DNA of 64,000 bases, taken from positions 1 through 64,000 of the forward strand of contig NZ_CP035534.1 in the NCBI RefSeq assembly GCF_009068765.1, written 5' to 3'. The position numbers were made by a program, and so were the translations under genes. Numbering within the stretch: the first letter of the stretch is position 1; each line of letters begins with the position of its first letter. Shown one piece after another: positions 1-64,000 of the stretch. The notes below the pieces were generated by a model. The model had not been told where the DNA came from, made no database searches, and saw nothing but the letters and a program-made list of their open reading frames with translations. This DNA comes from Sulfurimonas hydrogeniphila. GTDB taxonomy: Bacteria; Campylobacterota; Campylobacteria; Campylobacterales; Sulfurimonadaceae.

Positions 1-199
1 GAGATGGTAATTTTCATTTTTTAAATCCCTATATATTTATATAATTTTAGTAAGTAGTAGTAGTATGGAGTGAATATGTGACAAATCAACTCAAACACCT
101 ACAGGCTTACTTTTTGAGATGTGAATACACCTTAAGGCTTCTTTCACATCTATTCACTTTTACAATTATATCTTTTTTTTTAATGCTTTTAAAATAAAA
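1..199. other. oriC: Probable chromosomal origin segment (oriC2-like) downstream of dnaA
   Basis: A very AT-rich stretch (about 11-47) is followed by TAG triplets at 48-50 and 55-63 and then by DnaA-box-like 9-mers: AGTGAATAT at 69, TGTGAATAC at 120, TTTCACATC at 142 and TATTCACTT at 151. The order unwinding element, TAG triplets, boxes matches the DnaA-trio layout of bacterial origins. In Helicobacter pylori the unwinding half of a bipartite origin also lies downstream of dnaA. The left edge is cut by the window. No gene is visible in this stretch. Confidence 0.72.
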
Positions 200-1507
200 T
201 CAGGAGATAGATGTTATTTTGTTTGTAAGTTCATCAATTTTTACTTTAAAATCTTCATCATCTTTAAGCAGATTGTTGATTTTTTTAATGGTATGGCTGA
301 TGGCGGTATGGTCTTTCATGCCAAAATACTGTGCAAGTTGAGGCATTGTGTTTTGTGTGAGTTCGCGGCAGATATATATGGCAATTCTACGGGCATATAC
401 AATATTTTTGCTTCTGCCTTTTGAACGTATTTCACTTGGTTTGATGTTGAGATCTTTGGCTACAACTTCGGTAATGGTTTCCATTGTAAGGTTTGCTCTG
501 TTCTCGTTCATTTGGTCTTTGAGCACATTTTTTGTAAAATCCAGATCAATGTCAACATGCATCAGTTGTGAATAGGCATGGAGTTTGGAAAGTATTCCTT
601 CAATTTCTCTTACATTGCTGTCGATGACGGTTGCTATGTAGTTGACTATATCTTCGGAGAGTTTTACCTTGTTTATTTCACATTTTTTCTTGATGATGGC
701 TATTTTTGTTTCTAATTCCGGTGGCTGTATATCGGCAACGAGCCCCCATTCAAATCTGCTTTGCAGACGCGCTTCAAGACCGCCGATTTTTTTAGGATGT
801 TTGTCAGCCGTGAGAATAATTTGCTTTCCGGCACCTTTTAAAGCTTCAAAAGTGTGAAAAAATTCTTCTTGAATACCTTCTTTATTGCTTAAAAACTGAA
901 TATCATCAATAAGCAGTACATCACATTTACGGTATTTTTCCTGAAAACGTTCCATTGTTTTGTTCCGTACATGTCGGATAAAATCATTTAAAAACTGCTC
1001 AACTGTCGTATATATGACAATTTTTCCCTTATTTTGAAAAACATTGCCGGCTGCCTGCATGAGGTGGGTTTTTCCAAGACCGACACCACCGTAGATAAAC
1101 AAAGGATTGTAAACTTTTCCTGCATTTTCGCTGACACTTTTTACAGCAGCATAGGCAAACTGGTTGGAACCTCCGACCATAAAGTTGTCAAAAGAGTGTG
1201 AAGGATTTAACAAAGAGCTGCTTTGTTTTACTTCTACGGCTTTTTTTGTCTTTCTTTTTTCTATACTGTTTTTAAGCGTTATTTCTACATTTACTTTGGA
1301 ACCGTTTTTTACTTCAAAAAGATGTGCTATTTTTTCTCTGTATTTATTTTTAATCCAGTTGACAACCAGTGCATTGGGAGCATAAAATATAGCCAAATCA
1401 GCAGTAGATTTTTTTATATCATAAGAGAGATGTCTTATATATCTGTTATATTCGAGTTCACTTATTTCATCTTTGAGTGCCTGTAATACTTCTTGACCTA
1501 TATTCAC
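200..1507 (-). CDS. dnaA: Chromosomal replication initiator protein DnaA
   Basis: DnaA binds DnaA boxes, opens the origin and loads the replicative helicase. The 435-residue protein has the usual parts: an N-terminal interaction domain (about 1-85), a short linker, an AAA+ core with Walker A GGVGLGKT at 140-147 and Walker B LLIDDIQF near 200, and a C-terminal DNA-binding domain with DHTAISHTIKK near 400. The start is GTG at 1507-1505, and this codon lies inside a DnaA box, so autoregulation is likely. It stands alone on the minus strand with box clusters on both sides. Confidence 0.98.
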   Translation of the reverse strand: MNIGQEVLQALKDEISELEYNRYIRHLSYDIKKSTADLAIFYAPNALVVNWIKNKYREKIAHLFEVKNGSKVNVEITLKNSIEKRKTKKAVEVKQSSSLLNPSHSFDNFMVGGSNQFAYAAVKSVSENAGKVYNPLFIYGGVGLGKTHLMQAAGNVFQNKGKIVIYTTVEQFLNDFIRHVRNKTMERFQEKYRKCDVLLIDDIQFLSNKEGIQEEFFHTFEALKGAGKQIILTADKHPKKIGGLEARLQSRFEWGLVADIQPPELETKIAIIKKKCEINKVKLSEDIVNYIATVIDSNVREIEGILSKLHAYSQLMHVDIDLDFTKNVLKDQMNENRANLTMETITEVVAKDLNIKPSEIRSKGRSKNIVYARRIAIYICRELTQNTMPQLAQYFGMKDHTAISHTIKKINNLLKDDEDFKVKIDELTNKITSIS

Positions 1508-1654
1508 ATAAAACCTTGTTTCTTTTTTTATATGTGAATAATACTTTTTTTATCCATAAAACAGGGTTAAATAGATGTGAATAGCCAAAATTCTCTTATG
1601 TGAATATTTATATTGTTTTCTATATAATGGTGAAAAATGTTTTAAAGGCCTTAA
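1501..1654. promoter_or_regulatory. DnaA-box cluster between dnaA and ruvC (oriC1-like, dnaA/ruvC promoters)
   Basis: Four TGTGAATA-type boxes lie within about 110 bases: TATTCACAT at 1501 (covering the dnaA start), TGTGAATAA at 1533 (reverse complement TTATTCACA), TGTGAATAG at 1576 and TGTGAATAT at 1599. A weaker TTATCCATA lies near 1549. A TATAAT-like element near 1622 probably serves ruvC on the plus strand. In H. pylori a box cluster upstream of dnaA forms the other half of the origin and represses dnaA; the same role here is inferred. Confidence 0.7.
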
Positions 1655-2134
1655 ATGACTATACTTGGTATAGATCCCGGAACCAGAAATATGGGGTATG
1701 CACTTATTTCGTTACAAAATTCCAAAATATCGCTTATCGAAGCGGGACTTATAAAAATGAAGGCAGAAGATTTGCAGTTTCAAATACCGCAAATGGTTGA
1801 AGGATTGAGCAGTATATTTGAAAATCATGTTATTGACGAAGTAGCCATGGAAGATATATTTTATGCCCACAATCCCGCAACAACAATTAAGCTGGCACAG
1901 TTTCGCGGAGCAATAATGCTAAAACTTTTGCAGGAGTTTGGACAGTTTCATGAATATACGGCGCTGCAGGTAAAAAGAGCGCTTACAGGCAAGGCAAAAG
2001 CACAAAAAGAACAGGTGGCATTTATGGTTCAGCGCCTGTTAAACATAAAAAAAGAGATCAAACCTCTTGATATATCAGATGCCATGGCTGTAGCCATAAC
2101 ACACTCTCAGAGAGTCAAACTAAAAAAAGGATAA
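1655..2134 (+). CDS. ruvC: Holliday junction resolvase RuvC
   Basis: RuvC is a dimeric endonuclease that cuts Holliday junctions with RuvAB. The 159-residue protein is of normal length. Its acidic catalytic residues are visible: D7 in [14 protein letters not shown]66 in [11 protein letters not shown], and D139 and D142 in [13 protein letters not shown]. The ATG start has AAAGG about 6 bases upstream. It is divergent from dnaA across the box cluster and is followed 3 bases later by ppnP, so the two are probably co-transcribed. Confidence 0.97.
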
Positions 2135-2137
2135 AAA

Positions 2138-2449
2138 ATGTCAAAATTTGAAAATGTGAATATTGTAAAAGAGGCAAATATTTATTATGACGGAAAAGTA
2201 ACGAGCAGAACAGTTGAATTTCCTGACGGAAGTATAAAGTCTTTGGGAATTATGCTGCCGGGCGAATATACTTTTAATACGGCAGAGAAAGAGATTATGG
2301 AGATCATGAGCGGTGATGTGGAAGTAAAACTGCCAGGCGAAGAGTGGCGCACACTTCTTGTGCCTGAAATTTTTACAGTACCGGCCGACTCTTCATTTGA
2401 AATAAAAATAAAGAGTGTAACCGATTACTGCTGTTCTTATATAAAATAA
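2138..2449 (+). CDS. ppnP: Pyrimidine/purine nucleoside phosphorylase PpnP (DUF1255 cupin)
   Basis: The 103-residue protein is a single cupin-like domain with the family's [22 protein letters not shown] region and a C-terminal segment ending [12 protein letters not shown]. coli PpnP (YaiE) splits nucleosides with phosphate into base and ribose 1-phosphate. It follows ruvC with a 3-base gap. Its end lies 3 bases from the convergent trxC, with no room for a separate terminator. Family assignment is firm; substrate range is taken from the family. Confidence 0.9.
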
Positions 2450-2452
2450 AAT

Positions 2453-2878
2453 TTAGTTACTGTGTTTTGAAGCGAGAGAAACAAGTGCATTTACATCAAG
2501 CGCACCGCTGACTCTTTCGACTTCACGGCCATTTTTAAAGACTATAATTGTCGGAATAGAACGAATTCCAAAACGTGCACCCAGATTTTGCTCATTTTCA
2601 GTATTTACTTTTGCAAAAAGTGCTTTGAGCGGAAATTGAGTGGCAGCACGTTCAAAATTTGGAGCCATCATTTTACATGGACCGCACCATGGTGCCCAAA
2701 AGTCAACTATTACCGGAATATCACTGTTGACAATTACTTCATCAAAATTTGCATTTGTAAGTTCTACAGGTTTTGTGTCTAAAAGTGATTGTTTACACTT
2801 CCCGCAGTTTGCTTTTTTATAACTCTCTTTTTTTGGAACATTGTTTACAGTAAAACAGTGTGGACATACAATTTTCAT
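2453..2878 (-). CDS. trxC: Thioredoxin 2 (TrxC type, zinc-binding N-terminus)
   Basis: This is a cytoplasmic disulfide reductase of 141 residues. Two CxxC pairs at C5/C8 and C25/C28 form the N-terminal zinc module typical of TrxC. The redox site WCGPC follows (C65, C68), then the cis-proline region RSIPTIIVF. A strong AAGGAG lies 6 bases before the ATG. The gene is monocistronic and convergent with ppnP. Thioredoxin 2 can reduce ribonucleotide reductase, whose alpha subunit is encoded close by on the same strand. Confidence 0.93.
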   Translation of the reverse strand: MKIVCPHCFTVNNVPKKESYKKANCGKCKQSLLDTKPVELTNANFDEVIVNSDIPVIVDFWAPWCGPCKMMAPNFERAATQFPLKALFAKVNTENEQNLGARFGIRSIPTIIVFKNGREVERVSGALDVNALVSLASKHSN

Positions 2879-2970
2879 AGAATTCTCCTTTTTGAAGTGT
2901 ATTTTACACTCAATTTGGCAATTGTAATGCTACCTAAGTTCCATATTATAGTCTAATTTCAAAATATATT

Positions 2971-3366
2971 TTATGAAGATGTCTCTTTTTTAAATGATTC
3001 TATACTTTCTGCCATGCCATAATCCGGATTTTGTTTTGGTTCTAAAACAATTTGGGCCAATGTATTGTTGTTATGGTTAATAATAATGGGCGCTAAAAAA
3101 TTAATTGTTGATTTTTCCAAAGGTTTCTGAATAAGTAAAATATTGAAAACACTTATTTCTGAATTGTCAGTAATTTTGAGTAACTCTTTTGTTTTTTCAG
3201 GAATTTCAAAAGGGTATTCGCGTAACATATAAGGATTGACCAGAGTAAAAGATATGCCCGGATTTTGGCTGTCTTTCATAATGGAAAAAAGTGCATCTAT
3301 TTCATTTATATCTACCTGCCTGGTATTTACAAATCCAAGTATTTCGCCTTTTACCTCATATGCCAT
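2971..3366 (-). CDS. fliW: Flagellar assembly factor FliW
   Basis: FliW binds flagellin and antagonises the translational regulator CsrA, tying flagellin synthesis to assembly. The 131-residue protein shows family features: YEVKGEILGF at the start, SFTLVNPYMLREYPFEIP in the middle and FLAPIIINHNNNTLAQIVL near the end. I chose the ATG at 3366 because AAAGGAT then sits about 5 bases upstream; an in-frame ATG at 3372 would overlap that site. It is last of an apparent nrdA, unknown gene, fliW operon. No csrA or flagellin gene is in the window. Confidence 0.9.
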   Translation of the reverse strand: MAYEVKGEILGFVNTRQVDINEIDALFSIMKDSQNPGISFTLVNPYMLREYPFEIPEKTKELLKITDNSEISVFNILLIQKPLEKSTINFLAPIIINHNNNTLAQIVLEPKQNPDYGMAESIESFKKETSS

Positions 3367-3375
3367 TGTCATCCT

Positions 3376-3717
3376 TTAAAATTGTCCCTCTTTATATTTC
3401 AGATCCTTAGAAATGATATAGAGCGTCGAGTTTTTAATTGCTTGGATATTATAGCACTCTCCTATGCCAAATGCAAATTCTTTGTTTACATGTAAAAGAC
3501 TTGCTCCGTCACTCATATTTATAAACTGTAACTTGCTTTGTTCAAGCAGTCTTGCATCTGTTACCTCTGTAAAATCAAGTGTTAGGGTTATCCAGTCATA
3601 ATCACGTGCGGCATCTTGAACTGCAAGAACTAATTTCAGATGAGTGGGTGAAATGACTTCGAGGGAACGCAAGTCGGCATTTTTAAAGCTGTCAAACCGC
3701 TCAAGATCTATTGGCAA
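3376..3717 (-). CDS. Unknown 113-residue protein between nrdA and fliW
   Basis: I do not recognise the family. The start is inferred to be TTG at 3717, because GGAG inside the end of nrdA lies 8 bases before it. The reading frame is open further upstream, but that part only shadows nrdA. The gene overlaps nrdA by 10 bases and ends 10 bases before the fliW start, so it is translationally coupled. The protein is soluble, has no cysteine-rich motif beyond one Cys, and is rich in beta-prone segments such as HLKLVLAVQD and WITLTLDFTEV. Confidence 0.72.
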   Translation of the reverse strand: MPIDLERFDSFKNADLRSLEVISPTHLKLVLAVQDAARDYDWITLTLDFTEVTDARLLEQSKLQFINMSDGASLLHVNKEFAFGIGECYNIQAIKNSTLYIISKDLKYKEGQF

Positions 3718-6074
3718 CCGACACACTCCATACTTCTGTCTTCGACATCGCTTGCCATTTCCGGTGACTGTGAACGCAGATAATAGGTAGATTTGAGTCC
3801 CAGTTTCCATGCAAGCATATAAATTTCATTAAGATAGCGTCCGCTTGCTTTGTCAAGTGTTATAAAAATGTTGAGAGACTGCCCCTGATCTATCCATTTT
3901 TGTCTGATAGCGGCTGCTTTTATAAGAACGGTCTGGTTTAAATCATATGCCGGAGTATAATAACTCCATGTCTCAGGTGAGAGATTAGGAACAACAACAG
4001 GAATCAGTCCGCTGAGATTTTCTTCTGACCATTTGCGTTTAAAGACAGGCTCAATAGCCTGTGTAGTACCTGTTAAAATAGATATGGATGATGTAGGGGC
4101 TACAGCCATCAGATAACCGTTTCGCATTCCCTGTTTTTTTACTTTGGCCCGGAGTTCATCCCATTCGTATTTTGAAGCAAAGAGTCCGCCACGGTCAACC
4201 AGGTTTACCACCTCGGCATTTGCATGGTCTTGAGGCATTATTCCTCTGCTCCACTTGCTTCCTTCAAATTCGGGATAGCTTCCTTTTTCAACGGCCAGAT
4301 CAGAAGAGGCGGAAACTGCGTTATAACAAACAGCTTCCATAATTTCGTCTATTTTGTCAAAATGTTCCTGACTTCCCCACATAATCCCGGCTTCTGCAAG
4401 CATCTGTGCTTCGCCCATAACACCCAAACCGATAGAGCGGCTTCGCATGTTAGTCCGTTTTACTTTTTCAACCGGATAGAAGTTCAAATCTATAACATTG
4501 TCCAAACATCTGATAGCTGTGGGGACAATTCTGTCTATATCTTCTTTTGTATTTATGCGTGAGAGATTTATAGAAGCAAGGTTACAAACAGCCGTAGCGC
4601 CGTCAATTTTTTCTTTTTCCACAGCAAAAATAGGAAGTCCTCCCAGCGAATCCAAAGCAGTGACTTTTTTGGCGGGTTTTGTTATACCACTGTCTACAGT
4701 TACCAACTCCTCTTCTTCATAACTGATGCTGTCACCGTTTTCAAAAATAAATTTTATTTTATAATGGTTAGGCTGAGTGTTTTGAAAAATTTCTGTACAG
4801 AGATTGGAACTTCTGATAATTCCGTAATGATCATTCGGATTTGCACGGTTAGCATTGTCTTTAAAACAAAGAAACGGTGAACCTGTCTCAAAATAAGAAG
4901 TCAAAATCTTTTTCCATAAATCTTTTGCCTTTACTTTTTCTTTGATGATACTCTCATCCTGTTCAAATTTGAGATAAAGTTTATTAAATTCTTCGCCGTA
5001 GACATTCGTGAGTTCTCTGGTATCATATGGGTCGAAAAGTGTCCAGATTGCATCCTCTTCCACACGTTTCATAAACATATCGTTTAGCCATAGAGACGGA
5101 AACAGATCGTGAGCGCGACGACGCTCTTCACCGGAGTTTTTCTTCAGGTCTAAAAAGTCGTTGATATCTATATGCCATGGTTCAAGATAAACAGCAATAG
5201 CACCTTTTCTGGTACCGAGTTGGTCTACGGCGATGGCAATATCATTTGTTATCTTTAAAAAGGGGATAGTACCACCTGCTGCATTTTTGTGGCCGTCTAT
5301 AAAAGAACCCATTGAACGAACCTGGGTCCAGTCCCAGCCGATTCCTCCGCCAAATTTTGAAAGCATTGCCATCTCTTTGTATGTGTCAAATATACCTTCG
5401 ATATTATCAGGAGTCGAGCCTATATAACATGAACTTAACTGGTGTCTTGGTGTTCTTGCATTGGAGAGTGTGGGAGTGGCTAACATAACTTCGAATTTAC
5501 TAATCATGTTATAAAATTTGATGGCCCACTCTTGACGGTTTTCCTCACGCTGTGCCAAAAACATTGCGATGGCCATAAACATATGTTGCGGAAGCTCTAT
5601 CGGGTTTGCATCTCTGTCTTTAATCAGATATCTGTCATAGAGTGTTTTAATGCCCAGATAATTAAACTGCAGATCTCTTTCCGGTTTAATATGTTTTTCC
5701 AGTTCGTCAAGATCATACATCTCTTTTAGGCCCAGAAGAATTCGTCCCTCTTTTTCTCCTTTTTCAAAATACTTTTCCAATTTGCAATAACCGGTAAAAC
5801 CGTTTACCTGATGGTAAAGATTAAAAAGAAACAGACGTGAAGCCACAAATGTCCAGTTGGGTGCATCAATATCTATTTTATCTACCGCGGTTTTAATTAA
5901 AGTTTCTTGTATCTCTTTTGATGTTATACCGTCACGAAAGTGAATTTGGGCATCAACTTCCAGTTCACTTTGGCTGACATTGGCCAAACCTTTTACAGCA
6001 GCAGAAGTATATTTTTGGATTTTGGATATGTCAAGAGGTTCTGTTCGTCCGTTTCGTTTTATAACTGTTATCAT
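3708..6074 (-). CDS. nrdA: Ribonucleoside-diphosphate reductase alpha subunit (class Ia)
   Basis: This is the catalytic large subunit that turns ribonucleotides into deoxyribonucleotides. The 788-residue protein starts with an ATP-cone (about 1-90, VIKRNGRTEPLDISKI). The barrel follows, with SSCYIGSTPDN, NLCTEIFQN and CNLASINLSR carrying active-site residues. The C-terminal redox pair is C784/C787 in ECVGCQ. AGGGAA precedes the ATG. nrdB is not in the window. The gene heads an operon with the unknown gene and fliW. purB upstream of nrdA is a Campylobacter-type arrangement. Confidence 0.97.
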   Translation of the reverse strand: MITVIKRNGRTEPLDISKIQKYTSAAVKGLANVSQSELEVDAQIHFRDGITSKEIQETLIKTAVDKIDIDAPNWTFVASRLFLFNLYHQVNGFTGYCKLEKYFEKGEKEGRILLGLKEMYDLDELEKHIKPERDLQFNYLGIKTLYDRYLIKDRDANPIELPQHMFMAIAMFLAQREENRQEWAIKFYNMISKFEVMLATPTLSNARTPRHQLSSCYIGSTPDNIEGIFDTYKEMAMLSKFGGGIGWDWTQVRSMGSFIDGHKNAAGGTIPFLKITNDIAIAVDQLGTRKGAIAVYLEPWHIDINDFLDLKKNSGEERRRAHDLFPSLWLNDMFMKRVEEDAIWTLFDPYDTRELTNVYGEEFNKLYLKFEQDESIIKEKVKAKDLWKKILTSYFETGSPFLCFKDNANRANPNDHYGIIRSSNLCTEIFQNTQPNHYKIKFIFENGDSISYEEEELVTVDSGITKPAKKVTALDSLGGLPIFAVEKEKIDGATAVCNLASINLSRINTKEDIDRIVPTAIRCLDNVIDLNFYPVEKVKRTNMRSRSIGLGVMGEAQMLAEAGIMWGSQEHFDKIDEIMEAVCYNAVSASSDLAVEKGSYPEFEGSKWSRGIMPQDHANAEVVNLVDRGGLFASKYEWDELRAKVKKQGMRNGYLMAVAPTSSISILTGTTQAIEPVFKRKWSEENLSGLIPVVVPNLSPETWSYYTPAYDLNQTVLIKAAAIRQKWIDQGQSLNIFITLDKASGRYLNEIYMLAWKLGLKSTYYLRSQSPEMASDVEDRSMECVGCQ

Positions 6075-6264
6075 AAATTTATTCCCTGATTAAGAATTTT
6101 TTATATAATTATGTATGCAATAATCATATAAAAAACTATAAGATATTGTTAATTAGCATAGTTAGTATTCTAGCGAAAACTCTCTCTTAAAAATATTAAA
6201 GCAGTAAAATTTTTACAAGTTTTATATATTTGTTATATCTAAGGAGATAGAAGAAAAAGTTATA

Positions 6265-6293
6265 TTCAGCATAGCAATTACAGCTATGCTGAA
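6265..6293 (-). terminator. Rho-independent terminator of purB
   Basis: TTCAGCATAGC at 6265-6275 pairs perfectly with GCTATGCTGAA at 6283-6293. Read on the minus strand the hairpin starts 6 bases after the purB stop and is followed by a T-rich tract. The rest of the 6075-6264 gap holds the nrdA promoter and nothing else I can identify. Confidence 0.8.
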
Positions 6294-6298
6294 GTTGT

Positions 6299-7627
6299 TT
6301 ATTTGAAAACTCTTGCAAATATTTTATCTACATTTTTTGTATAGTAGTCGTAATTAAAACATTCTCTGATAACTTCTTCACTGAGTGAATTTCTCAACTC
6401 TTCGTCTGCAAGCAGATGATTAAGATAGAGGCTCTCTCCTTTTTCATTAACCGTAGGTTTGCCCTGTTGAATCTCTTCCCAGACTTTCATGGCATTTCTC
6501 TGTACGATTCTGTAGGCATCTTCACGACTCACACCCTGCAGTGGAAGTTCAAGTAAAACACGTTGAGAAAATACAAGTCCTCCTGTCAGGTTGAGATTTC
6601 TCATCATGTTTTCAGGATATACAGTCAGGTTTGCGATAACGTTATTCATGCGGTGCAGCATAAAATCACTTGTAATAAATGCATCAGGGAGCCAAAAACG
6701 TTCTGTGGATGAGTGGGAGATGTCACGTTCATGCCATAGAGCTACATTTTCCATAGCAGGGTTTGCATAGGCACGTATCATGCGAGCCAAACCTGTTATG
6801 TTTTCTGTGAGGATAGGATTGCGTTTATGAGGCATTGCGGATGAGCCTTTTTGGCCTTTTGCAAAATACTCTTCGCACTCATATACTTCTGTTCTTTGCC
6901 AGTGACGAACCTGTACGGCAAATTTTTCTATGGAACTTGCCATTAATGCCAAAGCTGTTGCCAGTCTCGCATAACGGTCACGCTGAATAACCTGGTTTGA
7001 AACAGGTGCCGGCTTTAAACCAAGCTCTTCACAGGTATACTCTTCAAGTTCCAAAGGAGCATGCGCAAAATTTCCCATAGCACCGCTTACCTGTCCGACT
7101 GCTATAACATCCATAGTCTGTTCAAGGTTTTCGAGATGACGAGCCATTTCATCATACCAGACAGCTAACACGAGACCAAATGTTATAGGTTCTCCGTGAA
7201 TTCCGTGAGAACGTCCGACCATTAAAGTCATTTTGTGTTCCATGGCACGTTTTTTAATAGACTCCATAATCATCTTTACATCTTTTATTATAAGCGAAAG
7301 GGAATCTTTCATCTGAAGTGCAACGGCTGTATCAATAGTATCTGAAGATGTCATACCATAATGAAACCATCTGCTCTCTTCACCGAGAGATTCTGATACC
7401 GAAGTTGTAAAGGCAATCAGATCATGGCGTGTTACCGCTTCTATTTCATCTATGCGTTTAATGTCAAACTTTGCGTTCTTAACAATTTTGTCCGCATCTT
7501 CCTGAGGGATTTTTCCCAGTTTTGCCCAAGCTTTTACTACAGCAACTTCAACATCAAGCCACGCCTGGTATTTTGCCTGGTATGTCCATTTTGATGCCAT
7601 CTCTTCCCGTGAATATCTATCTACCAT
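6299..7627 (-). CDS. purB: Adenylosuccinate lyase
   Basis: PurB catalyses two fumarate-releasing steps of purine synthesis (SAICAR to AICAR, and adenylosuccinate to AMP). The 442-residue protein matches the bacterial short type and carries the fumarase/aspartase signature GSSAMPHKRNP near residue 265, with the catalytic loop serines. Other conserved blocks are TSSDTIDTA and GRSHGIHGEP. It has its own terminator. The neighbouring order rluA-like, purB, nrdA is also found in Campylobacter. Confidence 0.97.
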   Translation of the reverse strand: MVDRYSREEMASKWTYQAKYQAWLDVEVAVVKAWAKLGKIPQEDADKIVKNAKFDIKRIDEIEAVTRHDLIAFTTSVSESLGEESRWFHYGMTSSDTIDTAVALQMKDSLSLIIKDVKMIMESIKKRAMEHKMTLMVGRSHGIHGEPITFGLVLAVWYDEMARHLENLEQTMDVIAVGQVSGAMGNFAHAPLELEEYTCEELGLKPAPVSNQVIQRDRYARLATALALMASSIEKFAVQVRHWQRTEVYECEEYFAKGQKGSSAMPHKRNPILTENITGLARMIRAYANPAMENVALWHERDISHSSTERFWLPDAFITSDFMLHRMNNVIANLTVYPENMMRNLNLTGGLVFSQRVLLELPLQGVSREDAYRIVQRNAMKVWEEIQQGKPTVNEKGESLYLNHLLADEELRNSLSEEVIRECFNYDYYTKNVDKIFARVFK

Positions 7628-7719
7628 TATATAGGTTCCTTATGATTGTTTTTATGCTAGAATTCGCATAGATTAAAGTAGTTTATTTTACTCAAATATT
7701 CATTAAAGAGGATTGAAAT

Positions 7720-8628
7720 TTGCCATTCGTAAGAAAGAGAATGTTTGCACCAAAAAAACAAAAAGCATTTTTATATTTAATTCAAGAACTTGGGTATACC
7801 CAAAAAGAAGCACAGCGTCTTATTGCCAAGGGAAGGCTTTTTGTTAACGGAGAACCGATGACGAGGACTGCAGGTGAAATTGAAGGTGAATTTGAATTTA
7901 TCTACTTTGAACCTATTACAAGAGGTTTGGAACCTACATACGAAGAAGAAGAGTTTGTTGTTTTTGACAAGCCGAGTGGTGTGCTTATTCATCCTCAAAA
8001 CAGATACACGCCCTACTCTCTTATAGATGAATTAAAATACCAATACGGCAGAGATGCAAATATTACACACAGAATCGATCAGGAGACAAGTGGTCTGGTC
8101 TTGTGTGCAAAGAACAAGCAGAGTGAACGTGATATTAAAATGATGTTTGAGCAAAGAGATATGAAAAAGAAATATTTGGCATTTGTACACGGAGATTTTA
8201 AAAAAGAGCTTACTGTGGTGGAGCCGCTGTTAAGAGCAGAAGATGAAAGTGCTATTGTTCGTATGGTAGTAAAAGTTGATACAAAAGGCAAAGCTTCAAA
8301 AACTTTTTTTAGACCATTGGAATATTTTGAAAAACTAAATATGACACTTGTGGAATGTGTGCCGTATACAGGAAGACAGCATCAAATCAGAGTGCATTTG
8401 TTTCACGTGAAACATCCGATAGTCGGTGATCCGATTTATGGACAGAGCGAAGAGAATATTGTTAAATTTTTAGAGAGAGAACTATCTGCCGAACAAAGAA
8501 TAAAAAACAGCGGAGCACAACGTTTATTGTTACATGCCAGTGAATTGGCATTTGATTTATATGGGGATTCTTATACCATAAAAAGCAAGGTAGACTTTTT
8601 AAAAACATGTTTATTACATGTAATGTGA
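7720..8628 (+). CDS. RluA-family 23S rRNA pseudouridine synthase
   Basis: The enzyme turns uridine into pseudouridine in rRNA. The 302-residue protein has an N-terminal S4-type RNA-binding domain (about 12-60) and a synthase domain with catalytic D120 in HRIDQETSGLVLCAK, then the conserved GRQHQIRVHL block. The start is TTG at 7720, supported by AAAGAGG about 9 bases upstream; the next ATG (7741) is too far from that site. The gene contains a perfect parS site at 8399-8414, and a DnaA box starts at its stop codon. The exact target uridine cannot be told from sequence. Confidence 0.93.
   Translation: MPFVRKRMFAPKKQKAFLYLIQELGYTQKEAQRLIAKGRLFVNGEPMTRTAGEIEGEFEFIYFEPITRGLEPTYEEEEFVVFDKPSGVLIHPQNRYTPYSLIDELKYQYGRDANITHRIDQETSGLVLCAKNKQSERDIKMMFEQRDMKKKYLAFVHGDFKKELTVVEPLLRAEDESAIVRMVVKVDTKGKASKTFFRPLEYFEKLNMTLVECVPYTGRQHQIRVHLFHVKHPIVGDPIYGQSEENIVKFLERELSAEQRIKNSGAQRLLLHASELAFDLYGDSYTIKSKVDFLKTCLLHVM
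8399..8414. other. parS: parS centromere site inside the pseudouridine synthase gene
   Basis: The 16-base sequence TGTTTCACGTGAAACA is a perfect match to the bacterial parS consensus bound by ParB. It is a full palindrome and lies within coding sequence, encoding FHVK. It is about 6.9 kb from dnaA, a typical distance for origin-proximal parS. parA and parB are not in the window. Confidence 0.93.
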
Positions 8629-8841
8629 ATAACTTTTTTTTAAGAAGGCAAAAATAATATTTATTTATGTGAATAATTTTTTTAAATCTCTTTATAGCCC
8701 TGTAAATAGGGCTTTTGGAAGATTTGTAAACTGTTTTAAGGTAAAATTTACATAAAATATTTCTTAAAAAATAAGAAAATTTACAAATTTTTTATCCATG
8801 AAATTATGTGATATTCACACTTTAGAACAATGTGTGAATAC
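8624..8841. other. Third DnaA-box cluster, origin-proximal
   Basis: Perfect TGTGAATAA boxes (reverse complement TTATTCACA) lie at 8624 and 8668. TATTCACAC lies at 8812 and TGTGAATAC at 8833, with a weak TTATCCATG at 8792. The tract from about 8720 to 8920 is extremely AT-rich. No gene lies here. It could be a second initiation or unwinding element, or a DnaA-titration site; sequence alone does not decide. Confidence 0.6.
8696..8717 (+). terminator. Terminator downstream of the pseudouridine synthase gene
   Basis: AGCCCT at 8696-8701 pairs with AGGGCT at 8708-8713 around a 6-base loop and is followed by TTTT. It would end transcription from the plus-strand gene that stops at 8628. Confidence 0.6.
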
Positions 8842-8934
8842 TACACATTTAGAGAAAATTGACAAATTTTATTATGATTAAAATTTATTTTAAGATGAAA
8901 TTTATTTTTAAGATTAGTAGGGTATTATTACACT

Positions 8935-8976
8935 CATAGACGACCTCCCTGGTGTGTTGGTCGTCTGCTTTATTTT
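8935..8976 (+). ncRNA. Candidate very short small RNA with its own terminator
   Basis: AGACGACC at 8938-8945 pairs perfectly with GGTCGTCT at 8959-8966 around the loop TCCCTGGTGTGTT, followed by GCTTTATTTT. A TATTAT element at 8923-8928 would start a transcript near 8935. The upstream gene already has a terminator at 8696, so this hairpin seems to belong to a separate transcript of about 40 nt. CCTCCC at the top of the stem and loop is anti-Shine-Dalgarno-like. Function is unknown. Confidence 0.4.
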
Positions 8977-9007
8977 GATCCAGCTTTATATGACTTTAAT
9001 TAAAACT

Positions 9008-9109
9008 TTACTCTTTTTCTTCTTTGGTTGCTGCCCATATAAAACCGCCAACGCCAATGGCAAAAACTATCACTAACAAAACTACTTCACTGATATCAAC
9101 ACTACTCAT
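9008..9109 (-). CDS. 33-residue single-span membrane protein
   Basis: The small gene starts with ATG at 9109, with AAGGAT 5 bases upstream, and ends with TAA. The product reads MSSVDISEVV, then a hydrophobic span (about 9-27) containing a GxGG motif, then the charged tail ATKEEKE. This is a membrane microprotein with a clean start, ribosome site and helix. I do not recognise its family. It stands alone between the third DnaA-box region and rlmN. Confidence 0.68.
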   Translation of the reverse strand: MSSVDISEVVLLVIVFAIGVGGFIWAATKEEKE

Positions 9110-9154
9110 AACTATCCTTGATTTTTATTATAATTATACTCTTAGATTTGTTAT

Positions 9155-10228
9155 CTAACTGTTTATCTCATCTTGATTTTTTTCTTTTAACTGTCCACAA
9201 GCGGCACTGATATCTATTCCTTTAGAATCGCGTATGGTAGAGAGTAAACCGTGGTTTATAAGGTATTCCTGAAATTTGATCATATCTTCGCGTGATGGAC
9301 GTTCGTAAGGTGTACCAGGATAGGGATTAAAATAGATAAGGTTTACTTTTGCTTTAATTCCGCTAAGAAGTTTTACAAGTTTTTTTGCAGAACCCAAATC
9401 ATCATTTTTATTTTTAATGACAAGATATTCAAACATAACACGCTTGCGTGTATCAATTGGAAAACGTTTTACCGCTTCTATAATTGAGTTGATGTTATGT
9501 GCTTTATTCATCGGAATAAGCTCTGTGCGCAGTTCATCATCAACTGCATGGAGTGATATGGCTATATGTACACCCAGATCCATTTGACCGAGTTTGTCTA
9601 TTTTGTTACTGAGACCACTTGTGCTTACTGTTTGTCTTTTTGCAGAAATGGCAAGTCCCTCTTCTTCTTTAAAAATTTCTATAGCCTGTGCAAGATTTTC
9701 AAGATTGTCGAGAGGTTCCCCCATTCCCATGTACACTATATTTATCTTTCTGTTATGTTTGTGTTTGTTGTCACGTTTGAGTGTTACTACCTGTGCAACA
9801 ATTTCTCCGGCAGTCAAATCACGGGTAAAACCGCCTTTGGCCGTCAAACAAAAACTACAGCCGACTTTGCAGCCAACCTGTGTGGAAACACAGACTGTAT
9901 ATTTTGCCTCTTGTGTTATTTCACCATTTTCATCAACTTGCTCATCTTTCATTTTAAGCCAGACTGCTTCAACGGTCTTGCCGTCCTGTAGCTGCAAAAG
10001 ATATTTTATTGTACCGTCGCTCGACTCTTCTTTTCGTACGATTTCCATGGGATTGATGGTATATTTTTCGCTCAGTTCTTCTTTTAATGCTTTTGGGATG
10101 TTTTTCATTGCATCAAAATCCTGTGCATACTGATGATACAGCCAACCATAAATCTGTTTGGCACGAAAAGATGGTTTGACTAACTGTGTCAGTTCTTTTT
10201 GTGTGAAGTCATATAAAGAAGGTTTCAT
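9155..10228 (-). CDS. rlmN: Dual-specificity RNA methyltransferase RlmN (23S A2503 / tRNA A37)
   Basis: This radical SAM enzyme makes 2-methyladenosine in 23S rRNA and some tRNAs. The 357-residue protein has the CxxxCxxC iron-sulfur motif at C120, C124 and C127 (VGCKVGCSFC), a GxGEPL-type motif (YMGMGEPLDN), and the C-terminal cysteine in AACGQ near residue 345 that forms the protein-RNA adduct. Its ATG overlaps the TGA of the preceding gene, so it is the last gene of hisF, phosphorylase, rlmN. Confidence 0.97.
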   Translation of the reverse strand: MKPSLYDFTQKELTQLVKPSFRAKQIYGWLYHQYAQDFDAMKNIPKALKEELSEKYTINPMEIVRKEESSDGTIKYLLQLQDGKTVEAVWLKMKDEQVDENGEITQEAKYTVCVSTQVGCKVGCSFCLTAKGGFTRDLTAGEIVAQVVTLKRDNKHKHNRKINIVYMGMGEPLDNLENLAQAIEIFKEEEGLAISAKRQTVSTSGLSNKIDKLGQMDLGVHIAISLHAVDDELRTELIPMNKAHNINSIIEAVKRFPIDTRKRVMFEYLVIKNKNDDLGSAKKLVKLLSGIKAKVNLIYFNPYPGTPYERPSREDMIKFQEYLINHGLLSTIRDSKGIDISAACGQLKEKNQDEINS

Positions 10229-10767
10229 TTTGCTGTTAGCTCTGCTATACGCTTTTTTACATGCTCTTCAAGGAGTTCTTTTGCTTTGGATTGATTCTTG
10301 AGAAAATCTTCATGAGCCTGTTTGTTAGTATAGTTTGTTATACAAAACACACCGCCGGCAGGAATATTAAACTCCTGGGCAATGCGCAACACTGAAAAAA
10401 ATTCCATATTTTCTATGCCGACACCAAATTTTAAAAAGTTTTTTATCAATGTTTCGTTTGTAGATATATAATTTGATGAGTTGACAACAATGTCTTTTTT
10501 ATTGGTAGTGTTTGTTGTGACAACATTATCAAGCGGTGTATAGGCATCATTACTTAAAAATGCCAGTTCTATATTTGCAGCAGTTTTTGATTCTATGATA
10601 TCAAATATTTTTTTTTCTCCATAGCTTCCTGCAGTTCCTACAAAGAGTAAAAATTCCGGTTTGTCAAATAGACAAAGCCGTGTAAGATTCATAGCTGTTT
10701 CAATGAGCCCTACTCCCATTGGAGTTGCAAAAGAAAATGTTTCATTGTTTCCTGCACATATAATCAT
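10225..10767 (-). CDS. Nucleoside phosphorylase superfamily protein (PNP/MTAN-like)
   Basis: The 180-residue protein resembles the nucleoside phosphorylase/nucleosidase fold: LLFVGTAGSYG is the glycine-rich phosphate loop, GIENMEFFSVLRIAQEF the nucleoside-binding block with the conserved ExME-like segment, and GVFCITNYTN the strand that follows. It is shorter than true MTA/SAH nucleosidases (about 230) and lacks the usual N-terminal portion. Substrate is uncertain. It sits between hisF (2-base gap) and rlmN (4-base overlap). Confidence 0.72.
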   Translation of the reverse strand: MIICAGNNETFSFATPMGVGLIETAMNLTRLCLFDKPEFLLFVGTAGSYGEKKIFDIIESKTAANIELAFLSNDAYTPLDNVVTTNTTNKKDIVVNSSNYISTNETLIKNFLKFGVGIENMEFFSVLRIAQEFNIPAGGVFCITNYTNKQAHEDFLKNQSKAKELLEEHVKKRIAELTAK

Positions 10768-10769
10768 TG

Positions 10770-11528
10770 TTATAGCCTTACCGGAATATTTTGTTCATGT
10801 AAATAATATTTCAGATCCATTATATCTATCTCTTTGTAGTGAAATATGGAAGCAGCCAATGCAGCATCTGCTCCGTGTTCAAATGCTTCTTTTATATGTT
10901 GCATTGTACCTGCACCGCCACTGGCTATGACCGGTACATGTACTGCACGGCTTATCTGTTCTGTTATATTGAGTTCAAAACCTGCTTTGGTTCCATCCGC
11001 ATCCATAGATGTCAAAAGAATTTCTCCGCTTCCTCTGTCTACAACCTCTTTTGCCCACTCTACGGCGTCTATACCTGTATCTACGCGTCCGCCGTTTAAG
11101 TAAACATTGTATTTGTCACCTGTTTTTTTCACATCAATTGCTGTGACAATACACTGTGATCCAAAGCGTTTGGCACCTTCGTCTATGAGTTGGGGTCTTT
11201 TTATGGCTGCGGAATTAACGCTGACTTTATCACAGCCGACATTTAAAAGTTTGTATATATCATCTAGTTTGCGAATGCCTCCGCCTACAGTTAGCGGTAT
11301 GAAAATTTCTCGTGCTACCTGGGCAACTATATCTACTATTGTGTCTCTGTTGTCAGAAGAAGCTGTAATATCCAAAAATGTAATTTCATCCGCACCCTCT
11401 TCATTGTATCTGCGGGCTACTTCAACAGGGTCACCGGCATCTTTGAGCCCTACAAAATTGACGCCTTTGACAACACGTCCGTCTTTTACATCCAGGCATG
11501 GGATGATTCTCTTTGCAAAATAATTCAT
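10770..11528 (-). CDS. hisF: Imidazole glycerol phosphate synthase cyclase subunit HisF
   Basis: HisF closes the imidazole ring in histidine synthesis, using ammonia from HisH. The 252-residue barrel has both catalytic aspartates: the first in [15 protein letters not shown] near the N-terminus, the second in IVTAIDVKK near residue 132. Phosphate-binding VGGGIR and ASGGAG are present. The ATG at 11528 matches the family start. There is no ribosome binding site, and TATAAT lies only 6 bases upstream, which suggests a leaderless message. HisH is not in the window. Confidence 0.95.
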
Positions 11529-11540
11529 AGCGCAATTATA
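11528..11540 (-). promoter_or_regulatory. hisF promoter placing the transcript start at the ATG
   Basis: On the minus strand TATAAT occupies 11540-11535, followed by TGCGCT and then the hisF ATG. With the usual distance of 6-7 bases from the -10 element, transcription would start at the A of the start codon. No Shine-Dalgarno sequence is present. Confidence 0.5.
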
Positions 11541-11565
11541 CACTTTTAGGCTTAATGATTGATTT

Positions 11566-11581
11566 TGTTTCACGTGAAACA
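11566..11581. other. parS: parS centromere site upstream of hisF
   Basis: A second perfect copy of TGTTTCACGTGAAACA, in the divergent spacer between hisF and the CZB-like gene. It is about 3.2 kb from the first copy. Two exact copies of a 16-base palindrome in this distance cannot be chance. Confidence 0.94.
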
Positions 11582-11647
11582 AAAGTTTTATATTGCTTTA
11601 ATATAGTTAGGACTATAATCGTTCATTATATTTGGATAGGAATGTAG

Positions 11648-12118
11648 ATGAAGAAGGATGAAACATTAAAAAGTTTAGAAAATGCAGAAATAGAATTGAC
11701 AAGGTTTGTAGAAACAGCAAAATCCTTAATAGACGGGATAGATCCGGAAGATAGAATTTTACCGACTTCATCCAGAGAAACAAAATTTGGTCAATGGTTT
11801 TATACCGATGGACAGAAGTTGAAGATACTCTCAAACAATCCGCTGGAGTGTATGAGCAATATTGAAGAGCTTCATGACAAACTTCATGAAAGATATCGTG
11901 AAATTTTCGACTTGTATTTTGCTGAAGAAAAAAAAGGCGGATTTTTATCAAGAATATTTAAACCAAAGCAAAAGGTATTGACTGAGTCGGAGTTGAAGCT
12001 TGTAAACGAAAAGTATCTTGAAATGCAACAAATAGCCGAAGAACTTTTGGCAGAAATAGCAAGACTGCAAAGACGACTAGTGGCCGTTTCAGAAGAAAAA
12101 ATCAATGCTTTAGTATAA
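11648..12118 (+). CDS. CZB-like (chemoreceptor zinc-binding type) helical protein
   Basis: The 156-residue soluble protein looks like a four-helix CZB domain followed by a coiled C-terminal helix (about 112-150). TKFGQWFYTDGQKL near 45 corresponds to the CxLGxWxxG block, and LHDKLHERY near 75 to the HxxxH block. The cysteine of the first block and the N-terminal helix histidine are absent, so zinc binding is doubtful. CZB proteins sense zinc or hypochlorite in chemotaxis; the role here is only inferred. It lies between parS and rsmA. Confidence 0.6.
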   Translation: MKKDETLKSLENAEIELTRFVETAKSLIDGIDPEDRILPTSSRETKFGQWFYTDGQKLKILSNNPLECMSNIEELHDKLHERYREIFDLYFAEEKKGGFLSRIFKPKQKVLTESELKLVNEKYLEMQQIAEELLAEIARLQRRLVAVSEEKINALV

Positions 12119-12188
12119 AAAAAGAGAAAAAAATTGATTTTTTCAGTCTGTTACCTTTTTGTAAGTAAAAAAAAGATATCATAGTGCT

Positions 12189-13031
12189 ATGAATAGAGAA
12201 AGTATTGTAGCAAAGAAGAAGTTTGGACAAAACTTTCTGAAAGACCAGTCAGTTTTAAGACAAATCGTCGAAGCGATGCCCAAAAACGAGAATAAAATCG
12301 TAGAAATTGGGCCTGGCTTAGGTGATTTAACTAAATTTTTAGTTGATGTCAAAAGTGTAGAAGCTTTTGAGGTAGATACCGATTTATGTAAACTGTTACA
12401 AAGTACATTTAAAGAAGAGATTGCTACCAAGCGACTCCATATAAACTGTGGAGATGTTTTAAATGCTTGGCAGAGTGAACTTGTGCGTGAGCCTTATGAT
12501 TTGGTGGCAAATTTGCCCTATTATATTGCTACGAACATACTATTGAAAGCACTCGCAGATCCTATGTGTAAAAATATACTTGTAATGGTTCAACTTGAAG
12601 TAGCAGAAAAGTTTTGTGCAACTGCAGGTGAAAAAGTTTTTGGTTCTTTGAGCGTAATAGCCCAAAGTATAGGAACAGCACAGATTGTTGTGAAAGTTCC
12701 CCCGACTGCATTTGATCCTCAGCCCAAAGTGGATTCTGCTGTTTTTCTGATAGAGAAAAATGCTGATAGAAATGACAAAGAGTTCGAGGATATGCTAAGA
12801 GTTGCATTTTCGCAGCCTCGAAAAACTTTGGTGAAAAATCTATCTTCAAAATATGACAGGAAAAAACTTCAGGAAGTTCTGGAAAAACTGGAACTTGCAT
12901 TAACGGTTCGGCCTCATCAGGTAAGCACTAACGACTATCACCAACTCTATAAATTAACAAGGAGTTTGGATGGCAGAAGAGACACAAGAGGCAGCACAAA
13001 GCAAACCTCAGGAACAACGCAAACCAAATAA
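12189..13031 (+). CDS. rsmA: 16S rRNA dimethyladenosine transferase RsmA (KsgA)
   Basis: RsmA dimethylates two adjacent adenines near the 3' end of 16S rRNA. The 280-residue protein has KKFGQNFLKD at the start, the SAM loop GPGLGDL at 41-47 and the catalytic NLPYYI at 108-113. The last 20 residues overlap the start of rnj in another frame by 62 bases. No Shine-Dalgarno sequence is seen; TATCAT at 12177-12182 lies 6 bases before the ATG, so this may also be a leaderless message. The rsmA-rnj order is conserved in Campylobacter. Confidence 0.95.
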   Translation: MNRESIVAKKKFGQNFLKDQSVLRQIVEAMPKNENKIVEIGPGLGDLTKFLVDVKSVEAFEVDTDLCKLLQSTFKEEIATKRLHINCGDVLNAWQSELVREPYDLVANLPYYIATNILLKALADPMCKNILVMVQLEVAEKFCATAGEKVFGSLSVIAQSIGTAQIVVKVPPTAFDPQPKVDSAVFLIEKNADRNDKEFEDMLRVAFSQPRKTLVKNLSSKYDRKKLQEVLEKLELALTVRPHQVSTNDYHQLYKLTRSLDGRRDTRGSTKQTSGTTQTK

Positions 13032-14916
13032 CAACCGCAAACCAAATAACAATCGTAGACCAAACGGCAATCAGAAGAAGCCAAACGGTGAAAAAAATGC
13101 AAATGCAAAGCCAAGAACAAACAACAATAAAAACAAAAGTCGCGGCCGTCACAAAAGAGGAGCTTCTCCTATTGATGACAAGCTTAAAGCATTTGTTGTA
13201 AAAAATCAGGAAGCACACAAGCAAAGACTGAATCCTCACTATAAACTTGATTTGGAATCAAAAGCGAGAGTCCGTGTCACACCACTTGGAGGGCTTGGAG
13301 AAATCGGCGGAAATATTGCTGTATTTGAAACTGACAATGAAGCAATTCTTGTCGATGTAGGGATGAGTTTTCCAGATGAAGAGATGCACGGGGTTGATAT
13401 ACTGATTCCCGATTTTACCTATCTGCATGAAATCAAGCATAAAATTGTCGGTATTATCATTACGCATGCGCATGAAGATCATATCGGTGCAGTACCGTAT
13501 CTTTTTAGAGAACTGCAGTTTCCTATATACGGAACGCCATTGCCTTTGGCAATGATTGGAAACAAATTTGATGAGCATCATTTAAAAGAGGCTAGAAAAT
13601 ATTTTAATCCTATTGAAAAAAGAAAAGTCTATAAAATAGGAAATGATTTTGAAGTTGAGTGGATGCATATGACCCACTCTATTTTAGACTCTTCTTCTGT
13701 GGCGATTACAACAGCAGCCGGAACTGTGATACATACAGGTGATTTCAAGATTGACTATACACCGATAGACGGGTATCCCGCAGACTTACACCGTTTGGCA
13801 CATTATGGCGAAAAAGGGGTGTTGTGTTTGATGAGTGATTCGACAAATTCACATAATCCTAATCCTACACCGTCTGAGTTAAGTGTTGCACCGGCACTTG
13901 ACCGTGTATTCAGCAAGGCAGAGGGAAGAGTGGTTCTTTCAACGTTCAGCTCAAATATTCATCGTGTTTATCAGGCAATTCAGTATGCTGTGAAATATGG
14001 TCGTAAAATTTGTGTTATCGGACGTTCTATGGAGCGTAATCTTGAAGTGGCTATGCAATATGACTATATTAAATTACCAAAAAATATCTTTGTGGAACCG
14101 GATGAAGTGGCACACATGAGTGATAAAGATGTTTTAATCGTGACAACAGGTTCTCAGGGTGAAGGCAATTCGGCACTGTTTAGAATGTCAATAGGTGAGC
14201 ACAGACATATTAAAATTAAACCGACTGATTTGATTGTTCTCTCTTCCCGTGCTATTCCCGGTAATGAGGGTTCTATTTCCCAAATGCTTAATCACCTGCA
14301 AAAATGTGGAGCTAAAATTGCCTATGACAAAGATTTACATGTTTCAGGACATGCATCTTTAGAAGAGCAAAAATTGATGCTTCGTCTCGTTAATCCTAAG
14401 TTCTTTTTACCGATTCACGGTGAATACAATCATGTAATGAAACATAAAGAGACTGCAATGCTGTGTGGTGTTCCTGAGAGAAATATTTTACTTATGACAG
14501 ATGGAGAACAGATAGAGATTGCACCAAAATATATGAGAAAAGTCAAAACTGTAAAAACCGGCAAGACATATATTGATAATCAAAACAATTATGAAATCGA
14601 AGATGACATAGTTATGGATCGCCAAAAACTTGCGACAGACGGTGTTGTTATGATAGTGGCTCAGGTGAGTGAACAAACCGGAAAAATGATGGATAAACCA
14701 AAAGTGACATCATTTGGTCTGGTCGCTGACAAAAGAGACAGGGCTTTTGCAAAAGAGATAGAAGAAATACTGGAAAACTTCCTGTTGAACATGAAGCCCG
14801 GACTTATTGGTAATCCTAAAACTTTAGAAGGTGATTTGCGTCAGGTTATCAGAAAACATATTTTCAGAAAAATGAAAAAATACCCGCTGATTGTTCCAAA
14901 TATCTTTATTCACTAA
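12970..14916 (+). CDS. rnj: Ribonuclease J
   Basis: RNase J is a metallo-beta-lactamase-fold endo/5'-exonuclease and a core mRNA decay enzyme in Campylobacterota. The 648-residue protein has an N-terminal basic, Asn-rich low-complexity tail (about 15-60), then the HAHEDH metal motif at 166-171, further histidines in GDFK and HVSGHAS, a beta-CASP domain and a C-terminal domain. GGAG precedes the ATG by 5 bases. H. pylori RNase J also has a long N-terminal extension. A strong terminator follows. Confidence 0.95.
   Translation: MAEETQEAAQSKPQEQRKPNNNRKPNNNRRPNGNQKKPNGEKNANAKPRTNNNKNKSRGRHKRGASPIDDKLKAFVVKNQEAHKQRLNPHYKLDLESKARVRVTPLGGLGEIGGNIAVFETDNEAILVDVGMSFPDEEMHGVDILIPDFTYLHEIKHKIVGIIITHAHEDHIGAVPYLFRELQFPIYGTPLPLAMIGNKFDEHHLKEARKYFNPIEKRKVYKIGNDFEVEWMHMTHSILDSSSVAITTAAGTVIHTGDFKIDYTPIDGYPADLHRLAHYGEKGVLCLMSDSTNSHNPNPTPSELSVAPALDRVFSKAEGRVVLSTFSSNIHRVYQAIQYAVKYGRKICVIGRSMERNLEVAMQYDYIKLPKNIFVEPDEVAHMSDKDVLIVTTGSQGEGNSALFRMSIGEHRHIKIKPTDLIVLSSRAIPGNEGSISQMLNHLQKCGAKIAYDKDLHVSGHASLEEQKLMLRLVNPKFFLPIHGEYNHVMKHKETAMLCGVPERNILLMTDGEQIEIAPKYMRKVKTVKTGKTYIDNQNNYEIEDDIVMDRQKLATDGVVMIVAQVSEQTGKMMDKPKVTSFGLVADKRDRAFAKEIEEILENFLLNMKPGLIGNPKTLEGDLRQVIRKHIFRKMKKYPLIVPNIFIH
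13018..13089 (+). repeat. 18-base tandem repeat in the RNase J tail
   Basis: Four consecutive 18-base units start at 13018, 13036, 13054 and 13072. The first two differ at one base (CGCAAACCAAATAACAAC and the same ending in T). The last two are degenerate. They encode repeated RKPNNN-like hexapeptides. Confidence 0.8.
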
Positions 14917-14918
14917 AA

Positions 14919-14950
14919 AAATACCTCAAGTTTACTCTTGAGGTATTTTT
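14919..14950 (+). terminator. Terminator of rnj
   Basis: AATACCTCAAG at 14920-14930 pairs perfectly with CTTGAGGTATT at 14937-14947 around TTTACT, followed by TTT. The flanking A and T runs make it look bidirectional. It separates rnj from folE. Confidence 0.88.
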
Positions 14951-15015
14951 ATTACATCATCTTTTCAGCAAATTCTTGCTACTCTATCATACTAAAAACT
15001 TTAAAAGGCATAACT

Positions 15016-15600
15016 TTGTCAGAGAATAAAAACAGTGAATTTGAAAATGCAGTCAAAACAATGATGCATCATGTCGGAGAAGATCCAAGTCGTGAAGGGC
15101 TGTTGGATACACCTGCACGCGTGCGAAAAGCCTATGAGTTTATTTACGGCGGATACAAAGAAGATCCTGCGGAAATTTTAAAAAAAGCGCTTTTTACGAC
15201 CTCCAATGATGAAATGGTTTTGGTAAAAGACATAGAGTTCTATTCTACATGTGAACATCATCTTCTGCCTATTATCGGTCGGGTACATGTAGCCTATATT
15301 CCAGACGGAAAAGTGGTCGGACTTTCAAAAATTCCCCGAGTTGTCAATGTGTTTGCCCGCCGTATGCAGATTCAAGAACAGCTGACGGAACAGATTGCTG
15401 ATGCCATTATGGATACGATTGCGCCAAAGGGTGTTGGTGTTGTCATTCAGGCGCGTCATATGTGTATGGAGATGCGCGGTGTTGAAAAGATAAACTCAAC
15501 GACAACATCATCAGCGCTTCGCGGACTTTTCAAAAAAGATGAAAAAACACGCAGTGAATTCTTTTCTCTCATTAATTCTCCTACGGGAAACAGATACTAA
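15016..15600 (+). CDS. folE: GTP cyclohydrolase I
   Basis: FolE makes dihydroneopterin triphosphate from GTP, the first step of folate synthesis. Zinc ligands are visible in [12 protein letters not shown] (C79 and neighbouring histidines) and in [10 protein letters not shown] near 150. The start is TTG at 15016, preceded by AAAAGG 8 bases upstream; an in-frame ATG further upstream would lie inside the rnj terminator. That gives 194 residues, a normal length. The fliI start follows 3 bases after the stop, as in the Campylobacter folE-fliI pair. Confidence 0.95.
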
Positions 15601-15603
15601 AAT

Positions 15604-16911
15604 ATGCCATTATCATCACTGAAAGAGAAACTTGCAAATAAAAACTATTCGGTCTCTTTTGGCGAGGTTGTGAAAATAAACGCAACGATTATCACGGCAA
15701 AAGGTTTACATGTAAGCATCAGCGATATGGTAAAGATTGTCTCAGATACTACAGGACAGGAGACTGTTGGGATGGTAACGGAGATTGATGCAGATCTCTT
15801 TTTCATTACACCTTTTTCATTTGTAGAGGGATTTCGTTCGGGAGATAAAGTATTTTTAGATTCCACAGGCTTGAATATTCCTGTGGGCCCTGCTCTTTTG
15901 GGACGTGTAGTAGATCCGTTTATGCGCCCTGTTGACGGCAAAGGCAGTCTGAAAGAGGGAAAGCTTACTCCTATCATAAAAGCACCAATAGCGGCAATGA
16001 AAAGAGGCATGATAGATGAAGTTTTTTCTGTGGGGGTCAAATCAATTGACGGACTGCTTACCTGCGGAAAAGGACAGAAACTCGGAATATTTGCAGGAAG
16101 CGGTGTCGGAAAATCAACCTTGATGGGTATGATTGTCCGCGGAGCAGATGCCCCTATCAAGGTCGTAGCGCTCATCGGTGAACGCGGTCGTGAAGTTCCT
16201 GAGTTTATAGAAAAAAATCTCGGTGGTGATTTGACAAATACTGTTATAGTCGTGGCAACGTCAGATGATTCTCCTTTGATGCGAAAATACGGTGCTTTTG
16301 CCGCAATGAGTGTTGCCGAACATTTTAAGGATCAGGGCAGAGATGTGCTCTTTATTATGGATTCTGTCACACGTTTTGCTATGGCACAGCGTGAAATAGG
16401 GCTGGCACTTGGAGAACCACCGACTTCAAAAGGCTACCCTCCCTCCTCTCTCACCCTTTTGCCCCAGTTAATGGAACGTGCCGGAAAAGAAGAAGGCAAA
16501 GGAAGCATTACGGCCTTTTTTACCGTCTTGATAGAGGGGGATGATATGGGTGATCCTATCGCTGATCAGTCCCGTTCCATTTTAGACGGACATATTGTAC
16601 TCTCACGGGAAATGACAGATTTTGGCATCTATCCGCCTGTGCATATTTTAAATTCGGCTTCAAGGGTTATGAGTGATATCATTACACCGGAGCATCTCAA
16701 GGCAGTGATGAAATTTAGGCGACTGTATACATTGCTCAAAGAGAATGAAACGCTCATAAGAATAGGTGCCTATACAAAAGGCAGTGATGCTGAACTTGAC
16801 GAGGCTATTGATAAAAAAGAGGATATGGAAAAATTCATAACGCAAGATTCGACAATACAGATACCGTTTAGTGAGACTGTCGAGGTGTTAACTGCTCTTA
16901 TGAATTCATAA
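15604..16911 (+). CDS. fliI: Flagellum-specific ATP synthase FliI
   Basis: FliI is the hexameric ATPase of the flagellar type III export gate. The 435-residue protein has Walker A GSGVGKST at 165-172, Walker B VLFIMDSVTRFA near 253 and the F1-like signature PPSSLTLLPQLMERAG. The N-terminal beta-barrel is also visible. Its end overlaps the convergent propeller gene by 6 bases. With fliW it implies a flagellated cell. Confidence 0.97.
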   Translation: MPLSSLKEKLANKNYSVSFGEVVKINATIITAKGLHVSISDMVKIVSDTTGQETVGMVTEIDADLFFITPFSFVEGFRSGDKVFLDSTGLNIPVGPALLGRVVDPFMRPVDGKGSLKEGKLTPIIKAPIAAMKRGMIDEVFSVGVKSIDGLLTCGKGQKLGIFAGSGVGKSTLMGMIVRGADAPIKVVALIGERGREVPEFIEKNLGGDLTNTVIVVATSDDSPLMRKYGAFAAMSVAEHFKDQGRDVLFIMDSVTRFAMAQREIGLALGEPPTSKGYPPSSLTLLPQLMERAGKEEGKGSITAFFTVLIEGDDMGDPIADQSRSILDGHIVLSREMTDFGIYPPVHILNSASRVMSDIITPEHLKAVMKFRRLYTLLKENETLIRIGAYTKGSDAELDEAIDKKEDMEKFITQDSTIQIPFSETVEVLTALMNS

Positions 16912-18996
16912 TATTTGTGAATCAAACCAGCTGTCCCGTGAACGTTTTTCCCCCTGTTCGTGAGTAATGGCAAGTTTTTTGGTGCTATATGTTTCATAGC
17001 CGTTCATGATAATTCTAATCTCTTTGTCTATACCGAAAATATCAATATAGGAATAAATGATATTTTCAGCATTGTTGAATCTATTTGTATTGATGAGTTG
17101 TTTTATCTGTGTGTAGAAACTGAGTCGAAGAAGATTCCCTGTTCTTTGTCTTCTTGAAGGTGTGTATATCAGTTCCCCCAGTGTCTTTTTTATGTGTTGT
17201 ATATCACCGTTAAGCGCATGTTTTTCACACTCATTCATAAGCTTCTGCCAGTGTTTTTCAAGAAGTTTTGTAATTTCAAGATTTTGCAGTCTTGTATCGC
17301 TGTCTATAAGTTCATAGCATTTTTTAAAATCATTATTTGCATAGTATGAGAGAAATTTTTGTACAGATTGCGCATATTCATATAACTCTTGCAGTATATT
17401 ATTGTTACATGTAAAGAGCTGTGCAGATTTTATTTGCTGTAGTGCTTTTTCAACATTGGCGCTGTCAATTGTATTTTTTATATTTTGCAAAAGCATTTTT
17501 TGTGATTTTTGCAGTTCATAATATCCGGGAATATCCTTAAAAACCTCATATTTTGATATAAGTCTGTCAATTGTCCTGTATTCTTTATATTGCAGTGCTT
17601 TTAAAAATACTAAAAATTCTTCATTTTGTCTGAGCAAAAGGTTTATAAGCGGACGTTTTGGCAAAATTGTTATGTATGGAAGCAAAAGTTCTTTTGCTCT
17701 GTCTAAATTGCCAATGAGGATCTGTTTTTGGGCAAAAATATATGATTTTTTAAAATCAGCTTCCATTTTTTTATAGACAGAGGTATGTTGCAAGGGTGCA
17801 AACTTTTCACTGAGTTTGTAGGCAAGAGCATATTTTTTGTCTCTGTAAAAATGTTGAAAGGCTGCATAATTTTTATGCGCTTTGAACAAAAGCTTAATAT
17901 CATCTGTTTTACTGTTTATCTGCTGTAGGATATGGAGAATTTTTTTTAGTTCATTTTTATTGGAGTTTATAAGATGAACGAATGCTTTTGCATAAAGTTT
18001 TTGATAAAGAGTTTCAACTTTTTTATGCTCTTTTGTACCTTGAAGTCGCGGATCTGCATCGATTATGTCAAAAGCTTTGACAATATCTTTGCGAAGTATA
18101 CACATTTTCAGATCATCGGCATCGGCAAATGTAATAGTGTAGAGTTGTTGGTTTTTTAGAGCAACAACAAGCTTTTTCTTATGCGTCAAAATCATAGTAT
18201 CGACTTCATGCCCGAAGCTGAGATATTTTGGGCTTACAAGCTTTTTGCTTCTAATATTTACAAGCGAAATACTCTTTGATCTTCCGCTTATAAGTGCAAA
18301 ATCAGTCCGGGGAAAATATATAATATTTTTTATTGCACCAAAAGGCATATGTAAAGAGAAGTTTTCTTCATCTTCGTGAAGTTTTTGTATATAGAGTGTG
18401 CCATCATGACTGCCAAGCATAAGTGTCTGCTCGTTTATGAAGCATAAAGCCTCAATAGCTACTTTGGAAACACAAAGTTTTTTTATCTGCTGGTGTGACT
18501 GCAGATGAATTATACTGACATAACCTCCATAGCCGCTGCATGCCATATAGTTTCTATGAAAAGCAAAAGCATTGATATTTTGGTGTTTAAACGAGATAAG
18601 ACGGGCTATTTCTCTTTGAGTATCATGCCGGTAGAGCATAACTCTACCCTCGTTCGTAGCACTGACAATATAAGGCATATCCGGTATAAAATGAAGTGCG
18701 GTAACAGTACCATTGTTGGTATAAATAGTTTGCAAAAGACTTTTGTTTGTTAAAGAAACTATATATATTTGGATACCATTGGCTATGGCGCAAATATTTT
18801 CGCTTGGATGAACAGCAACGGCAGTTGTTTTATAATTTAACTGTGCGATGGAGAGGATTTTTTTATTTTGACAATCATCAGCATCAAAAATTCGCATACC
18901 ATGGAGTTTGGTACTGAGTGCTACGGTGTTATTGTCCAAAGCCTGTAAGACAGTGATTTGAGAGCGGACTTTTAGACACTCATAAATCTTTGGCAT
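16906..18996 (-). CDS. Large protein with N-terminal beta-propeller and C-terminal helical repeats
   Basis: The 696-residue protein has no signal peptide. Residues about 10-290 contain WD40-like blades (for example TVTALHFIPDMPYIVSATNE and MLGSHDGTLYIQK). Residues about 300-640 are alpha-helical, TPR-like. Two segments resemble each other, IDADPRLQGTKEHKKVETL near 313 and LIDSDTRLQNLEITKLLEK near 555, suggesting duplication in the solenoid. Function is unknown. It is downstream of recJ on the same strand (9-base gap). Confidence 0.78.
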   Translation of the reverse strand: MPKIYECLKVRSQITVLQALDNNTVALSTKLHGMRIFDADDCQNKKILSIAQLNYKTTAVAVHPSENICAIANGIQIYIVSLTNKSLLQTIYTNNGTVTALHFIPDMPYIVSATNEGRVMLYRHDTQREIARLISFKHQNINAFAFHRNYMACSGYGGYVSIIHLQSHQQIKKLCVSKVAIEALCFINEQTLMLGSHDGTLYIQKLHEDEENFSLHMPFGAIKNIIYFPRTDFALISGRSKSISLVNIRSKKLVSPKYLSFGHEVDTMILTHKKKLVVALKNQQLYTITFADADDLKMCILRKDIVKAFDIIDADPRLQGTKEHKKVETLYQKLYAKAFVHLINSNKNELKKILHILQQINSKTDDIKLLFKAHKNYAAFQHFYRDKKYALAYKLSEKFAPLQHTSVYKKMEADFKKSYIFAQKQILIGNLDRAKELLLPYITILPKRPLINLLLRQNEEFLVFLKALQYKEYRTIDRLISKYEVFKDIPGYYELQKSQKMLLQNIKNTIDSANVEKALQQIKSAQLFTCNNNILQELYEYAQSVQKFLSYYANNDFKKCYELIDSDTRLQNLEITKLLEKHWQKLMNECEKHALNGDIQHIKKTLGELIYTPSRRQRTGNLLRLSFYTQIKQLINTNRFNNAENIIYSYIDIFGIDKEIRIIMNGYETYSTKKLAITHEQGEKRSRDSWFDSQIL

Positions 18997-19005
18997 GCAA
19001 GGCTT

Positions 19006-20595
19006 CTAAAAGATTTTATTCACTAAAAGCTGGGCAGAGACCCTGCCGTTAAATTCATTTTTGGTTACGGAGTAACTGCAGGTAATCTTTTTATTCTCAG
19101 GCATCTCATAAATACGCCGAAAAGCAATAAGCTCTATAGTCTCTCTTTGATGCGGGTATTGTCTGATTTCAATGCGTGAATGTGATTTGTCGGCACCCAT
19201 CAGTTTTATACTGACAACTTCTGCATCTTTTATAAGAAAAGTCGGCCGGAGATTCGCTTCTCCATAGGGTTCAAACTGTTCAAGCAAATTTAGCAGTTCT
19301 GTATCTATATCTTCGCTTGCCAAGATTCCGCTTATCTGCTCTTTTGGTATAAAATCATCATCAGGAATTCTTTGTGCACTTCTATTGACAGCTTCTCTAA
19401 AGGCTGCTATATCCTTTACATGTAAACCCAGTCCTGCTGCCATTTTATGCCCGCCAAACTTAGTTAACAGATGTTCATTTTCTTTTATGAGTTCATATAT
19501 ATTGACGTCACCGATACTTCTGGCACTCCCTTTGGCTTCTTCATCTTTTATACTCAAAACTATCGCAGGAGATCCAAACTTATCAACCAAACGGGCGGCT
19601 ACAATGCCTACAACACCTTCATGCCAGTTTTTACCTGCCACAACAATAATTCTATCGTTTTTATTGACAGAGTTCAGTGCCTCTTGCGTTGTTTGTGCTT
19701 CAGTCTCTTTTCGTAGATTATTGAGCTGTCCCAAGAGTTCAAACTGTTTATAAGCCGTATTTGTATCGGATGCAGTATAAAAATCAAGGGCAATAGAAGC
19801 ATCTTCAAGGCGTCCGGCAGAGTTGATACGCGGTGCTATGTTAAATGCGATATCTTCACTTGTGATGTTTGACTTGTTTAAAAAGTCCCTGATAATAACA
19901 CTGGCAGGCCTGTTGGAGTGCATAAGGAGATTAAGCCCTTCTTTGACAAGTGTTCTGTTTATATTGACAAGAGGCATAATGTCCGCAATAATTGCAATCG
20001 CCAAAATATCTAAAAATTGCTTCATATCTATACTGAGTGCAAGCTCTTTTTTTACAAGTCCAAGTAAAAGCCATGCAACCTGTGCGCCACATATCTCTTT
20101 AAAAGGATAGTTACATGTAGAGAGCTTTGGATCAACAATAGCATAGGCATCTGGTAAAACATCGCCTGGAGTATGATGATCAGTAATAATTAGGTCTATT
20201 TTGCGTTGTTTGCATATATCGGCTGCTTCTATTGCAGATATTCCGTTATCAACAGTTATAATCAAGTCCGTATCCACTCTTTGCAAAACAGTAGGATTTA
20301 CCCCATAACCATCATGAAAACGATTGGGAATAATAGCTTCAAGAGGATAGGGAATCTGCTTGAAAAAATCAACAACTATAGCAGTAGAGCTGACACCGTC
20401 TACATCATAATCACCTACTAACGTTATACGTTTGTTAGCGCGTATAGCTTCTGCAATTTTTTTTGCGGCTTTATCCGCATCATGAAGCAATTGTGGATTT
20501 GGAATTTGGGAAAGTTTTTTGTCTTCCTTGTCAAACCTTTGTGCAAGCAGAGCAAAAAGGTCTGATTTGTTTAAGTGGGGTATATTACTCAGCAT
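19006..20595 (-). CDS. recJ: Single-stranded-DNA-specific exonuclease RecJ
   Basis: RecJ is a 5'-3' exonuclease used in recombination and mismatch repair. DHH-family motifs are clear: [12 protein letters not shown] at 60-71, [10 protein letters not shown] near 135 and NSAGRLEDA near 260, plus the DHHA1 segment [10 protein letters not shown]. At 529 residues it is slightly shorter than E. coli RecJ. The start overlaps the end of pyrG by 11 bases, so the two are translationally coupled. Confidence 0.95.
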
Positions 20596-22204
20596 TTAAA
20601 CTGGCATTGACAAATGCTAGTATAGATGGATTTGGAGTTTGGAGGCGTGATGTGAATTCAGGGTGAAACTGCACCCCTAAAAACCATGGATGGCCTTGAA
20701 TCTCTACTGTTTCTATCAACCCGTCAGACTCACCTGTGACTATCATGCCGGCATCCTCAAGCTGTTGTCTGTAGGCAGGGTTTGCTTCATATCGGTGACG
20801 GTGTCTTTCATAAATTGTTTTTTGTCCGTTATAGGCTTCACGGAGCAAAGAACCCTCTTTTGTGTCACACGGGTACTCTCCAAGACGAAGGGTCCCGCCC
20901 ATCGGCGACTGATGTGTCCGAAGCTGCATACCGCCGCTTTGGTCCAAAAAGTTGTCTATAAGATAAATCATAGGGTGCGGTGTGTTTTCGTCAAATTCAA
21001 CGGAGTTTGCACCCTCCAGTCCAAGCACATTTCTTGCATATTCTACAAGCGTAAGCTGCATACCCAGACAGATGCCGAGATAAGGTATCTTGTTGACACG
21101 GGCATACTCAATTGCCTGTATTTTTCCTTCAATTCCCCGGTTTCCAAAACCGCCTGCTACCAATATGCCGTCACAGTCACTCAGAAGTGTCTGTGCATCT
21201 CTTTCTTCTATCTCTTCAGAATCAACCCAGCAGATTTCAACTCTGCTGTCAAGATGAGCTCCGGCATGAATAAGAGCCTCTGTTAGTGATTTGTAGGACT
21301 CTTTGAGGGCAAGATATTTTCCGACAAATCCTATAACTACTTTTCCTTTTGGCTGTACGATTTTTTTGACAAGAGTATCCCACTCTTGCATATCAGGTTC
21401 AATTTCACCAAGATCAAGCTCTTTTGCTATAGGTTTTAAAATATTTTGTCTTAAAAATGACATAGGAACATCATATATGCTTGCAGCATCAAGTGCTTCT
21501 ATAACACTGTCCGGTGCAACATCACAGCTCATTGCAAGCTTTTTCTTGAATGTTTTGGGCAGAGCATTTTCGCTTCTTGCTATAATCATCTGCGGTGTGA
21601 TACCGATACGGCGAAGTTCCTGAACCGAGTGCTGTGTCGGCTTTGATTTCATCTCACCGGCTGCTTTAATGTAGGGAATAAGGGTTACATGGACAAAAAA
21701 TGTGCCGGCAACTTCATCATCATGTTTCATTTGGCGAATCGCTTCCATAAATGGCAGCCCTTCAATATCACCAACCGTTCCTCCAAGTTCCACTACAAGA
21801 ATATCATGCCCTTCCCCGGCTGCTTTTATACGCTTGACAATTTCACCGACAATATGCGGAACAACCTGAATGGTCTGTCCGAGATACCCGCCTGCGCGTT
21901 CACGCTCAATTACACTTGAGTAAACCTGCCCTGTTGTAAAGTTGGATGTTTTTAAAAAAGACTTGTCCAGGAAACGTTCATAGTTTCCAATATCAAGATC
22001 AGTTTCTGCGCCGTCTTTTGTAACAAAAACTTCTCCATGCTCCAGCGGACTCATCGTACCCGGGTCAACATTGATATACGGATCAATTTTAAGCATGCCT
22101 ATATTCTTACCGGCATGTTTGAGTAAAGTACCTATACTGGCAGCTGTAATCCCTTTTCCAAGAGAGCTTAATACTCCACCGGTAACAAAAATGAATTTAG
22201 TCAT
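20585..22204 (-). CDS. pyrG: CTP synthase
   Basis: PyrG aminates UTP to CTP using glutamine. The 539-residue protein has the synthetase domain ([16 protein letters not shown] at the start, GGTVGDIEG near 150) and the class I glutamine amidotransferase domain with the nucleophile cysteine in LGICLGMQ near 375 and the HPE motif in QFHPEFTS near the end. GGAG lies upstream of the ATG, and a TATAAT is at 22244-22239. It heads a pyrG-recJ-propeller unit. Confidence 0.98.
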
Positions 22205-22280
22205 TAAAAAATCTCCATATATATTAAGTATAAGCGCGATTATAGTATATAATGTCTTATTAAATTATGAAAGTAACTGT
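22205..22280. promoter_or_regulatory. Divergent pyrG / antiporter promoters
   Basis: Two -10 elements lie back to back: TATAAT on the minus strand at 22244-22239 for pyrG, and TATAAT on the plus strand at 22248-22253 for the antiporter. They are only 3 bases apart, so polymerase binding at one should block the other. Confidence 0.6.
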
Positions 22281-23903
22281 ATGCAAAATGTTTTAGTCTA
22301 TATAATCATCGCTCTTGGGGTTTCCATAGTTATTAATATCTTTTTGAAAAAAATAGGCATATCGCAGATTATAGGCTATATTCTGACCGGAACACTTATT
22401 GCCTATGGTTTTGATCTGCATAAAGCCAGTCATTCGCATGCTTTGGAGATGGCAGGGGAATTCGGTATTGTATTTTTGATGTTTACCATAGGGCTTGAAA
22501 TATCTTTGGCAAAAATGGGTTCGATGAAAAGAGAGATTTTTGCCAACGGATTTTTACAGGTCGGACTGACTACGGTTGTCACCTATCTGCTAGCCCATTA
22601 TATTTTTGCTCTGGGACCAAAATCATCCATAATTATAGCACTGGCGTTTTCGCTTTCATCAACAGCAATCGTACTGACATATTTAAAAAGTTCTAAAGAG
22701 ATTTATACTCCGTACGGGCAGAATGCAACAGGAATTCTGATTTTTCAGGATATTGCAGTGATTCCTATTTTAATTCTGATAAGCTTTTTAACCAAAGAGG
22801 GAGATCAGGAGATCTTTGTCATTTTATGGCATACACTTTTAAGTGTTTCTGTTGTTATCGCTGTGATGTTTACATTCGGCAAGAGAGTTGTCGCCTGGCT
22901 GCTGCATTTTTCATCCTCGTCAGAGGTAGACGAACTCTTTATGGGTTCTGTACTCTTTATCGTCATGGCATCTTCTCTTTTTGCCTACTATATGGGTTTT
23001 ACCTACTCTTTAGGCGCATTTGTAGCCGGTATGATTATCGCGGAAACGAAATACCATCATAAAGTAGAATCAGATATCGCACCGTTTAAAGATATTCTTT
23101 TGGGAACGTTCTTTGTTGTTGTGGGTATGAAAATTGACATCTTCTTGTTCGTTGACAATATCGGACTTATTATCGGTCTGTTTTTACTGATTTTTATTAT
23201 AAAATCGCTCCTTATGTTTTTGGTCTTGCGGTTAAGCTCAAGCAGTGCAGTTTCCTTGAAAACGGCACTCTTCCTTTCCCAGGTAGGCGAATTTTCATTT
23301 GTAATTTTTGCACTCGCGGCATCAGGGCATATTATTGATGAGCAGTTGGCTTCTTTGTTGGTACTGATAGTGATTTTTTCCATGATAGTGACACCGTTTT
23401 TTGTTCCCTTTATCAATGCTGTAACCACCAGGCTGATAAAAGAAAAAGATATTGTTACAGATATGTCTGCACTTAAGGGCAGAGAAAATCATGTGGTTGT
23501 GTGTGGATACAGCGTGGTCGGTAAATTTGTGACACAGTATCTTGAAGAACTTGATGTTCCCTATGTTATCATTGACAATTCAAACAAACATGTACAGGAA
23601 GCACTGGAAGAAGGAAGAGAAGCCTATCTCGGAGATGCTTCCAAAACAGCTATTTTACAGGCGCTCCATATTGAAAAAGCTGCTGCAATAATTGTAACAC
23701 TTGACAATATTGCGAAGAAGCGCCTTATTTGTGAAGCAGTGCTGAATCATTCAAGAAATGCAAATCTGATTGTAAAAGTGGTTTCACTGGAAGAAAAAGA
23801 GAAGCTTTCGGACCTGGCTATAACGAATATTGTGGACGGAAAAGTAGAGGTGGCACGTGTTTTGGTTGAGAGAATGTTAACCTGCCAGCTAAAATATCGC
23901 TAG
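22281..23903 (+). CDS. Monovalent cation:proton antiporter (CPA2/KefB type) with TrkA-N domain
   Basis: This is an inner-membrane exchanger, probably K+ or Na+ for H+. I place the start at ATG 22281, giving 540 residues; the longer open frame upstream overlaps pyrG. About 12 hydrophobic spans cover residues 1-390, including the family block FGIVFLMFTIGLEISL and SLSSTAIVLTYL. A cytosolic TrkA-N nucleotide-binding domain starts near 405 with VVVCGYSVVGKF. No glutathione-site KefF partner is seen nearby. Ion specificity is unknown. Confidence 0.9.
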   Translation: MQNVLVYIIIALGVSIVINIFLKKIGISQIIGYILTGTLIAYGFDLHKASHSHALEMAGEFGIVFLMFTIGLEISLAKMGSMKREIFANGFLQVGLTTVVTYLLAHYIFALGPKSSIIIALAFSLSSTAIVLTYLKSSKEIYTPYGQNATGILIFQDIAVIPILILISFLTKEGDQEIFVILWHTLLSVSVVIAVMFTFGKRVVAWLLHFSSSSEVDELFMGSVLFIVMASSLFAYYMGFTYSLGAFVAGMIIAETKYHHKVESDIAPFKDILLGTFFVVVGMKIDIFLFVDNIGLIIGLFLLIFIIKSLLMFLVLRLSSSSAVSLKTALFLSQVGEFSFVIFALAASGHIIDEQLASLLVLIVIFSMIVTPFFVPFINAVTTRLIKEKDIVTDMSALKGRENHVVVCGYSVVGKFVTQYLEELDVPYVIIDNSNKHVQEALEEGREAYLGDASKTAILQALHIEKAAAIIVTLDNIAKKRLICEAVLNHSRNANLIVKVVSLEEKEKLSDLAITNIVDGKVEVARVLVERMLTCQLKYR

Positions 23904-23913
23904 CGGTTGTATA

Positions 23914-24522
23914 CTAGTTTCCGCGTGAACCCGGCTTAATGGCCTGGCTGCCGTCTTTGCAAAGCGGACATGTCTCAGGCGGATACATTTCAAAGGTGAA
24001 GTCTGCAAGTGCAAAAAACGGAATATCCTGAGGAAGTTTGCAGTTTGGCTTTGTCTCTATGTTGCTGCCCTCTCTGTGGCAAAATCCGCGGTTCGCCAAT
24101 GCGGCAATGCCGACTATTTCACCACCCAGTTCTTTGACAACTGCAGCAGCTTCCATAGCGCTTCCTCCGGTTGTAATGATATCTTCGCACATCAAAACCT
24201 TTTCACCCGGTTTGATTTCAAAACCGCGGCGAACAGTCATCTTGCCGTCAACCCGTTCAGCAAATATACTTCTTGCATCAAGTGCCGTAGCAAGCGCAAA
24301 ACCTGCAATCAAACCGCCAAGCGCCGGAGCACAGACGGTATCAATCTCAAGGCCGCTTGCCTTGATCTGCTTGGCAAGTTCCTCTGCTAAAAGTTTCGCT
24401 GTTTTGGGATCTTCCAAAACTTTTGCAGATTGAAGATAAAACTGTGAATGGTTGCCTGAACTCAATTTGAAATGCCCTTCCAAAAGTGCTTCGGCATCCA
24501 TATATATTTGCTTTATGTCCAC
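23914..24522 (-). CDS. pyrE: Orotate phosphoribosyltransferase
   Basis: PyrE joins orotate to PRPP to make OMP. The 202-residue protein carries the PRPP-binding signature [16 protein letters not shown] near 110-125. It belongs to the slightly longer type with a Cys pair near the C-terminus (ETCPLC). The start is GTG at 24522 with AAAGG upstream, 3 bases after the frr stop. The order secG, frr, pyrE matches Campylobacter. Confidence 0.95.
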
Positions 24523-24525
24523 GAA

Positions 24526-25083
24526 TTAAACCTTTAGAATTTCAGCTTCTTTGTCTTTTAAGATGCTGTCAACTTTAGAGATATATTTGTCTGTTATTTT
24601 TTGTATATTGTCCTGAGCGGATTTAGACTCATCCTGCGTAATCTCTTTTTCTTTTTCAAGTTTTTTGATTTTGTCGTTGGCGTCGCGTCTGTCATTTCTA
24701 ATGGATACTTTGGCATTCTCACCCATAGTTTTCATTTTTTTTACAGATTCCTGACGCTGTTCCACTGTCATGGCAGGAAAGAAAAGTTTAATCTGCTCTC
24801 CGTCATTATTAGGGTTTACGCCGATATTTGCCGCATTGATAGCAGACTCGATATCAGACAAAAGGTTCTTTTCCCAGGGATTGATGACAATAGTTGTCGC
24901 ATCGGTTGCCAAAACAGAACCCACCTGATCAAGAGGAGTAGGCGTGCCGTAATAGTCAATTTTTACATTATCAAGTACAGCAGTTGTGACCTTCCCTGTT
25001 CTGAGTGTTTTGAAATCTCTTTGCATATGTTCAATGCTGCCTTGCATTTTCGTTTCACATTCATTAAATATTTCGTTTAACAT
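24526..25083 (-). CDS. frr: Ribosome recycling factor
   Basis: RRF splits post-termination ribosomes with EF-G. The 185-residue protein has the full family length, with the [20 protein letters not shown] block near 30 and the long coiled C-terminal helix ([20 protein letters not shown]). It sits between secG (21-base gap) and pyrE. Confidence 0.97.
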
Positions 25084-25104
25084 TCTGTTTTCTCCTTAAA
25101 AAGA

Positions 25105-25434
25105 TTATTTTTTTGGTGTTTCTGGTTTTGCAGTCGAAGCAGTCGGCACTGCAGGAGCAGCTACATTTGTTGTCGGAACCATTTCATCTATCACAGAAGA
25201 CTGTGCAGACTGAGAATACATGTATCCTAGTGTGATCGTATTGACAACGAACAAAAAGCCGATGGTAAATGTCGTTTTTGCCAAGAAACTGCTTGGCCCT
25301 TTTGCACCAAAAACCGATTCATTTGAACCACTGTAAGCACCAAGGCCTATGCTTGAGCTTTTTTGTAAGAGCACAGCGATAACCAAGATGATAACTAAGA
25401 CGATTTGAATTATAAGTAAAAGACTGGTTGTCAT
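25105..25434 (-). CDS. secG: Protein translocase subunit SecG
   Basis: SecG is the small accessory subunit of the SecYEG channel. The 109-residue protein has two membrane spans (about 3-22 and 52-72), with the family segment LQKSSSIGLGAYSG and the conserved FGAKGPSSFLAKTT between them. The tail is Ala/Pro/Thr-rich, ending PETPKK. First gene of secG-frr-pyrE. Confidence 0.93.
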   Translation of the reverse strand: MTTSLLLIIQIVLVIILVIAVLLQKSSSIGLGAYSGSNESVFGAKGPSSFLAKTTFTIGFLFVVNTITLGYMYSQSAQSSVIDEMVPTTNVAAPAVPTASTAKPETPKK

Positions 25435-25506
25435 ATATTTTCCTAAATTATAAAGTGGAGAATTATATCTAAAAAACCTTATATTATCAAACTCTAAAAA
25501 AGAGGG

Positions 25507-25521
25507 TATAATTACAATTAT
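25507..25521 (+). promoter_or_regulatory. znuABC promoter with overlapping palindrome
   Basis: TATAAT at 25507-25512 overlaps the inverted repeat ATAATT-AC-AATTAT at 25508-25521, 30 bases before znuA. An operator at this position would suit a Zur- or Fur-type repressor, but the identity of the regulator is not shown by the sequence. Confidence 0.4.
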
Positions 25522-25550
25522 TAAATAAAAATTATTTCGAAGGGTGGGCA

Positions 25551-26486
25551 GTGAAAAATATAAAAATTATTGCATTGATTCTTATTTTGTTTATGGCAAG
25601 CCTGTTTCTTGTTATAGAAAATGAAAAAAAACCTCAAACAAATACAAAACCGATAGTCGGGGTAACCACATTTGCTCTTTATGACATTACAAAGCATATT
25701 GCAGGCGATACTCTTGATGTCGTTAATATTTTGCCTTTTGGTGTTGACCCTCACAGTTTTGAACCAACTCCCAAGCTTATGGGCAACATAGAAAAAAGTG
25801 CCCTGCTTTTTTACAGCGGCGCAGGATTGGAACCATGGGTACACGGATTTGCATTTAAACAAAAGGCTGTAAATATCAGTAAGTATGTAAAATTACGAGA
25901 ACTTGCAGATACGGATGAAAACGAAGAAGAGGAACATATCGGGCATCACCATCATGAAGAAGTAGACCCTCACTACTGGCTTGATTTTGACAATATGAAA
26001 AAAGCTGCACAAGTGATAACAAATGAACTTATTGCACTGCAGCCTCAATACAAAGAACTTTACATTAAAAACAGAGACAGATATGTAAAAATGCTCAATA
26101 CGCTTGACCAGGAATACAAACAGAAACTTGCAAACTGTAAGCAAAAAAGTGTTGTTGTTACACATAATGCTCTTGGCTACATTGCAGACAGGTACGGATT
26201 TGGAGTAGAATCATTGACGGGACTCTCTCCCGAAGCTGAACCGAGTGCCAAAGCAATGAAAAGAGTTTTTCAGGATATTCGCAAAAAAGGCATACAGACA
26301 ATTTTTTATGAAAATTTTGTAAATGACAAGGTAACCAAAACAATAGCAAAGGATGCAAATATCACTGTTGATGTTTTTCAGCCTTTGGGCAATATTACAG
26401 CAGATGAAGCAAAGGCGGGTATGACATACCAGGCAATTATGCAAAAAAATCTTAAAAAACTCTCAAAGGCGCTTATGTGCAGATGA
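25551..26486 (+). CDS. znuA: Zinc-type ABC transporter, periplasmic binding protein
   Basis: The protein captures a metal, most likely Zn2+, in the periplasm. It has 311 residues with an N-terminal hydrophobic signal or anchor (about 4-22). Ligand histidines are in DPHSF (H68), DPHYW (H141) and VVTHNAL near 205. A His- and Glu-rich loop at 124-138 contains HIGHHHH, which marks zinc binders. The start is GTG at 25551. The next gene overlaps its stop codon. Confidence 0.88.
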   Translation: MKNIKIIALILILFMASLFLVIENEKKPQTNTKPIVGVTTFALYDITKHIAGDTLDVVNILPFGVDPHSFEPTPKLMGNIEKSALLFYSGAGLEPWVHGFAFKQKAVNISKYVKLRELADTDENEEEEHIGHHHHEEVDPHYWLDFDNMKKAAQVITNELIALQPQYKELYIKNRDRYVKMLNTLDQEYKQKLANCKQKSVVVTHNALGYIADRYGFGVESLTGLSPEAEPSAKAMKRVFQDIRKKGIQTIFYENFVNDKVTKTIAKDANITVDVFQPLGNITADEAKAGMTYQAIMQKNLKKLSKALMCR

Positions 26487-27247
26487 AATTCAAAGTTCCC
26501 ATCTTTGATGTAAAAAAGCTTAGCTTTATTGTTCGCGGACAGAAAATTCTTGAGGATATTTCATTTGAAATTTTTGAAGGAGAATACATTGCCATTATCG
26601 GACCAAACGGTGGCGGGAAAACAACGCTCATCCGTATGCTTCTCGGATTGGAACAGCCTACATCCGGGGAAATCAGAATATTTGGCAAAAAGTTAAAAGA
26701 GTTTAAAGAGTGGTACAAAATAGGCTATGTGCCACAGCGCGCAACGCTCGTAGACGAAAACTTTCCGGCGACTGTTGAAGATATTGTAAAAATGGGGCGT
26801 ATAGCAAAAAGAGGAATACTGGCCGGTATAAGTAAAGAAGACAAAGAAATGGTAGAAGATGCCATGATAAAAATGGATATTCTTAATTTAAGAGATAAAA
26901 TGGTTGGTACCCTCTCAGGCGGTCAGCGTCAAAGGGTCATGATAGCAAGAGCTCTGGCCTCTTGCCCAAAAATTCTGATTCTTGACGAACCCAATACCGG
27001 TGTAGATATGGTGTCTCAGCAAAGATTTTACACATTGCTGGCGAAGCTGAATAAAGAAGAAAAGATAACCATTTTGTTTATTACGCATGATATCGGTGTT
27101 ATAGCTGATGATATCGGACGTTTATTTACTATAAATCAAAAAGCGACAATTTGTAATGACCCAAAAAAGATGCTTTCTTGTGAAGAAGTAAGTGATTTGT
27201 ATGGCATAGATGCCCATGCCCTTCATCACCACAAGCATGAGCATTAA
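26483..27247 (+). CDS. znuC: Zinc-type ABC transporter, ATP-binding protein
   Basis: The ATPase of the metal importer. Walker A GPNGGGKTT lies near residue 40, the signature LSGGQRQRVMIARAL near 147 and Walker B ILILDEPNTGVD near 168. The C-terminus is His-rich (HALHHHKHEH), echoing the binding protein. I chose ATG 26483, which overlaps the znuA stop as ATGA; an in-frame GTG at 26477 is the alternative. Confidence 0.9.
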   Translation: MKFKVPIFDVKKLSFIVRGQKILEDISFEIFEGEYIAIIGPNGGGKTTLIRMLLGLEQPTSGEIRIFGKKLKEFKEWYKIGYVPQRATLVDENFPATVEDIVKMGRIAKRGILAGISKEDKEMVEDAMIKMDILNLRDKMVGTLSGGQRQRVMIARALASCPKILILDEPNTGVDMVSQQRFYTLLAKLNKEEKITILFITHDIGVIADDIGRLFTINQKATICNDPKKMLSCEEVSDLYGIDAHALHHHKHEH

Positions 27248-27255
27248 GGATTCCT

Positions 27256-28053
27256 ATGTTTGAAATGTTTGAATATGATTTTATGCAAAGAGCCTTTGTT
27301 GCAGGACTTTTTATAGCCGTGCTGGCTTCTGTAAGCGGAAATTTTGTAGTACTTCGCCGTTACTCTCTTATGAGTGAGACTCTGGCACATTCGGCGCTTG
27401 TCGGAGTTGCTGTCGGACTTGTGGCAGGATATAATCCTTTGTGGGTTGCTGTTGGTGTTGCGATTGCTTCTGCATGGTTGATAGAATATCTGCGAAGTGC
27501 ATTTTCACTCTACAGCGATGCTATATTGGCTATAATCCTTTCAGGTTCACTGGCAATTGCTGTGATTATTGTCTCTTTGGGCGGTGCTTTTAACAATTCT
27601 CTTTTTTCTTATCTGTTTGGTTCTATTTTATCGGTGACAGATGAAGATGTAATGACAATAGTCACAGTAGGGAGTCTCTCTTTACTCTTTTTGCTGCTTT
27701 TCTCAAAAGAACTTTATTTTATTGCTTATGACGAAGAAGTAGCTCAAACAAGCGGTATCAAAGTAAAGTTTTTAAACTTTTTGCTTGTTACCGTAGTGGC
27801 TGTTATTATTGCACTCTCGATTCGGGTTGTGGGGAGTCTGCTTATCGGAGCTTTGATGGTGATTCCGACTGTCGCTGCCTTGCAGTACCGAGTGGGCTTT
27901 AGAAGCACAATGCTTATTTCACTCTTTTTTGCCCTTTTCAGTGTTGTATTCGGCATGAGCCTTTCTTACTACTATTCTTTACCTTCCGGGGCTACTATAG
28001 TGCTTTCAATCATAGTTATTTTTATTGTTTCACTGATAATAAACAAGAAATGA
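27256..28053 (+). CDS. znuB: Zinc-type ABC transporter, permease
   Basis: A 265-residue ABC-3 family permease with about 8 hydrophobic spans. The family block LMSETLAHSALVGVAVG near 40 and the cytoplasmic-loop region GSLLIGALMVIPTVAA near 195 are clear. It follows znuC by 8 bases. The three genes form one operon; metal specificity (Zn rather than Mn or Fe) is inferred from the His-rich regions. Confidence 0.9.
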   Translation: MFEMFEYDFMQRAFVAGLFIAVLASVSGNFVVLRRYSLMSETLAHSALVGVAVGLVAGYNPLWVAVGVAIASAWLIEYLRSAFSLYSDAILAIILSGSLAIAVIIVSLGGAFNNSLFSYLFGSILSVTDEDVMTIVTVGSLSLLFLLLFSKELYFIAYDEEVAQTSGIKVKFLNFLLVTVVAVIIALSIRVVGSLLIGALMVIPTVAALQYRVGFRSTMLISLFFALFSVVFGMSLSYYYSLPSGATIVLSIIVIFIVSLIINKK

Positions 28054-28063
28054 TAGAGAAGAG

Positions 28064-28744
28064 ATGAAAATAAGTTCTGAATTTTCCAAGTATGCAATGC
28101 ATTACGGTTCTTATAATGTTATTCAGCAAAAAGTGGCCGATAAACTTCTCTCTCTGATCACCTCGCAGCCAAAAAATATTTTGGACCTTGGTTGCGGAAG
28201 CGGTACTTTGGCAAGAAAAATAAATTGGCAGTATGATAAACTGATGGCAGTTGATTTTGCTCCGGGAATGTTGGAGTTGCATCCAAAGTCTCAAAAGATA
28301 GAGTGCATTTACGGAAATTTTAATGATGTAAATCTTTTTGATCTTCTGAGAGAATACAGTTTTGATTATATTCTTTCCTCTTCTGCTTTACAATGGGCAG
28401 ATGATATGGAAAAAACATTCCAGCAGTTGCAAGCTTTTCATGCCCCTGTTGCGCTCGCAGTTTTTACCTCAAATACATTTAAAACATTACATGTAACAGC
28501 AGGATTGGAACCACTGCTTATAGATACATGTAAACTTGAAAAACTGCAAAAAAAATATTTTAATGCGAACTTTGAAGTAGTACGGTATAAGCTGGACTTT
28601 GATAATGTGAGAGATATGTTTCGTTATATAAAAAAGAGCGGAGTGAGTGCCTCCCGCAATGTTTTAAGCTACAAAGAGATGAAAAAACTGATGCAGGAGT
28701 ATCCCTTAAGCTATTTGGAGTTTGAAGTCGCCTTTATCTATTGA
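28064..28744 (+). CDS. BioC-like SAM-dependent methyltransferase
   Basis: The 226-residue class I methyltransferase has the SAM loop ILDLGCGSGTLA near 38-50. The block LSSSALQWADDM near 107 and IKKSGVSASR near 190 resemble malonyl-ACP methyltransferase BioC, which starts pimelate synthesis for biotin. No other biotin gene is in the window, so the function is likely but not proven. It lies 10 bases after znuB. Its 3' end overlaps the convergent thiD2 by 11 bases. Confidence 0.7.
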   Translation: MKISSEFSKYAMHYGSYNVIQQKVADKLLSLITSQPKNILDLGCGSGTLARKINWQYDKLMAVDFAPGMLELHPKSQKIECIYGNFNDVNLFDLLREYSFDYILSSSALQWADDMEKTFQQLQAFHAPVALAVFTSNTFKTLHVTAGLEPLLIDTCKLEKLQKKYFNANFEVVRYKLDFDNVRDMFRYIKKSGVSASRNVLSYKEMKKLMQEYPLSYLEFEVAFIY

Positions 28745-29141
28745 GCATGACTTCTTTTTCTAAATTATACAGCTCATAACGCAGAGTTTTAAAGTTTTCG
28801 CTGTAGTCTATGTTGTCTAGCTTATACAACTCTTCTAAAACCCTGGCAGATTCCTGCGCGCGTTTAAAGTTGGCAGTCAGGATATCTTCAAGTGTAGAAC
28901 GGTTTTGTTCACTTTTTGTAGAGGGTCGCAAGACATCATTTATACTGTCTCTGTTCTTGAGAAGCTCTTTTGTTTCTTGAATCTGTGCTTTGTGTCGGAG
29001 TGATTTGAGTCTGGAGGAGAGTTCTTTGTTGTTGTCTTTATATCGAAGTATATCTTCAACAACGCGTATGCCTTCTTTGAGACGGTTTATGTTGGCATCA
29101 ATCACCCGAAAAAGCTCGGGTGAGAGAGTACTACTCTTCAT
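28734..29141 (-). CDS. thiD2: Stand-alone ThiD2-type protein (HMP-phosphate kinase domain)
   Basis: The sequence matches the domain often fused to thiamine-phosphate synthase: FRVIDANINRLKEGIRVVEDILR near 10, LKSLRHKAQIQE near 45, RDSINDV near 65 and ANFKRAQESARVLEELYK near 90. ThiD2 of other bacteria phosphorylates HMP-P in thiamine synthesis. Here it is a single domain of about 135 residues. I use ATG 29141, which overlaps the end of the BI-1 gene by 11 bases; an ATG 15 bases upstream is possible. Confidence 0.72.
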   Translation of the reverse strand: MKSSTLSPELFRVIDANINRLKEGIRVVEDILRYKDNNKELSSRLKSLRHKAQIQETKELLKNRDSINDVLRPSTKSEQNRSTLEDILTANFKRAQESARVLEELYKLDNIDYSENFKTLRYELYNLEKEVMLNR

Positions 29142-29829
29142 TTCCAAAGATACCAAAAAGCTGCAGCAGTGCTATAAAGATGTTTAAAAAGTCCAAATAA
29201 AGCGCAATGGCACCGTCAATAGGCGTTTGATATGCTCCTTTCATGATATTTTGCGTATCATAAATTACCAGGATGCTAAAGAGTATGACTACTGCTCCGG
29301 CAATGATAATTTGGAACATCGGATTTCCAAGAAATATGTTTATTATTGAAAATCCGATGATTACAAAAAGAGCAATCATTAAAGGTTTTCCGTATCCTGT
29401 AAAATCCTTTGTGCTTTTTATAGCAAAAAAGCTCATTGCACCGAATACTACAGCTGTCATGGCAAAAGCATTACCTACTATCGCACCGCCGCCGTTCATT
29501 CCAAGTGTATAAGCCAATAATGGCGCTGTTGTCAGTCCTGTAACAAATACAAAAGCAAACATTACCAGCAGATTGATACCAGGTTTGTTTTTTACAAACT
29601 GCAAACCGATTAAAAGACCGATTTCCAAAAAGAACAGCGGCCAGATCAAACCTGAAATACTGGCAGCCAAAGGCACACCTACGTAAGCACCGGCTGCTCC
29701 TGCAAGCATTGATGCAGCGAAAAGCTTATATGTCTCTTTTACAAAAGAGACTATCTGCGCTTCGTTGCGACTCTCTACATGTGAAGCATAAGTATTACCT
29801 CTTGCATAATCACGATCATATAGTCCCAT
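29131..29829 (-). CDS. Bax inhibitor-1 (BI-1/YccA) family membrane protein
   Basis: A 232-residue protein with seven predicted membrane spans and the family's C-terminal acidic pair region ILVIYDTQNIMKG, plus YLDFLNIFIALLQLFG. Bacterial members are linked to FtsH control (YccA) or to calcium leak; the role here is unknown. I chose ATG 29829, because AAGGAA lies 6 bases upstream, over an ATG 18 bases earlier. thiD2 follows with overlap. Confidence 0.9.
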   Translation of the reverse strand: MGLYDRDYARGNTYASHVESRNEAQIVSFVKETYKLFAASMLAGAAGAYVGVPLAASISGLIWPLFFLEIGLLIGLQFVKNKPGINLLVMFAFVFVTGLTTAPLLAYTLGMNGGGAIVGNAFAMTAVVFGAMSFFAIKSTKDFTGYGKPLMIALFVIIGFSIINIFLGNPMFQIIIAGAVVILFSILVIYDTQNIMKGAYQTPIDGAIALYLDFLNIFIALLQLFGIFGNEE

Positions 29830-30036
29830 AGTTGTTTCCTTTTTCAATATCTATCCATAAGATATTTTTTTATTTAGTGAATTCTATAGATAAAAAGTTA
29901 ATGGAAGGCAACATAAGAAGAGAAGAAGAATGCTTACACTATAATATATATTAGTGAATAAGCTATGCTAAAATAAGCAAAACTAATTCTAAATGAAACA
30001 GACCAAAAAGAAATTTAAAATTTCTCTCAAATACTA

Positions 30037-30065
30037 TTGACATTAAAGTCGAAATCCCCTATAAT
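30037..30065 (+). promoter_or_regulatory. rRNA operon promoter
   Basis: TTGACA at 30037-30042 and TATAAT at 30060-30065 are both perfect consensus, with a 17-base spacer. An A/T-rich tract lies upstream. Transcription would start near 30072 and give a leader of about 340 bases. The part of the gap before it (29848-30036) shows nothing else recognisable. Confidence 0.9.
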
Positions 30066-30140
30066 TCCCATCCACAAACAGAGAGACCTGATTTAAAAGG
30101 CCTAGAGAGACTTCAAGTAGAAGCTTTTAAAAATGTTTGA

Positions 30141-30220
30141 GATCATTGAAAACTAAGCAAGTAAGAGACTTTTTAACTTTAGAGTTAAAGAGATAAATTA
30201 CTTAGAAATAACTAATAAAC
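30141..30220 (+). other. 5' arm of the pre-16S processing stem in the rRNA leader
   Basis: Bases 30141-30165 (starting GATCATTGAAAACTAAGC) pair with 32021-32045 with one mismatch. AACTAATAAAC at 30210-30220 pairs with 31997-32007. The two helices are nested around the 16S gene in the correct order for an RNase III stem. A separate perfect hairpin, CCATACAGGC with GCCTGTATGG, lies at about 30247-30268 in the leader. Confidence 0.82.
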
Positions 30221-30412
30221 AACAACCGTCTATTCTATTTTGAAATCCATACAGGCTTGCCTGTATGGTTCCCTTAATAGTAATAGATAACTATACAGTC
30301 TAGTAATAGAACCTTAAGCAGTTTTATTAAGACTTAAAATAACAAAGCCAATGATTTAATAATCTTGGGCAAAAGATCAGTAATAAGTTTACTTATCTTT
30401 CTGTAATAACAA

Positions 30413-31933
<1,521 letters not shown>

Positions 31934-32074
31934 TAGAGTAAAGAAGAGTCATTCGTTTGACTACTTCATTCAAAAGAAAATCTCACACGAGAAATAGTTT
32001 ATTAGTTGTTTCAAAAGTTACTTACTTGCTTAGTTTTCAGTGATCTGTGTTCATTTGAATTACGATTATAAAAT

Positions 32075-32150
32075 GGGGAATTAGCTCAGCTGGGAGAGCG
32101 CCTGCCTTGCACGCAGGAGGTCAGCGGTTCGATCCCGCTATTCTCCACCA
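32075..32150 (+). tRNA. tRNA-Ala (TGC anticodon)
   Basis: The 76-base cloverleaf begins GGGGAATTAGCTCAGC and ends with an encoded CCA. The anticodon loop is CTTGCACG with TGC. GGTTCGATCC forms the T loop. The acceptor stem has one G-T pair. It is the only tRNA in the 16S-23S spacer; many relatives also carry tRNA-Ile here. Confidence 0.97.
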
Positions 32151-32233
32151 TTTTTGAGAATTTGCACTTGAAAAATCTACTTACGTACAAAAGTACGCTA
32201 CGCAGATTTTTCAAGCACAACTTCTTCAAAAAT
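32151..32233 (+). repeat. Long imperfect hairpin in the 16S-23S spacer
   Basis: CTTGAAAAATCT at 32167-32178 pairs perfectly with AGATTTTTCAAG at 32204-32215. The arms continue outward imperfectly (TTTTTGAGAA against TTCTTCAAAAA). An inner CGTAC-AAAA-GTACG lies at 32184-32197. It directly follows the tRNA 3' end. Confidence 0.78.
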
Positions 32234-32413
32234 CAAACAAGTTTCTAAATTAAATATAAGTTCTTAAAGTCATAAGAATTTATATTTGGTTTAAAAACCA
32301 AACGATCATTAAATTACAATTGTTAAAGTCAACAACTTTAATTATAGAGATATAATTAAAAACTAAATAACTACAATAACAGATCATTCATCTTGTTTAA
32401 TGTATTCATACAT

Positions 32414-32429
32414 TAAATAAGGTAGTGAA
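32414..32429 (+). other. 5' arm of the pre-23S processing stem
   Basis: TAAATAAGGTAGTGAA is the exact reverse complement of 35359-35374, on the far side of 23S. Partial pairing continues outward (TGTATTCATACAT against the 35375-35390 region). This is the expected RNase III stem. Confidence 0.85.
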
Positions 32430-32447
32430 CGCAACATAGAATAAAAA

Positions 32448-35333
<2,886 letters not shown>

Positions 35334-35465
35334 CAAGTTCTTAAATGAACACAATTGCTTCACTACCTTATTTAGTGTATATATACTAATAAGAGATATG
35401 TTAAGAAGTTATTTAGTATGACGGAAACAAGGTTTTAACCTTGCCTTTTAGGCTTTTAAGCCAAT

Positions 35466-35515
35466 TAGCCCAGACTGAAGTCTGGGTTCCGAAGAGTTTG
35501 TTGACTTTAACAATT
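35466..35515 (+). repeat. Copy A of a dispersed structured repeat, in the 23S-5S spacer
   Basis: AGCCCAGACTGAAGT followed by CTGGGTTCCGAA forms a hairpin (CCCAGACT with AGTCTGGG) that recurs at 42813-42840 with few changes. Just before it, 35420-35465 is a chain of small palindromes: AAGGTT-TT-AACCTT, GCCTTTTAGGC and GGCTTTTAAGCC. Confidence 0.65.
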
Positions 35516-35541
35516 GATATTACTCAACTCTTAACTGATAT

Positions 35542-35588
35542 AAGATCAGATATAAATACATCAGTCAGATGTCTTTATATCTGATCTT
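35542..35588 (+). promoter_or_regulatory. Hairpin upstream of 5S that competes with the 5S-flanking stem
   Basis: AAGATCAGATATAAA at 35542-35556 pairs perfectly with 35574-35588, with inner ACATC/GATGT around AGTCA. Part of the 3' arm, ATCTGATC at 35579-35586, can instead pair with GATCAGAT at 35708-35715, which is followed by a T-run. The two structures exclude each other. Confidence 0.7.
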
Positions 35589-35706
35589 GTCTAGGTGGCT
35601 ATAGAGAGAGGGAAACGCCTGGCCCCATTCCGAACCCAGAAGCTAAGCCTCTCATCGCTGATAATACTGCAGGTTTCACTTGTGGGAATGTAGGTCGCTG
35701 CCTAGT
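35589..35706 (+). rRNA. rrf: 5S ribosomal RNA
   Basis: About 118 bases with TAGGTGGCTATAGAGAGAGG at the 5' side, CCATTCCGAACCCAGAAGCT in the middle and GTCGCTGCCTAG at the 3' side, which pairs with the CTAGG start as helix I. It is the last gene of the rRNA operon. Confidence 0.95.
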
Positions 35707-35707
35707 T

Positions 35708-35724
35708 GATCAGATTTTTCTTCC
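35708..35724 (+). terminator. rRNA operon terminator 3' arm and T-tract
   Basis: GATCAGAT at 35708-35715 runs into TTTTCTTCC. Its partner is either ATCTGATC just before 5S or none, so termination may depend on which upstream hairpin forms. Confidence 0.55.
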
Positions 35725-35812
35725 TAACTTTCAATCATTTACAAAATTTTCTCTGCTATATTTCTATTTACTTTATTTTTACATTTCTTTTGTACAATAC
35801 ATATATATTTTA

Positions 35813-36076
35813 ATATGTGATAAAAATGTTACAAATATACACATTGTTATTTTTTTATCACATATCTACATTTTCATCTTTTTTATCATATAGTGATATT
35901 TACTATTAATACAGCTGATATTTTCTCTATTTCTTCCATTTTTATAATATTTTATTATGTTCCTCAGTGATTTTTGTTATACAATGAACTATAATGATTT
36001 AATCTATAAGTTTTTATGATACCTATGTTTCTCTTCTTAAGATGCAATTAATTTTTTATCCCATATAATACTTTCA
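35813..36076 (+). promoter_or_regulatory. Operator-like repeats and promoter upstream of the FadL-type gene
   Basis: ATATGTGATAAAAA at 35813-35826 is repeated in inverted form as TTTTTATCACATAT at 35852-35865. Related direct copies lie at 35879 (TTTTTTATCATATA) and 36052 (TTTTTTATCCCATAT). The last overlaps a TATAAT at 36064-36069. The rest of the 35725-36129 gap is AT-rich with no gene. The TGTGA and TCACA halves suggest a CRP/FNR-type regulator, but this is inference. Confidence 0.5.
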
Positions 36077-36129
36077 GTCGAAATAGCTTTGGCTATCTCA
36101 AAAATTTGACATACTCTTAAGGAGAGAAA

Positions 36130-37383
36130 ATGAAAAAAACAATTAAATTAGCAGTAGTAGCTGCATTAGCTTTAGGTGCAACTTCTGCATTTGCAACGAA
36201 CGGTGCAGCATTAATAGGTACGGGTGCAAAATCTCGTGGTATGGCAGGAACGAGTATTGGTATAAGCCATGGTGCAGAATCTGCTCTTTCAAATCCTGCT
36301 TTAATTACTTCTGTGAAAGGAACTGAGATTTCTTTCGGTGGTACAATTTTTATGCCACATGTAAAAAATGAAAATAATATTGGTTTTGGAGCTTCATCAT
36401 TTGACAGTGATGCTAATTTAAATGTTATACCTGAAGTTTCTTTGGCAACTAAAATCAACGATAATTTTTATGTTGGTATTGGTATGTGGGGAACTGGCGG
36501 TATGGGTGTTGACTATCGTGATGCCAACTCTGTATTAGCAGGTGGTACTCAAATGCAAATGGTTACCAATCTTCAATTAATGCAGTTTGGTGTGCCATTG
36601 GCATATACTACAAATGGTTTTAGTGTAGCTGTTACACCAATTTTGCAATATGGTTCTTTGGATATTAATTATGAGTATCCAGGTAGCCCTAATCCTTTAG
36701 ATCCAAATGCTGCGGGAGATACAATCGGAATGGGTGTTGCTCAAGATTTAAAATTTGGTTACAACATAGGTTTAGCTTATACGATGTCTGGTTTTACAGT
36801 TGGAGCAATTTATAAATCTAGAATTGATATGGAATATAAAGGGTTTGATACAGTTGTTAGTCCTTTTACTGCAACTGGATATAATAACAATAAACTTTCC
36901 ACACCAGCTGAGATTGGTATAGGTGCAAGTTATAATATGGGCGAGCATACTGTAGCTGTTGATTATAAGCAAATTAAATGGTCTGATGCGAAAGGATATA
37001 AAGATTTTGAATGGGATGATCAAAATGTAATTGCTTTAGGTTATGAGTATAATACAAAAGGTTGGGCAGTGCGTTTAGGTTATAATTATGCTTCAAGTCC
37101 TATTAGCGAAAAAACTGTTGTGAATCCTGCAACTGATATTCCAAATAGTGCTGGATTACAGCCAGGTACAGTCAATACTTTTAATCTTCTTGGTTTTCCA
37201 GGTATTGTTGAATCTCACTATGCAATTGGTGCTTCTTATGATATAAGTAATAAAGCATCAGTAGATGTAGCATATACATATGCACCTGAAGTTACAAATA
37301 CTTATAAAAACTTTGCAGCTCAAGATATTACAACAAAACACTCTCAAGATGGTGTAAGTGTACAACTGAACTATAACTTCTAG
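36130..37383 (+). CDS. OMPP1/FadL/TodX-family outer membrane transport protein
   Basis: A 417-residue outer membrane barrel with a clear signal peptide (MKKTIKLAVVAALALG through SAFA, cleavage near 22). The mature start TNGAALIGTGAKSRGMAGTS is the family's N-terminal hatch. Alternating strands fill the rest, and the protein ends in the typical aromatic VQLNYNF. FadL-type channels admit hydrophobic molecules such as fatty acids or alkanes; the substrate is unknown. AAGGAG precedes the ATG. A terminator follows. Confidence 0.9.
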   Translation: MKKTIKLAVVAALALGATSAFATNGAALIGTGAKSRGMAGTSIGISHGAESALSNPALITSVKGTEISFGGTIFMPHVKNENNIGFGASSFDSDANLNVIPEVSLATKINDNFYVGIGMWGTGGMGVDYRDANSVLAGGTQMQMVTNLQLMQFGVPLAYTTNGFSVAVTPILQYGSLDINYEYPGSPNPLDPNAAGDTIGMGVAQDLKFGYNIGLAYTMSGFTVGAIYKSRIDMEYKGFDTVVSPFTATGYNNNKLSTPAEIGIGASYNMGEHTVAVDYKQIKWSDAKGYKDFEWDDQNVIALGYEYNTKGWAVRLGYNYASSPISEKTVVNPATDIPNSAGLQPGTVNTFNLLGFPGIVESHYAIGASYDISNKASVDVAYTYAPEVTNTYKNFAAQDITTKHSQDGVSVQLNYNF

Positions 37384-37410
37384 AAAAAGAAAATTAACAG
37401 TTCTCTTTTC

Positions 37411-37440
37411 ACATCGCCTTTTGGCGGTGTTCTTTTCTTC
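37411..37440 (+). terminator. Terminator of the FadL-type gene
   Basis: ACATCGCC at 37411-37418 pairs with GGCGGTGT at 37423-37430 around TTTT, followed by TCTTTTCTTC. Confidence 0.82.
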
Positions 37441-37479
37441 TTTCTATTATTTTAATCTTATTTTCTGATCTGTTAGCAT

Positions 37480-39263
37480 AATTCCTGACTTCCGCGATAA
37501 CTTTTTAAATAAAACTTAACCTCGTAAAATAGGTACTTTCAGAGGATAAAAAGGCACGATTTGTGTGCCTCGGGAATATATTCATAGAATTTGTTATCAT
37601 TTTATATGGGATTAAAAGTCAGAAAAAAGAAAAATAGCAGTGGAAGTATCAGTATTCATATTGTTGACAGAAGCAATCGAGGCTATAAAGTAGTTGAAAC
37701 TTTGGGTAGCAGTAAAGATCCAGATGAGATTGAGCAACTTTACCAAAAAGCACTGGGGCGTATTGATGAACTTGAGTATAATCTTTTCTATTTTTTACAA
37801 ACTAACAGTAAAAAAGAGTTGTTAAAAAAGCTGCTTGCAGAATATACAACACAAGATTTTATACCTATTGGTGATGAGTTAATATTTGGGAGATTGTTTG
37901 ATGATATAGGGTGTAATAAAGTTTTTGAAAAGTTACAAACAACATCCATTCGTAAAGTTTCAGAAAAACAGTTTTTATTTCGCTCATTGGTAATATCAAG
38001 AATACTCTACCCCGGCAGCAAATTGGAGCTGATACACTATTTGGACTACTTCAAACATCAAGAGATGACAACAGATACAATTTATCGCTTCTTGGATACT
38101 ATCTATCAAGAGGAGATAAAGACACAAATATAGCAATGTGTATTTGAACACACCCAAAAGGTGATGTCAGGAACTATCACTGTAACTTTCTATGATGTAA
38201 CAACACTCTACTTTGAAAGTGAGAGTGAAGATGATTTAAGAAGAATCGGTTTTTCCAAAGAGGGAAAACTTGCCCGTCCCCAAATACTCCTTGGTCTTTT
38301 TACAACTCTAGAAGGGTATCCACTGAGCTTTGAAATATACGAGGGAAATAAATATGAAGGGCATACCCTTATAGATATACTTCAAAAGTTTCAAACACGG
38401 TTTCAACTCAAAGAAAAACCGATAGTAGTTGCTGATAGAGGGATGCTCACCCATGCAAATATTGCTTTTTTAGAGAATAACGGTTATAAATATATCCTTG
38501 CCTATAAAATCAAAAATATTGACAATGTACTCAAAGAGCAAATTGCAAATTTGACATTTATTGATGATGGGGCTATCCATACCATTGATATAGATAAAAC
38601 GATAAATTATATAGATGAATTTGGCAATAAACAGCAACTCCCTATCAGACAGAAACTGATTCTTACCTACTCCTCCAAAAGAGCTAAAAAAGATAAAAGA
38701 ACAAGAGAAAAAGCGTTAGAAAAAATCAAACAGAGGTTATCTGATAAAAATATCACCAAAAGCGATCTAAAGCTCTCCTACTATGCAAAATATTTGGATA
38801 TAGATGAGAAGTGCAGTATTAAATACAAACTCAATCCTCAAAAAATTATTCAAGATGAAAAGCTTGATGGAATCAAAGGGTTTGCAACAAATGATTTTTC
38901 ACTCAATGCCAATGATGTTATAGCACATTATCAGAATCAGTATGATGTTGAGAGAGCTTTTAGAATCTCAAAAACAGATTTACGCATTCGGCCAATATAC
39001 CATCGCGTTGAGGAGAGAATAAAAGCACATGTGCTTATTTCGTTTGTATCATATGCAGTTTACAAAGAGTTTGAAAGAAGATTAAAGTTGCATGATGTCA
39101 GATTTAAGTTCTCGCAGAAATTACTAAGAAAAATTATTGAACATATTACAGCTTTAAAAATTGATGATGAATTACTGCCTATAAATCCATCACCGATTCA
39201 GAAGCAAATCCTTGATATTTTTGAAAATTGAAAATGTGTGCCTTATCGCGGAAGTCAGGAATT
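37480..39263. mobile_element. IS4/IS1634-type insertion sequence, about 1.78 kb
   Basis: Perfect 21-base terminal inverted repeats lie at 37480-37500 (AATTCCTGACTTCCGCG...) and 39243-39263. They flank a DDE transposase gene that carries one internal stop. I see no target-site duplication: the flanks read GTTAGCAT on the left and TTTTTGAG on the right. The intact ends suggest recent arrival, and the stop suggests this copy is inactive unless helped in trans or read through. Confidence 0.88.
37606..39231 (+). pseudogene. IS1634-like DDE transposase interrupted by one amber codon
   Basis: The frame runs from ATG 37606 to 39231 and is broken only by TAG at 38131-38133, near codon 176. The part after the stop could restart at GTG 38161 or the adjacent ATG. 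DDE residues appear intact: D in TFYDVTTLYFE, D in VVADRGMLTHAN, and E in the Y-x-x-Q-Y-x-V-E-R-A-F block with RPIYHRVEERIKAH. Everything but the single stop looks functional, so a point mutation is the simplest reading. Confidence 0.88.
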
Positions 39264-39295
39264 TTTTGAGATTACTACCCAATATATAACTTTAA

Positions 39296-39402
39296 TTCCA
39301 TTAAAAACTCAACGACTTCTCGGAATTTATATTTTAGTATGGACTGAAAAGTGACAGAAAAAAGTTGCAGCAGTCGGCACTTATGTGCCGATTCCGAAGG
39401 AT
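39296..39402 (-). repeat. Copy B of the dispersed structured repeat, next to the IS
   Basis: On the minus strand this reads GGAATCGGCAC..AGTGCCGACTGCTGCAAC.., and it aligns over about 100 bases with copy C at 42765-42865, sharing the CTGCTGCAACTTTT core, a CACTTT..CAG segment and an AAGTCG.TGA segment. The hairpin TCGGCAC/GTGCCGA is kept in both. It lies 33 bases beyond the right end of the IS. Confidence 0.7.
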
Positions 39403-39448
39403 GTAGAGTTTCTTTGATATATATAATATCTAATTTTAATAAAAAAAG

Positions 39449-40447
39449 CTATACAAGCTTGGCTTCGCGTTTGCCCTCTTTTATCTCTCCAATCAGGTAA
39501 GATCCCTCGGCAGATGCCAAGACTTTCTCAACATTCGCTTCTTCAACGACAAGTATCATGCCTACACCCATATTGAATGCTCTAAACATCTCATCACGAT
39601 CTACATGCTCGCTCATAAGTTCAAAGATAGGAAGAACCCTGATAGCATCTTCTTTTACTTCTGCCATTAAGTTTTCAGGCAGTACACGTGGAAGATTTTC
39701 TACAATGCCTCCGCCTGTAATATGTGCCATAGCTACTATCTCGTTTTTAAGTGCTTTGAATGTTTTCACATAGATGTTTGTCGGCTCTAAAAGTGTCTCT
39801 ATCAGCGGTTTACCGTTGAAATCATCATTGAAATCTAAGTTCATTTTTTCAAAGAGCACTTTTCTTGCAAGAGAAAAACCGTTTGAATGCAGTCCGGAAC
39901 TTGGAAGTGCTATAAGTTTGTGTCCTGCACGAACCAAGCTTACTCTGTCCATTTCAGATTTTTCTGCAACACCGACTGCAAAACCGGCAAGGTCATAGTC
40001 ATCTTCGGAGTACATTCCCGGCATTTCAGCTGTTTCTCCTCCAATAAGTGCACATTCACTGCGGATACATCCCTCTGCTATGCCTGCAACGACATTGGTT
40101 GCTACATTTACATCGAGTTTTCCGGTTGCATAGTAATCAAGAAAGAAACTCGGAGTTCCAAAGTTACAGATTAAATCATTGACACACATTGCAACCAAAT
40201 CAATACCTACGGTATTGTGAATACCGCTGTCAATGGCAAGTTTGAGTTTTGTGCCGACACCGTCGGTTGCCGCAAGCATGACAGGCTCTTTAAAACCTTT
40301 TGGCAATTCAAAGGCACCGGCAAATGAGCCGATGCCTCCAAGGACTCCTGGAACTTTTGTACTTTTGACAAGAGGTTTTATATTTTCTACAAAACTGTTT
40401 CCTGCATCTATATCTACACCCGCGTCTTTATACGAAATTTGACTCAT
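39449..40447 (-). CDS. purM: Phosphoribosylformylglycinamidine cyclo-ligase
   Basis: PurM forms aminoimidazole ribotide in purine synthesis. The 332-residue protein has the N-terminal [12 protein letters not shown] block, [13 protein letters not shown] near 60 and [11 protein letters not shown] near 140, all family hallmarks. It follows the small membrane gene with a one-base stop/start overlap. In Campylobacter purM also lies next to coaE and dapF. Confidence 0.97.
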
Positions 40448-40647
40448 TATTTTGACTCCGAATCTTGTGGTAAATCACATTTTTTTGAAATGATACAAAG
40501 TGGACAGAAGTTAGTCAAGCCCGCAATGAGAGGAATAAGTCCAAGATAGAACCATACTATGCCTGTGATTAAGCCTGCAATAATGAGAGCAAGACCAAGT
40601 GCAATGCGAAACACTCTGCAAAACTTTCTAATTTTGTTATAATCCAT
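40447..40647 (-). CDS. Small DUF2892/YgaP-type membrane protein
   Basis: A 66-residue protein with two hydrophobic spans (about 13-28 and 31-47) and the motif [12 protein letters not shown], which resembles the C-terminal membrane domain of YgaP-like proteins (DUF2892). Function is unknown; the cysteines might take part in sulfur chemistry. It is transcribed just ahead of purM. Confidence 0.75.
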
Positions 40648-40769
40648 TTTATACCTTTAAGTTTTTATAAATATTATGTAATTATAGCGATATTAAGTAA
40701 AATTAATCCAAATATGCTAAAATCGCTTTTAATTAATCTACGGGCAAAGCCCATAACAGGAATTTAAGA

Positions 40770-41321
40770 ATGAAAGATTTTATATATAACGAAATGATGG
40801 TGCATGTGCCATTGTGTACACATAAAGAGCCAAACAATGTTTTAATCATCAGTTCAAACTCGGCAGGCTTTGTGCAAGAGATACAAAAATATAAATATGA
40901 TGATATTAATTGTGATGTAATTTCAGCAGATATAAATTTGCTCCGTGAGGTTGCCGATGACAAATATGATGTAGTGATCTCAGAACTTGAGACAGATGCT
41001 GCAGTTTTAGCGCATTTTAATCGTGTGTTAAACGAAGAGGGACTTTTGGTAACAGCGCACCCTTCTTTGGATGATGTACCTGAAAACAAAAGAATTATGC
41101 AAATTTTAGGCAAATATGCAAAAATCATTATGCCATATAACTTAGGTAATGGAAAAACAGCTCTTTTGGCATCAAAAGAGTATCATCCAACAGCAGATAT
41201 AATTTTACAAAGAACAGATCTTCTTGACGGTTTAGAATATTACAACTGTGATATTCATCCTGCTGCTTTTGCTACCGGAAACAATGTGAGAAAAGAGTAT
41301 CTGGGCATTATTAAAAACTAA
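40770..41321 (+). CDS. Shortened spermidine-synthase-like protein (SpeE family)
   Basis: The 183-residue protein matches the Rossmann half of Helicobacter SpeE, including the ending DGLEYYNCDIHPAAFATGNNV, and sits next to coaE as speE does in H. pylori. It lacks the N-terminal beta-strand domain (about 70 residues). The catalytic aspartate region is VVISELETDA rather than a classical D-D motif. Activity as an aminopropyltransferase is therefore uncertain. The coaE start overlaps its stop by one base. Confidence 0.7.
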   Translation: MKDFIYNEMMVHVPLCTHKEPNNVLIISSNSAGFVQEIQKYKYDDINCDVISADINLLREVADDKYDVVISELETDAAVLAHFNRVLNEEGLLVTAHPSLDDVPENKRIMQILGKYAKIIMPYNLGNGKTALLASKEYHPTADIILQRTDLLDGLEYYNCDIHPAAFATGNNVRKEYLGIIKN

Positions 41322-41917
41322 TGGCTTATGAGTATGCTATTGCACTGACAGGCGGTATTGCTACTGGAAAAAGTACAGTAGCCTCACTGTTGGCACTGAA
41401 CGGAATGCGGGTTATTGATGCAGATACGATTTCACATGAAATTCTCGATGACTCTGTAGAATGGGTGATAGAAACTTTTGGAAGTAAGTATGTAAACGGT
41501 ACAAAAGTAGACAGAACAAAGTTAGGAAGTTATATTTTTTCTCATCCTGCCGCGAAAAAAACACTTGAAGCGTATCTGCATCCTAAAATACAGGCTGAAA
41601 TAGAAAAACGCAGTGAAAAGCAGGATAAATTTCAATTCCCCTATCTTATAGATATCCCGCTTTTTTTTGAAAATTCCAATTATGATATAAAAGAGAGTGT
41701 TGTAGTCTATACTCCTGAAGATATTCAACTTGAGCGTTTTATGAAACGTAACGGTTACTCAGAAGAGGAGTCTTTGAAGCGAATTGCTTCACAAATGCCG
41801 ATTGATAAGAAAAAAAACAAAGCGACCTGGATTATAGACAATTCAAAAAATCTCAAACATCTGCAAAATGAGGTAGAGCAATTTGTAGAGAAGATAAAGG
41901 AGATATACAAAAAATGA
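41321..41917 (+). CDS. coaE: Dephospho-CoA kinase
   Basis: CoaE adds the 3'-phosphate in the last step of CoA synthesis. The 198-residue protein has the P-loop TGGIATGKST at 9-18 and the DADxIxHE block (VIDADTISHEIL) near 32. It is tightly packed: it starts one base before the end of the SpeE-like gene and its stop overlaps the dapF ATG. Confidence 0.95.
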   Translation: MAYEYAIALTGGIATGKSTVASLLALNGMRVIDADTISHEILDDSVEWVIETFGSKYVNGTKVDRTKLGSYIFSHPAAKKTLEAYLHPKIQAEIEKRSEKQDKFQFPYLIDIPLFFENSNYDIKESVVVYTPEDIQLERFMKRNGYSEEESLKRIASQMPIDKKKNKATWIIDNSKNLKHLQNEVEQFVEKIKEIYKK

Positions 41918-42672
41918 AAATAAGCAAATACAGTGCAAACGGAAATGATTTTGTAATATTTCATGATGATAAAAAACAAGAGCGCAACGAGCTTGCAAAA
42001 GTCTTATGCCATCGTCAAGAGGGCATCGGAGCAGACGGACTGATAGTCATCGTGCCTCATGAAAAGTATGATTTTGAATGGGAGTTTTATAATTCTGACG
42101 GAAGTCATGCGGATATGTGCGGAAATGGCAGTCGGGCATGTGCCCATTATGCGTACAATCATAACCTTGCACCTGCAAAAATGCAGTTTATGACAGGAGC
42201 CGGTGTTATTGGCGCAGAAGTCGAAGAAAATACTCCCAAAAATGCTATGGTGACAAGCGAACTGACAGCTCCTGAGATTCTTGAAACCGGTATAGAATTT
42301 GGCGGACACTCTTGGTGGCTGATAAATACAGGTGTGCCGCATTTGGTACGATATACCGACTCTATAGAAGATTTTGACACAGAAGAGGCAAGAGAACTTC
42401 GCTATGTTTATAATGCAAATGTCAATATTATGCATGTAGAAAGCGGCAATTTGAGAGTCCGTACTTATGAACGCGGTGTGGAAGATGAAACATTGGCCTG
42501 TGGGACAGGAATGGCTGCCTGCTTTTACAGAGCTTACAAAGAGGGCAAAGTCAAAAACAATATTGAGGTTTATCCGACAAGTGGCGATACACTCTATTTG
42601 GGTGTAAATGAAAAAACGATTACTTTTAAGGGGCGTGTGAAAAAAACTTTTGAAACAGAGTGGGAAGTTTAG
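41914..42672 (+). CDS. dapF: Diaminopimelate epimerase
   Basis: DapF converts LL- to meso-diaminopimelate for lysine and peptidoglycan. The 252-residue protein has both catalytic cysteines: one in SHADMCGNGSRACAHYA near 70 and the other in ETLACGTGMAACF near 194. It starts with the family ISKYSANGNDFVIF. Last gene of the SpeE-like, coaE, dapF operon. Confidence 0.97.
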   Translation: MKISKYSANGNDFVIFHDDKKQERNELAKVLCHRQEGIGADGLIVIVPHEKYDFEWEFYNSDGSHADMCGNGSRACAHYAYNHNLAPAKMQFMTGAGVIGAEVEENTPKNAMVTSELTAPEILETGIEFGGHSWWLINTGVPHLVRYTDSIEDFDTEEARELRYVYNANVNIMHVESGNLRVRTYERGVEDETLACGTGMAACFYRAYKEGKVKNNIEVYPTSGDTLYLGVNEKTITFKGRVKKTFETEWEV

Positions 42673-42764
42673 ATTGCTAGGTTACATGTAAAGCTTATAA
42701 GCTTGAGGCTTTAGCATAGAACGTACGGGTTCCGAGGGAGCGTTGAGCCTAACCTGTACATTTT

Positions 42765-42865
42765 TAGGAATCGGTACTTCAGTGCCGACTGCTGCAACTT
42801 TTCTGCCACTTTCAGCCCAGACTGAAGTTTGGGTTCTGAAAAAGTCGATGAAACTTAACGGAATA
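42765..42865 (+). repeat. Copy C of the dispersed structured repeat
   Basis: It contains GGAATCGGTACTTCAGTGCC and AGTGCCGACTGCTGCAAC (as in copy B), then AGCCCAGACTGAAGTTTGGG (as in copy A). This copy links the two. The surrounding 42673-42961 spacer also has a hairpin GTACGGGTT..AACCTGTAC (42723-42759) and two TTACATGTAA palindromes at 42682 and 42902. No gene is present in the spacer. Confidence 0.7.
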
Positions 42866-42961
42866 AGCATTGAATTCTGGGTTTCAGTACCTGCATCGGC
42901 TTTACATGTAAGCTTGTAAAGCTATTTGCAAGCTTTGTTAACGAAGTTAAAGCAAAGCCCT

Positions 42962-44029
42962 TTAGAGCCCTGCAGCCTCTACGATTTTTGCCTGATGGTC
43001 TGCAATAAGCGGCTCGATGATTTCATCAAGCAGTCCGCCGCTCATAATTTCATTGAGTCTGTAAAGTGTCAAGTTGATTCTGTGATCACTGATACGGTTC
43101 TGCGGATAGTTATATGTTCTGATTCTTCCGCTTCTGTCACCGGTACCTACCTGTGCGGCACGTTGTGCAGCATCTTCGGCTTGCGCTTCTTGCATCTCAA
43201 GGTCATAAAGTCTGGCTTTGAGTACTTTCATTGCTTTTTCTCTGTTTTTATGCTGTGATTTCTGATCCTGATTAGTGACAACCAGACCTGTAGGCAGGTG
43301 AGTAATGCGAACAGCCGAGTCGGTAGTGTTGACAGACTGTCCTCCACAACCTGATGAGCGCATCACATCTATTTTTAAATCATTTTCGTTAATTTCAATT
43401 TCAACATCATCAACCTCAGGCATAACTGCAACTGTGATTGCAGAGGTGTGTACCCGGCCCTGACTTTCTGTCTGAGGCACGCGTTGCACCCTGTGTGTAC
43501 CGCCTTCGTATTTCAACCTGCTGTAAACCTGTTCCCCTTTTATAAGTGCTATAACCTCTTTGTATCCGCCTGCATCTGAAGGAGAACTGCTTAAAAGTTC
43601 TATTTTCCAGCCTTTTAAATCTGCATAGCGTGTATAGGCATCAAACAGGTCTCCGACAAAGATTGCCGCTTCATCTCCACCGGCACCGGCACGAAGCTCT
43701 ACAATGATATTTCTGTCATCATTGGGATCTTTTGGAAGAAGGAGCATTTTTATTTCTTCTTCCAAAACGGAAACCTGAGGTTCAAGTTCTTTAAGCTCTT
43801 CTTTTGCCATATCACCCATTTCCGGGTCTGAGAGCATCTCTTTTGAGTCACTGATTTCTTCTAAAAGTGCTTTGTACTCTTTTGTCTTTTCAACGATCGG
43901 TAAAAGGGAAGACTGTTCTTTGGAAAGTTCTGTCATCCGTTTGATGTCAGAGGTGATGTCAGGTGAACTTAGCAATTCGCTAAGTTCGTTATAGCGGTTG
44001 ATAAACGGTGTAAGTTTATCTGCTAACAT
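42962..44029 (-). CDS. prfA: Peptide chain release factor 1
   Basis: RF1 ends translation at UAG and UAA. The 355-residue protein has the GGQ motif in [16 protein letters not shown] near 228-230. The peptide anticodon region lies in the preceding domain. It follows rpsT by 12 bases; the prfA-rpsT pair is also found in Campylobacter. Confidence 0.97.
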
Positions 44030-44041
44030 TTGTTGCTAGCC

Positions 44042-44302
44042 TTATATTGCGTTTACAGATTTGTGTAGACGGCTTACTTTTCTTGCAGCAGTCTCTTTTT
44101 TCAAGATACCTTTGCTTACAAATTTGTGAATTTGCTGGTTTGCAACTTTAAATGCTGCCTGTGCTTCTTCTTTGTTACCAGCTTCAACTGCTGAACTAAC
44201 TGCTTTTACGATATTTTTAAGACGAGTTCTATAGAAACGATTACGTTCGGTACGAACGAGTGTCTGGCGAATTCTCTTAATTGATGACTTGTGATTTGCC
44301 AT
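44042..44302 (-). CDS. rpsT: 30S ribosomal protein S20
   Basis: An 86-residue, Lys/Arg-rich helical protein beginning [13 protein letters not shown], as S20 does, with the conserved NAAARK-type region represented by [14 protein letters not shown]. It binds 16S rRNA early in assembly. It is first in rpsT-prfA. Confidence 0.96.
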
Positions 44303-44374
44303 TTAATGAGTCCTTTTTGGAATTTAAGTGCGAAATATTACCTTAAAAATAATTAAAATTAAGTTAAAGGGTGG

Positions 44375-44461
44375 TAAAATACTTGAAATTGTCCTGAATG
44401 TTTACTTTCAAGCTTCAAAAAAAGAGAGCGAATGCTCCTTTTGGTCTGAGTCTCTTTTTTT
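44375..44461 (+). ncRNA. Candidate small RNA or leader with terminator upstream of glmM
   Basis: TAAAAT at 44375-44380 is a -10 element that would start a transcript near 44387. The terminator stem AAAAAAAGAGA at 44417-44427 pairs perfectly with TCTCTTTTTTT at 44451-44461. A second stem, CTTGAAA with TTTCAAG (about 44382-44412), is possible. The unit is either a short RNA of about 75 nt or an attenuated glmM leader. GlmM is glucosamine-linked, so RNA control would not be surprising, but no known riboswitch or ribozyme core is seen. Confidence 0.45.
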
Positions 44462-44509
44462 AAATCTTGCAAGTAAACCGGCAAATCGAATATTTTGAGT
44501 GGAGTGAAT

Positions 44510-45850
44510 ATGAAATTATTTGGCACAGACGGCGTACGAGGCGAGGCAGGTTCTTTTTTAAGTGCTCCGGTTGCTATGAAGGTTGCTATGGCTGCGGGGA
44601 TTTATTTGAAATCGTCGGCAGTTACAAATAAAATACTTGTAGGAAAAGATACACGCAGAAGCGGCTACATGATAGAGAATGCTATTGTAAGCGGATTGAC
44701 GGCTATTGGGTATGATGTCATTCAGGTTGGTCCTATGCCTACACCGGCCATAGCATACATTACAGAAAATATGCGCTGTGATGCGGGGATTATGATTTCT
44801 GCTTCACATAATTCTTATGAAGATAACGGGATTAAGTTTTTTAACGCCCACGGGGATAAATTTTCCAGTGAGACAGAAAAAGAGATAGAAAATATATATT
44901 TTAACGATGCACTTCTTAATAACTCCCAGGTTACAGGCAAGGCAATAGGAAAAGCAAAACGTATTGATGATGTGATAGGGCGATATATAGTACAGCTTAA
45001 GAACTCTTTTCCTGTGCATATGACACTGCAGGGAATGCGTATAGTGCTTGACACGGCAAACGGTGCAGCTTATAAAGTAGGCCCGACTGTTTTGGAAGAA
45101 CTTGGTGCCGAAGTGATTGTACTGCATGACAAACCAAACGGTTTCAACATTAACGAAGACTGCGGTGCTTTGCATACAAAAGATTTATGCAAGAGTGTTG
45201 TCAGATATAGAGCCGATCTGGGAATAGCACTTGACGGTGATGCTGACAGACTTGTTGTTGTAGATGAAACTGGAGAAGCAGTAGATGGTGACCATCTTCT
45301 GGGTGCACTTGGCGTTTACCTACATAAGCAAAACAAGCTCAAAGGCGGAGGAATCGTAACGACTGTCATGAGTAATCAGGGGCTTGAAGATTACATGTCA
45401 GAAAATGGTTTGAAACTTTTTCGATCAGATGTCGGAGACAAACATGTTTTGGCAATTATGAAAAAGCAGGACATTAACTTTGGCGGGGAACAAAGCGGGC
45501 ATATTATATTTAGTGATTTTGCAAAAACCGGTGACGGGCTTGTAGCAACACTTCAGCTACTTGCCTTATTGAATGATAAAAAGAAAAAAGCTTCAGAGCT
45601 TTTACGACCATTTCCTTTATATCCGCAAAAACTTGTGAACTTACATGTAAAGAAAAAAAAGCCTTTAAGTGAAATTGCTTCTCTGGATGAAAAGTTGCAT
45701 GCTTTAGAGAAGAAAGGAATACGGCATTTGATCCGCTACTCAGGGACAGAAAACAAACTGCGTGTTCTTTTGGAGTGTAAAGAAGCTGATATCATGAATG
45801 AAAAAATGAATGAAATCGTAGAATTCTTTAAAAAAGCGCTCAATGAATAA
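44510..45850 (+). CDS. glmM: Phosphoglucosamine mutase
   Basis: GlmM converts glucosamine 6-phosphate to glucosamine 1-phosphate for cell-wall precursors. From ATG 44510 (GGAG upstream) it has 446 residues. The phosphoserine is S99 in IMISASHN, metal site DGDADR near 240 and phosphate loop [10 protein letters not shown] near the end. lspA overlaps its end by 8 bases. The glmM-lspA order is Campylobacter-like. Confidence 0.97.
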
Positions 45851-46304
45851 CAGTAATAAAATGTTACGCCTCTTGGCGATATTGCTCTTTAGTATCGCAG
45901 GTGTATTTATCATCGATCAAAATATTAAAAGTCTCTTTGTTGAGGGCTTTCGTTATTATACAGAGTGTATAGATCTGATACTTGTTTACAACAAGGGTGT
46001 GGCTTTTTCAATGTTTGCATTTTTGAATGAGTATTTAAAGTATATTCAGCTTTTGCTTGTAAGTGGTGTTTTGATATATGTACTGTACCTCAAAAAGCTA
46101 TGTTATGCTTTACCAGTGGGAATACTTCTTGGAGGGGCGTTTTCCAATATTTATGACAGGTTTGTTCATGAGGGCGTTGTAGATATGGTCTACTGGCATT
46201 GCGGATTTGATTTTGCTGTTTTTAATTTTGCAGATGTGATGATAGATTTTGCCGTTTTATGGCTGCTTATTTTAAATTTCAAACCAAATTTATGCAAAAA
46301 TTAA
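45843..46304 (+). CDS. lspA: Lipoprotein signal peptidase (signal peptidase II)
   Basis: LspA removes lipoprotein signal peptides in the inner membrane. The 153-residue protein has four membrane spans and both catalytic aspartates, in [17 protein letters not shown] and [10 protein letters not shown]. It overlaps glmM by 8 bases. Confidence 0.95.
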
Positions 46305-46376
46305 TCGCAAAAAAAGCACATTTTTGGTATGATTGTCCAAAATAATGGTGTATACAATACAGATAAAAGGAAATTG

Positions 46377-47675
46377 ATGGAAATCAAAGCAAACAAAATT
46401 AATGGTGCAAATGCTCAAATTGAAGCAACAATCTCAAGAGATGAGGTGAATGAAAAGATAGAAAAAATTGCGAAACAACTCTCTAAAACTGCGAATGTTC
46501 AAGGTTTCCGTAAAGGGAAAGTTCCTGTTGCTATTATCAAAAAGCAATATGGTGAAAAACTTGTTGAAGATGCTGAAGCAGAAGCACTTCGTGAAGTTCT
46601 TGCAAAAGGCTTGACAGAGTTAAACATTGACAGTGCATCTTTGATTGGTGAGCCGACTATTTCTAAATTTGAGAAAAGTGATGATAAAATAGAGGTAGCC
46701 GTAAAAATAGCTATGCGTCCTGAAATAAATTTAGAGAATGTAAAATCTTTTGTTCCTGATTTTGAAAAACCTGAAGTGACAGATGAAGAGGTTGAAGAGA
46801 GAATTAAGGAAATCGCTGAAAATCAAGCGCCTTTGGTTGACATCAAGCGTAACCGCAAAATGAAAGAGGGTGATACTGCTGTTATTGACTTTGAAGGTTT
46901 TATAGACGGAAAAGCTTTTGAAGGCGGTGCTGCAGAGAATTTTGAGCTTAAACTTGGTTCGGGACAGTTTATCCCAGGATTTGAAGATCAGTTGATTGGC
47001 GTAAAAAGAGATGAAGAAGTTACAATCAATGTGACTTTTCCTGAAAACTACGGTTCAGACACACTTGCAGGAAAAGATGCCGAATTTAAAGTAAAAGTAA
47101 ACGGTATTAAAGTAAAAGACGAGGTTGTTATAGACGATGAGCTTGCAAAAAAACTGCTTCCTGGTGAAGAAGATGCAACTTTGGAAAAACTTAAAGAAGA
47201 AGTAAAAAAAGCACTTGAGCAGGAAAAACTTGCAAAACTCTACAATGAAGAGCTAAAACCGAAACTTTTAGAGACGCTGGTTGAAAAAATTGATTTTGAT
47301 TTACCGGAGTTTGTCGTAGATCAGGAAATTGATATGGCTGTTAACAAAAAAGCATCGCAAATGAGTGAAGATGAAATCAAAGAGCTTAAAGAAAACCCTG
47401 AAAAGCTAGAAGAACTTCGTGAAAGCTTTCGCGATGATGCAGTAAAAAGTGTAAAAGCTACATTTATTATAGATGCCTTAGCGCAAGAGATGGGTATAAA
47501 AGTAGAAGAGCAGGAAGTGATGCAGACTATCTACTATGAAGCAATGCAAATGGGTCAAGATCCGCAAAAGGCATATGAGCATTATAAAGAGGCAGGGTAT
47601 CTTCCGGCAATTCAAATGTCAATGGTAGAAGACAAAGTGTTAACTGCTCTCTTGAATGAAAAGTCAGAAGCGTAA
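46377..47675 (+). CDS. tig: Trigger factor
   Basis: Trigger factor is a ribosome-bound chaperone and prolyl isomerase. I place the start at ATG 46377 with AAAAGGA upstream, giving 432 residues. The ribosome-binding NVQGFRKGKVP lies near 43, the FKBP-type domain (EGDTAVIDFEGFIDG) near 165, and the helical chaperone arms follow. A TATGAT -10 element is at 46328-46333. clpP follows by 3 bases. Confidence 0.97.
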   Translation: MEIKANKINGANAQIEATISRDEVNEKIEKIAKQLSKTANVQGFRKGKVPVAIIKKQYGEKLVEDAEAEALREVLAKGLTELNIDSASLIGEPTISKFEKSDDKIEVAVKIAMRPEINLENVKSFVPDFEKPEVTDEEVEERIKEIAENQAPLVDIKRNRKMKEGDTAVIDFEGFIDGKAFEGGAAENFELKLGSGQFIPGFEDQLIGVKRDEEVTINVTFPENYGSDTLAGKDAEFKVKVNGIKVKDEVVIDDELAKKLLPGEEDATLEKLKEEVKKALEQEKLAKLYNEELKPKLLETLVEKIDFDLPEFVVDQEIDMAVNKKASQMSEDEIKELKENPEKLEELRESFRDDAVKSVKATFIIDALAQEMGIKVEEQEVMQTIYYEAMQMGQDPQKAYEHYKEAGYLPAIQMSMVEDKVLTALLNEKSEA

Positions 47676-47678
47676 GCC

Positions 47679-48269
47679 ATGAGCTATATTCCTTATGTAG
47701 TGGAAAAAACAGGACGCGGTGAGCGTTCTTATGATATTTTTTCCCGTCTTTTAAAAGACAGAATTGTGATGCTCAGCGGAGAGGTAAATGATGCTGTGGC
47801 ATCTACTATAGTTGCACAGTTTTTGTTTCTTGAAGCAGAAGATCCTGAAAAAGATATCTATTTTTATATTAACTCTCCCGGCGGAGTTGTAACTGCGGGA
47901 ATGGCTATTTTTGATACGATGAACTATATTCGTCCTCATGTTGCTACGATCTGTATCGGTCAGGCTGCATCCATGGGTGCATTTTTGCTTTCAAGCGGTG
48001 AAAAAGGCAAACGCTATGCATTGCCTCATGCGAGAATAATGATACATCAGCCTTTAGGCGGTGCACAGGGTCAGGCAACTGATATCGCAATTCAGGCAGA
48101 AGAGATTCTTCGCATGAAAAAAGAACTCAATGCAATATTGGCAGAAAATACCGGGCAAAGCATTGAAACAGTTGAAAAAGATACAGATCGTGACAACTTT
48201 ATGAGTGCTGCAGAAGCAAAAGATTATGGCATGATTGATGAAGTGTTAGTTAAGAACGACAAAGAGTAG
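47679..48269 (+). CDS. clpP: ATP-dependent Clp protease proteolytic subunit
   Basis: ClpP forms the barrel-shaped protease fed by ClpX or ClpA. The 196-residue protein has catalytic S98 in [12 protein letters not shown]123 in [10 protein letters not shown] and an aspartate in the [10 protein letters not shown] block near 170. It forms tig-clpP-GGDEF-def with small gaps. Confidence 0.98.
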
Positions 48270-48278
48270 GGAGAAAAT

Positions 48279-49316
48279 ATGGCAGGTGGATTAAAATCAA
48301 AAGTACAGAAAAACTCTAATGCAAAGACAACTGTCATAAAAAAACTGGATCTAGAGAGTTCTTCGAGTGATATTGAAATTTATGCAAAAGAGGTTTTAAA
48401 TGCACTTATTGCAGACAATTTACCGCCTACTCCCAATAACTTTTCACTCTATTTTGACAGACTTTTGGAAGATAAAAGCGAAAATCTTCGGAAACAGATA
48501 CACTCTATTTTGGAACTTGAAGAGAACAATGATGATGAAAATACTATTGTTTTGGAACAAAATCTTAAACAGGGATTTAGTTCCATCAAGCATATTCTTA
48601 CGGTAACAGCCAACCTGTACAAAAATATGTCTTTAATGATAAAAATTTTAGAAAAAAGAAAAAAAGAGCTCAGTAATGTACCTAGTGAAAAAGAGGCTGT
48701 GAATATAATCGGTATTTTAGAGGGGGATGTTTCCAAACTGAATTCTATTTTGAAAACACAAAGCTCTCAAATGAAAACAATCTATGATGATACAGCTAAA
48801 ATTGTTAAAAATGTTGAGAATGAGACAATATTTGACAATCAATTCGGAGTCTATAACAAACGTTATCTGCTTACAAAAATTGAGCAGGAAATTGGGCTTA
48901 TTAAAGAGTTTAATCATAAAAGTTCTCTTATTATGATAGAACTTTCTCGTGAGCTCAAGAAAAGCGTCAACAATGATAAGGCGGTTTTACTGATGACCAG
49001 AACAATTGCAAGACTGCTTTTAAAAACTTCAAGACGAAGCGACATTGTGGCACATTATGGGAATGGCGTCTTTGCAATGCTGCTGAAGCATACAGATATA
49101 GAGAGTGCCCAAAAGGCAAGTGAGCGACTAAGTGATTTGGTTTCAAACTCTAATTTCTTTTTGGCAGACAGAGAAATTCATCTAAAAATTTCTATCGGTG
49201 TGACAGATGTAAATCCTGAAAATTCTGTTGAAGAGATTGTAGTCAGTGCAATGGACGGTATCCAAAAAGCGTATGAAGATAAAAACAGTGATTATGCTGT
49301 CTCATTGAGATCATAA
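48279..49316 (+). CDS. Degenerate GGDEF-domain protein
   Basis: The 345-residue soluble protein has a helical N-terminal part (about 30-180) and a C-terminal GGDEF-like domain (about 185-340). The domain starts with the typical DNQFGVYNKRYL and has RRSDIVAHYGNGVFAMLL, where GGDEF has become GNGVF at 261-265. Without the catalytic acids it cannot act as a normal diguanylate cyclase; a binding or structural role is inferred. It is embedded between clpP and def. Confidence 0.85.
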   Translation: MAGGLKSKVQKNSNAKTTVIKKLDLESSSSDIEIYAKEVLNALIADNLPPTPNNFSLYFDRLLEDKSENLRKQIHSILELEENNDDENTIVLEQNLKQGFSSIKHILTVTANLYKNMSLMIKILEKRKKELSNVPSEKEAVNIIGILEGDVSKLNSILKTQSSQMKTIYDDTAKIVKNVENETIFDNQFGVYNKRYLLTKIEQEIGLIKEFNHKSSLIMIELSRELKKSVNNDKAVLLMTRTIARLLLKTSRRSDIVAHYGNGVFAMLLKHTDIESAQKASERLSDLVSNSNFFLADREIHLKISIGVTDVNPENSVEEIVVSAMDGIQKAYEDKNSDYAVSLRS

Positions 49317-49339
49317 AAAGCAGGAAAATTTTTTAAGAG

Positions 49340-49864
49340 ATGAAGTTAACTATAGTAGAATATCCGGATAAAAAACTAAGAGAAAAATCTTGCGAAGTCA
49401 AAGAGTTTGATGATTCTTTACATGAATTGCTCGATGCCATGAACCCTTTGATGATAAGCACAAACGGTATAGGCCTTGCAGCGGTTCAGGTTGGACATCC
49501 GATCCGGGCACTTATTTTAAATATTCCTGATGAAGAGGGTGAACAGCCTCCTGAAAACCTGCTTGAAATTATCAATCCGGTTATGACGCATAAAAGCGGA
49601 GAAACAACCTATCAAGAGGGTTGCTTGAGTGTTCCCCAGTTTTATGAAGATATTAAACGATATGAAAATATTATTATAAATTATCAAGACAGATACGGGA
49701 ACACAAAAACACTCGAAGCAGATGGGCTTTTGGCTATAGCTATTCAGCATGAGATGGATCACCTTGAAGGTATTTTATTTATAGACAAACTCTCCTATGC
49801 AAGACGAAAAAAGTTTGAAAAAGAGTATAAAAAAATGCAAAAAGAGAAAAAAAACAACAAATAA
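49340..49864 (+). CDS. def: Peptide deformylase
   Basis: Def removes the formyl group from new proteins. The 174-residue protein has all metal-site motifs: GIGLAAVQVG at 43-52, EGCLSVP with C95, and QHEMDHLEG with H137, E138 and H141. The C-terminal tail is Lys-rich. It lies in the tig-clpP-def cluster. Confidence 0.97.
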   Translation: MKLTIVEYPDKKLREKSCEVKEFDDSLHELLDAMNPLMISTNGIGLAAVQVGHPIRALILNIPDEEGEQPPENLLEIINPVMTHKSGETTYQEGCLSVPQFYEDIKRYENIIINYQDRYGNTKTLEADGLLAIAIQHEMDHLEGILFIDKLSYARRKKFEKEYKKMQKEKKNNK

Positions 49865-49865
49865 A

Positions 49866-49880
49866 ATGACAATTTGTCAT
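49866..49880. terminator. Short palindrome after def
   Basis: ATGACAA-T-TTGTCAT is a perfect 7-base stem directly after the def stop codon. It may act as a weak terminator or a protein-binding site. A TTACATGTAA lies 9 bases further on. Confidence 0.4.
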
Positions 49881-49941
49881 ATTATGCCTTACATGTAAAG
49901 CATTCAGCTAAGATAGAAGCAACTAGAGGAAGGTTGATTCA

Positions 49942-51450
49942 ATGAAAAAAGTTCGCTGTGCAACATATGAGGGAATAGATGCCAAAGTCGTTGATGTGGA
50001 ATCAACTTTGACGAAAGGGCTGCCGTCCTTTTCTATAGTAGGAATGGCATCGACTGCTATTACAGAATCAAAAGAGCGGGTAAAATCTGCACTCCTGAGC
50101 AATGATTTTTCTTTTCCTCCCAAGAGAATTACTTTTCTTCTGGCTCCGTCTGAACTTGCAAAATCGGGTTCACAGTTCGATTTGAGTATGGCTTTGCTCA
50201 TACTTTTGAATGAGAGTGATGCAGACTTGAACGGCTGGTTTGTCTTTGGTGAACTGGGGCTGGACGGAAGTGTAAAAGAAAATATTCAGCTCTATCCTTT
50301 AATTCTTTCTTTGGCAAATCAGGGGCTTATATCGCAAGCTGTTGTGCCGTACGAATCACTGCAAAAGCTGTCAAAAATTCCAAATGTTTCATTTTACGGA
50401 GTTAAAAGTGTCAATGAGGCTGTCAGTCTTTTGAAAAATCAGGAGACTGCAACGCCAAATATAGAACAAAGTGAAATTGGCTATCCGTATTATCAGTTAG
50501 AGGGACAAAGGTATTATTATACAAAAGAGTATACAGAAGATTTTATCGATGTCAAAGGACAAGAAATTGCCAAAAGAGCGGCTTTAATAGCCGCGGCAGG
50601 GTTTCATAATATTATTTTTGAAGGCAGTCCCGGGTGCGGGAAGAGTATGATTGCAAACAGACTCCGTTATATTCTTCCGCCCATGACAGAGAGTGAAATC
50701 CTGGATGTTGCCAAGCTTGAAGTTTTAGAGGGATATGAACCGGAATTCAAACCTCACAGAACACTGAAAAATCCACATCACAGTTCTACACCGGCAAGTA
50801 TTTTTGGCGGTGGCAGTCATAAGGCAAAAATAGGAGAGGTAGGGCTTGCAAACAACGGTATACTGTTTTTTGATGAATTACCGCATTTTTCAAAAGCTGT
50901 TTTGGAATCACTCAGAGAACCAATGCAGGATGCAAAAATAAGAATTTCAAGAGTCAATTCAAAGGTAGAATATCCGGCTAAGTTTTTGTTTGTAGGTGCT
51001 ATGAATCCTTGCCCGTGCGGAAATTTATTAGATTCACACAAAGAGTGCAGGTGCAGTGATCTGGAAATACAAAAATACAAAAACCGTCTCTCTGAACCAT
51101 TTTTAGACAGAATAGATTTAAATGTGGTGATGCAAAATGTAAATGTCAATGATTGTCCAAGTTTTTCATCAAAAGAAATGCACAAAACGGTTATTGAAGC
51201 ACATATATTTTGCCAAAAACGTGGACAAAAAGTATTTAATGCACATCTGTCAGATAAAGATATGGAGAGATTTTGCAAGATGGATAATACATCCAATACA
51301 ATACTTCAGACTGCCATAGAAAGGTTTGCTTTGTCATTTCGAAGTATAAAAAAAATTCAAAAAGTTGCTCGGACAATAGCAGATTTGTCTCAATCGGGTT
51401 TGATTAAAAAAGAACATATGCTTGAGGCTCTTTCATACAGAAGAAGGTAG
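49942..51450 (+). CDS. comM: YifB/ComM-family Mg chelatase-like AAA+ ATPase
   Basis: ComM-type helicases promote branch migration of incoming DNA during natural transformation. The 502-residue protein has an N-terminal Lon-protease-like fold (KGLPSFSIVGMASTAITESKE), Walker A EGSPGCGKSM near 230, Walker B NNGILFFDELPHF near 303 and the MNPCPCG zinc-like motif near 355. A terminator follows at 51454-51481. The DNA-uptake role is inferred from the family. Confidence 0.93.
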   Translation: MKKVRCATYEGIDAKVVDVESTLTKGLPSFSIVGMASTAITESKERVKSALLSNDFSFPPKRITFLLAPSELAKSGSQFDLSMALLILLNESDADLNGWFVFGELGLDGSVKENIQLYPLILSLANQGLISQAVVPYESLQKLSKIPNVSFYGVKSVNEAVSLLKNQETATPNIEQSEIGYPYYQLEGQRYYYTKEYTEDFIDVKGQEIAKRAALIAAAGFHNIIFEGSPGCGKSMIANRLRYILPPMTESEILDVAKLEVLEGYEPEFKPHRTLKNPHHSSTPASIFGGGSHKAKIGEVGLANNGILFFDELPHFSKAVLESLREPMQDAKIRISRVNSKVEYPAKFLFVGAMNPCPCGNLLDSHKECRCSDLEIQKYKNRLSEPFLDRIDLNVVMQNVNVNDCPSFSSKEMHKTVIEAHIFCQKRGQKVFNAHLSDKDMERFCKMDNTSNTILQTAIERFALSFRSIKKIQKVARTIADLSQSGLIKKEHMLEALSYRRR

Positions 51451-51453
51451 GTT

Positions 51454-51481
51454 AGTAAAAGATATTTATATATCTTTTACT
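51454..51481 (+). terminator. Terminator of the comM gene
   Basis: AGTAAAAGATAT at 51454-51465 pairs with ATATCTTTTACT at 51470-51481 around four bases and is followed by TTC. Confidence 0.7.
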
Positions 51482-51551
51482 TTCATTCAGTTACAATGGT
51501 TGGGATTGGTATTGTATGGAGTGTGCTTAAAATGAAGAGGAGAAAAGAAAT

Positions 51552-51803
51552 ATGCATGACAGAAGAAAAAAATCAAAAATATTACCGATCTTTTTTTTAT
51601 TTTTGCAGATAACTGCATTTTTCTTTGCAAGCTGTTTCTTTTATCAGTTGGCAGTTATTATGGGGGTATCGGCTAATATTACAGTGCTGATTATAGCAAT
51701 TGCCAGTGTATATGCCATAATAAAATTTTTTGCCAGGTATTTTGAAATTAAAAATCGGATAAAATATATGGACTATGAATATTTCGGAAAAAAAGAGAAG
51801 TGA
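51552..51803 (+). CDS. 83-residue two-span membrane protein
   Basis: The small protein has a basic start (HDRRKKSK), two hydrophobic spans (about 12-35 and 40-58) and a charged tail. I do not recognise it. It starts 71 bases after the comM terminator with AGGAG upstream. It ends with a 4-base overlap with the Bax-type gene, so the two are coupled and probably work together. Confidence 0.72.
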   Translation: MHDRRKKSKILPIFFLFLQITAFFFASCFFYQLAVIMGVSANITVLIIAIASVYAIIKFFARYFEIKNRIKYMDYEYFGKKEK

Positions 51804-52483
51804 TAAAATTTGTTTTTATGTTGTGTATAAGCCCATCTCTGCTTGTTTTGAGTGATGAGCGTCTCATTATTAAAAAGAGCAAGAAGAGAGCAGCTACACA
51901 TCAGCTGTCTGTAAAAGAGAAAAAAAAGAGATTTTTGATGTTGCTGGTTCCTATTATTCGTAAAGTACATAATGAACTGATGCAAAGATATAAAAGAATT
52001 GCAAAAGATATCGCGAATAAAGAAAACAGAGAAGAGATTGAGTTCTTGAAAAAAAAATATAAGGCGACAAGTGATGAGGATTTGTTGGCACGTTTGAAAC
52101 CGCATCCTGTAAGCATTGTATTGGCTCAGGCTGCTATGGAAAGTTCATGGGCTACTTCGAGATTTTTCAAAGAGGCAAACAATGTTTTTGGAATGTGGAG
52201 TTCCCATTTAAATGAAAAACGTATTGCCGCAGGTAGAAAAAGAGGTGGTACACAGACGATATGGCTAAGAAAATTTGATACACTGGAAGACGCTATACGT
52301 GCCTATTTTGAGATGATTGCAACAGGAAAGGCATATCACAGGCTTCGTCAACTGCGTTTAGAGTATGATGATCCCTATAAAATAACACAGGGTCTTGATA
52401 AGTATTCTGAAATGGGAGAGGATTATATAAAGGTGTTAAACCAGGTGATTAAGTTTAATCATTTAACGAAATATGACCGCTAA
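51800..52483 (+). CDS. Bax-type glucosaminidase-domain protein
   Basis: The 227-residue protein has an N-terminal hydrophobic stretch that may be a signal or anchor (about 1-18), a basic helical region, and a glucosaminidase-type domain (about 100-225). The likely catalytic glutamate is E114 in QAAMESSWATSRF, followed by NVFGMWS. Bax and FlgJ-like enzymes cut peptidoglycan glycan strands. The start is GTG 51800. Its target and timing are unknown. Confidence 0.82.
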   Translation: MIKFVFMLCISPSLLVLSDERLIIKKSKKRAATHQLSVKEKKKRFLMLLVPIIRKVHNELMQRYKRIAKDIANKENREEIEFLKKKYKATSDEDLLARLKPHPVSIVLAQAAMESSWATSRFFKEANNVFGMWSSHLNEKRIAAGRKRGGTQTIWLRKFDTLEDAIRAYFEMIATGKAYHRLRQLRLEYDDPYKITQGLDKYSEMGEDYIKVLNQVIKFNHLTKYDR

Positions 52484-52621
52484 AGTATTATTTTTGGGAG
52501 CTGCTGGGTTACGGAATAAATTTTATGGCAAAGAGTAAAATGATAGAGGTCTATTTAAAATAATTTTAGTTTTTTGGTTGCAGTAGTTTATTAAGCAGTG
52601 GAATAGTTGAGATGATTTTTA

Positions 52622-52792
52622 CATCATGAAACGCCTCTGTTTACATGTGATGTCTGGGAACATGCCTATTATCTTGATTACAAAAATGAAAGAGCAAAAT
52701 ATCTGGATGCTTTTTGGGCACATATTAACTGGGACAATGCTTCAAAAGTATTTGCAGATAAAGAGCAGAAGAAAGAAGAAATAGGTTCCTGA
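52622..52792 (+). pseudogene. Decayed 3' fragment of an iron superoxide dismutase gene (sodB)
   Basis: The frame reads HHETPLFTC, then [19 protein letters not shown], then [11 protein letters not shown] and a short tail ending GS and TGA. This is the C-terminal quarter of Fe/Mn superoxide dismutase, including the metal ligands D and H of DVWEHAYY. A stop codon lies just upstream and no start or N-terminal part is found in the 52484-52621 spacer, which I read as degraded remnant. A functional copy may exist elsewhere. Confidence 0.85.
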
Positions 52793-52804
52793 TTTATAAA
52801 AACA

Positions 52805-52840
52805 CCTGTCGGCTACACATTGTAATATGTAGCCTCAGGA
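52805..52840 (-). terminator. Terminator at the 3' end of metH
   Basis: On the minus strand GGCTACATAT and ATGTGTAGCC form a stem that covers the metH stop codon. An outer CCTGA.. segment can extend it, and GGTGTTTTTAT follows. Confidence 0.65.
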
Positions 52841-55800
52841 TGGTATACAACAAGTGCCGAAGTTGACTGCTCGGGGTGTATTTGAAATGTTTCACTCAGT
52901 TCAATTCCAAACTCTTCCGGTTTTAAAAGATTAAACAAAGGACGGTTGAGCTCCAAGTCAGGGCAGGCCGCATAGCCAAAAGAGTAGCGGCTTCCCTGAT
53001 ATCTGTTCATGCGTACATCGGCGAGAGTGTTTCCTTCATCTTTTGCAATGTTGAGATCAAGGCGTATTTGTTTATGGGCAATTTCGGCAAGGGCTTCAGC
53101 AAGTTCAACCCCCAGTCCGTGAAACTGGTAATACTCCGTATAATCGCCTCTGTCATATATTTCGCGCTCCGCATCACTGATTTTACTGCCGGCACTCACA
53201 CAGGTTAGGGCAATGACATCATGTCTGTCATTATGAAAAAAGTCACTGAGTGCGCGGTGGGGTTTTTTTCTCTGACGCGGAAAGGTAAAAACTTCTTCGG
53301 CACGTCCTATGATGTGTTCAAGCGGTTCGCGGTTGATATCTTCTTCTTTGAACCAGCCTTCGCTTTCATCAAAAATCAAAAGGGAGGTATCATCGCTTCT
53401 GCATGGCCAGTAGCCATAGAGTATGGTCGGCTCAAAAAGTTTTTCGTCTATAAAACGCTTTTTGAGTTTTTCATAGGCGGGCCATACAACTTCATCAAGC
53501 TGTTTTTGGTAGGCTTCTTTTGTCATGCCTTTTGAGGAGTAGCCCCAGCGGGATTTGAAAAGTATTTTATGGTTTATCCATTCAAAAGCCATCTCTATTT
53601 GCTGCGAGGTAAGTTTAATTTCGCGTCTGCCCCAAAACGGCGGTGTCGGTACGGGCACATCCCGTGAAGGCATTTTTATTTCAGACAACGGCGGGATAAT
53701 AACCTCTTTGACTTCTTTACGCTCTATTTCAGGTGCATCAGGATGCAGATTGGTATCAAGATTACCGGCTTCTATGCGGCTCATGGCGGTGACACCGTCA
53801 AAAGCATCTTTGCAGTAAAAAATAGGGCCGTCATACGCAGGTCGGCAAAAATCATCTATAAAGGCACGTGTAAGAGCTGCACCACCCAAAAGAATCGGAA
53901 TTTTAATACCTTTGTCCTGTAAAATATTTAAGTTTTCAAGCATCACCTGTGTTGATTTTACCAAAAGACCGCTCATACCGAGAGCCTGTGCATTTGATTT
54001 TTCCAATGTTTCAAGAAAGTTGTCAAGTTCTACTTTTATACCAAGATTGATGACCTTGTAGCCGTTGTTGGAGAGAATGATATCGACAAGGTTTTTGCCG
54101 ACATCATGAACATCTCCTTTGACGGTTCCAAGAATAAGTGTCGTATCTGTCTCTTTTTCGATTTTTGGGAGATAGGGTTTGAGGTGATCAACCGCTTTTT
54201 TCATTGTCTCCGCCGATTGGAGCACAAAAGGGAGCTGCATCTGCCCTGAACCGAAAAGTTCGCCGACAACTTTCATGGCATCTATGAGAATCTCATTGAC
54301 TATTTTTTCAGGAGCAATTTTGTGACGAGCCTCTTCCACAAGAGGAATCATTCTGTCTTTGTCCCCGTCCATCAGGAGTTTGGCTATCTTCTCTTCATCG
54401 CTCATTTTGAGATAGGCTTCATCTACCGCATCATTGTCAACTGCTTCTTTGGAGGAGAAATGTTCTATAAAAGTAAAGAGCGCTTCGCCGTTTGGTTTGC
54501 GGTTAAAAATCAAATCATCACAAATTTCCTGATCTTCTTTGGGAATCTTGTTCAGGGGAATAATATGCTTTACATTGATAATAACAGAAGTCAGTCCCGC
54601 CTCAACACAATGATGCAAAAACATAGAGTTCAAATAGGGTCTTGCATCTTTGTCCAGTCCAAAGGAGATATTTGAAAGCCCCAGGATGGCTCCGACTTCG
54701 GGATGTTTTTGTCGAAGCTGGCGAATTGCTTCAATAGTGTTAATCCCTGCATCAAAATACTCTTCATCTCCGGAACCCAAAGTAAAAGTGAGTACATCAA
54801 AAACCAGATCTTCTTTTTTGATGCCGTGACGGTTTGTTGCGAGGTCGATAATGCGCTCTGCTACTCTGATTTTGTCTTCAACAGTCTTTGCCATTCCTTT
54901 TTCATCAATCGTCAGACAGACAAGGCTCGCCCCGAATTTTTTTGCCAACTGGCAAACTGCATCAAATTTCGGTTCACCGTCTTCCAGGTTCACAGAGTTG
55001 AGAATCGGCTTGCCTCCGATATGTTTGAGGGCAGTTTCAAGCCCCTTTGTCTGGGTAGAATCGGGCATAAGCGGCAGGGCAATTTTTTGGGCATACATTG
55101 CCATGACTTCTGTCATATCTTTTGTTTCATCACGTCCCGCAAATCCGACATTGACATCAAGAACATGTGCGCCTGCACGGACCTGCTGTTGTGCAACGGA
55201 AAGCGTTCCTTCATAATCTTCTGCCAAAAGCAGTTCGCGAAAAGCTTTTGAACCGGTTGCATTGGAACGCTCTCCGACAAGCAGCGGTGCGGGTTCCTGC
55301 ATAAGCGGTACGGTATTAAAGAGTGACGCGATAGAGTTTTGTTGTGAACCTGATGGCGGTTTTGGAACAACACTCGAGACCTTGTTGACAAGTGCACGGA
55401 TATGTTGCGGTGTCGTTCCGCAGCATCCGCCTAAAAAGCTTACGCCGTCATACTCTAAAAATTTCTCCTGTTGTGCTACAAATTCATCAGGTCCCATCGG
55501 ATAATAAGTATAGCCTCCGCGGTTTTGCGGCAGACCGGCATTGGCATGCACACTGATTGGTTTGCCCCAGAGTTCACTGAGTGTTTTGACATGTTTGAGT
55601 ACCTGCTCAGGTCCTGTTCCACAGTTGAAACCAAGAGAGAGAATATCAAAAGGCTCCATAATGGTGGCAATGGTTTCGGCATCTGTTCCTATAAGCATTG
55701 TTCCGCTGAGTTCGATGGTCACAGAAACCATGATGGGGATTTCGACCTCTTTTTGTCTGCAGGCTTCCTGAATGGCATGCAAAGCAGCCTTTATCTGCAG

Positions 55801-56301
55801 TGGGTCCTGTGCCGTTTCAATGAGAAATACATCAACTCCTCCGTCGATAAGGGCGAGACAAAATTCAGTATAGCCTGCATACATTTCATCATACGTGATA
55901 TGTCCGAGAGAAGGAAGTTTTGTTCCCGGTCCGATAGAACCAAGACAAAAACGGGGATGCTCCGGTGTTGAAAAAGCTTCACACTGTTTTTTGACAAGTT
56001 CGGCTCCGGCACGTGTCAGTTCATATGCACGGTGGCCGATGTTGTATTCATCCAAAACCCAGGAAAAAGAACCAAAGGTATTGGTTGTGATGAAATCAGC
56101 CCCGGCAGTCAGATAGGCATGAAAAATATCATTCATAATTTCAGGAGCTGTAACATTTAAGAGTTCATTGCATCCCTCATTCCCTTCCCATGCCTCTTTT
56201 GGAATTTGATCATCACGCTGCTGCAGTTGTGTACCCATTGCCCCATCGATGATAAGCGGGCGTTTTTTGATAGTTTCCAAGATGTATTGTTTTGTTGTCA
56301 T
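52813..56301 (-). CDS. metH: Cobalamin-dependent methionine synthase
   Basis: MetH moves a methyl group from methyltetrahydrofolate to homocysteine through cobalamin. The 1162-residue protein has all four modules: homocysteine domain (about 1-325) with zinc cysteines in GFNCGTG and GGCCGT, pterin domain (about 340-610), cobalamin module (about 650-880) with DVHDVGKNLVDIIL, whose histidine ligates cobalt, and an activation domain (about 900-1160) with YRGSRYSFGYAACP-like motif RYQGSRYSFGYAACPD. No clear ribosome site or SAM riboswitch is seen upstream. Confidence 0.97.
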   Translation of the reverse strand: MTTKQYILETIKKRPLIIDGAMGTQLQQRDDQIPKEAWEGNEGCNELLNVTAPEIMNDIFHAYLTAGADFITTNTFGSFSWVLDEYNIGHRAYELTRAGAELVKKQCEAFSTPEHPRFCLGSIGPGTKLPSLGHITYDEMYAGYTEFCLALIDGGVDVFLIETAQDPLQIKAALHAIQEACRQKEVEIPIMVSVTIELSGTMLIGTDAETIATIMEPFDILSLGFNCGTGPEQVLKHVKTLSELWGKPISVHANAGLPQNRGGYTYYPMGPDEFVAQQEKFLEYDGVSFLGGCCGTTPQHIRALVNKVSSVVPKPPSGSQQNSIASLFNTVPLMQEPAPLLVGERSNATGSKAFRELLLAEDYEGTLSVAQQQVRAGAHVLDVNVGFAGRDETKDMTEVMAMYAQKIALPLMPDSTQTKGLETALKHIGGKPILNSVNLEDGEPKFDAVCQLAKKFGASLVCLTIDEKGMAKTVEDKIRVAERIIDLATNRHGIKKEDLVFDVLTFTLGSGDEEYFDAGINTIEAIRQLRQKHPEVGAILGLSNISFGLDKDARPYLNSMFLHHCVEAGLTSVIINVKHIIPLNKIPKEDQEICDDLIFNRKPNGEALFTFIEHFSSKEAVDNDAVDEAYLKMSDEEKIAKLLMDGDKDRMIPLVEEARHKIAPEKIVNEILIDAMKVVGELFGSGQMQLPFVLQSAETMKKAVDHLKPYLPKIEKETDTTLILGTVKGDVHDVGKNLVDIILSNNGYKVINLGIKVELDNFLETLEKSNAQALGMSGLLVKSTQVMLENLNILQDKGIKIPILLGGAALTRAFIDDFCRPAYDGPIFYCKDAFDGVTAMSRIEAGNLDTNLHPDAPEIERKEVKEVIIPPLSEIKMPSRDVPVPTPPFWGRREIKLTSQQIEMAFEWINHKILFKSRWGYSSKGMTKEAYQKQLDEVVWPAYEKLKKRFIDEKLFEPTILYGYWPCRSDDTSLLIFDESEGWFKEEDINREPLEHIIGRAEEVFTFPRQRKKPHRALSDFFHNDRHDVIALTCVSAGSKISDAEREIYDRGDYTEYYQFHGLGVELAEALAEIAHKQIRLDLNIAKDEGNTLADVRMNRYQGSRYSFGYAACPDLELNRPLFNLLKPEEFGIELSETFQIHPEQSTSALVVYHPEATYYNV

Positions 56302-56409
56302 ATATAAAATCTTTTTATTTAAATATTTTATTATTTTAACATTATTGGATATAAAATTTGCTGTATTATCAGTCTAAATTTCACTTTTTAAGTTCGAGAA
56401 ATGCTAAAA

Positions 56410-56472
56410 TGACGAAATAATAAAAAAAAATATTGACTTTTATCGTCAAATAAGTGTATAATGACGATGAAA
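56410..56472 (+). promoter_or_regulatory. Promoter with ATCGTCA/TGACGAT operator-like repeats before the recombinase-like gene
   Basis: TTGACT at 56433-56438 and TATAAT at 56457-56462 are separated by 18 bases. ATCGTCA at 56442-56448 and TGACGAT at 56462-56468 form an inverted repeat that covers the spacer and the start site. A further TGACGA lies at 56410. This layout suits autorepression by the following gene product. Confidence 0.6.
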
Positions 56473-56501
56473 ATCAATTATTAGAGAGGTTTAATCGTTA
56501 A

Positions 56502-57137
56502 ATGACTATTGCCTATATCCGTCCGGATAAAAATTTTTTATCTGCACATGAACAGTTGAAATATATAAATTCTTACACAACGACTAATAATCTTGTTGTT
56601 GATGATGAATTTGTAGATTACATATCGCAAAATAAACGTTTGGAAGATCGCATAAATGTAACATCTTATTTTCAATCTAAAGAAGAAGCTATACTGCTTA
56701 TATATGATGTTTGGGTTTTAACTACAAATATGGAAGATTTAATTCAAATGGTAAGTTGTTTGTTGAAAAATAAATATAAAGTGCATATTATAAAACACTC
56801 TGTTATAATTTCACAAGAGAGCAGTGCAATGTTGATTTTAGGGCTTATGGATCAACTCCGGCAAAAATTGAAAAATGATGCTAAAAGAATGATAGGGAGA
56901 CCAAAAGGAAGCAGATCCAGTTCTAAGTTTGATATTTATTTAAATGAGATTATAGAGTATATAAGAGAGAAAAAAAGTGTAAGTGAAATGGCACGTCTTT
57001 TAAATGTCAGTAGAAGTTCACTAAAAGATTACATTGAATCAAGAGAGTTAAAACAGATAGCTTCGGGTTCGTTGCTGACGCATACTCAAGAAGATGCCGA
57101 AGCTCAGGTTATTAATACAATAGTATGTCCAGATTAA
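56502..57137 (+). CDS. Serine-recombinase-like DNA-binding protein without catalytic residues
   Basis: The 211-residue protein follows the resolvase plan: an N-terminal domain starting AYIRPDKNFLS (where active enzymes read YxRVS), a long helix near 108-130, the GRPKG hook at 132-136 and a helix-turn-helix at 159-178 (SVSEMARLLNVSRSSLKDYI). The nucleophile serine is replaced by D9 and the arginines of the L-D-R-x-x-R segment are missing (YDVWVLTTN). It is best read as a former recombinase turned regulator. ccoG follows 17 bases later. Confidence 0.72.
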   Translation: MTIAYIRPDKNFLSAHEQLKYINSYTTTNNLVVDDEFVDYISQNKRLEDRINVTSYFQSKEEAILLIYDVWVLTTNMEDLIQMVSCLLKNKYKVHIIKHSVIISQESSAMLILGLMDQLRQKLKNDAKRMIGRPKGSRSSSKFDIYLNEIIEYIREKKSVSEMARLLNVSRSSLKDYIESRELKQIASGSLLTHTQEDAEAQVINTIVCPD

Positions 57138-57154
57138 TTTAATAGGAGAAATAG

Positions 57155-58600
57155 ATGAGTGAAAAGAAAAAAAGTATAGAGATACCTACCCCTTGGAGAA
57201 TTAAACGCTATTATGTTTATGCGTTGGCGACAATAGTAGCTTTGGTGTTGCCATGGATTAAAGTCAATGGACACCACTTCTTTTTATTGAGTTTTGACAA
57301 AATGAAACTGGACCTTGCTTTTGTGCAGTTTGATATGCAAGAGTTGTATTTGATGCCATTTTTATTGATGCTTCTTTTTATTACTATATTTGGTATGACA
57401 GTTTTAGGCGGTCGTGTTTTTTGTGGATGGGTATGTCCGCAAACTGTGTTTCGTGTCATTTATCGTGACTTGATTGAAACAAAATTATTGCATTTACGAA
57501 AACGTATCGGAAACAAGCAGCAAGAACCGGATATGTCAAAACCTGAAAACAAAGTAAAAAAAGCGATAGCTGTTATGATATGGACTGTGCTTGCATTGAT
57601 TGCAGGAGCCGATTTTATGTGGTATTTTGTTCCACCGGAGACCTTTTTTCAGTATTTAAGTAATCCTGGAGAGCATTTGACGATGATTGGTTTTGTTGTA
57701 GGGATTGCAGCATTTTTGATTTATGACATTGTATTTTTAAAAGAAAATTTTTGTATTTATGTCTGTCCATATTCCCGTGTACAGTCAGTACTCTATGATG
57801 AACACACAGTTATGGCGATTTATGACTTTAACAGAGGCGGACATATCTATGACGAGCATCACCATAAAAAATTTGAAAAACAAAAAGAGTTGCAAGCAGC
57901 AGAACCAAATGCCGAATGTACGACATGTGAAAAATGTGTAACAGTCTGTCCTACTCATATTGATATACGTGAGGGACTGCAACTTGAATGTATAAACTGT
58001 CTGGAATGTGTTGATGCCTGTACAACAGTTATGGGTAAACTTGGAAAACCATCACTCGTGACATGGTCAAGTGAGTATGAGATTGCTGAGAAAAAGGGAA
58101 AAACAAAATATTTCCGTCCAAAAATCATAGCATATATGGTTTTACTTGTGGGTCTTATGTTTGCACTTGGATATATGAGTACGACAAAAGAGCATATGCT
58201 GTTAAATATCAATAAAGAGACAAGACTTTATTCTGTCAAGCATCTTGCAAATAATAAATTTGCAGTTGAAAACTCTTATGTCTTTTTATTGCAAAATACT
58301 GAGAATGAACCAATGAAGTTTTTCTTTGAAGTTATTCCTCCAAAAGGAATGGAAGGGAAAATTCAAATAGTAAAACCGTCAAAACCTTTCAGAGTGGTAC
58401 CTGGTGTTAAAAAGAAAAAAATTGTAACACTTAGAACAACAGAGATGTTGGTTGATGACAAACGCAAGGATACTATTATTCCTATTACTATTCATGCATA
58501 TGCTTTGGATAAAGACGGAAAGCCTAGCAAACTTATTTCTGTAATGAGACATACAATTTTCGTCTTTCCTAAAGAGAATGTCCTTTTAGACTCAAAATAA
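57155..58600 (+). CDS. ccoG: Cytochrome c oxidase accessory protein CcoG (RdxA/FixG)
   Basis: CcoG reduces copper for insertion into cbb3 oxidase. The 481-residue membrane protein has about five spans, a first cysteine pair in FCGWVCPQTVFR at 90-100, two 4Fe-4S clusters in CTTCEKCVTVCP near 255 and CINCLECVDACT near 282, and a periplasmic immunoglobulin-like C-terminal domain (about 355-475). AGGAG precedes the ATG. The cbb3 subunit genes are not in the window. Confidence 0.95.
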   Translation: MSEKKKSIEIPTPWRIKRYYVYALATIVALVLPWIKVNGHHFFLLSFDKMKLDLAFVQFDMQELYLMPFLLMLLFITIFGMTVLGGRVFCGWVCPQTVFRVIYRDLIETKLLHLRKRIGNKQQEPDMSKPENKVKKAIAVMIWTVLALIAGADFMWYFVPPETFFQYLSNPGEHLTMIGFVVGIAAFLIYDIVFLKENFCIYVCPYSRVQSVLYDEHTVMAIYDFNRGGHIYDEHHHKKFEKQKELQAAEPNAECTTCEKCVTVCPTHIDIREGLQLECINCLECVDACTTVMGKLGKPSLVTWSSEYEIAEKKGKTKYFRPKIIAYMVLLVGLMFALGYMSTTKEHMLLNINKETRLYSVKHLANNKFAVENSYVFLLQNTENEPMKFFFEVIPPKGMEGKIQIVKPSKPFRVVPGVKKKKIVTLRTTEMLVDDKRKDTIIPITIHAYALDKDGKPSKLISVMRHTIFVFPKENVLLDSK

Positions 58601-58611
58601 ATTTAATAATA

Positions 58612-58637
58612 AGAAATCACACCATGGTGTGATTTCT
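58612..58637. terminator. Perfect 26-base palindrome after ccoG
   Basis: AGAAATCACACCA at 58612-58624 is followed by its exact reverse complement. It lies 12 bases after the ccoG stop. The following T content is modest (TTTCTATC), so it may be a terminator for ccoG, possibly in both directions. Confidence 0.65.
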
Positions 58638-58689
58638 ATCAAATTCTTCGCAAATAAATAATTTGTTTTCTCCTCAGCATAAAATTTGC

Positions 58690-58695
58690 TATAAT
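58690..58695 (+). promoter_or_regulatory. Promoter -10 of the YeiH gene
   Basis: TATAAT in the extended form TTGCTATAAT, with AAAAGG at 58721 as ribosome site before the ATG. No clear -35 element is seen, as is usual in Campylobacterota. Confidence 0.6.
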
Positions 58696-58734
58696 TCGCC
58701 TCTATTTATAAATTTATAATAAAAGGTAATAACT

Positions 58735-59799
58735 ATGGCATTCTCAAAAGAAAATAGAAAAGGTACTGTTTCAGGTATCATCTTTGTTGCAATTTTTGCA
58801 GCTGCTGCAACATCAATAGCGCAAATTGCATTTGTCAAATCACTTGGCATCTCTCCTCTTGTTATCGGTATAGTATTAGGTATTTTTTATGCAAATACTT
58901 TACATAACCATATTCCGAGTGCCTGGGGAACCGGTATTACGTTTTCAGGCAAAAAAATTCTTCGTTTTGCAATCGTATTTTATGGTTTTCGTATAACATT
59001 TCAGCAGATTATGGATGTGGGGCTCAGTGGTTTTACCGTTTCACTGATTATGCTTTCCACGACTTTTTTACTGGGAACATATTTAGGTATAAAAGCGTTT
59101 AAGATGGATAAAGACACATCAATGCTTACAGCAGCAGGTGCCTCTGTCTGTGGTGCTGCAGCAGTTCTTGCAACAGAACCTGTTTTAAAAGCAGAAGGGT
59201 ATAAAACTGCAGTAGCGGTTTCAATGGTTGTGCTCTTTGGTACAATTTCTATGTTTTTGTATCCTGTTTTGTATGCATCAATTATTGAGCCGGCAACAGG
59301 ATTTTTGCATATGACTCCGGAACAGTTTGGTATCTATACGGGTGGAACTATTCATGAAGTGGCACAGGTTGTAGCCGTGCCTGCTTCTATTCCAGGTGCA
59401 CCTGAAATTATGGCAAACTCTGCAGTGATTGTTAAAATGACTCGTGTTATTATGATTGCACCAATGCTTATTGTTTTGGGAATTTATTTGTCTATGCAGG
59501 CAAAAAAAGAGGGAAAATCTGGCGGTAAATTACAGCTTGTTATCCCTTGGTTTGCAGTATATTTTATAGGTATGGCCGGATTTAACTCTTTAGATTTGGT
59601 ACCGCATACTATTGTTGATACTATCAATACAATTGATACTTTTCTTTTAACGATGGCAATGACAGCACTGGGTATGGGAACAATCTTTTCCAAATTCAAA
59701 GGGCTTGGTTTGGCACCGCTGTATACTGCCGGTGCGATGTTTGCATGGCTGGTTATAGGCGGTTTTGTGGTGACTAAGTTTGTAACAGCTGCTCTTTAG
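58735..59799 (+). CDS. YeiH-family putative sulfate exporter
   Basis: A 354-residue inner-membrane protein with about ten spans and the family blocks GIVLGIFYANTLHNHIP, GASVCGAAAVLATEPV near 138, and YTGGTIHEVAQVVA near 202. Members are called sulfate exporters; experimental support for the substrate is thin. A perfect 10-base hairpin (AACAGCTGCT-CTTT-AGCAGCTGTT, 59784-59807) spans its stop codon and may limit decay or read-through. Confidence 0.9.
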   Translation: MAFSKENRKGTVSGIIFVAIFAAAATSIAQIAFVKSLGISPLVIGIVLGIFYANTLHNHIPSAWGTGITFSGKKILRFAIVFYGFRITFQQIMDVGLSGFTVSLIMLSTTFLLGTYLGIKAFKMDKDTSMLTAAGASVCGAAAVLATEPVLKAEGYKTAVAVSMVVLFGTISMFLYPVLYASIIEPATGFLHMTPEQFGIYTGGTIHEVAQVVAVPASIPGAPEIMANSAVIVKMTRVIMIAPMLIVLGIYLSMQAKKEGKSGGKLQLVIPWFAVYFIGMAGFNSLDLVPHTIVDTINTIDTFLLTMAMTALGMGTIFSKFKGLGLAPLYTAGAMFAWLVIGGFVVTKFVTAAL

Positions 59800-59891
59800 C
59801 AGCTGTTGCAGCTTTGGCAATGAAGCTTCTTAATATACTTATTTAAATAAATATTATATAATATTTATACTAGTTCACAAGGAGTTTAATT

Positions 59892-60362
59892 TTGTCATAT
59901 ATTCCAAATACATTAAACTCTTTTTGGCTTTGGAAAGAGGTTTATGTAAAACTGGGGATTTCTAATCCTGCCTATAAATATTGGAAAAACACTCCAACGT
60001 TAAAATTGAATAATAAATATATTTTTATTCAAAAACAGACACTTCCAAAAAAACATGAACATGTTGAAAATATTCTAACAGATCTTTCGGGGTATTTGCC
60101 AATTAAATATGCATCAGATCAGTTACATGTAAATGAACACTTGTTCGTAAGTGATAAAATGGCACTTCATACAGAGTTTGAGTATAAGTTTGTCGAAGAT
60201 GTAAAATTTGTAAATGTAAAAAGATTTTTCAGAGAATATGGAATTAAAGTGAACAAAAATTCCATTGTACAGTTAGGGAAAATCAAAGATTTGGAAATAT
60301 CTTCGGATGCAATATTTTATAATTTGAAAAATGATTACGGATTGGTGGTATATAATTCATGA
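59892..60362 (+). CDS. Unknown 156-residue protein before the LapB-like gene
   Basis: I do not recognise the family. The start is TTG at 59892 with AAGGAG 8 bases upstream. The protein is soluble, basic and rich in Lys, Asn and aromatic residues (SFWLWKEVYVKLG, YKYWKNTPT). No cysteine and no membrane span are seen. Its TGA overlaps the ATG of the next gene, so it belongs to the lapB-like, rnhA, rnc, aroC operon. Confidence 0.72.
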   Translation: MSYIPNTLNSFWLWKEVYVKLGISNPAYKYWKNTPTLKLNNKYIFIQKQTLPKKHEHVENILTDLSGYLPIKYASDQLHVNEHLFVSDKMALHTEFEYKFVEDVKFVNVKRFFREYGIKVNKNSIVQLGKIKDLEISSDAIFYNLKNDYGLVVYNS

Positions 60363-61405
60363 ATACTTTTTTTATAGAGTTTCGAGACCCTCTTTTTTCC
60401 ATTATTATTTTCTTTACCATTATATTTATAATTACTTTTTTTTCTTATTGGTGGGGGAGATATAAAAGAAAAGAGGACTCTAAACAAATAAGTAAATTTT
60501 TGGAACAGTTTCGTACCTTACCATCACATAACGAATTGAAAATTTTAATAGCTGAAGGAGGGCTGTCAGAAAAATCATGGCTGCTTCTTGCGAGTGCATA
60601 CTATAAAAACGGCGATTATGAAAAAAGTATAGAGATATATAATGAAATATTAAAACTCGGAAATAAAAGAAATACGAGAGAAACAATGTTCTTACTTGGA
60701 AAAACATATTTTAAAGCAGGATTTTTAGAACGTTCCAAGCAGGTTTTTTTAGAAATTCTGAAAAAGAATCCCCGTACACCGGAAGCTTTGCATTATTTGC
60801 TTCTTGTGTATGAGTATATGAAAGATTATAAATCCGCTTTGGAAGTTTTAGAGCCGTTGGATGAACTTCAAGAAGATGTTATTCTTGAACGTGCATATCT
60901 GCATGTTTTGGAAGCTCTTGATTCGCCGAATATGACAAAAGAAGAAAAAGTCCAGAAGTTGTTGGAGATATATAAAAATACTCATCGTCTGGCTTATTTG
61001 ATATTTGATTATATTTTTCAGGTAGATCCGCAACTTGCCTGGAAAAATATTGACATCTCTAAAAGCGAACTTTTGACAGAACTCTTCTGGCGATGTGATT
61101 CAAAAGATTTGAATTTGGATATAATTACAGACAATGGCTATCTGCGGGAACTTTATACTGCAAGAGGTGATGTGAAACTTGCATACAACAGCAGTATATT
61201 TGAGCTTGATGTGCTGATAAAACTTGAGGGAAAATCAAATGCAACACTCAGTTTTGAGTATGTGTGTGATAACTGTAAAGGGACATATCCTTTTGCTTTC
61301 AGCCGTTGCAGTTCATGTCATGCGATAGATACAGCAAGAGTGGAGTACAGTTTAAGTAAAGATTACGCTAAGGAATTCAGTGAAGAAAATAACTCTTTTC
61401 AGTGA
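60359..61405 (+). CDS. LapB (YciM)-like TPR protein with C-terminal zinc ribbon
   Basis: The 348-residue protein has one N-terminal membrane span (about 10-32), TPR repeats (about 70-200; LLASAYYKNGDYEKSIEIYNEIL is the first clear one) and a C-terminal rubredoxin-like metal site, CDNC..CSSC near 303-321. E. coli LapB has this layout and controls lipopolysaccharide synthesis by guiding FtsH to LpxC. The same function here is inferred. It overlaps rnhA by 26 bases. Confidence 0.82.
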   Translation: MNTFFIEFRDPLFSIIIFFTIIFIITFFSYWWGRYKRKEDSKQISKFLEQFRTLPSHNELKILIAEGGLSEKSWLLLASAYYKNGDYEKSIEIYNEILKLGNKRNTRETMFLLGKTYFKAGFLERSKQVFLEILKKNPRTPEALHYLLLVYEYMKDYKSALEVLEPLDELQEDVILERAYLHVLEALDSPNMTKEEKVQKLLEIYKNTHRLAYLIFDYIFQVDPQLAWKNIDISKSELLTELFWRCDSKDLNLDIITDNGYLRELYTARGDVKLAYNSSIFELDVLIKLEGKSNATLSFEYVCDNCKGTYPFAFSRCSSCHAIDTARVEYSLSKDYAKEFSEENNSFQ

Positions 61406-61814
61406 CGGCAGTGCCTTGGGAAATCCAGGTCCTGGAGGTTATGGTGTTATTTTGCGATATGGTAAAAGTGAAAAAGAGCTTTGGGGCTCGGAACTCCATA
61501 CTACAAATAACAGAATGGAACTCAAAGGTGCAATAGAAGGGCTTCGTGCTCTAAAGGAGCCTTGTGAGGTCGATATAATTTCTGACTCCTCTTATGTGGT
61601 GAAAGGAATCAATGAGTGGTTGCAAAACTGGATTAAAAGAGATTTTAAAAAAGTAAAGAACCCTGATTTATGGAAAGAATACATAGAAGTGGCAAAACCG
61701 CATAAGATTCATGCCATATGGGTACGGGGACATGACGGTCATGAAGAAAATGAGCGATGCGATGTATTGGCAAAAGAAGCGGCGCAAAAAGCCAAAGAGG
61801 CTTTAACACAATGA
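61380..61814 (+). CDS. rnhA: Ribonuclease HI
   Basis: RNase HI cuts RNA in RNA-DNA hybrids. The 144-residue protein has the acidic active site: D9 in LFSDGSALGNPGPGG, E in NNRMELKGAI near 47, D in IISDSSYVV near 69 and D in NERCDVLAKEA near 130. The start is GTG at 61380 with AAGGA 5 bases upstream. The order rnhA, rnc, aroC is shared with H. pylori and C. jejuni. Confidence 0.96.
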   Translation: MKKITLFSDGSALGNPGPGGYGVILRYGKSEKELWGSELHTTNNRMELKGAIEGLRALKEPCEVDIISDSSYVVKGINEWLQNWIKRDFKKVKNPDLWKEYIEVAKPHKIHAIWVRGHDGHEENERCDVLAKEAAQKAKEALTQ

Positions 61815-61827
61815 GGAGAAGGTATTT

Positions 61828-62511
61828 ATGCATAAAAATATAAAGACATTGGAAGAAAAATTAGGATATGAGTTTCGTGACAAAAAGCTCATTATCGAAG
61901 CGCTGACACATAAAAGCTATAAGCAGCCCTACGATAATGAGCGATTGGAATTTTTGGGTGATGCCGTATTGGACCTTGTGGTCGGAGAGTATCTTTTTAA
62001 AAAGTTTCGGACATCTGATGAAGGAAAACTCTCCAAAATCCGAGCATCACTGGTCAATGAAACAGGTTTTGACAAACTGGCACGGGCTTTGAATCTGGGT
62101 GATTATATACTGCTTTCAAATGCTGAAGACAATAATGGCGGACGCGAAAAATCTTCTCTGCTTTCAAATGCTTTTGAAGCTATAATGGGTGCAATATATT
62201 TGGAAGCCGGTTTGGCAGAAGTACGAAGAATAGCCATTGATTTAATAGAAAAAAATCATGATGAGATCTCTTTGGATTCTTTGTTCCGTGATTTTAAAAC
62301 AACACTTCAGGAATTGACACAGGCCCGCTTCGGGATAACGCCGGAGTATAAAGTTTTGGCATCACGTGGTCCTGATCATCAAAAAGAATTTGAAGTGGGT
62401 GTATTTATAGAAGATAAAGAGTATGCCAGAGCAAAGGGAAAGAGTAAAAAAATTGCACAACAAGAGGCAGCGAGAGTTGCTGTAGATATGTTAAATAAGG
62501 AAAAAAAGTGA
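61828..62511 (+). CDS. rnc: Ribonuclease III
   Basis: RNase III cuts double-stranded RNA such as the rRNA stems in this window. The 227-residue protein has the signature NERLEFLGDAVLDLVV near 36-51, a second acidic site EAIMGAIYLE near 115 and a double-stranded RNA-binding domain (about 155-225). Its TGA overlaps the aroC start codon. Confidence 0.97.
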   Translation: MHKNIKTLEEKLGYEFRDKKLIIEALTHKSYKQPYDNERLEFLGDAVLDLVVGEYLFKKFRTSDEGKLSKIRASLVNETGFDKLARALNLGDYILLSNAEDNNGGREKSSLLSNAFEAIMGAIYLEAGLAEVRRIAIDLIEKNHDEISLDSLFRDFKTTLQELTQARFGITPEYKVLASRGPDHQKEFEVGVFIEDKEYARAKGKSKKIAQQEAARVAVDMLNKEKK

Positions 62512-63581
62512 ACAGTTTTGGAATGAAATTACGATTTTCAACATTTGGAGAGTCTCACGGAAAAGCATTAGGCTGCCTTTTGGATGGTGTTCCTGCGGGC
62601 TTGAATATTGATGAAGAATATATTCAAAGTGAACTTGACAGAAGAAAACCCGGAAAGAGTAAATTTGAAACCGCCAGAAAAGAAGCAGACAAGGTTGAAA
62701 TCTTAAGCGGTGTGTTTGAGGGAAAAAGTACAGGTACTCCAATTGCAATGGTTATATACAATACAAACCAAAAATCCAAAGACTATACAAATATAAAAGA
62801 TGTGTTTCGTCCCGGGCATGCAGATTTTACCTATTTTCACAAATATGGTATACGAGACTACAGAGGCGGGGGGCGCAGCTCTGCGAGAGAGACTGCTGCA
62901 AGAGTAGCAGCAGGGGCTATTGCAAAACTAATGCTTCAAGAGCTTGGTATTACAGTGCTTAGCGGTATCAGTGAAGTTGCAGGCATACAGGCAGAAGATT
63001 TTAATTATGAAGGTGCGAAGAAAAGTGTAATTTATGCACTTGATGCCAATAAAGAAGAAGCACAAAAAGCAGCAATACTTAAAGCAAAAGAGGAGCATGA
63101 TTCTGTCGGCGGTGTTTCGCGTGTTCTCATCAAAGGCACACCCGTAGGTTTGGGACAGCCTCTTTACTATAAACTAGACGCTGTTTTAGCGGATGCTATG
63201 ATGGGTATTAATGCTGTAAAAGCTGTTGAGATTGGAGATGGTGTATTGAGTGCCAAGGTACACGGTTCCCAAAACAATGATCAGATACGTGCAAACGGAT
63301 TTGAATCCAATCATTCGGGTGGAATACTCGGTGGTATCAGTAACGGGGAAGATATAGTGCTTAATGTCTATTTTAAACCAACGCCATCTATTTTCAAAGA
63401 GCAGCATACTGTTACAACAGCAAATGAAGAAGTTGATTTTTCACTCAAAGGCAGGCATGATCCTTGTGTTGCTATTCGCGGTACTATTGTATGTGAATCA
63501 ATGGCTGCTTTGGTTATAGCTGATATGATACTGCTCAATATGGGTTCAAAAATGGATGGTGTCATTAAATATTATAAATAA
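62508..63581 (+). CDS. aroC: Chorismate synthase
   Basis: AroC makes chorismate with reduced FMN. The 357-residue protein has LRFSTFGESHGKALG at the start, GRSSARETAARVAAGA near 125 and the FMN-binding region GESNHSGG-like FESNHSGGILGGIS near 265. I accept GTG 62508, because relatives start MNxFG in this register. Last gene of the operon. Confidence 0.96.
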   Translation: MNSFGMKLRFSTFGESHGKALGCLLDGVPAGLNIDEEYIQSELDRRKPGKSKFETARKEADKVEILSGVFEGKSTGTPIAMVIYNTNQKSKDYTNIKDVFRPGHADFTYFHKYGIRDYRGGGRSSARETAARVAAGAIAKLMLQELGITVLSGISEVAGIQAEDFNYEGAKKSVIYALDANKEEAQKAAILKAKEEHDSVGGVSRVLIKGTPVGLGQPLYYKLDAVLADAMMGINAVKAVEIGDGVLSAKVHGSQNNDQIRANGFESNHSGGILGGISNGEDIVLNVYFKPTPSIFKEQHTVTTANEEVDFSLKGRHDPCVAIRGTIVCESMAALVIADMILLNMGSKMDGVIKYYK

Positions 63582-63584
63582 TAT

Positions 63585-63998
63585 TTAAAAATCATCATCT
63601 CCAAATTCTTTTTCCATTGCTTTTTGATACTTTAATTCTTCTTCTTTTTGGAGTTGTTGTTTTGTTAAGACGGCTTCATGAAGAAACGCACCGAAAAATG
63701 TCTTTGGTTCTAATTTTGCCAAAGCAAGATAAATACCGCTGATAAGGGCAATGATTGTTATACCTGCTACTGCTTTTTGTATAGGATTAAATCTCTGTAT
63801 AGGTTCTTTTATTCGCATTTCACAGGTTCCGCCCGGGCAGAGTGTTGGATTTTTTCTTGTGATAAACTTGTAAATCATACAGCCTACACATATCGAAAAA
63901 GCACTTTCGAGAAACATTAATGCAAGGCACAGTACACAGATGAGTACTTTGTAAAAAGTAATATCCCAGTTGAGAACAAACCATTGCATCATAGGCAA
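63585..63998 (-). CDS. DUF4395-like membrane protein, cut by the window edge
   Basis: At least 137 residues with a first hydrophobic span (about 13-45) containing FSICVGCMIYKFI, a cysteine segment LCPGGTCEM and a second span (about 72-92). The tail is Glu/Lys-rich and ends GDDDF. The CVGC motif in the first span resembles DUF4395 proteins. The true start may lie beyond position 64000. It converges on aroC with a 3-base gap. Confidence 0.7.
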   Translation of the reverse strand: MPMMQWFVLNWDITFYKVLICVLCLALMFLESAFSICVGCMIYKFITRKNPTLCPGGTCEMRIKEPIQRFNPIQKAVAGITIIALISGIYLALAKLEPKTFFGAFLHEAVLTKQQLQKEEELKYQKAMEKEFGDDDF

Positions 63999-64000
63999 AG

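Follow-up and report, generated by a model that had tools for sequence, protein, structure and literature searches.

Serine recombinases regulate genes either by flipping DNA or by repressing the transposon to which they belong, and the dimer sites within the res regions of Tn3 and gamma-delta are 28-34 bp in length. A 34-bp site is named in the title of structure 1gdt. The Tn3-family resolvase TnpR binds res and in this way represses its own gene together with tnpA (PMC7157771). Hosts have made transcription factors of mobile-element proteins, Ner to SfsB being one case, and in the passages of the review considered here serine recombinases act by DNA inversion, with no mention of a dead one in the role of transcription factor (PMC8987985). 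The regulators of respiration in the Campylobacterota were reviewed in 2019, and the words "recombinase" and "invertase" are absent from that review (PMC6682613). In the open-access literature we found no paper joining ccoG or cbb3 with a recombinase and Sulfurimonas, and no report of a dead serine recombinase acting as a host respiratory regulator.

We describe here a gene within a 64,000-nucleotide stretch of Sulfurimonas DNA (the window) that encodes a small, catalytically dead serine recombinase, which appears to be a long-serving switch of itself and of ccoG, a gene that provides copper for the oxygen-respiring enzyme, in an order of mostly sulfur-oxidising bacteria. With the TnpR proteins of Tn3 and gamma-delta it shares the fold and dyads that overlap its own promoter, an arrangement that in the active TnpR accompanies autorepression. 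However, TnpR works as an enzyme in the service of a transposon, whereas the ccoG-linked protein is encoded on the chromosome and catalytically dead, with dyads of 38-40 bp compared with the 28-34 bp of the res dimer sites. The Mpi-type invertases (NF009949, PRK13413) resemble it in having a GRPKG-type linker and a helix-turn-helix (HTH), but the catalytic residues and about 14 residues of helix E are missing from the ccoG-linked protein, and Mpi regulates by flipping promoters while the gene order of the ccoG-linked loci is constant. Recruitment of the Ner/SfsB type is alike in that a DNA-binding protein of a mobile element was exapted for host regulation (PMC8987985). The known regulators of Campylobacterota respiration likewise control respiratory genes in the same phylum but are of a different protein class. 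If the reading put forward below is true, it would provide a clear case of a recombinase that has become a transcription factor, with its chemistry dropped, as a chromosomal regulator of oxygen respiration, and it would supply a regulator for cbb3 and bd oxidase genes in bacteria whose switches are poorly known.

Fold, active site and occurrence of the ccoG-linked protein

The serine-recombinase fold of the 211-residue protein is not in doubt. Its best family match is the Mpi invertase (NCBIfam NF009949/PRK13413; residues 1-184, E 1e-9), with 38.3 bits against a curated cutoff of 272, and it matches Pfam Resolvase with E 1.9e-4, slightly below the cutoff of that family. When its relatives are combined into a profile, gamma-delta resolvase is matched over both the catalytic domain and the HTH (hmmsearch, E 3e-8). 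The AlphaFold model (pLDDT 77; the hook and the C-terminal tail are of low confidence, pLDDT <50) matches the Tn3, gamma-delta, Sin and TP901-1 enzymes, Tn3 resolvase with a Foldseek E of 3.5e-7, and its structural Z scores are 13.3 against the catalytic domain of TP901-1 and 12.6 against that of gamma-delta resolvase, the comparison that an earlier note on this DNA, made from the letters alone, had proposed as a check. The resolvase plan, the GRPKG hook and the HTH that the same note recognized are thus borne out: a catalytic domain of resolvase fold is followed by a C-terminal HTH, as in the serine recombinase superfamily, and the HTH is the best conserved stretch of the protein.

The active site was analyzed in an alignment of the ccoG-linked family with gamma-delta resolvase and the next-nearest homologs from the same phylum. 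Ten of these homologs, including one from the same genome (1306385-1307041), are intact, with motifs of the RVSTDKQ and SRLGR types. At the position of gamma-delta Ser10 the ccoG-linked family has Asp9 in Sulfurimonas, as had been read from the sequence, and variable residues in the other families. The accompanying claim that the active-site arginines are gone stands for R68 and R71, the equivalents of which (V72 and T75) are replaced in every aligned member, and falls for R8 and R45, since the equivalent of the former (R7) is nearly invariant and that of the latter (R50) is fully conserved. Some 14 residues of the helix-E region, including the ERxxIxxRT motif, are absent in all aligned members. 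Compared with an active small serine recombinase, therefore, the protein has R8 and R45 and lacks Ser10, R68, R71 and the helix-E motif, and to judge from the alignment it cannot act as an ordinary recombinase.

The gap of 17 bases between the regulator gene and ccoG, given in the earlier note, was recovered. An ortholog is present in about half of the Sulfurimonas genomes, S. indica NW8N (L037) among them, and ccoG is directly 3' of the regulator in all of the loci that have it. Homologs with ~30-37% identity are found in ten other families of the order (Campylobacterales, as inferred from the named Sulfurimonas congeners) and these too lie upstream of ccoG, an order seen at all 24 loci of other genera and families that were checked (gap -23 to 89 bp); adjacency to ccoG is lost in family f17. 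In the phylum sample 98 genomes have a match at E ≤ 1.4e-51, followed by a gap to ~1e-24, where other recombinases start. Many of the genomes are metagenome assemblies and some absences of the regulator may be assembly gaps. In most of the examined Sulfurimonas genomes without the regulator, metH is retained as the neighbor of ccoG, so that in these it is the regulator gene alone that is absent. To fit the ccoG tree, the regulator must have been gained or lost at least three times inside Sulfurimonas, which means that the contrast between regulator-positive and regulator-negative genomes is not that of one clade. The exaptation of the dead recombinase, going by this distribution, is ancient and order-wide rather than local.

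Some individual loci depart from the common pattern. An intact regulator adjoins a decayed ccoG with 12 in-frame stops in one genome (G109:C1:39814-41914), which has an intact second ccoG elsewhere, in a cco cluster. Two diverged copies of the regulator, each with a ccoG, are found on short contigs of one metagenome-assembled genome (G052:C171 and G052:C172; L040, L036), and represent mixed strains or a duplication. An in-frame TAG in the f17 matches was set aside, as the f17 proteins end after the HTH.

Table 1. Features of the regulator-ccoG locus and of the second target (window positions unless marked otherwise)
Feature	Position	Strand	Basis
Operator site A, 39-bp dyad TGACGAA...ATCGTCA, over -35 and spacer; half-sites TGACGAA 56410-56416 and ATCGTCA 56442-56448	56410..56448	.	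conservation, shuffles
Predicted -35, TTGACT, also an invariant part of the right arm of site A	56433..56438	+	35 aligned Sulfurimonas promoters
Predicted -10, TATAAT, spacer 18 (17 in most other families)	56457..56462	+	predicted start site
Operator site B, dyad of 39 bp (TGACGAT...ATCGTTA) reaching from the -10 to 2 bases short of the start codon; half-sites TGACGAT 56462-56468 and ATCGTTA 56494-56500	56462..56500	.	conservation, operator profile
Regulator gene, small serine recombinase, catalytically dead, 211 aa, ATG start	56502..57137	+	ORF, fold, alignment
Codon of C86, conserved helix cysteine	56757..56759	+	invariant in 20-row alignment; absent in f17
GRPKG hook, residues 132-136	56895..56909	+	GRPxG invariant (20-row alignment)
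HTH region, residues 144-187, VSEMARLLNVSRSSLKDYIESRELK	56931..57062	+	near invariant across families; helices in model
Codon of C209, C-terminal tail cysteine	57126..57128	+	tail Cys in 69/72 proteins
ccoG, encoding a cupric reductase of cbb3 oxidase assembly; presumably a target transcribed together with the regulator	57155..58600	+	TIGR02745, E 2.4e-138
Gene of 70-aa one-helix membrane protein, behind second dyad	genome 891335-891547 (L115:1602-1814)		

Proposed operators at the promoter of the regulator gene

The ATCGTCA/TGACGAT repeats that had been noticed over the promoter resolve into two 39-bp dyads, one over the -35 and spacer, the other running from the -10 up to the ATG (sites A and B; Table 1). 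The single word TGACGAT is without enrichment in the window (6 seen, 5.8 expected), but a dyad of 38-40 bp with ≤2/12 mismatches is present in 36/36 orthologous promoters compared with 2/500 dinucleotide shuffles, and the signal above chance is therefore the dyad arrangement and not the word. The outer span of site A among 36 Sulfurimonas promoters is 39 bp in 33 and 40 bp in two, and the site is lost in one. In other genera and families, where protein identity is only ~30-37%, it is kept at 38-40 bp with ≤2 mismatches in 21 of the 24 loci. Site B, which is found in the family of the window only, spans 39 bp in 28 of 36 loci and 40 bp in five, with a distance to the ATG that varies from 36 to 43, and the operator profile matches the reverse complement of the site B region (E 1.3e-4). 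The centers of the two sites are 52 bp apart, equal to five helical turns. Column conservation in the aligned Sulfurimonas promoters has its maxima at TGACGA, TTGACTT, CGTCA and TATAATGACGATGAAA. The half-site TGACGATAAAA presumably resembles the res half-site TGTCYGATAATT, and we take the 39-bp dyad to exceed res site I by about one helical turn. Dyads that overlap its own promoter are a feature that the protein shares with a resolvase-type autorepressor (TnpR-like).

A second promoter and the wider candidate regulon

When the genome of the window was searched with the operator profile (sites A and B), only the regulator locus was significant (E 1e-17). The best non-self match, at 891220-891258 (E 0.19), is an exact dyad, and the genome has just two of these, each of 39 bp. 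It lies upstream of the gene for a 70-residue membrane protein, for which Pfam and NCBIfam gave no family, and of an M48 peptidase gene. The dyad is centered at about -74, as reckoned from a conserved extended -10 (predicted start), and there is no -35. With ≤3/12 mismatches this second dyad is present in 15/21 regulator-positive versus 0/9 regulator-negative Sulfurimonas genomes (Fisher p 7e-4), a threshold that is not rarely passed by chance (reached or bettered in 71/500 shuffles), and with ≤2 mismatches it is present in 12 regulator-positive and no regulator-negative genomes (p 0.004); six of the 21 lack a good site. The tie between regulator and operator that the earlier note had assumed is thus supported by comparison of these genomes. 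A reversed control pattern gave as many or more exact matches per genome as the dyad pattern, which means that single sites prove nothing and that the case rests on conservation. The remaining profile matches in the genome (1413295, 934489, 954512, 2295927) contain no dyad and were taken as chance, as were exact dyads in regulator-negative genomes, which are without the A/T-rich inner arms. In family f18 a homolog of the 70-residue protein is encoded inside the regulator-ccoG cluster, together with NifX-like, SQR-like and cydA genes, and this connects the unlinked target to the regulator-ccoG operon independently of the motif. The membrane protein is apparently co-regulated with ccoG and also occurs in the cydAB/ccoG clusters of other families.

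In C. jejuni, cbb3 activity falls by half when CcoG, a cupric reductase, is lost (PMC8267372). The search for the repeat near other cbb3 genes that had been suggested was unsuccessful at ccoN of the same genome, near which there are neither half-sites nor profile sites and which was ruled out as a target for want of half-sites. In other families dyads precede bd oxidase (cydAB), copper chaperone (PCuAC/SCO), SQR-like and anion-channel genes. In other regulator-positive genomes exact dyads are located before an SQR-like gene (G370), SLAC1-DUF302 (G034 and G015), NifX-like/lipoprotein/DUF6858/SQR-like genes (G436), NifX-like/cydAB/small TM genes (G087) and NifX-like/small TM/PCuAC/SCO1 genes (G118). 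In f17 the dyad precedes NifX-like/small TM/PCuAC/SCO1 and NifX-like/cydAB genes. SQR-like genes are directly 3' of ccoG in several families, as are SLAC1-like genes in f20 (named by eye). The genes that recur behind the dyad concern terminal oxidases, copper supply and sulfide.

Two groups of neighboring genes were also recorded. SQR-like FAD oxidoreductases and NifX-like (Nitro_FeMo-Co) proteins are encoded next to ccoG or follow a 39-bp dyad (L198, L199, L205, L259, L263), and a SLAC1-family channel with a DUF302-like protein is found behind a dyad or adjoining the regulator (L162, L163, L202).

Proposed mechanism and alternatives

We propose that the 211-residue protein is a dedicated DNA-binding transcription regulator and, as part of the same best explanation, that it descended from an Mpi-like small serine recombinase, and we consider both to be highly probable. 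The use of a recombinase fold as a regulator of ccoG, the central suggestion of the earlier note, is supported by the gene order in ten other families, the conserved operator, its recurrence at the second, unlinked promoter and its absence from that promoter in genomes without the regulator. The fold, the lost catalytic residues, the synteny, the operators and their co-occurrence with the gene are observed; binding, the sign of regulation and the signal are what we infer from these observations. In the proposed mechanism, a dimer would place one HTH at each outer end of the 39-bp dyad (TGACGA...TCGTCA), some three helical turns from each other, and would leave the DNA uncut, since the protein has lost the catalytic Ser, R68, R71 and the helix-E ERxxIxxRT motif. 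Protein bound at sites A and B would cover the -35/spacer and the -10/start, respectively, and so repress the regulator and ccoG. Given this geometry, negative autoregulation of the two genes is probable. At the gene of the 70-residue protein activation is favored, with rather less assurance, because the site is at about -74 and an extended -10 is present without a -35.

The position of site A, centered at about -40, is also suited to a class II activator, and the alternative that survives best, improbable as we hold it to be, is that the regulator also activates its own promoter, with site A as a class II site that replaces the -35 and site B alone providing negative feedback. Site A has its center (56429) ~40 bp upstream of the expected start, the promoter of the second target combines a site at about -74 with the lack of a -35, and the confinement of site B to the family of the window implies that elsewhere site A must act alone, all of which would agree with activation. 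However, TTGACT-18-TATAAT is near consensus, so that an activator should be unnecessary, and a protein over the -35 and spacer usually blocks. Far less probable is that the dyads belong to another regulator and that the recombinase-like gene is a passenger behind one of them. The six of 21 regulator-positive genomes without a good second site would speak for it, but none of the nine regulator-negative genomes has the dyad at the unlinked promoter, the dyad has the inverted geometry with two HTHs expected of a resolvase-like dimer, and the HTH is the part of the protein that is best conserved. Slightly less probable again is a role in DNA architecture or CcoG assembly, with DNA binding by the protein serving only to limit its own level; its own promoter is indeed the only significant profile match in its genome, but conserved dyads are found at other promoters, some of them of operons that lack the regulator gene. 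Least probable is that the protein still recombines DNA at the dyads, for instance to invert or excise a segment. The fold and the retained equivalents of R8 and R45 would speak for this, but the nucleophile, R68, R71 and the helix-E motif are lost in all aligned members, the gene order around the sites is constant in all regulator-positive loci, and a search of viral contigs found no relatives.

For the dedicated regulator proposed here, a thiol-based sensor is suggested by the conservation of C86 and the tail cysteine in nearly all orthologs; the f17 proteins lack C86, the tail cysteine and the tail itself, and G257 lacks the tail cysteine. Going by the content of the regulon, the signal would first be sought in sulfide/persulfide or copper, and it is conceivable, if not quite an even bet, that C86 and C209 read sulfide/persulfide, copper or redox state. 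The most complete form of the mechanism, in which regulators derived from a dead recombinase throughout the order sense sulfide/persulfide or copper by means of the two cysteines, switch a terminal-oxidase regulon (ccoG, the small TM protein, SQR-like, SLAC1-DUF302, NifX-like, cydAB and PCuAC/SCO), repress themselves and activate distally, is tentative and would be unlikely to hold in every part. The regulator hypothesis is directly testable, thanks to an operator of fixed geometry, a second target and a gene that was lost repeatedly.

Other recombinases were noticed in the course of the analysis. The intact serine recombinase of the same genome (L241:566-1222) is followed by a tyrosine-recombinase-like gene (by eye), and the two are probably a mobile element. 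Family f9 (L227, L228, L229, L230, L239) has a separate degenerate serine recombinase, in which Ser is mostly Asn, R68 is Val and R71 is kept. It occupies a fixed locus beside ubiX/coaD and mostly also rplI/hslV (by eye), has repeated ACATTTTGTATAA-like elements upstream, and is possibly another recombinase-derived regulator.
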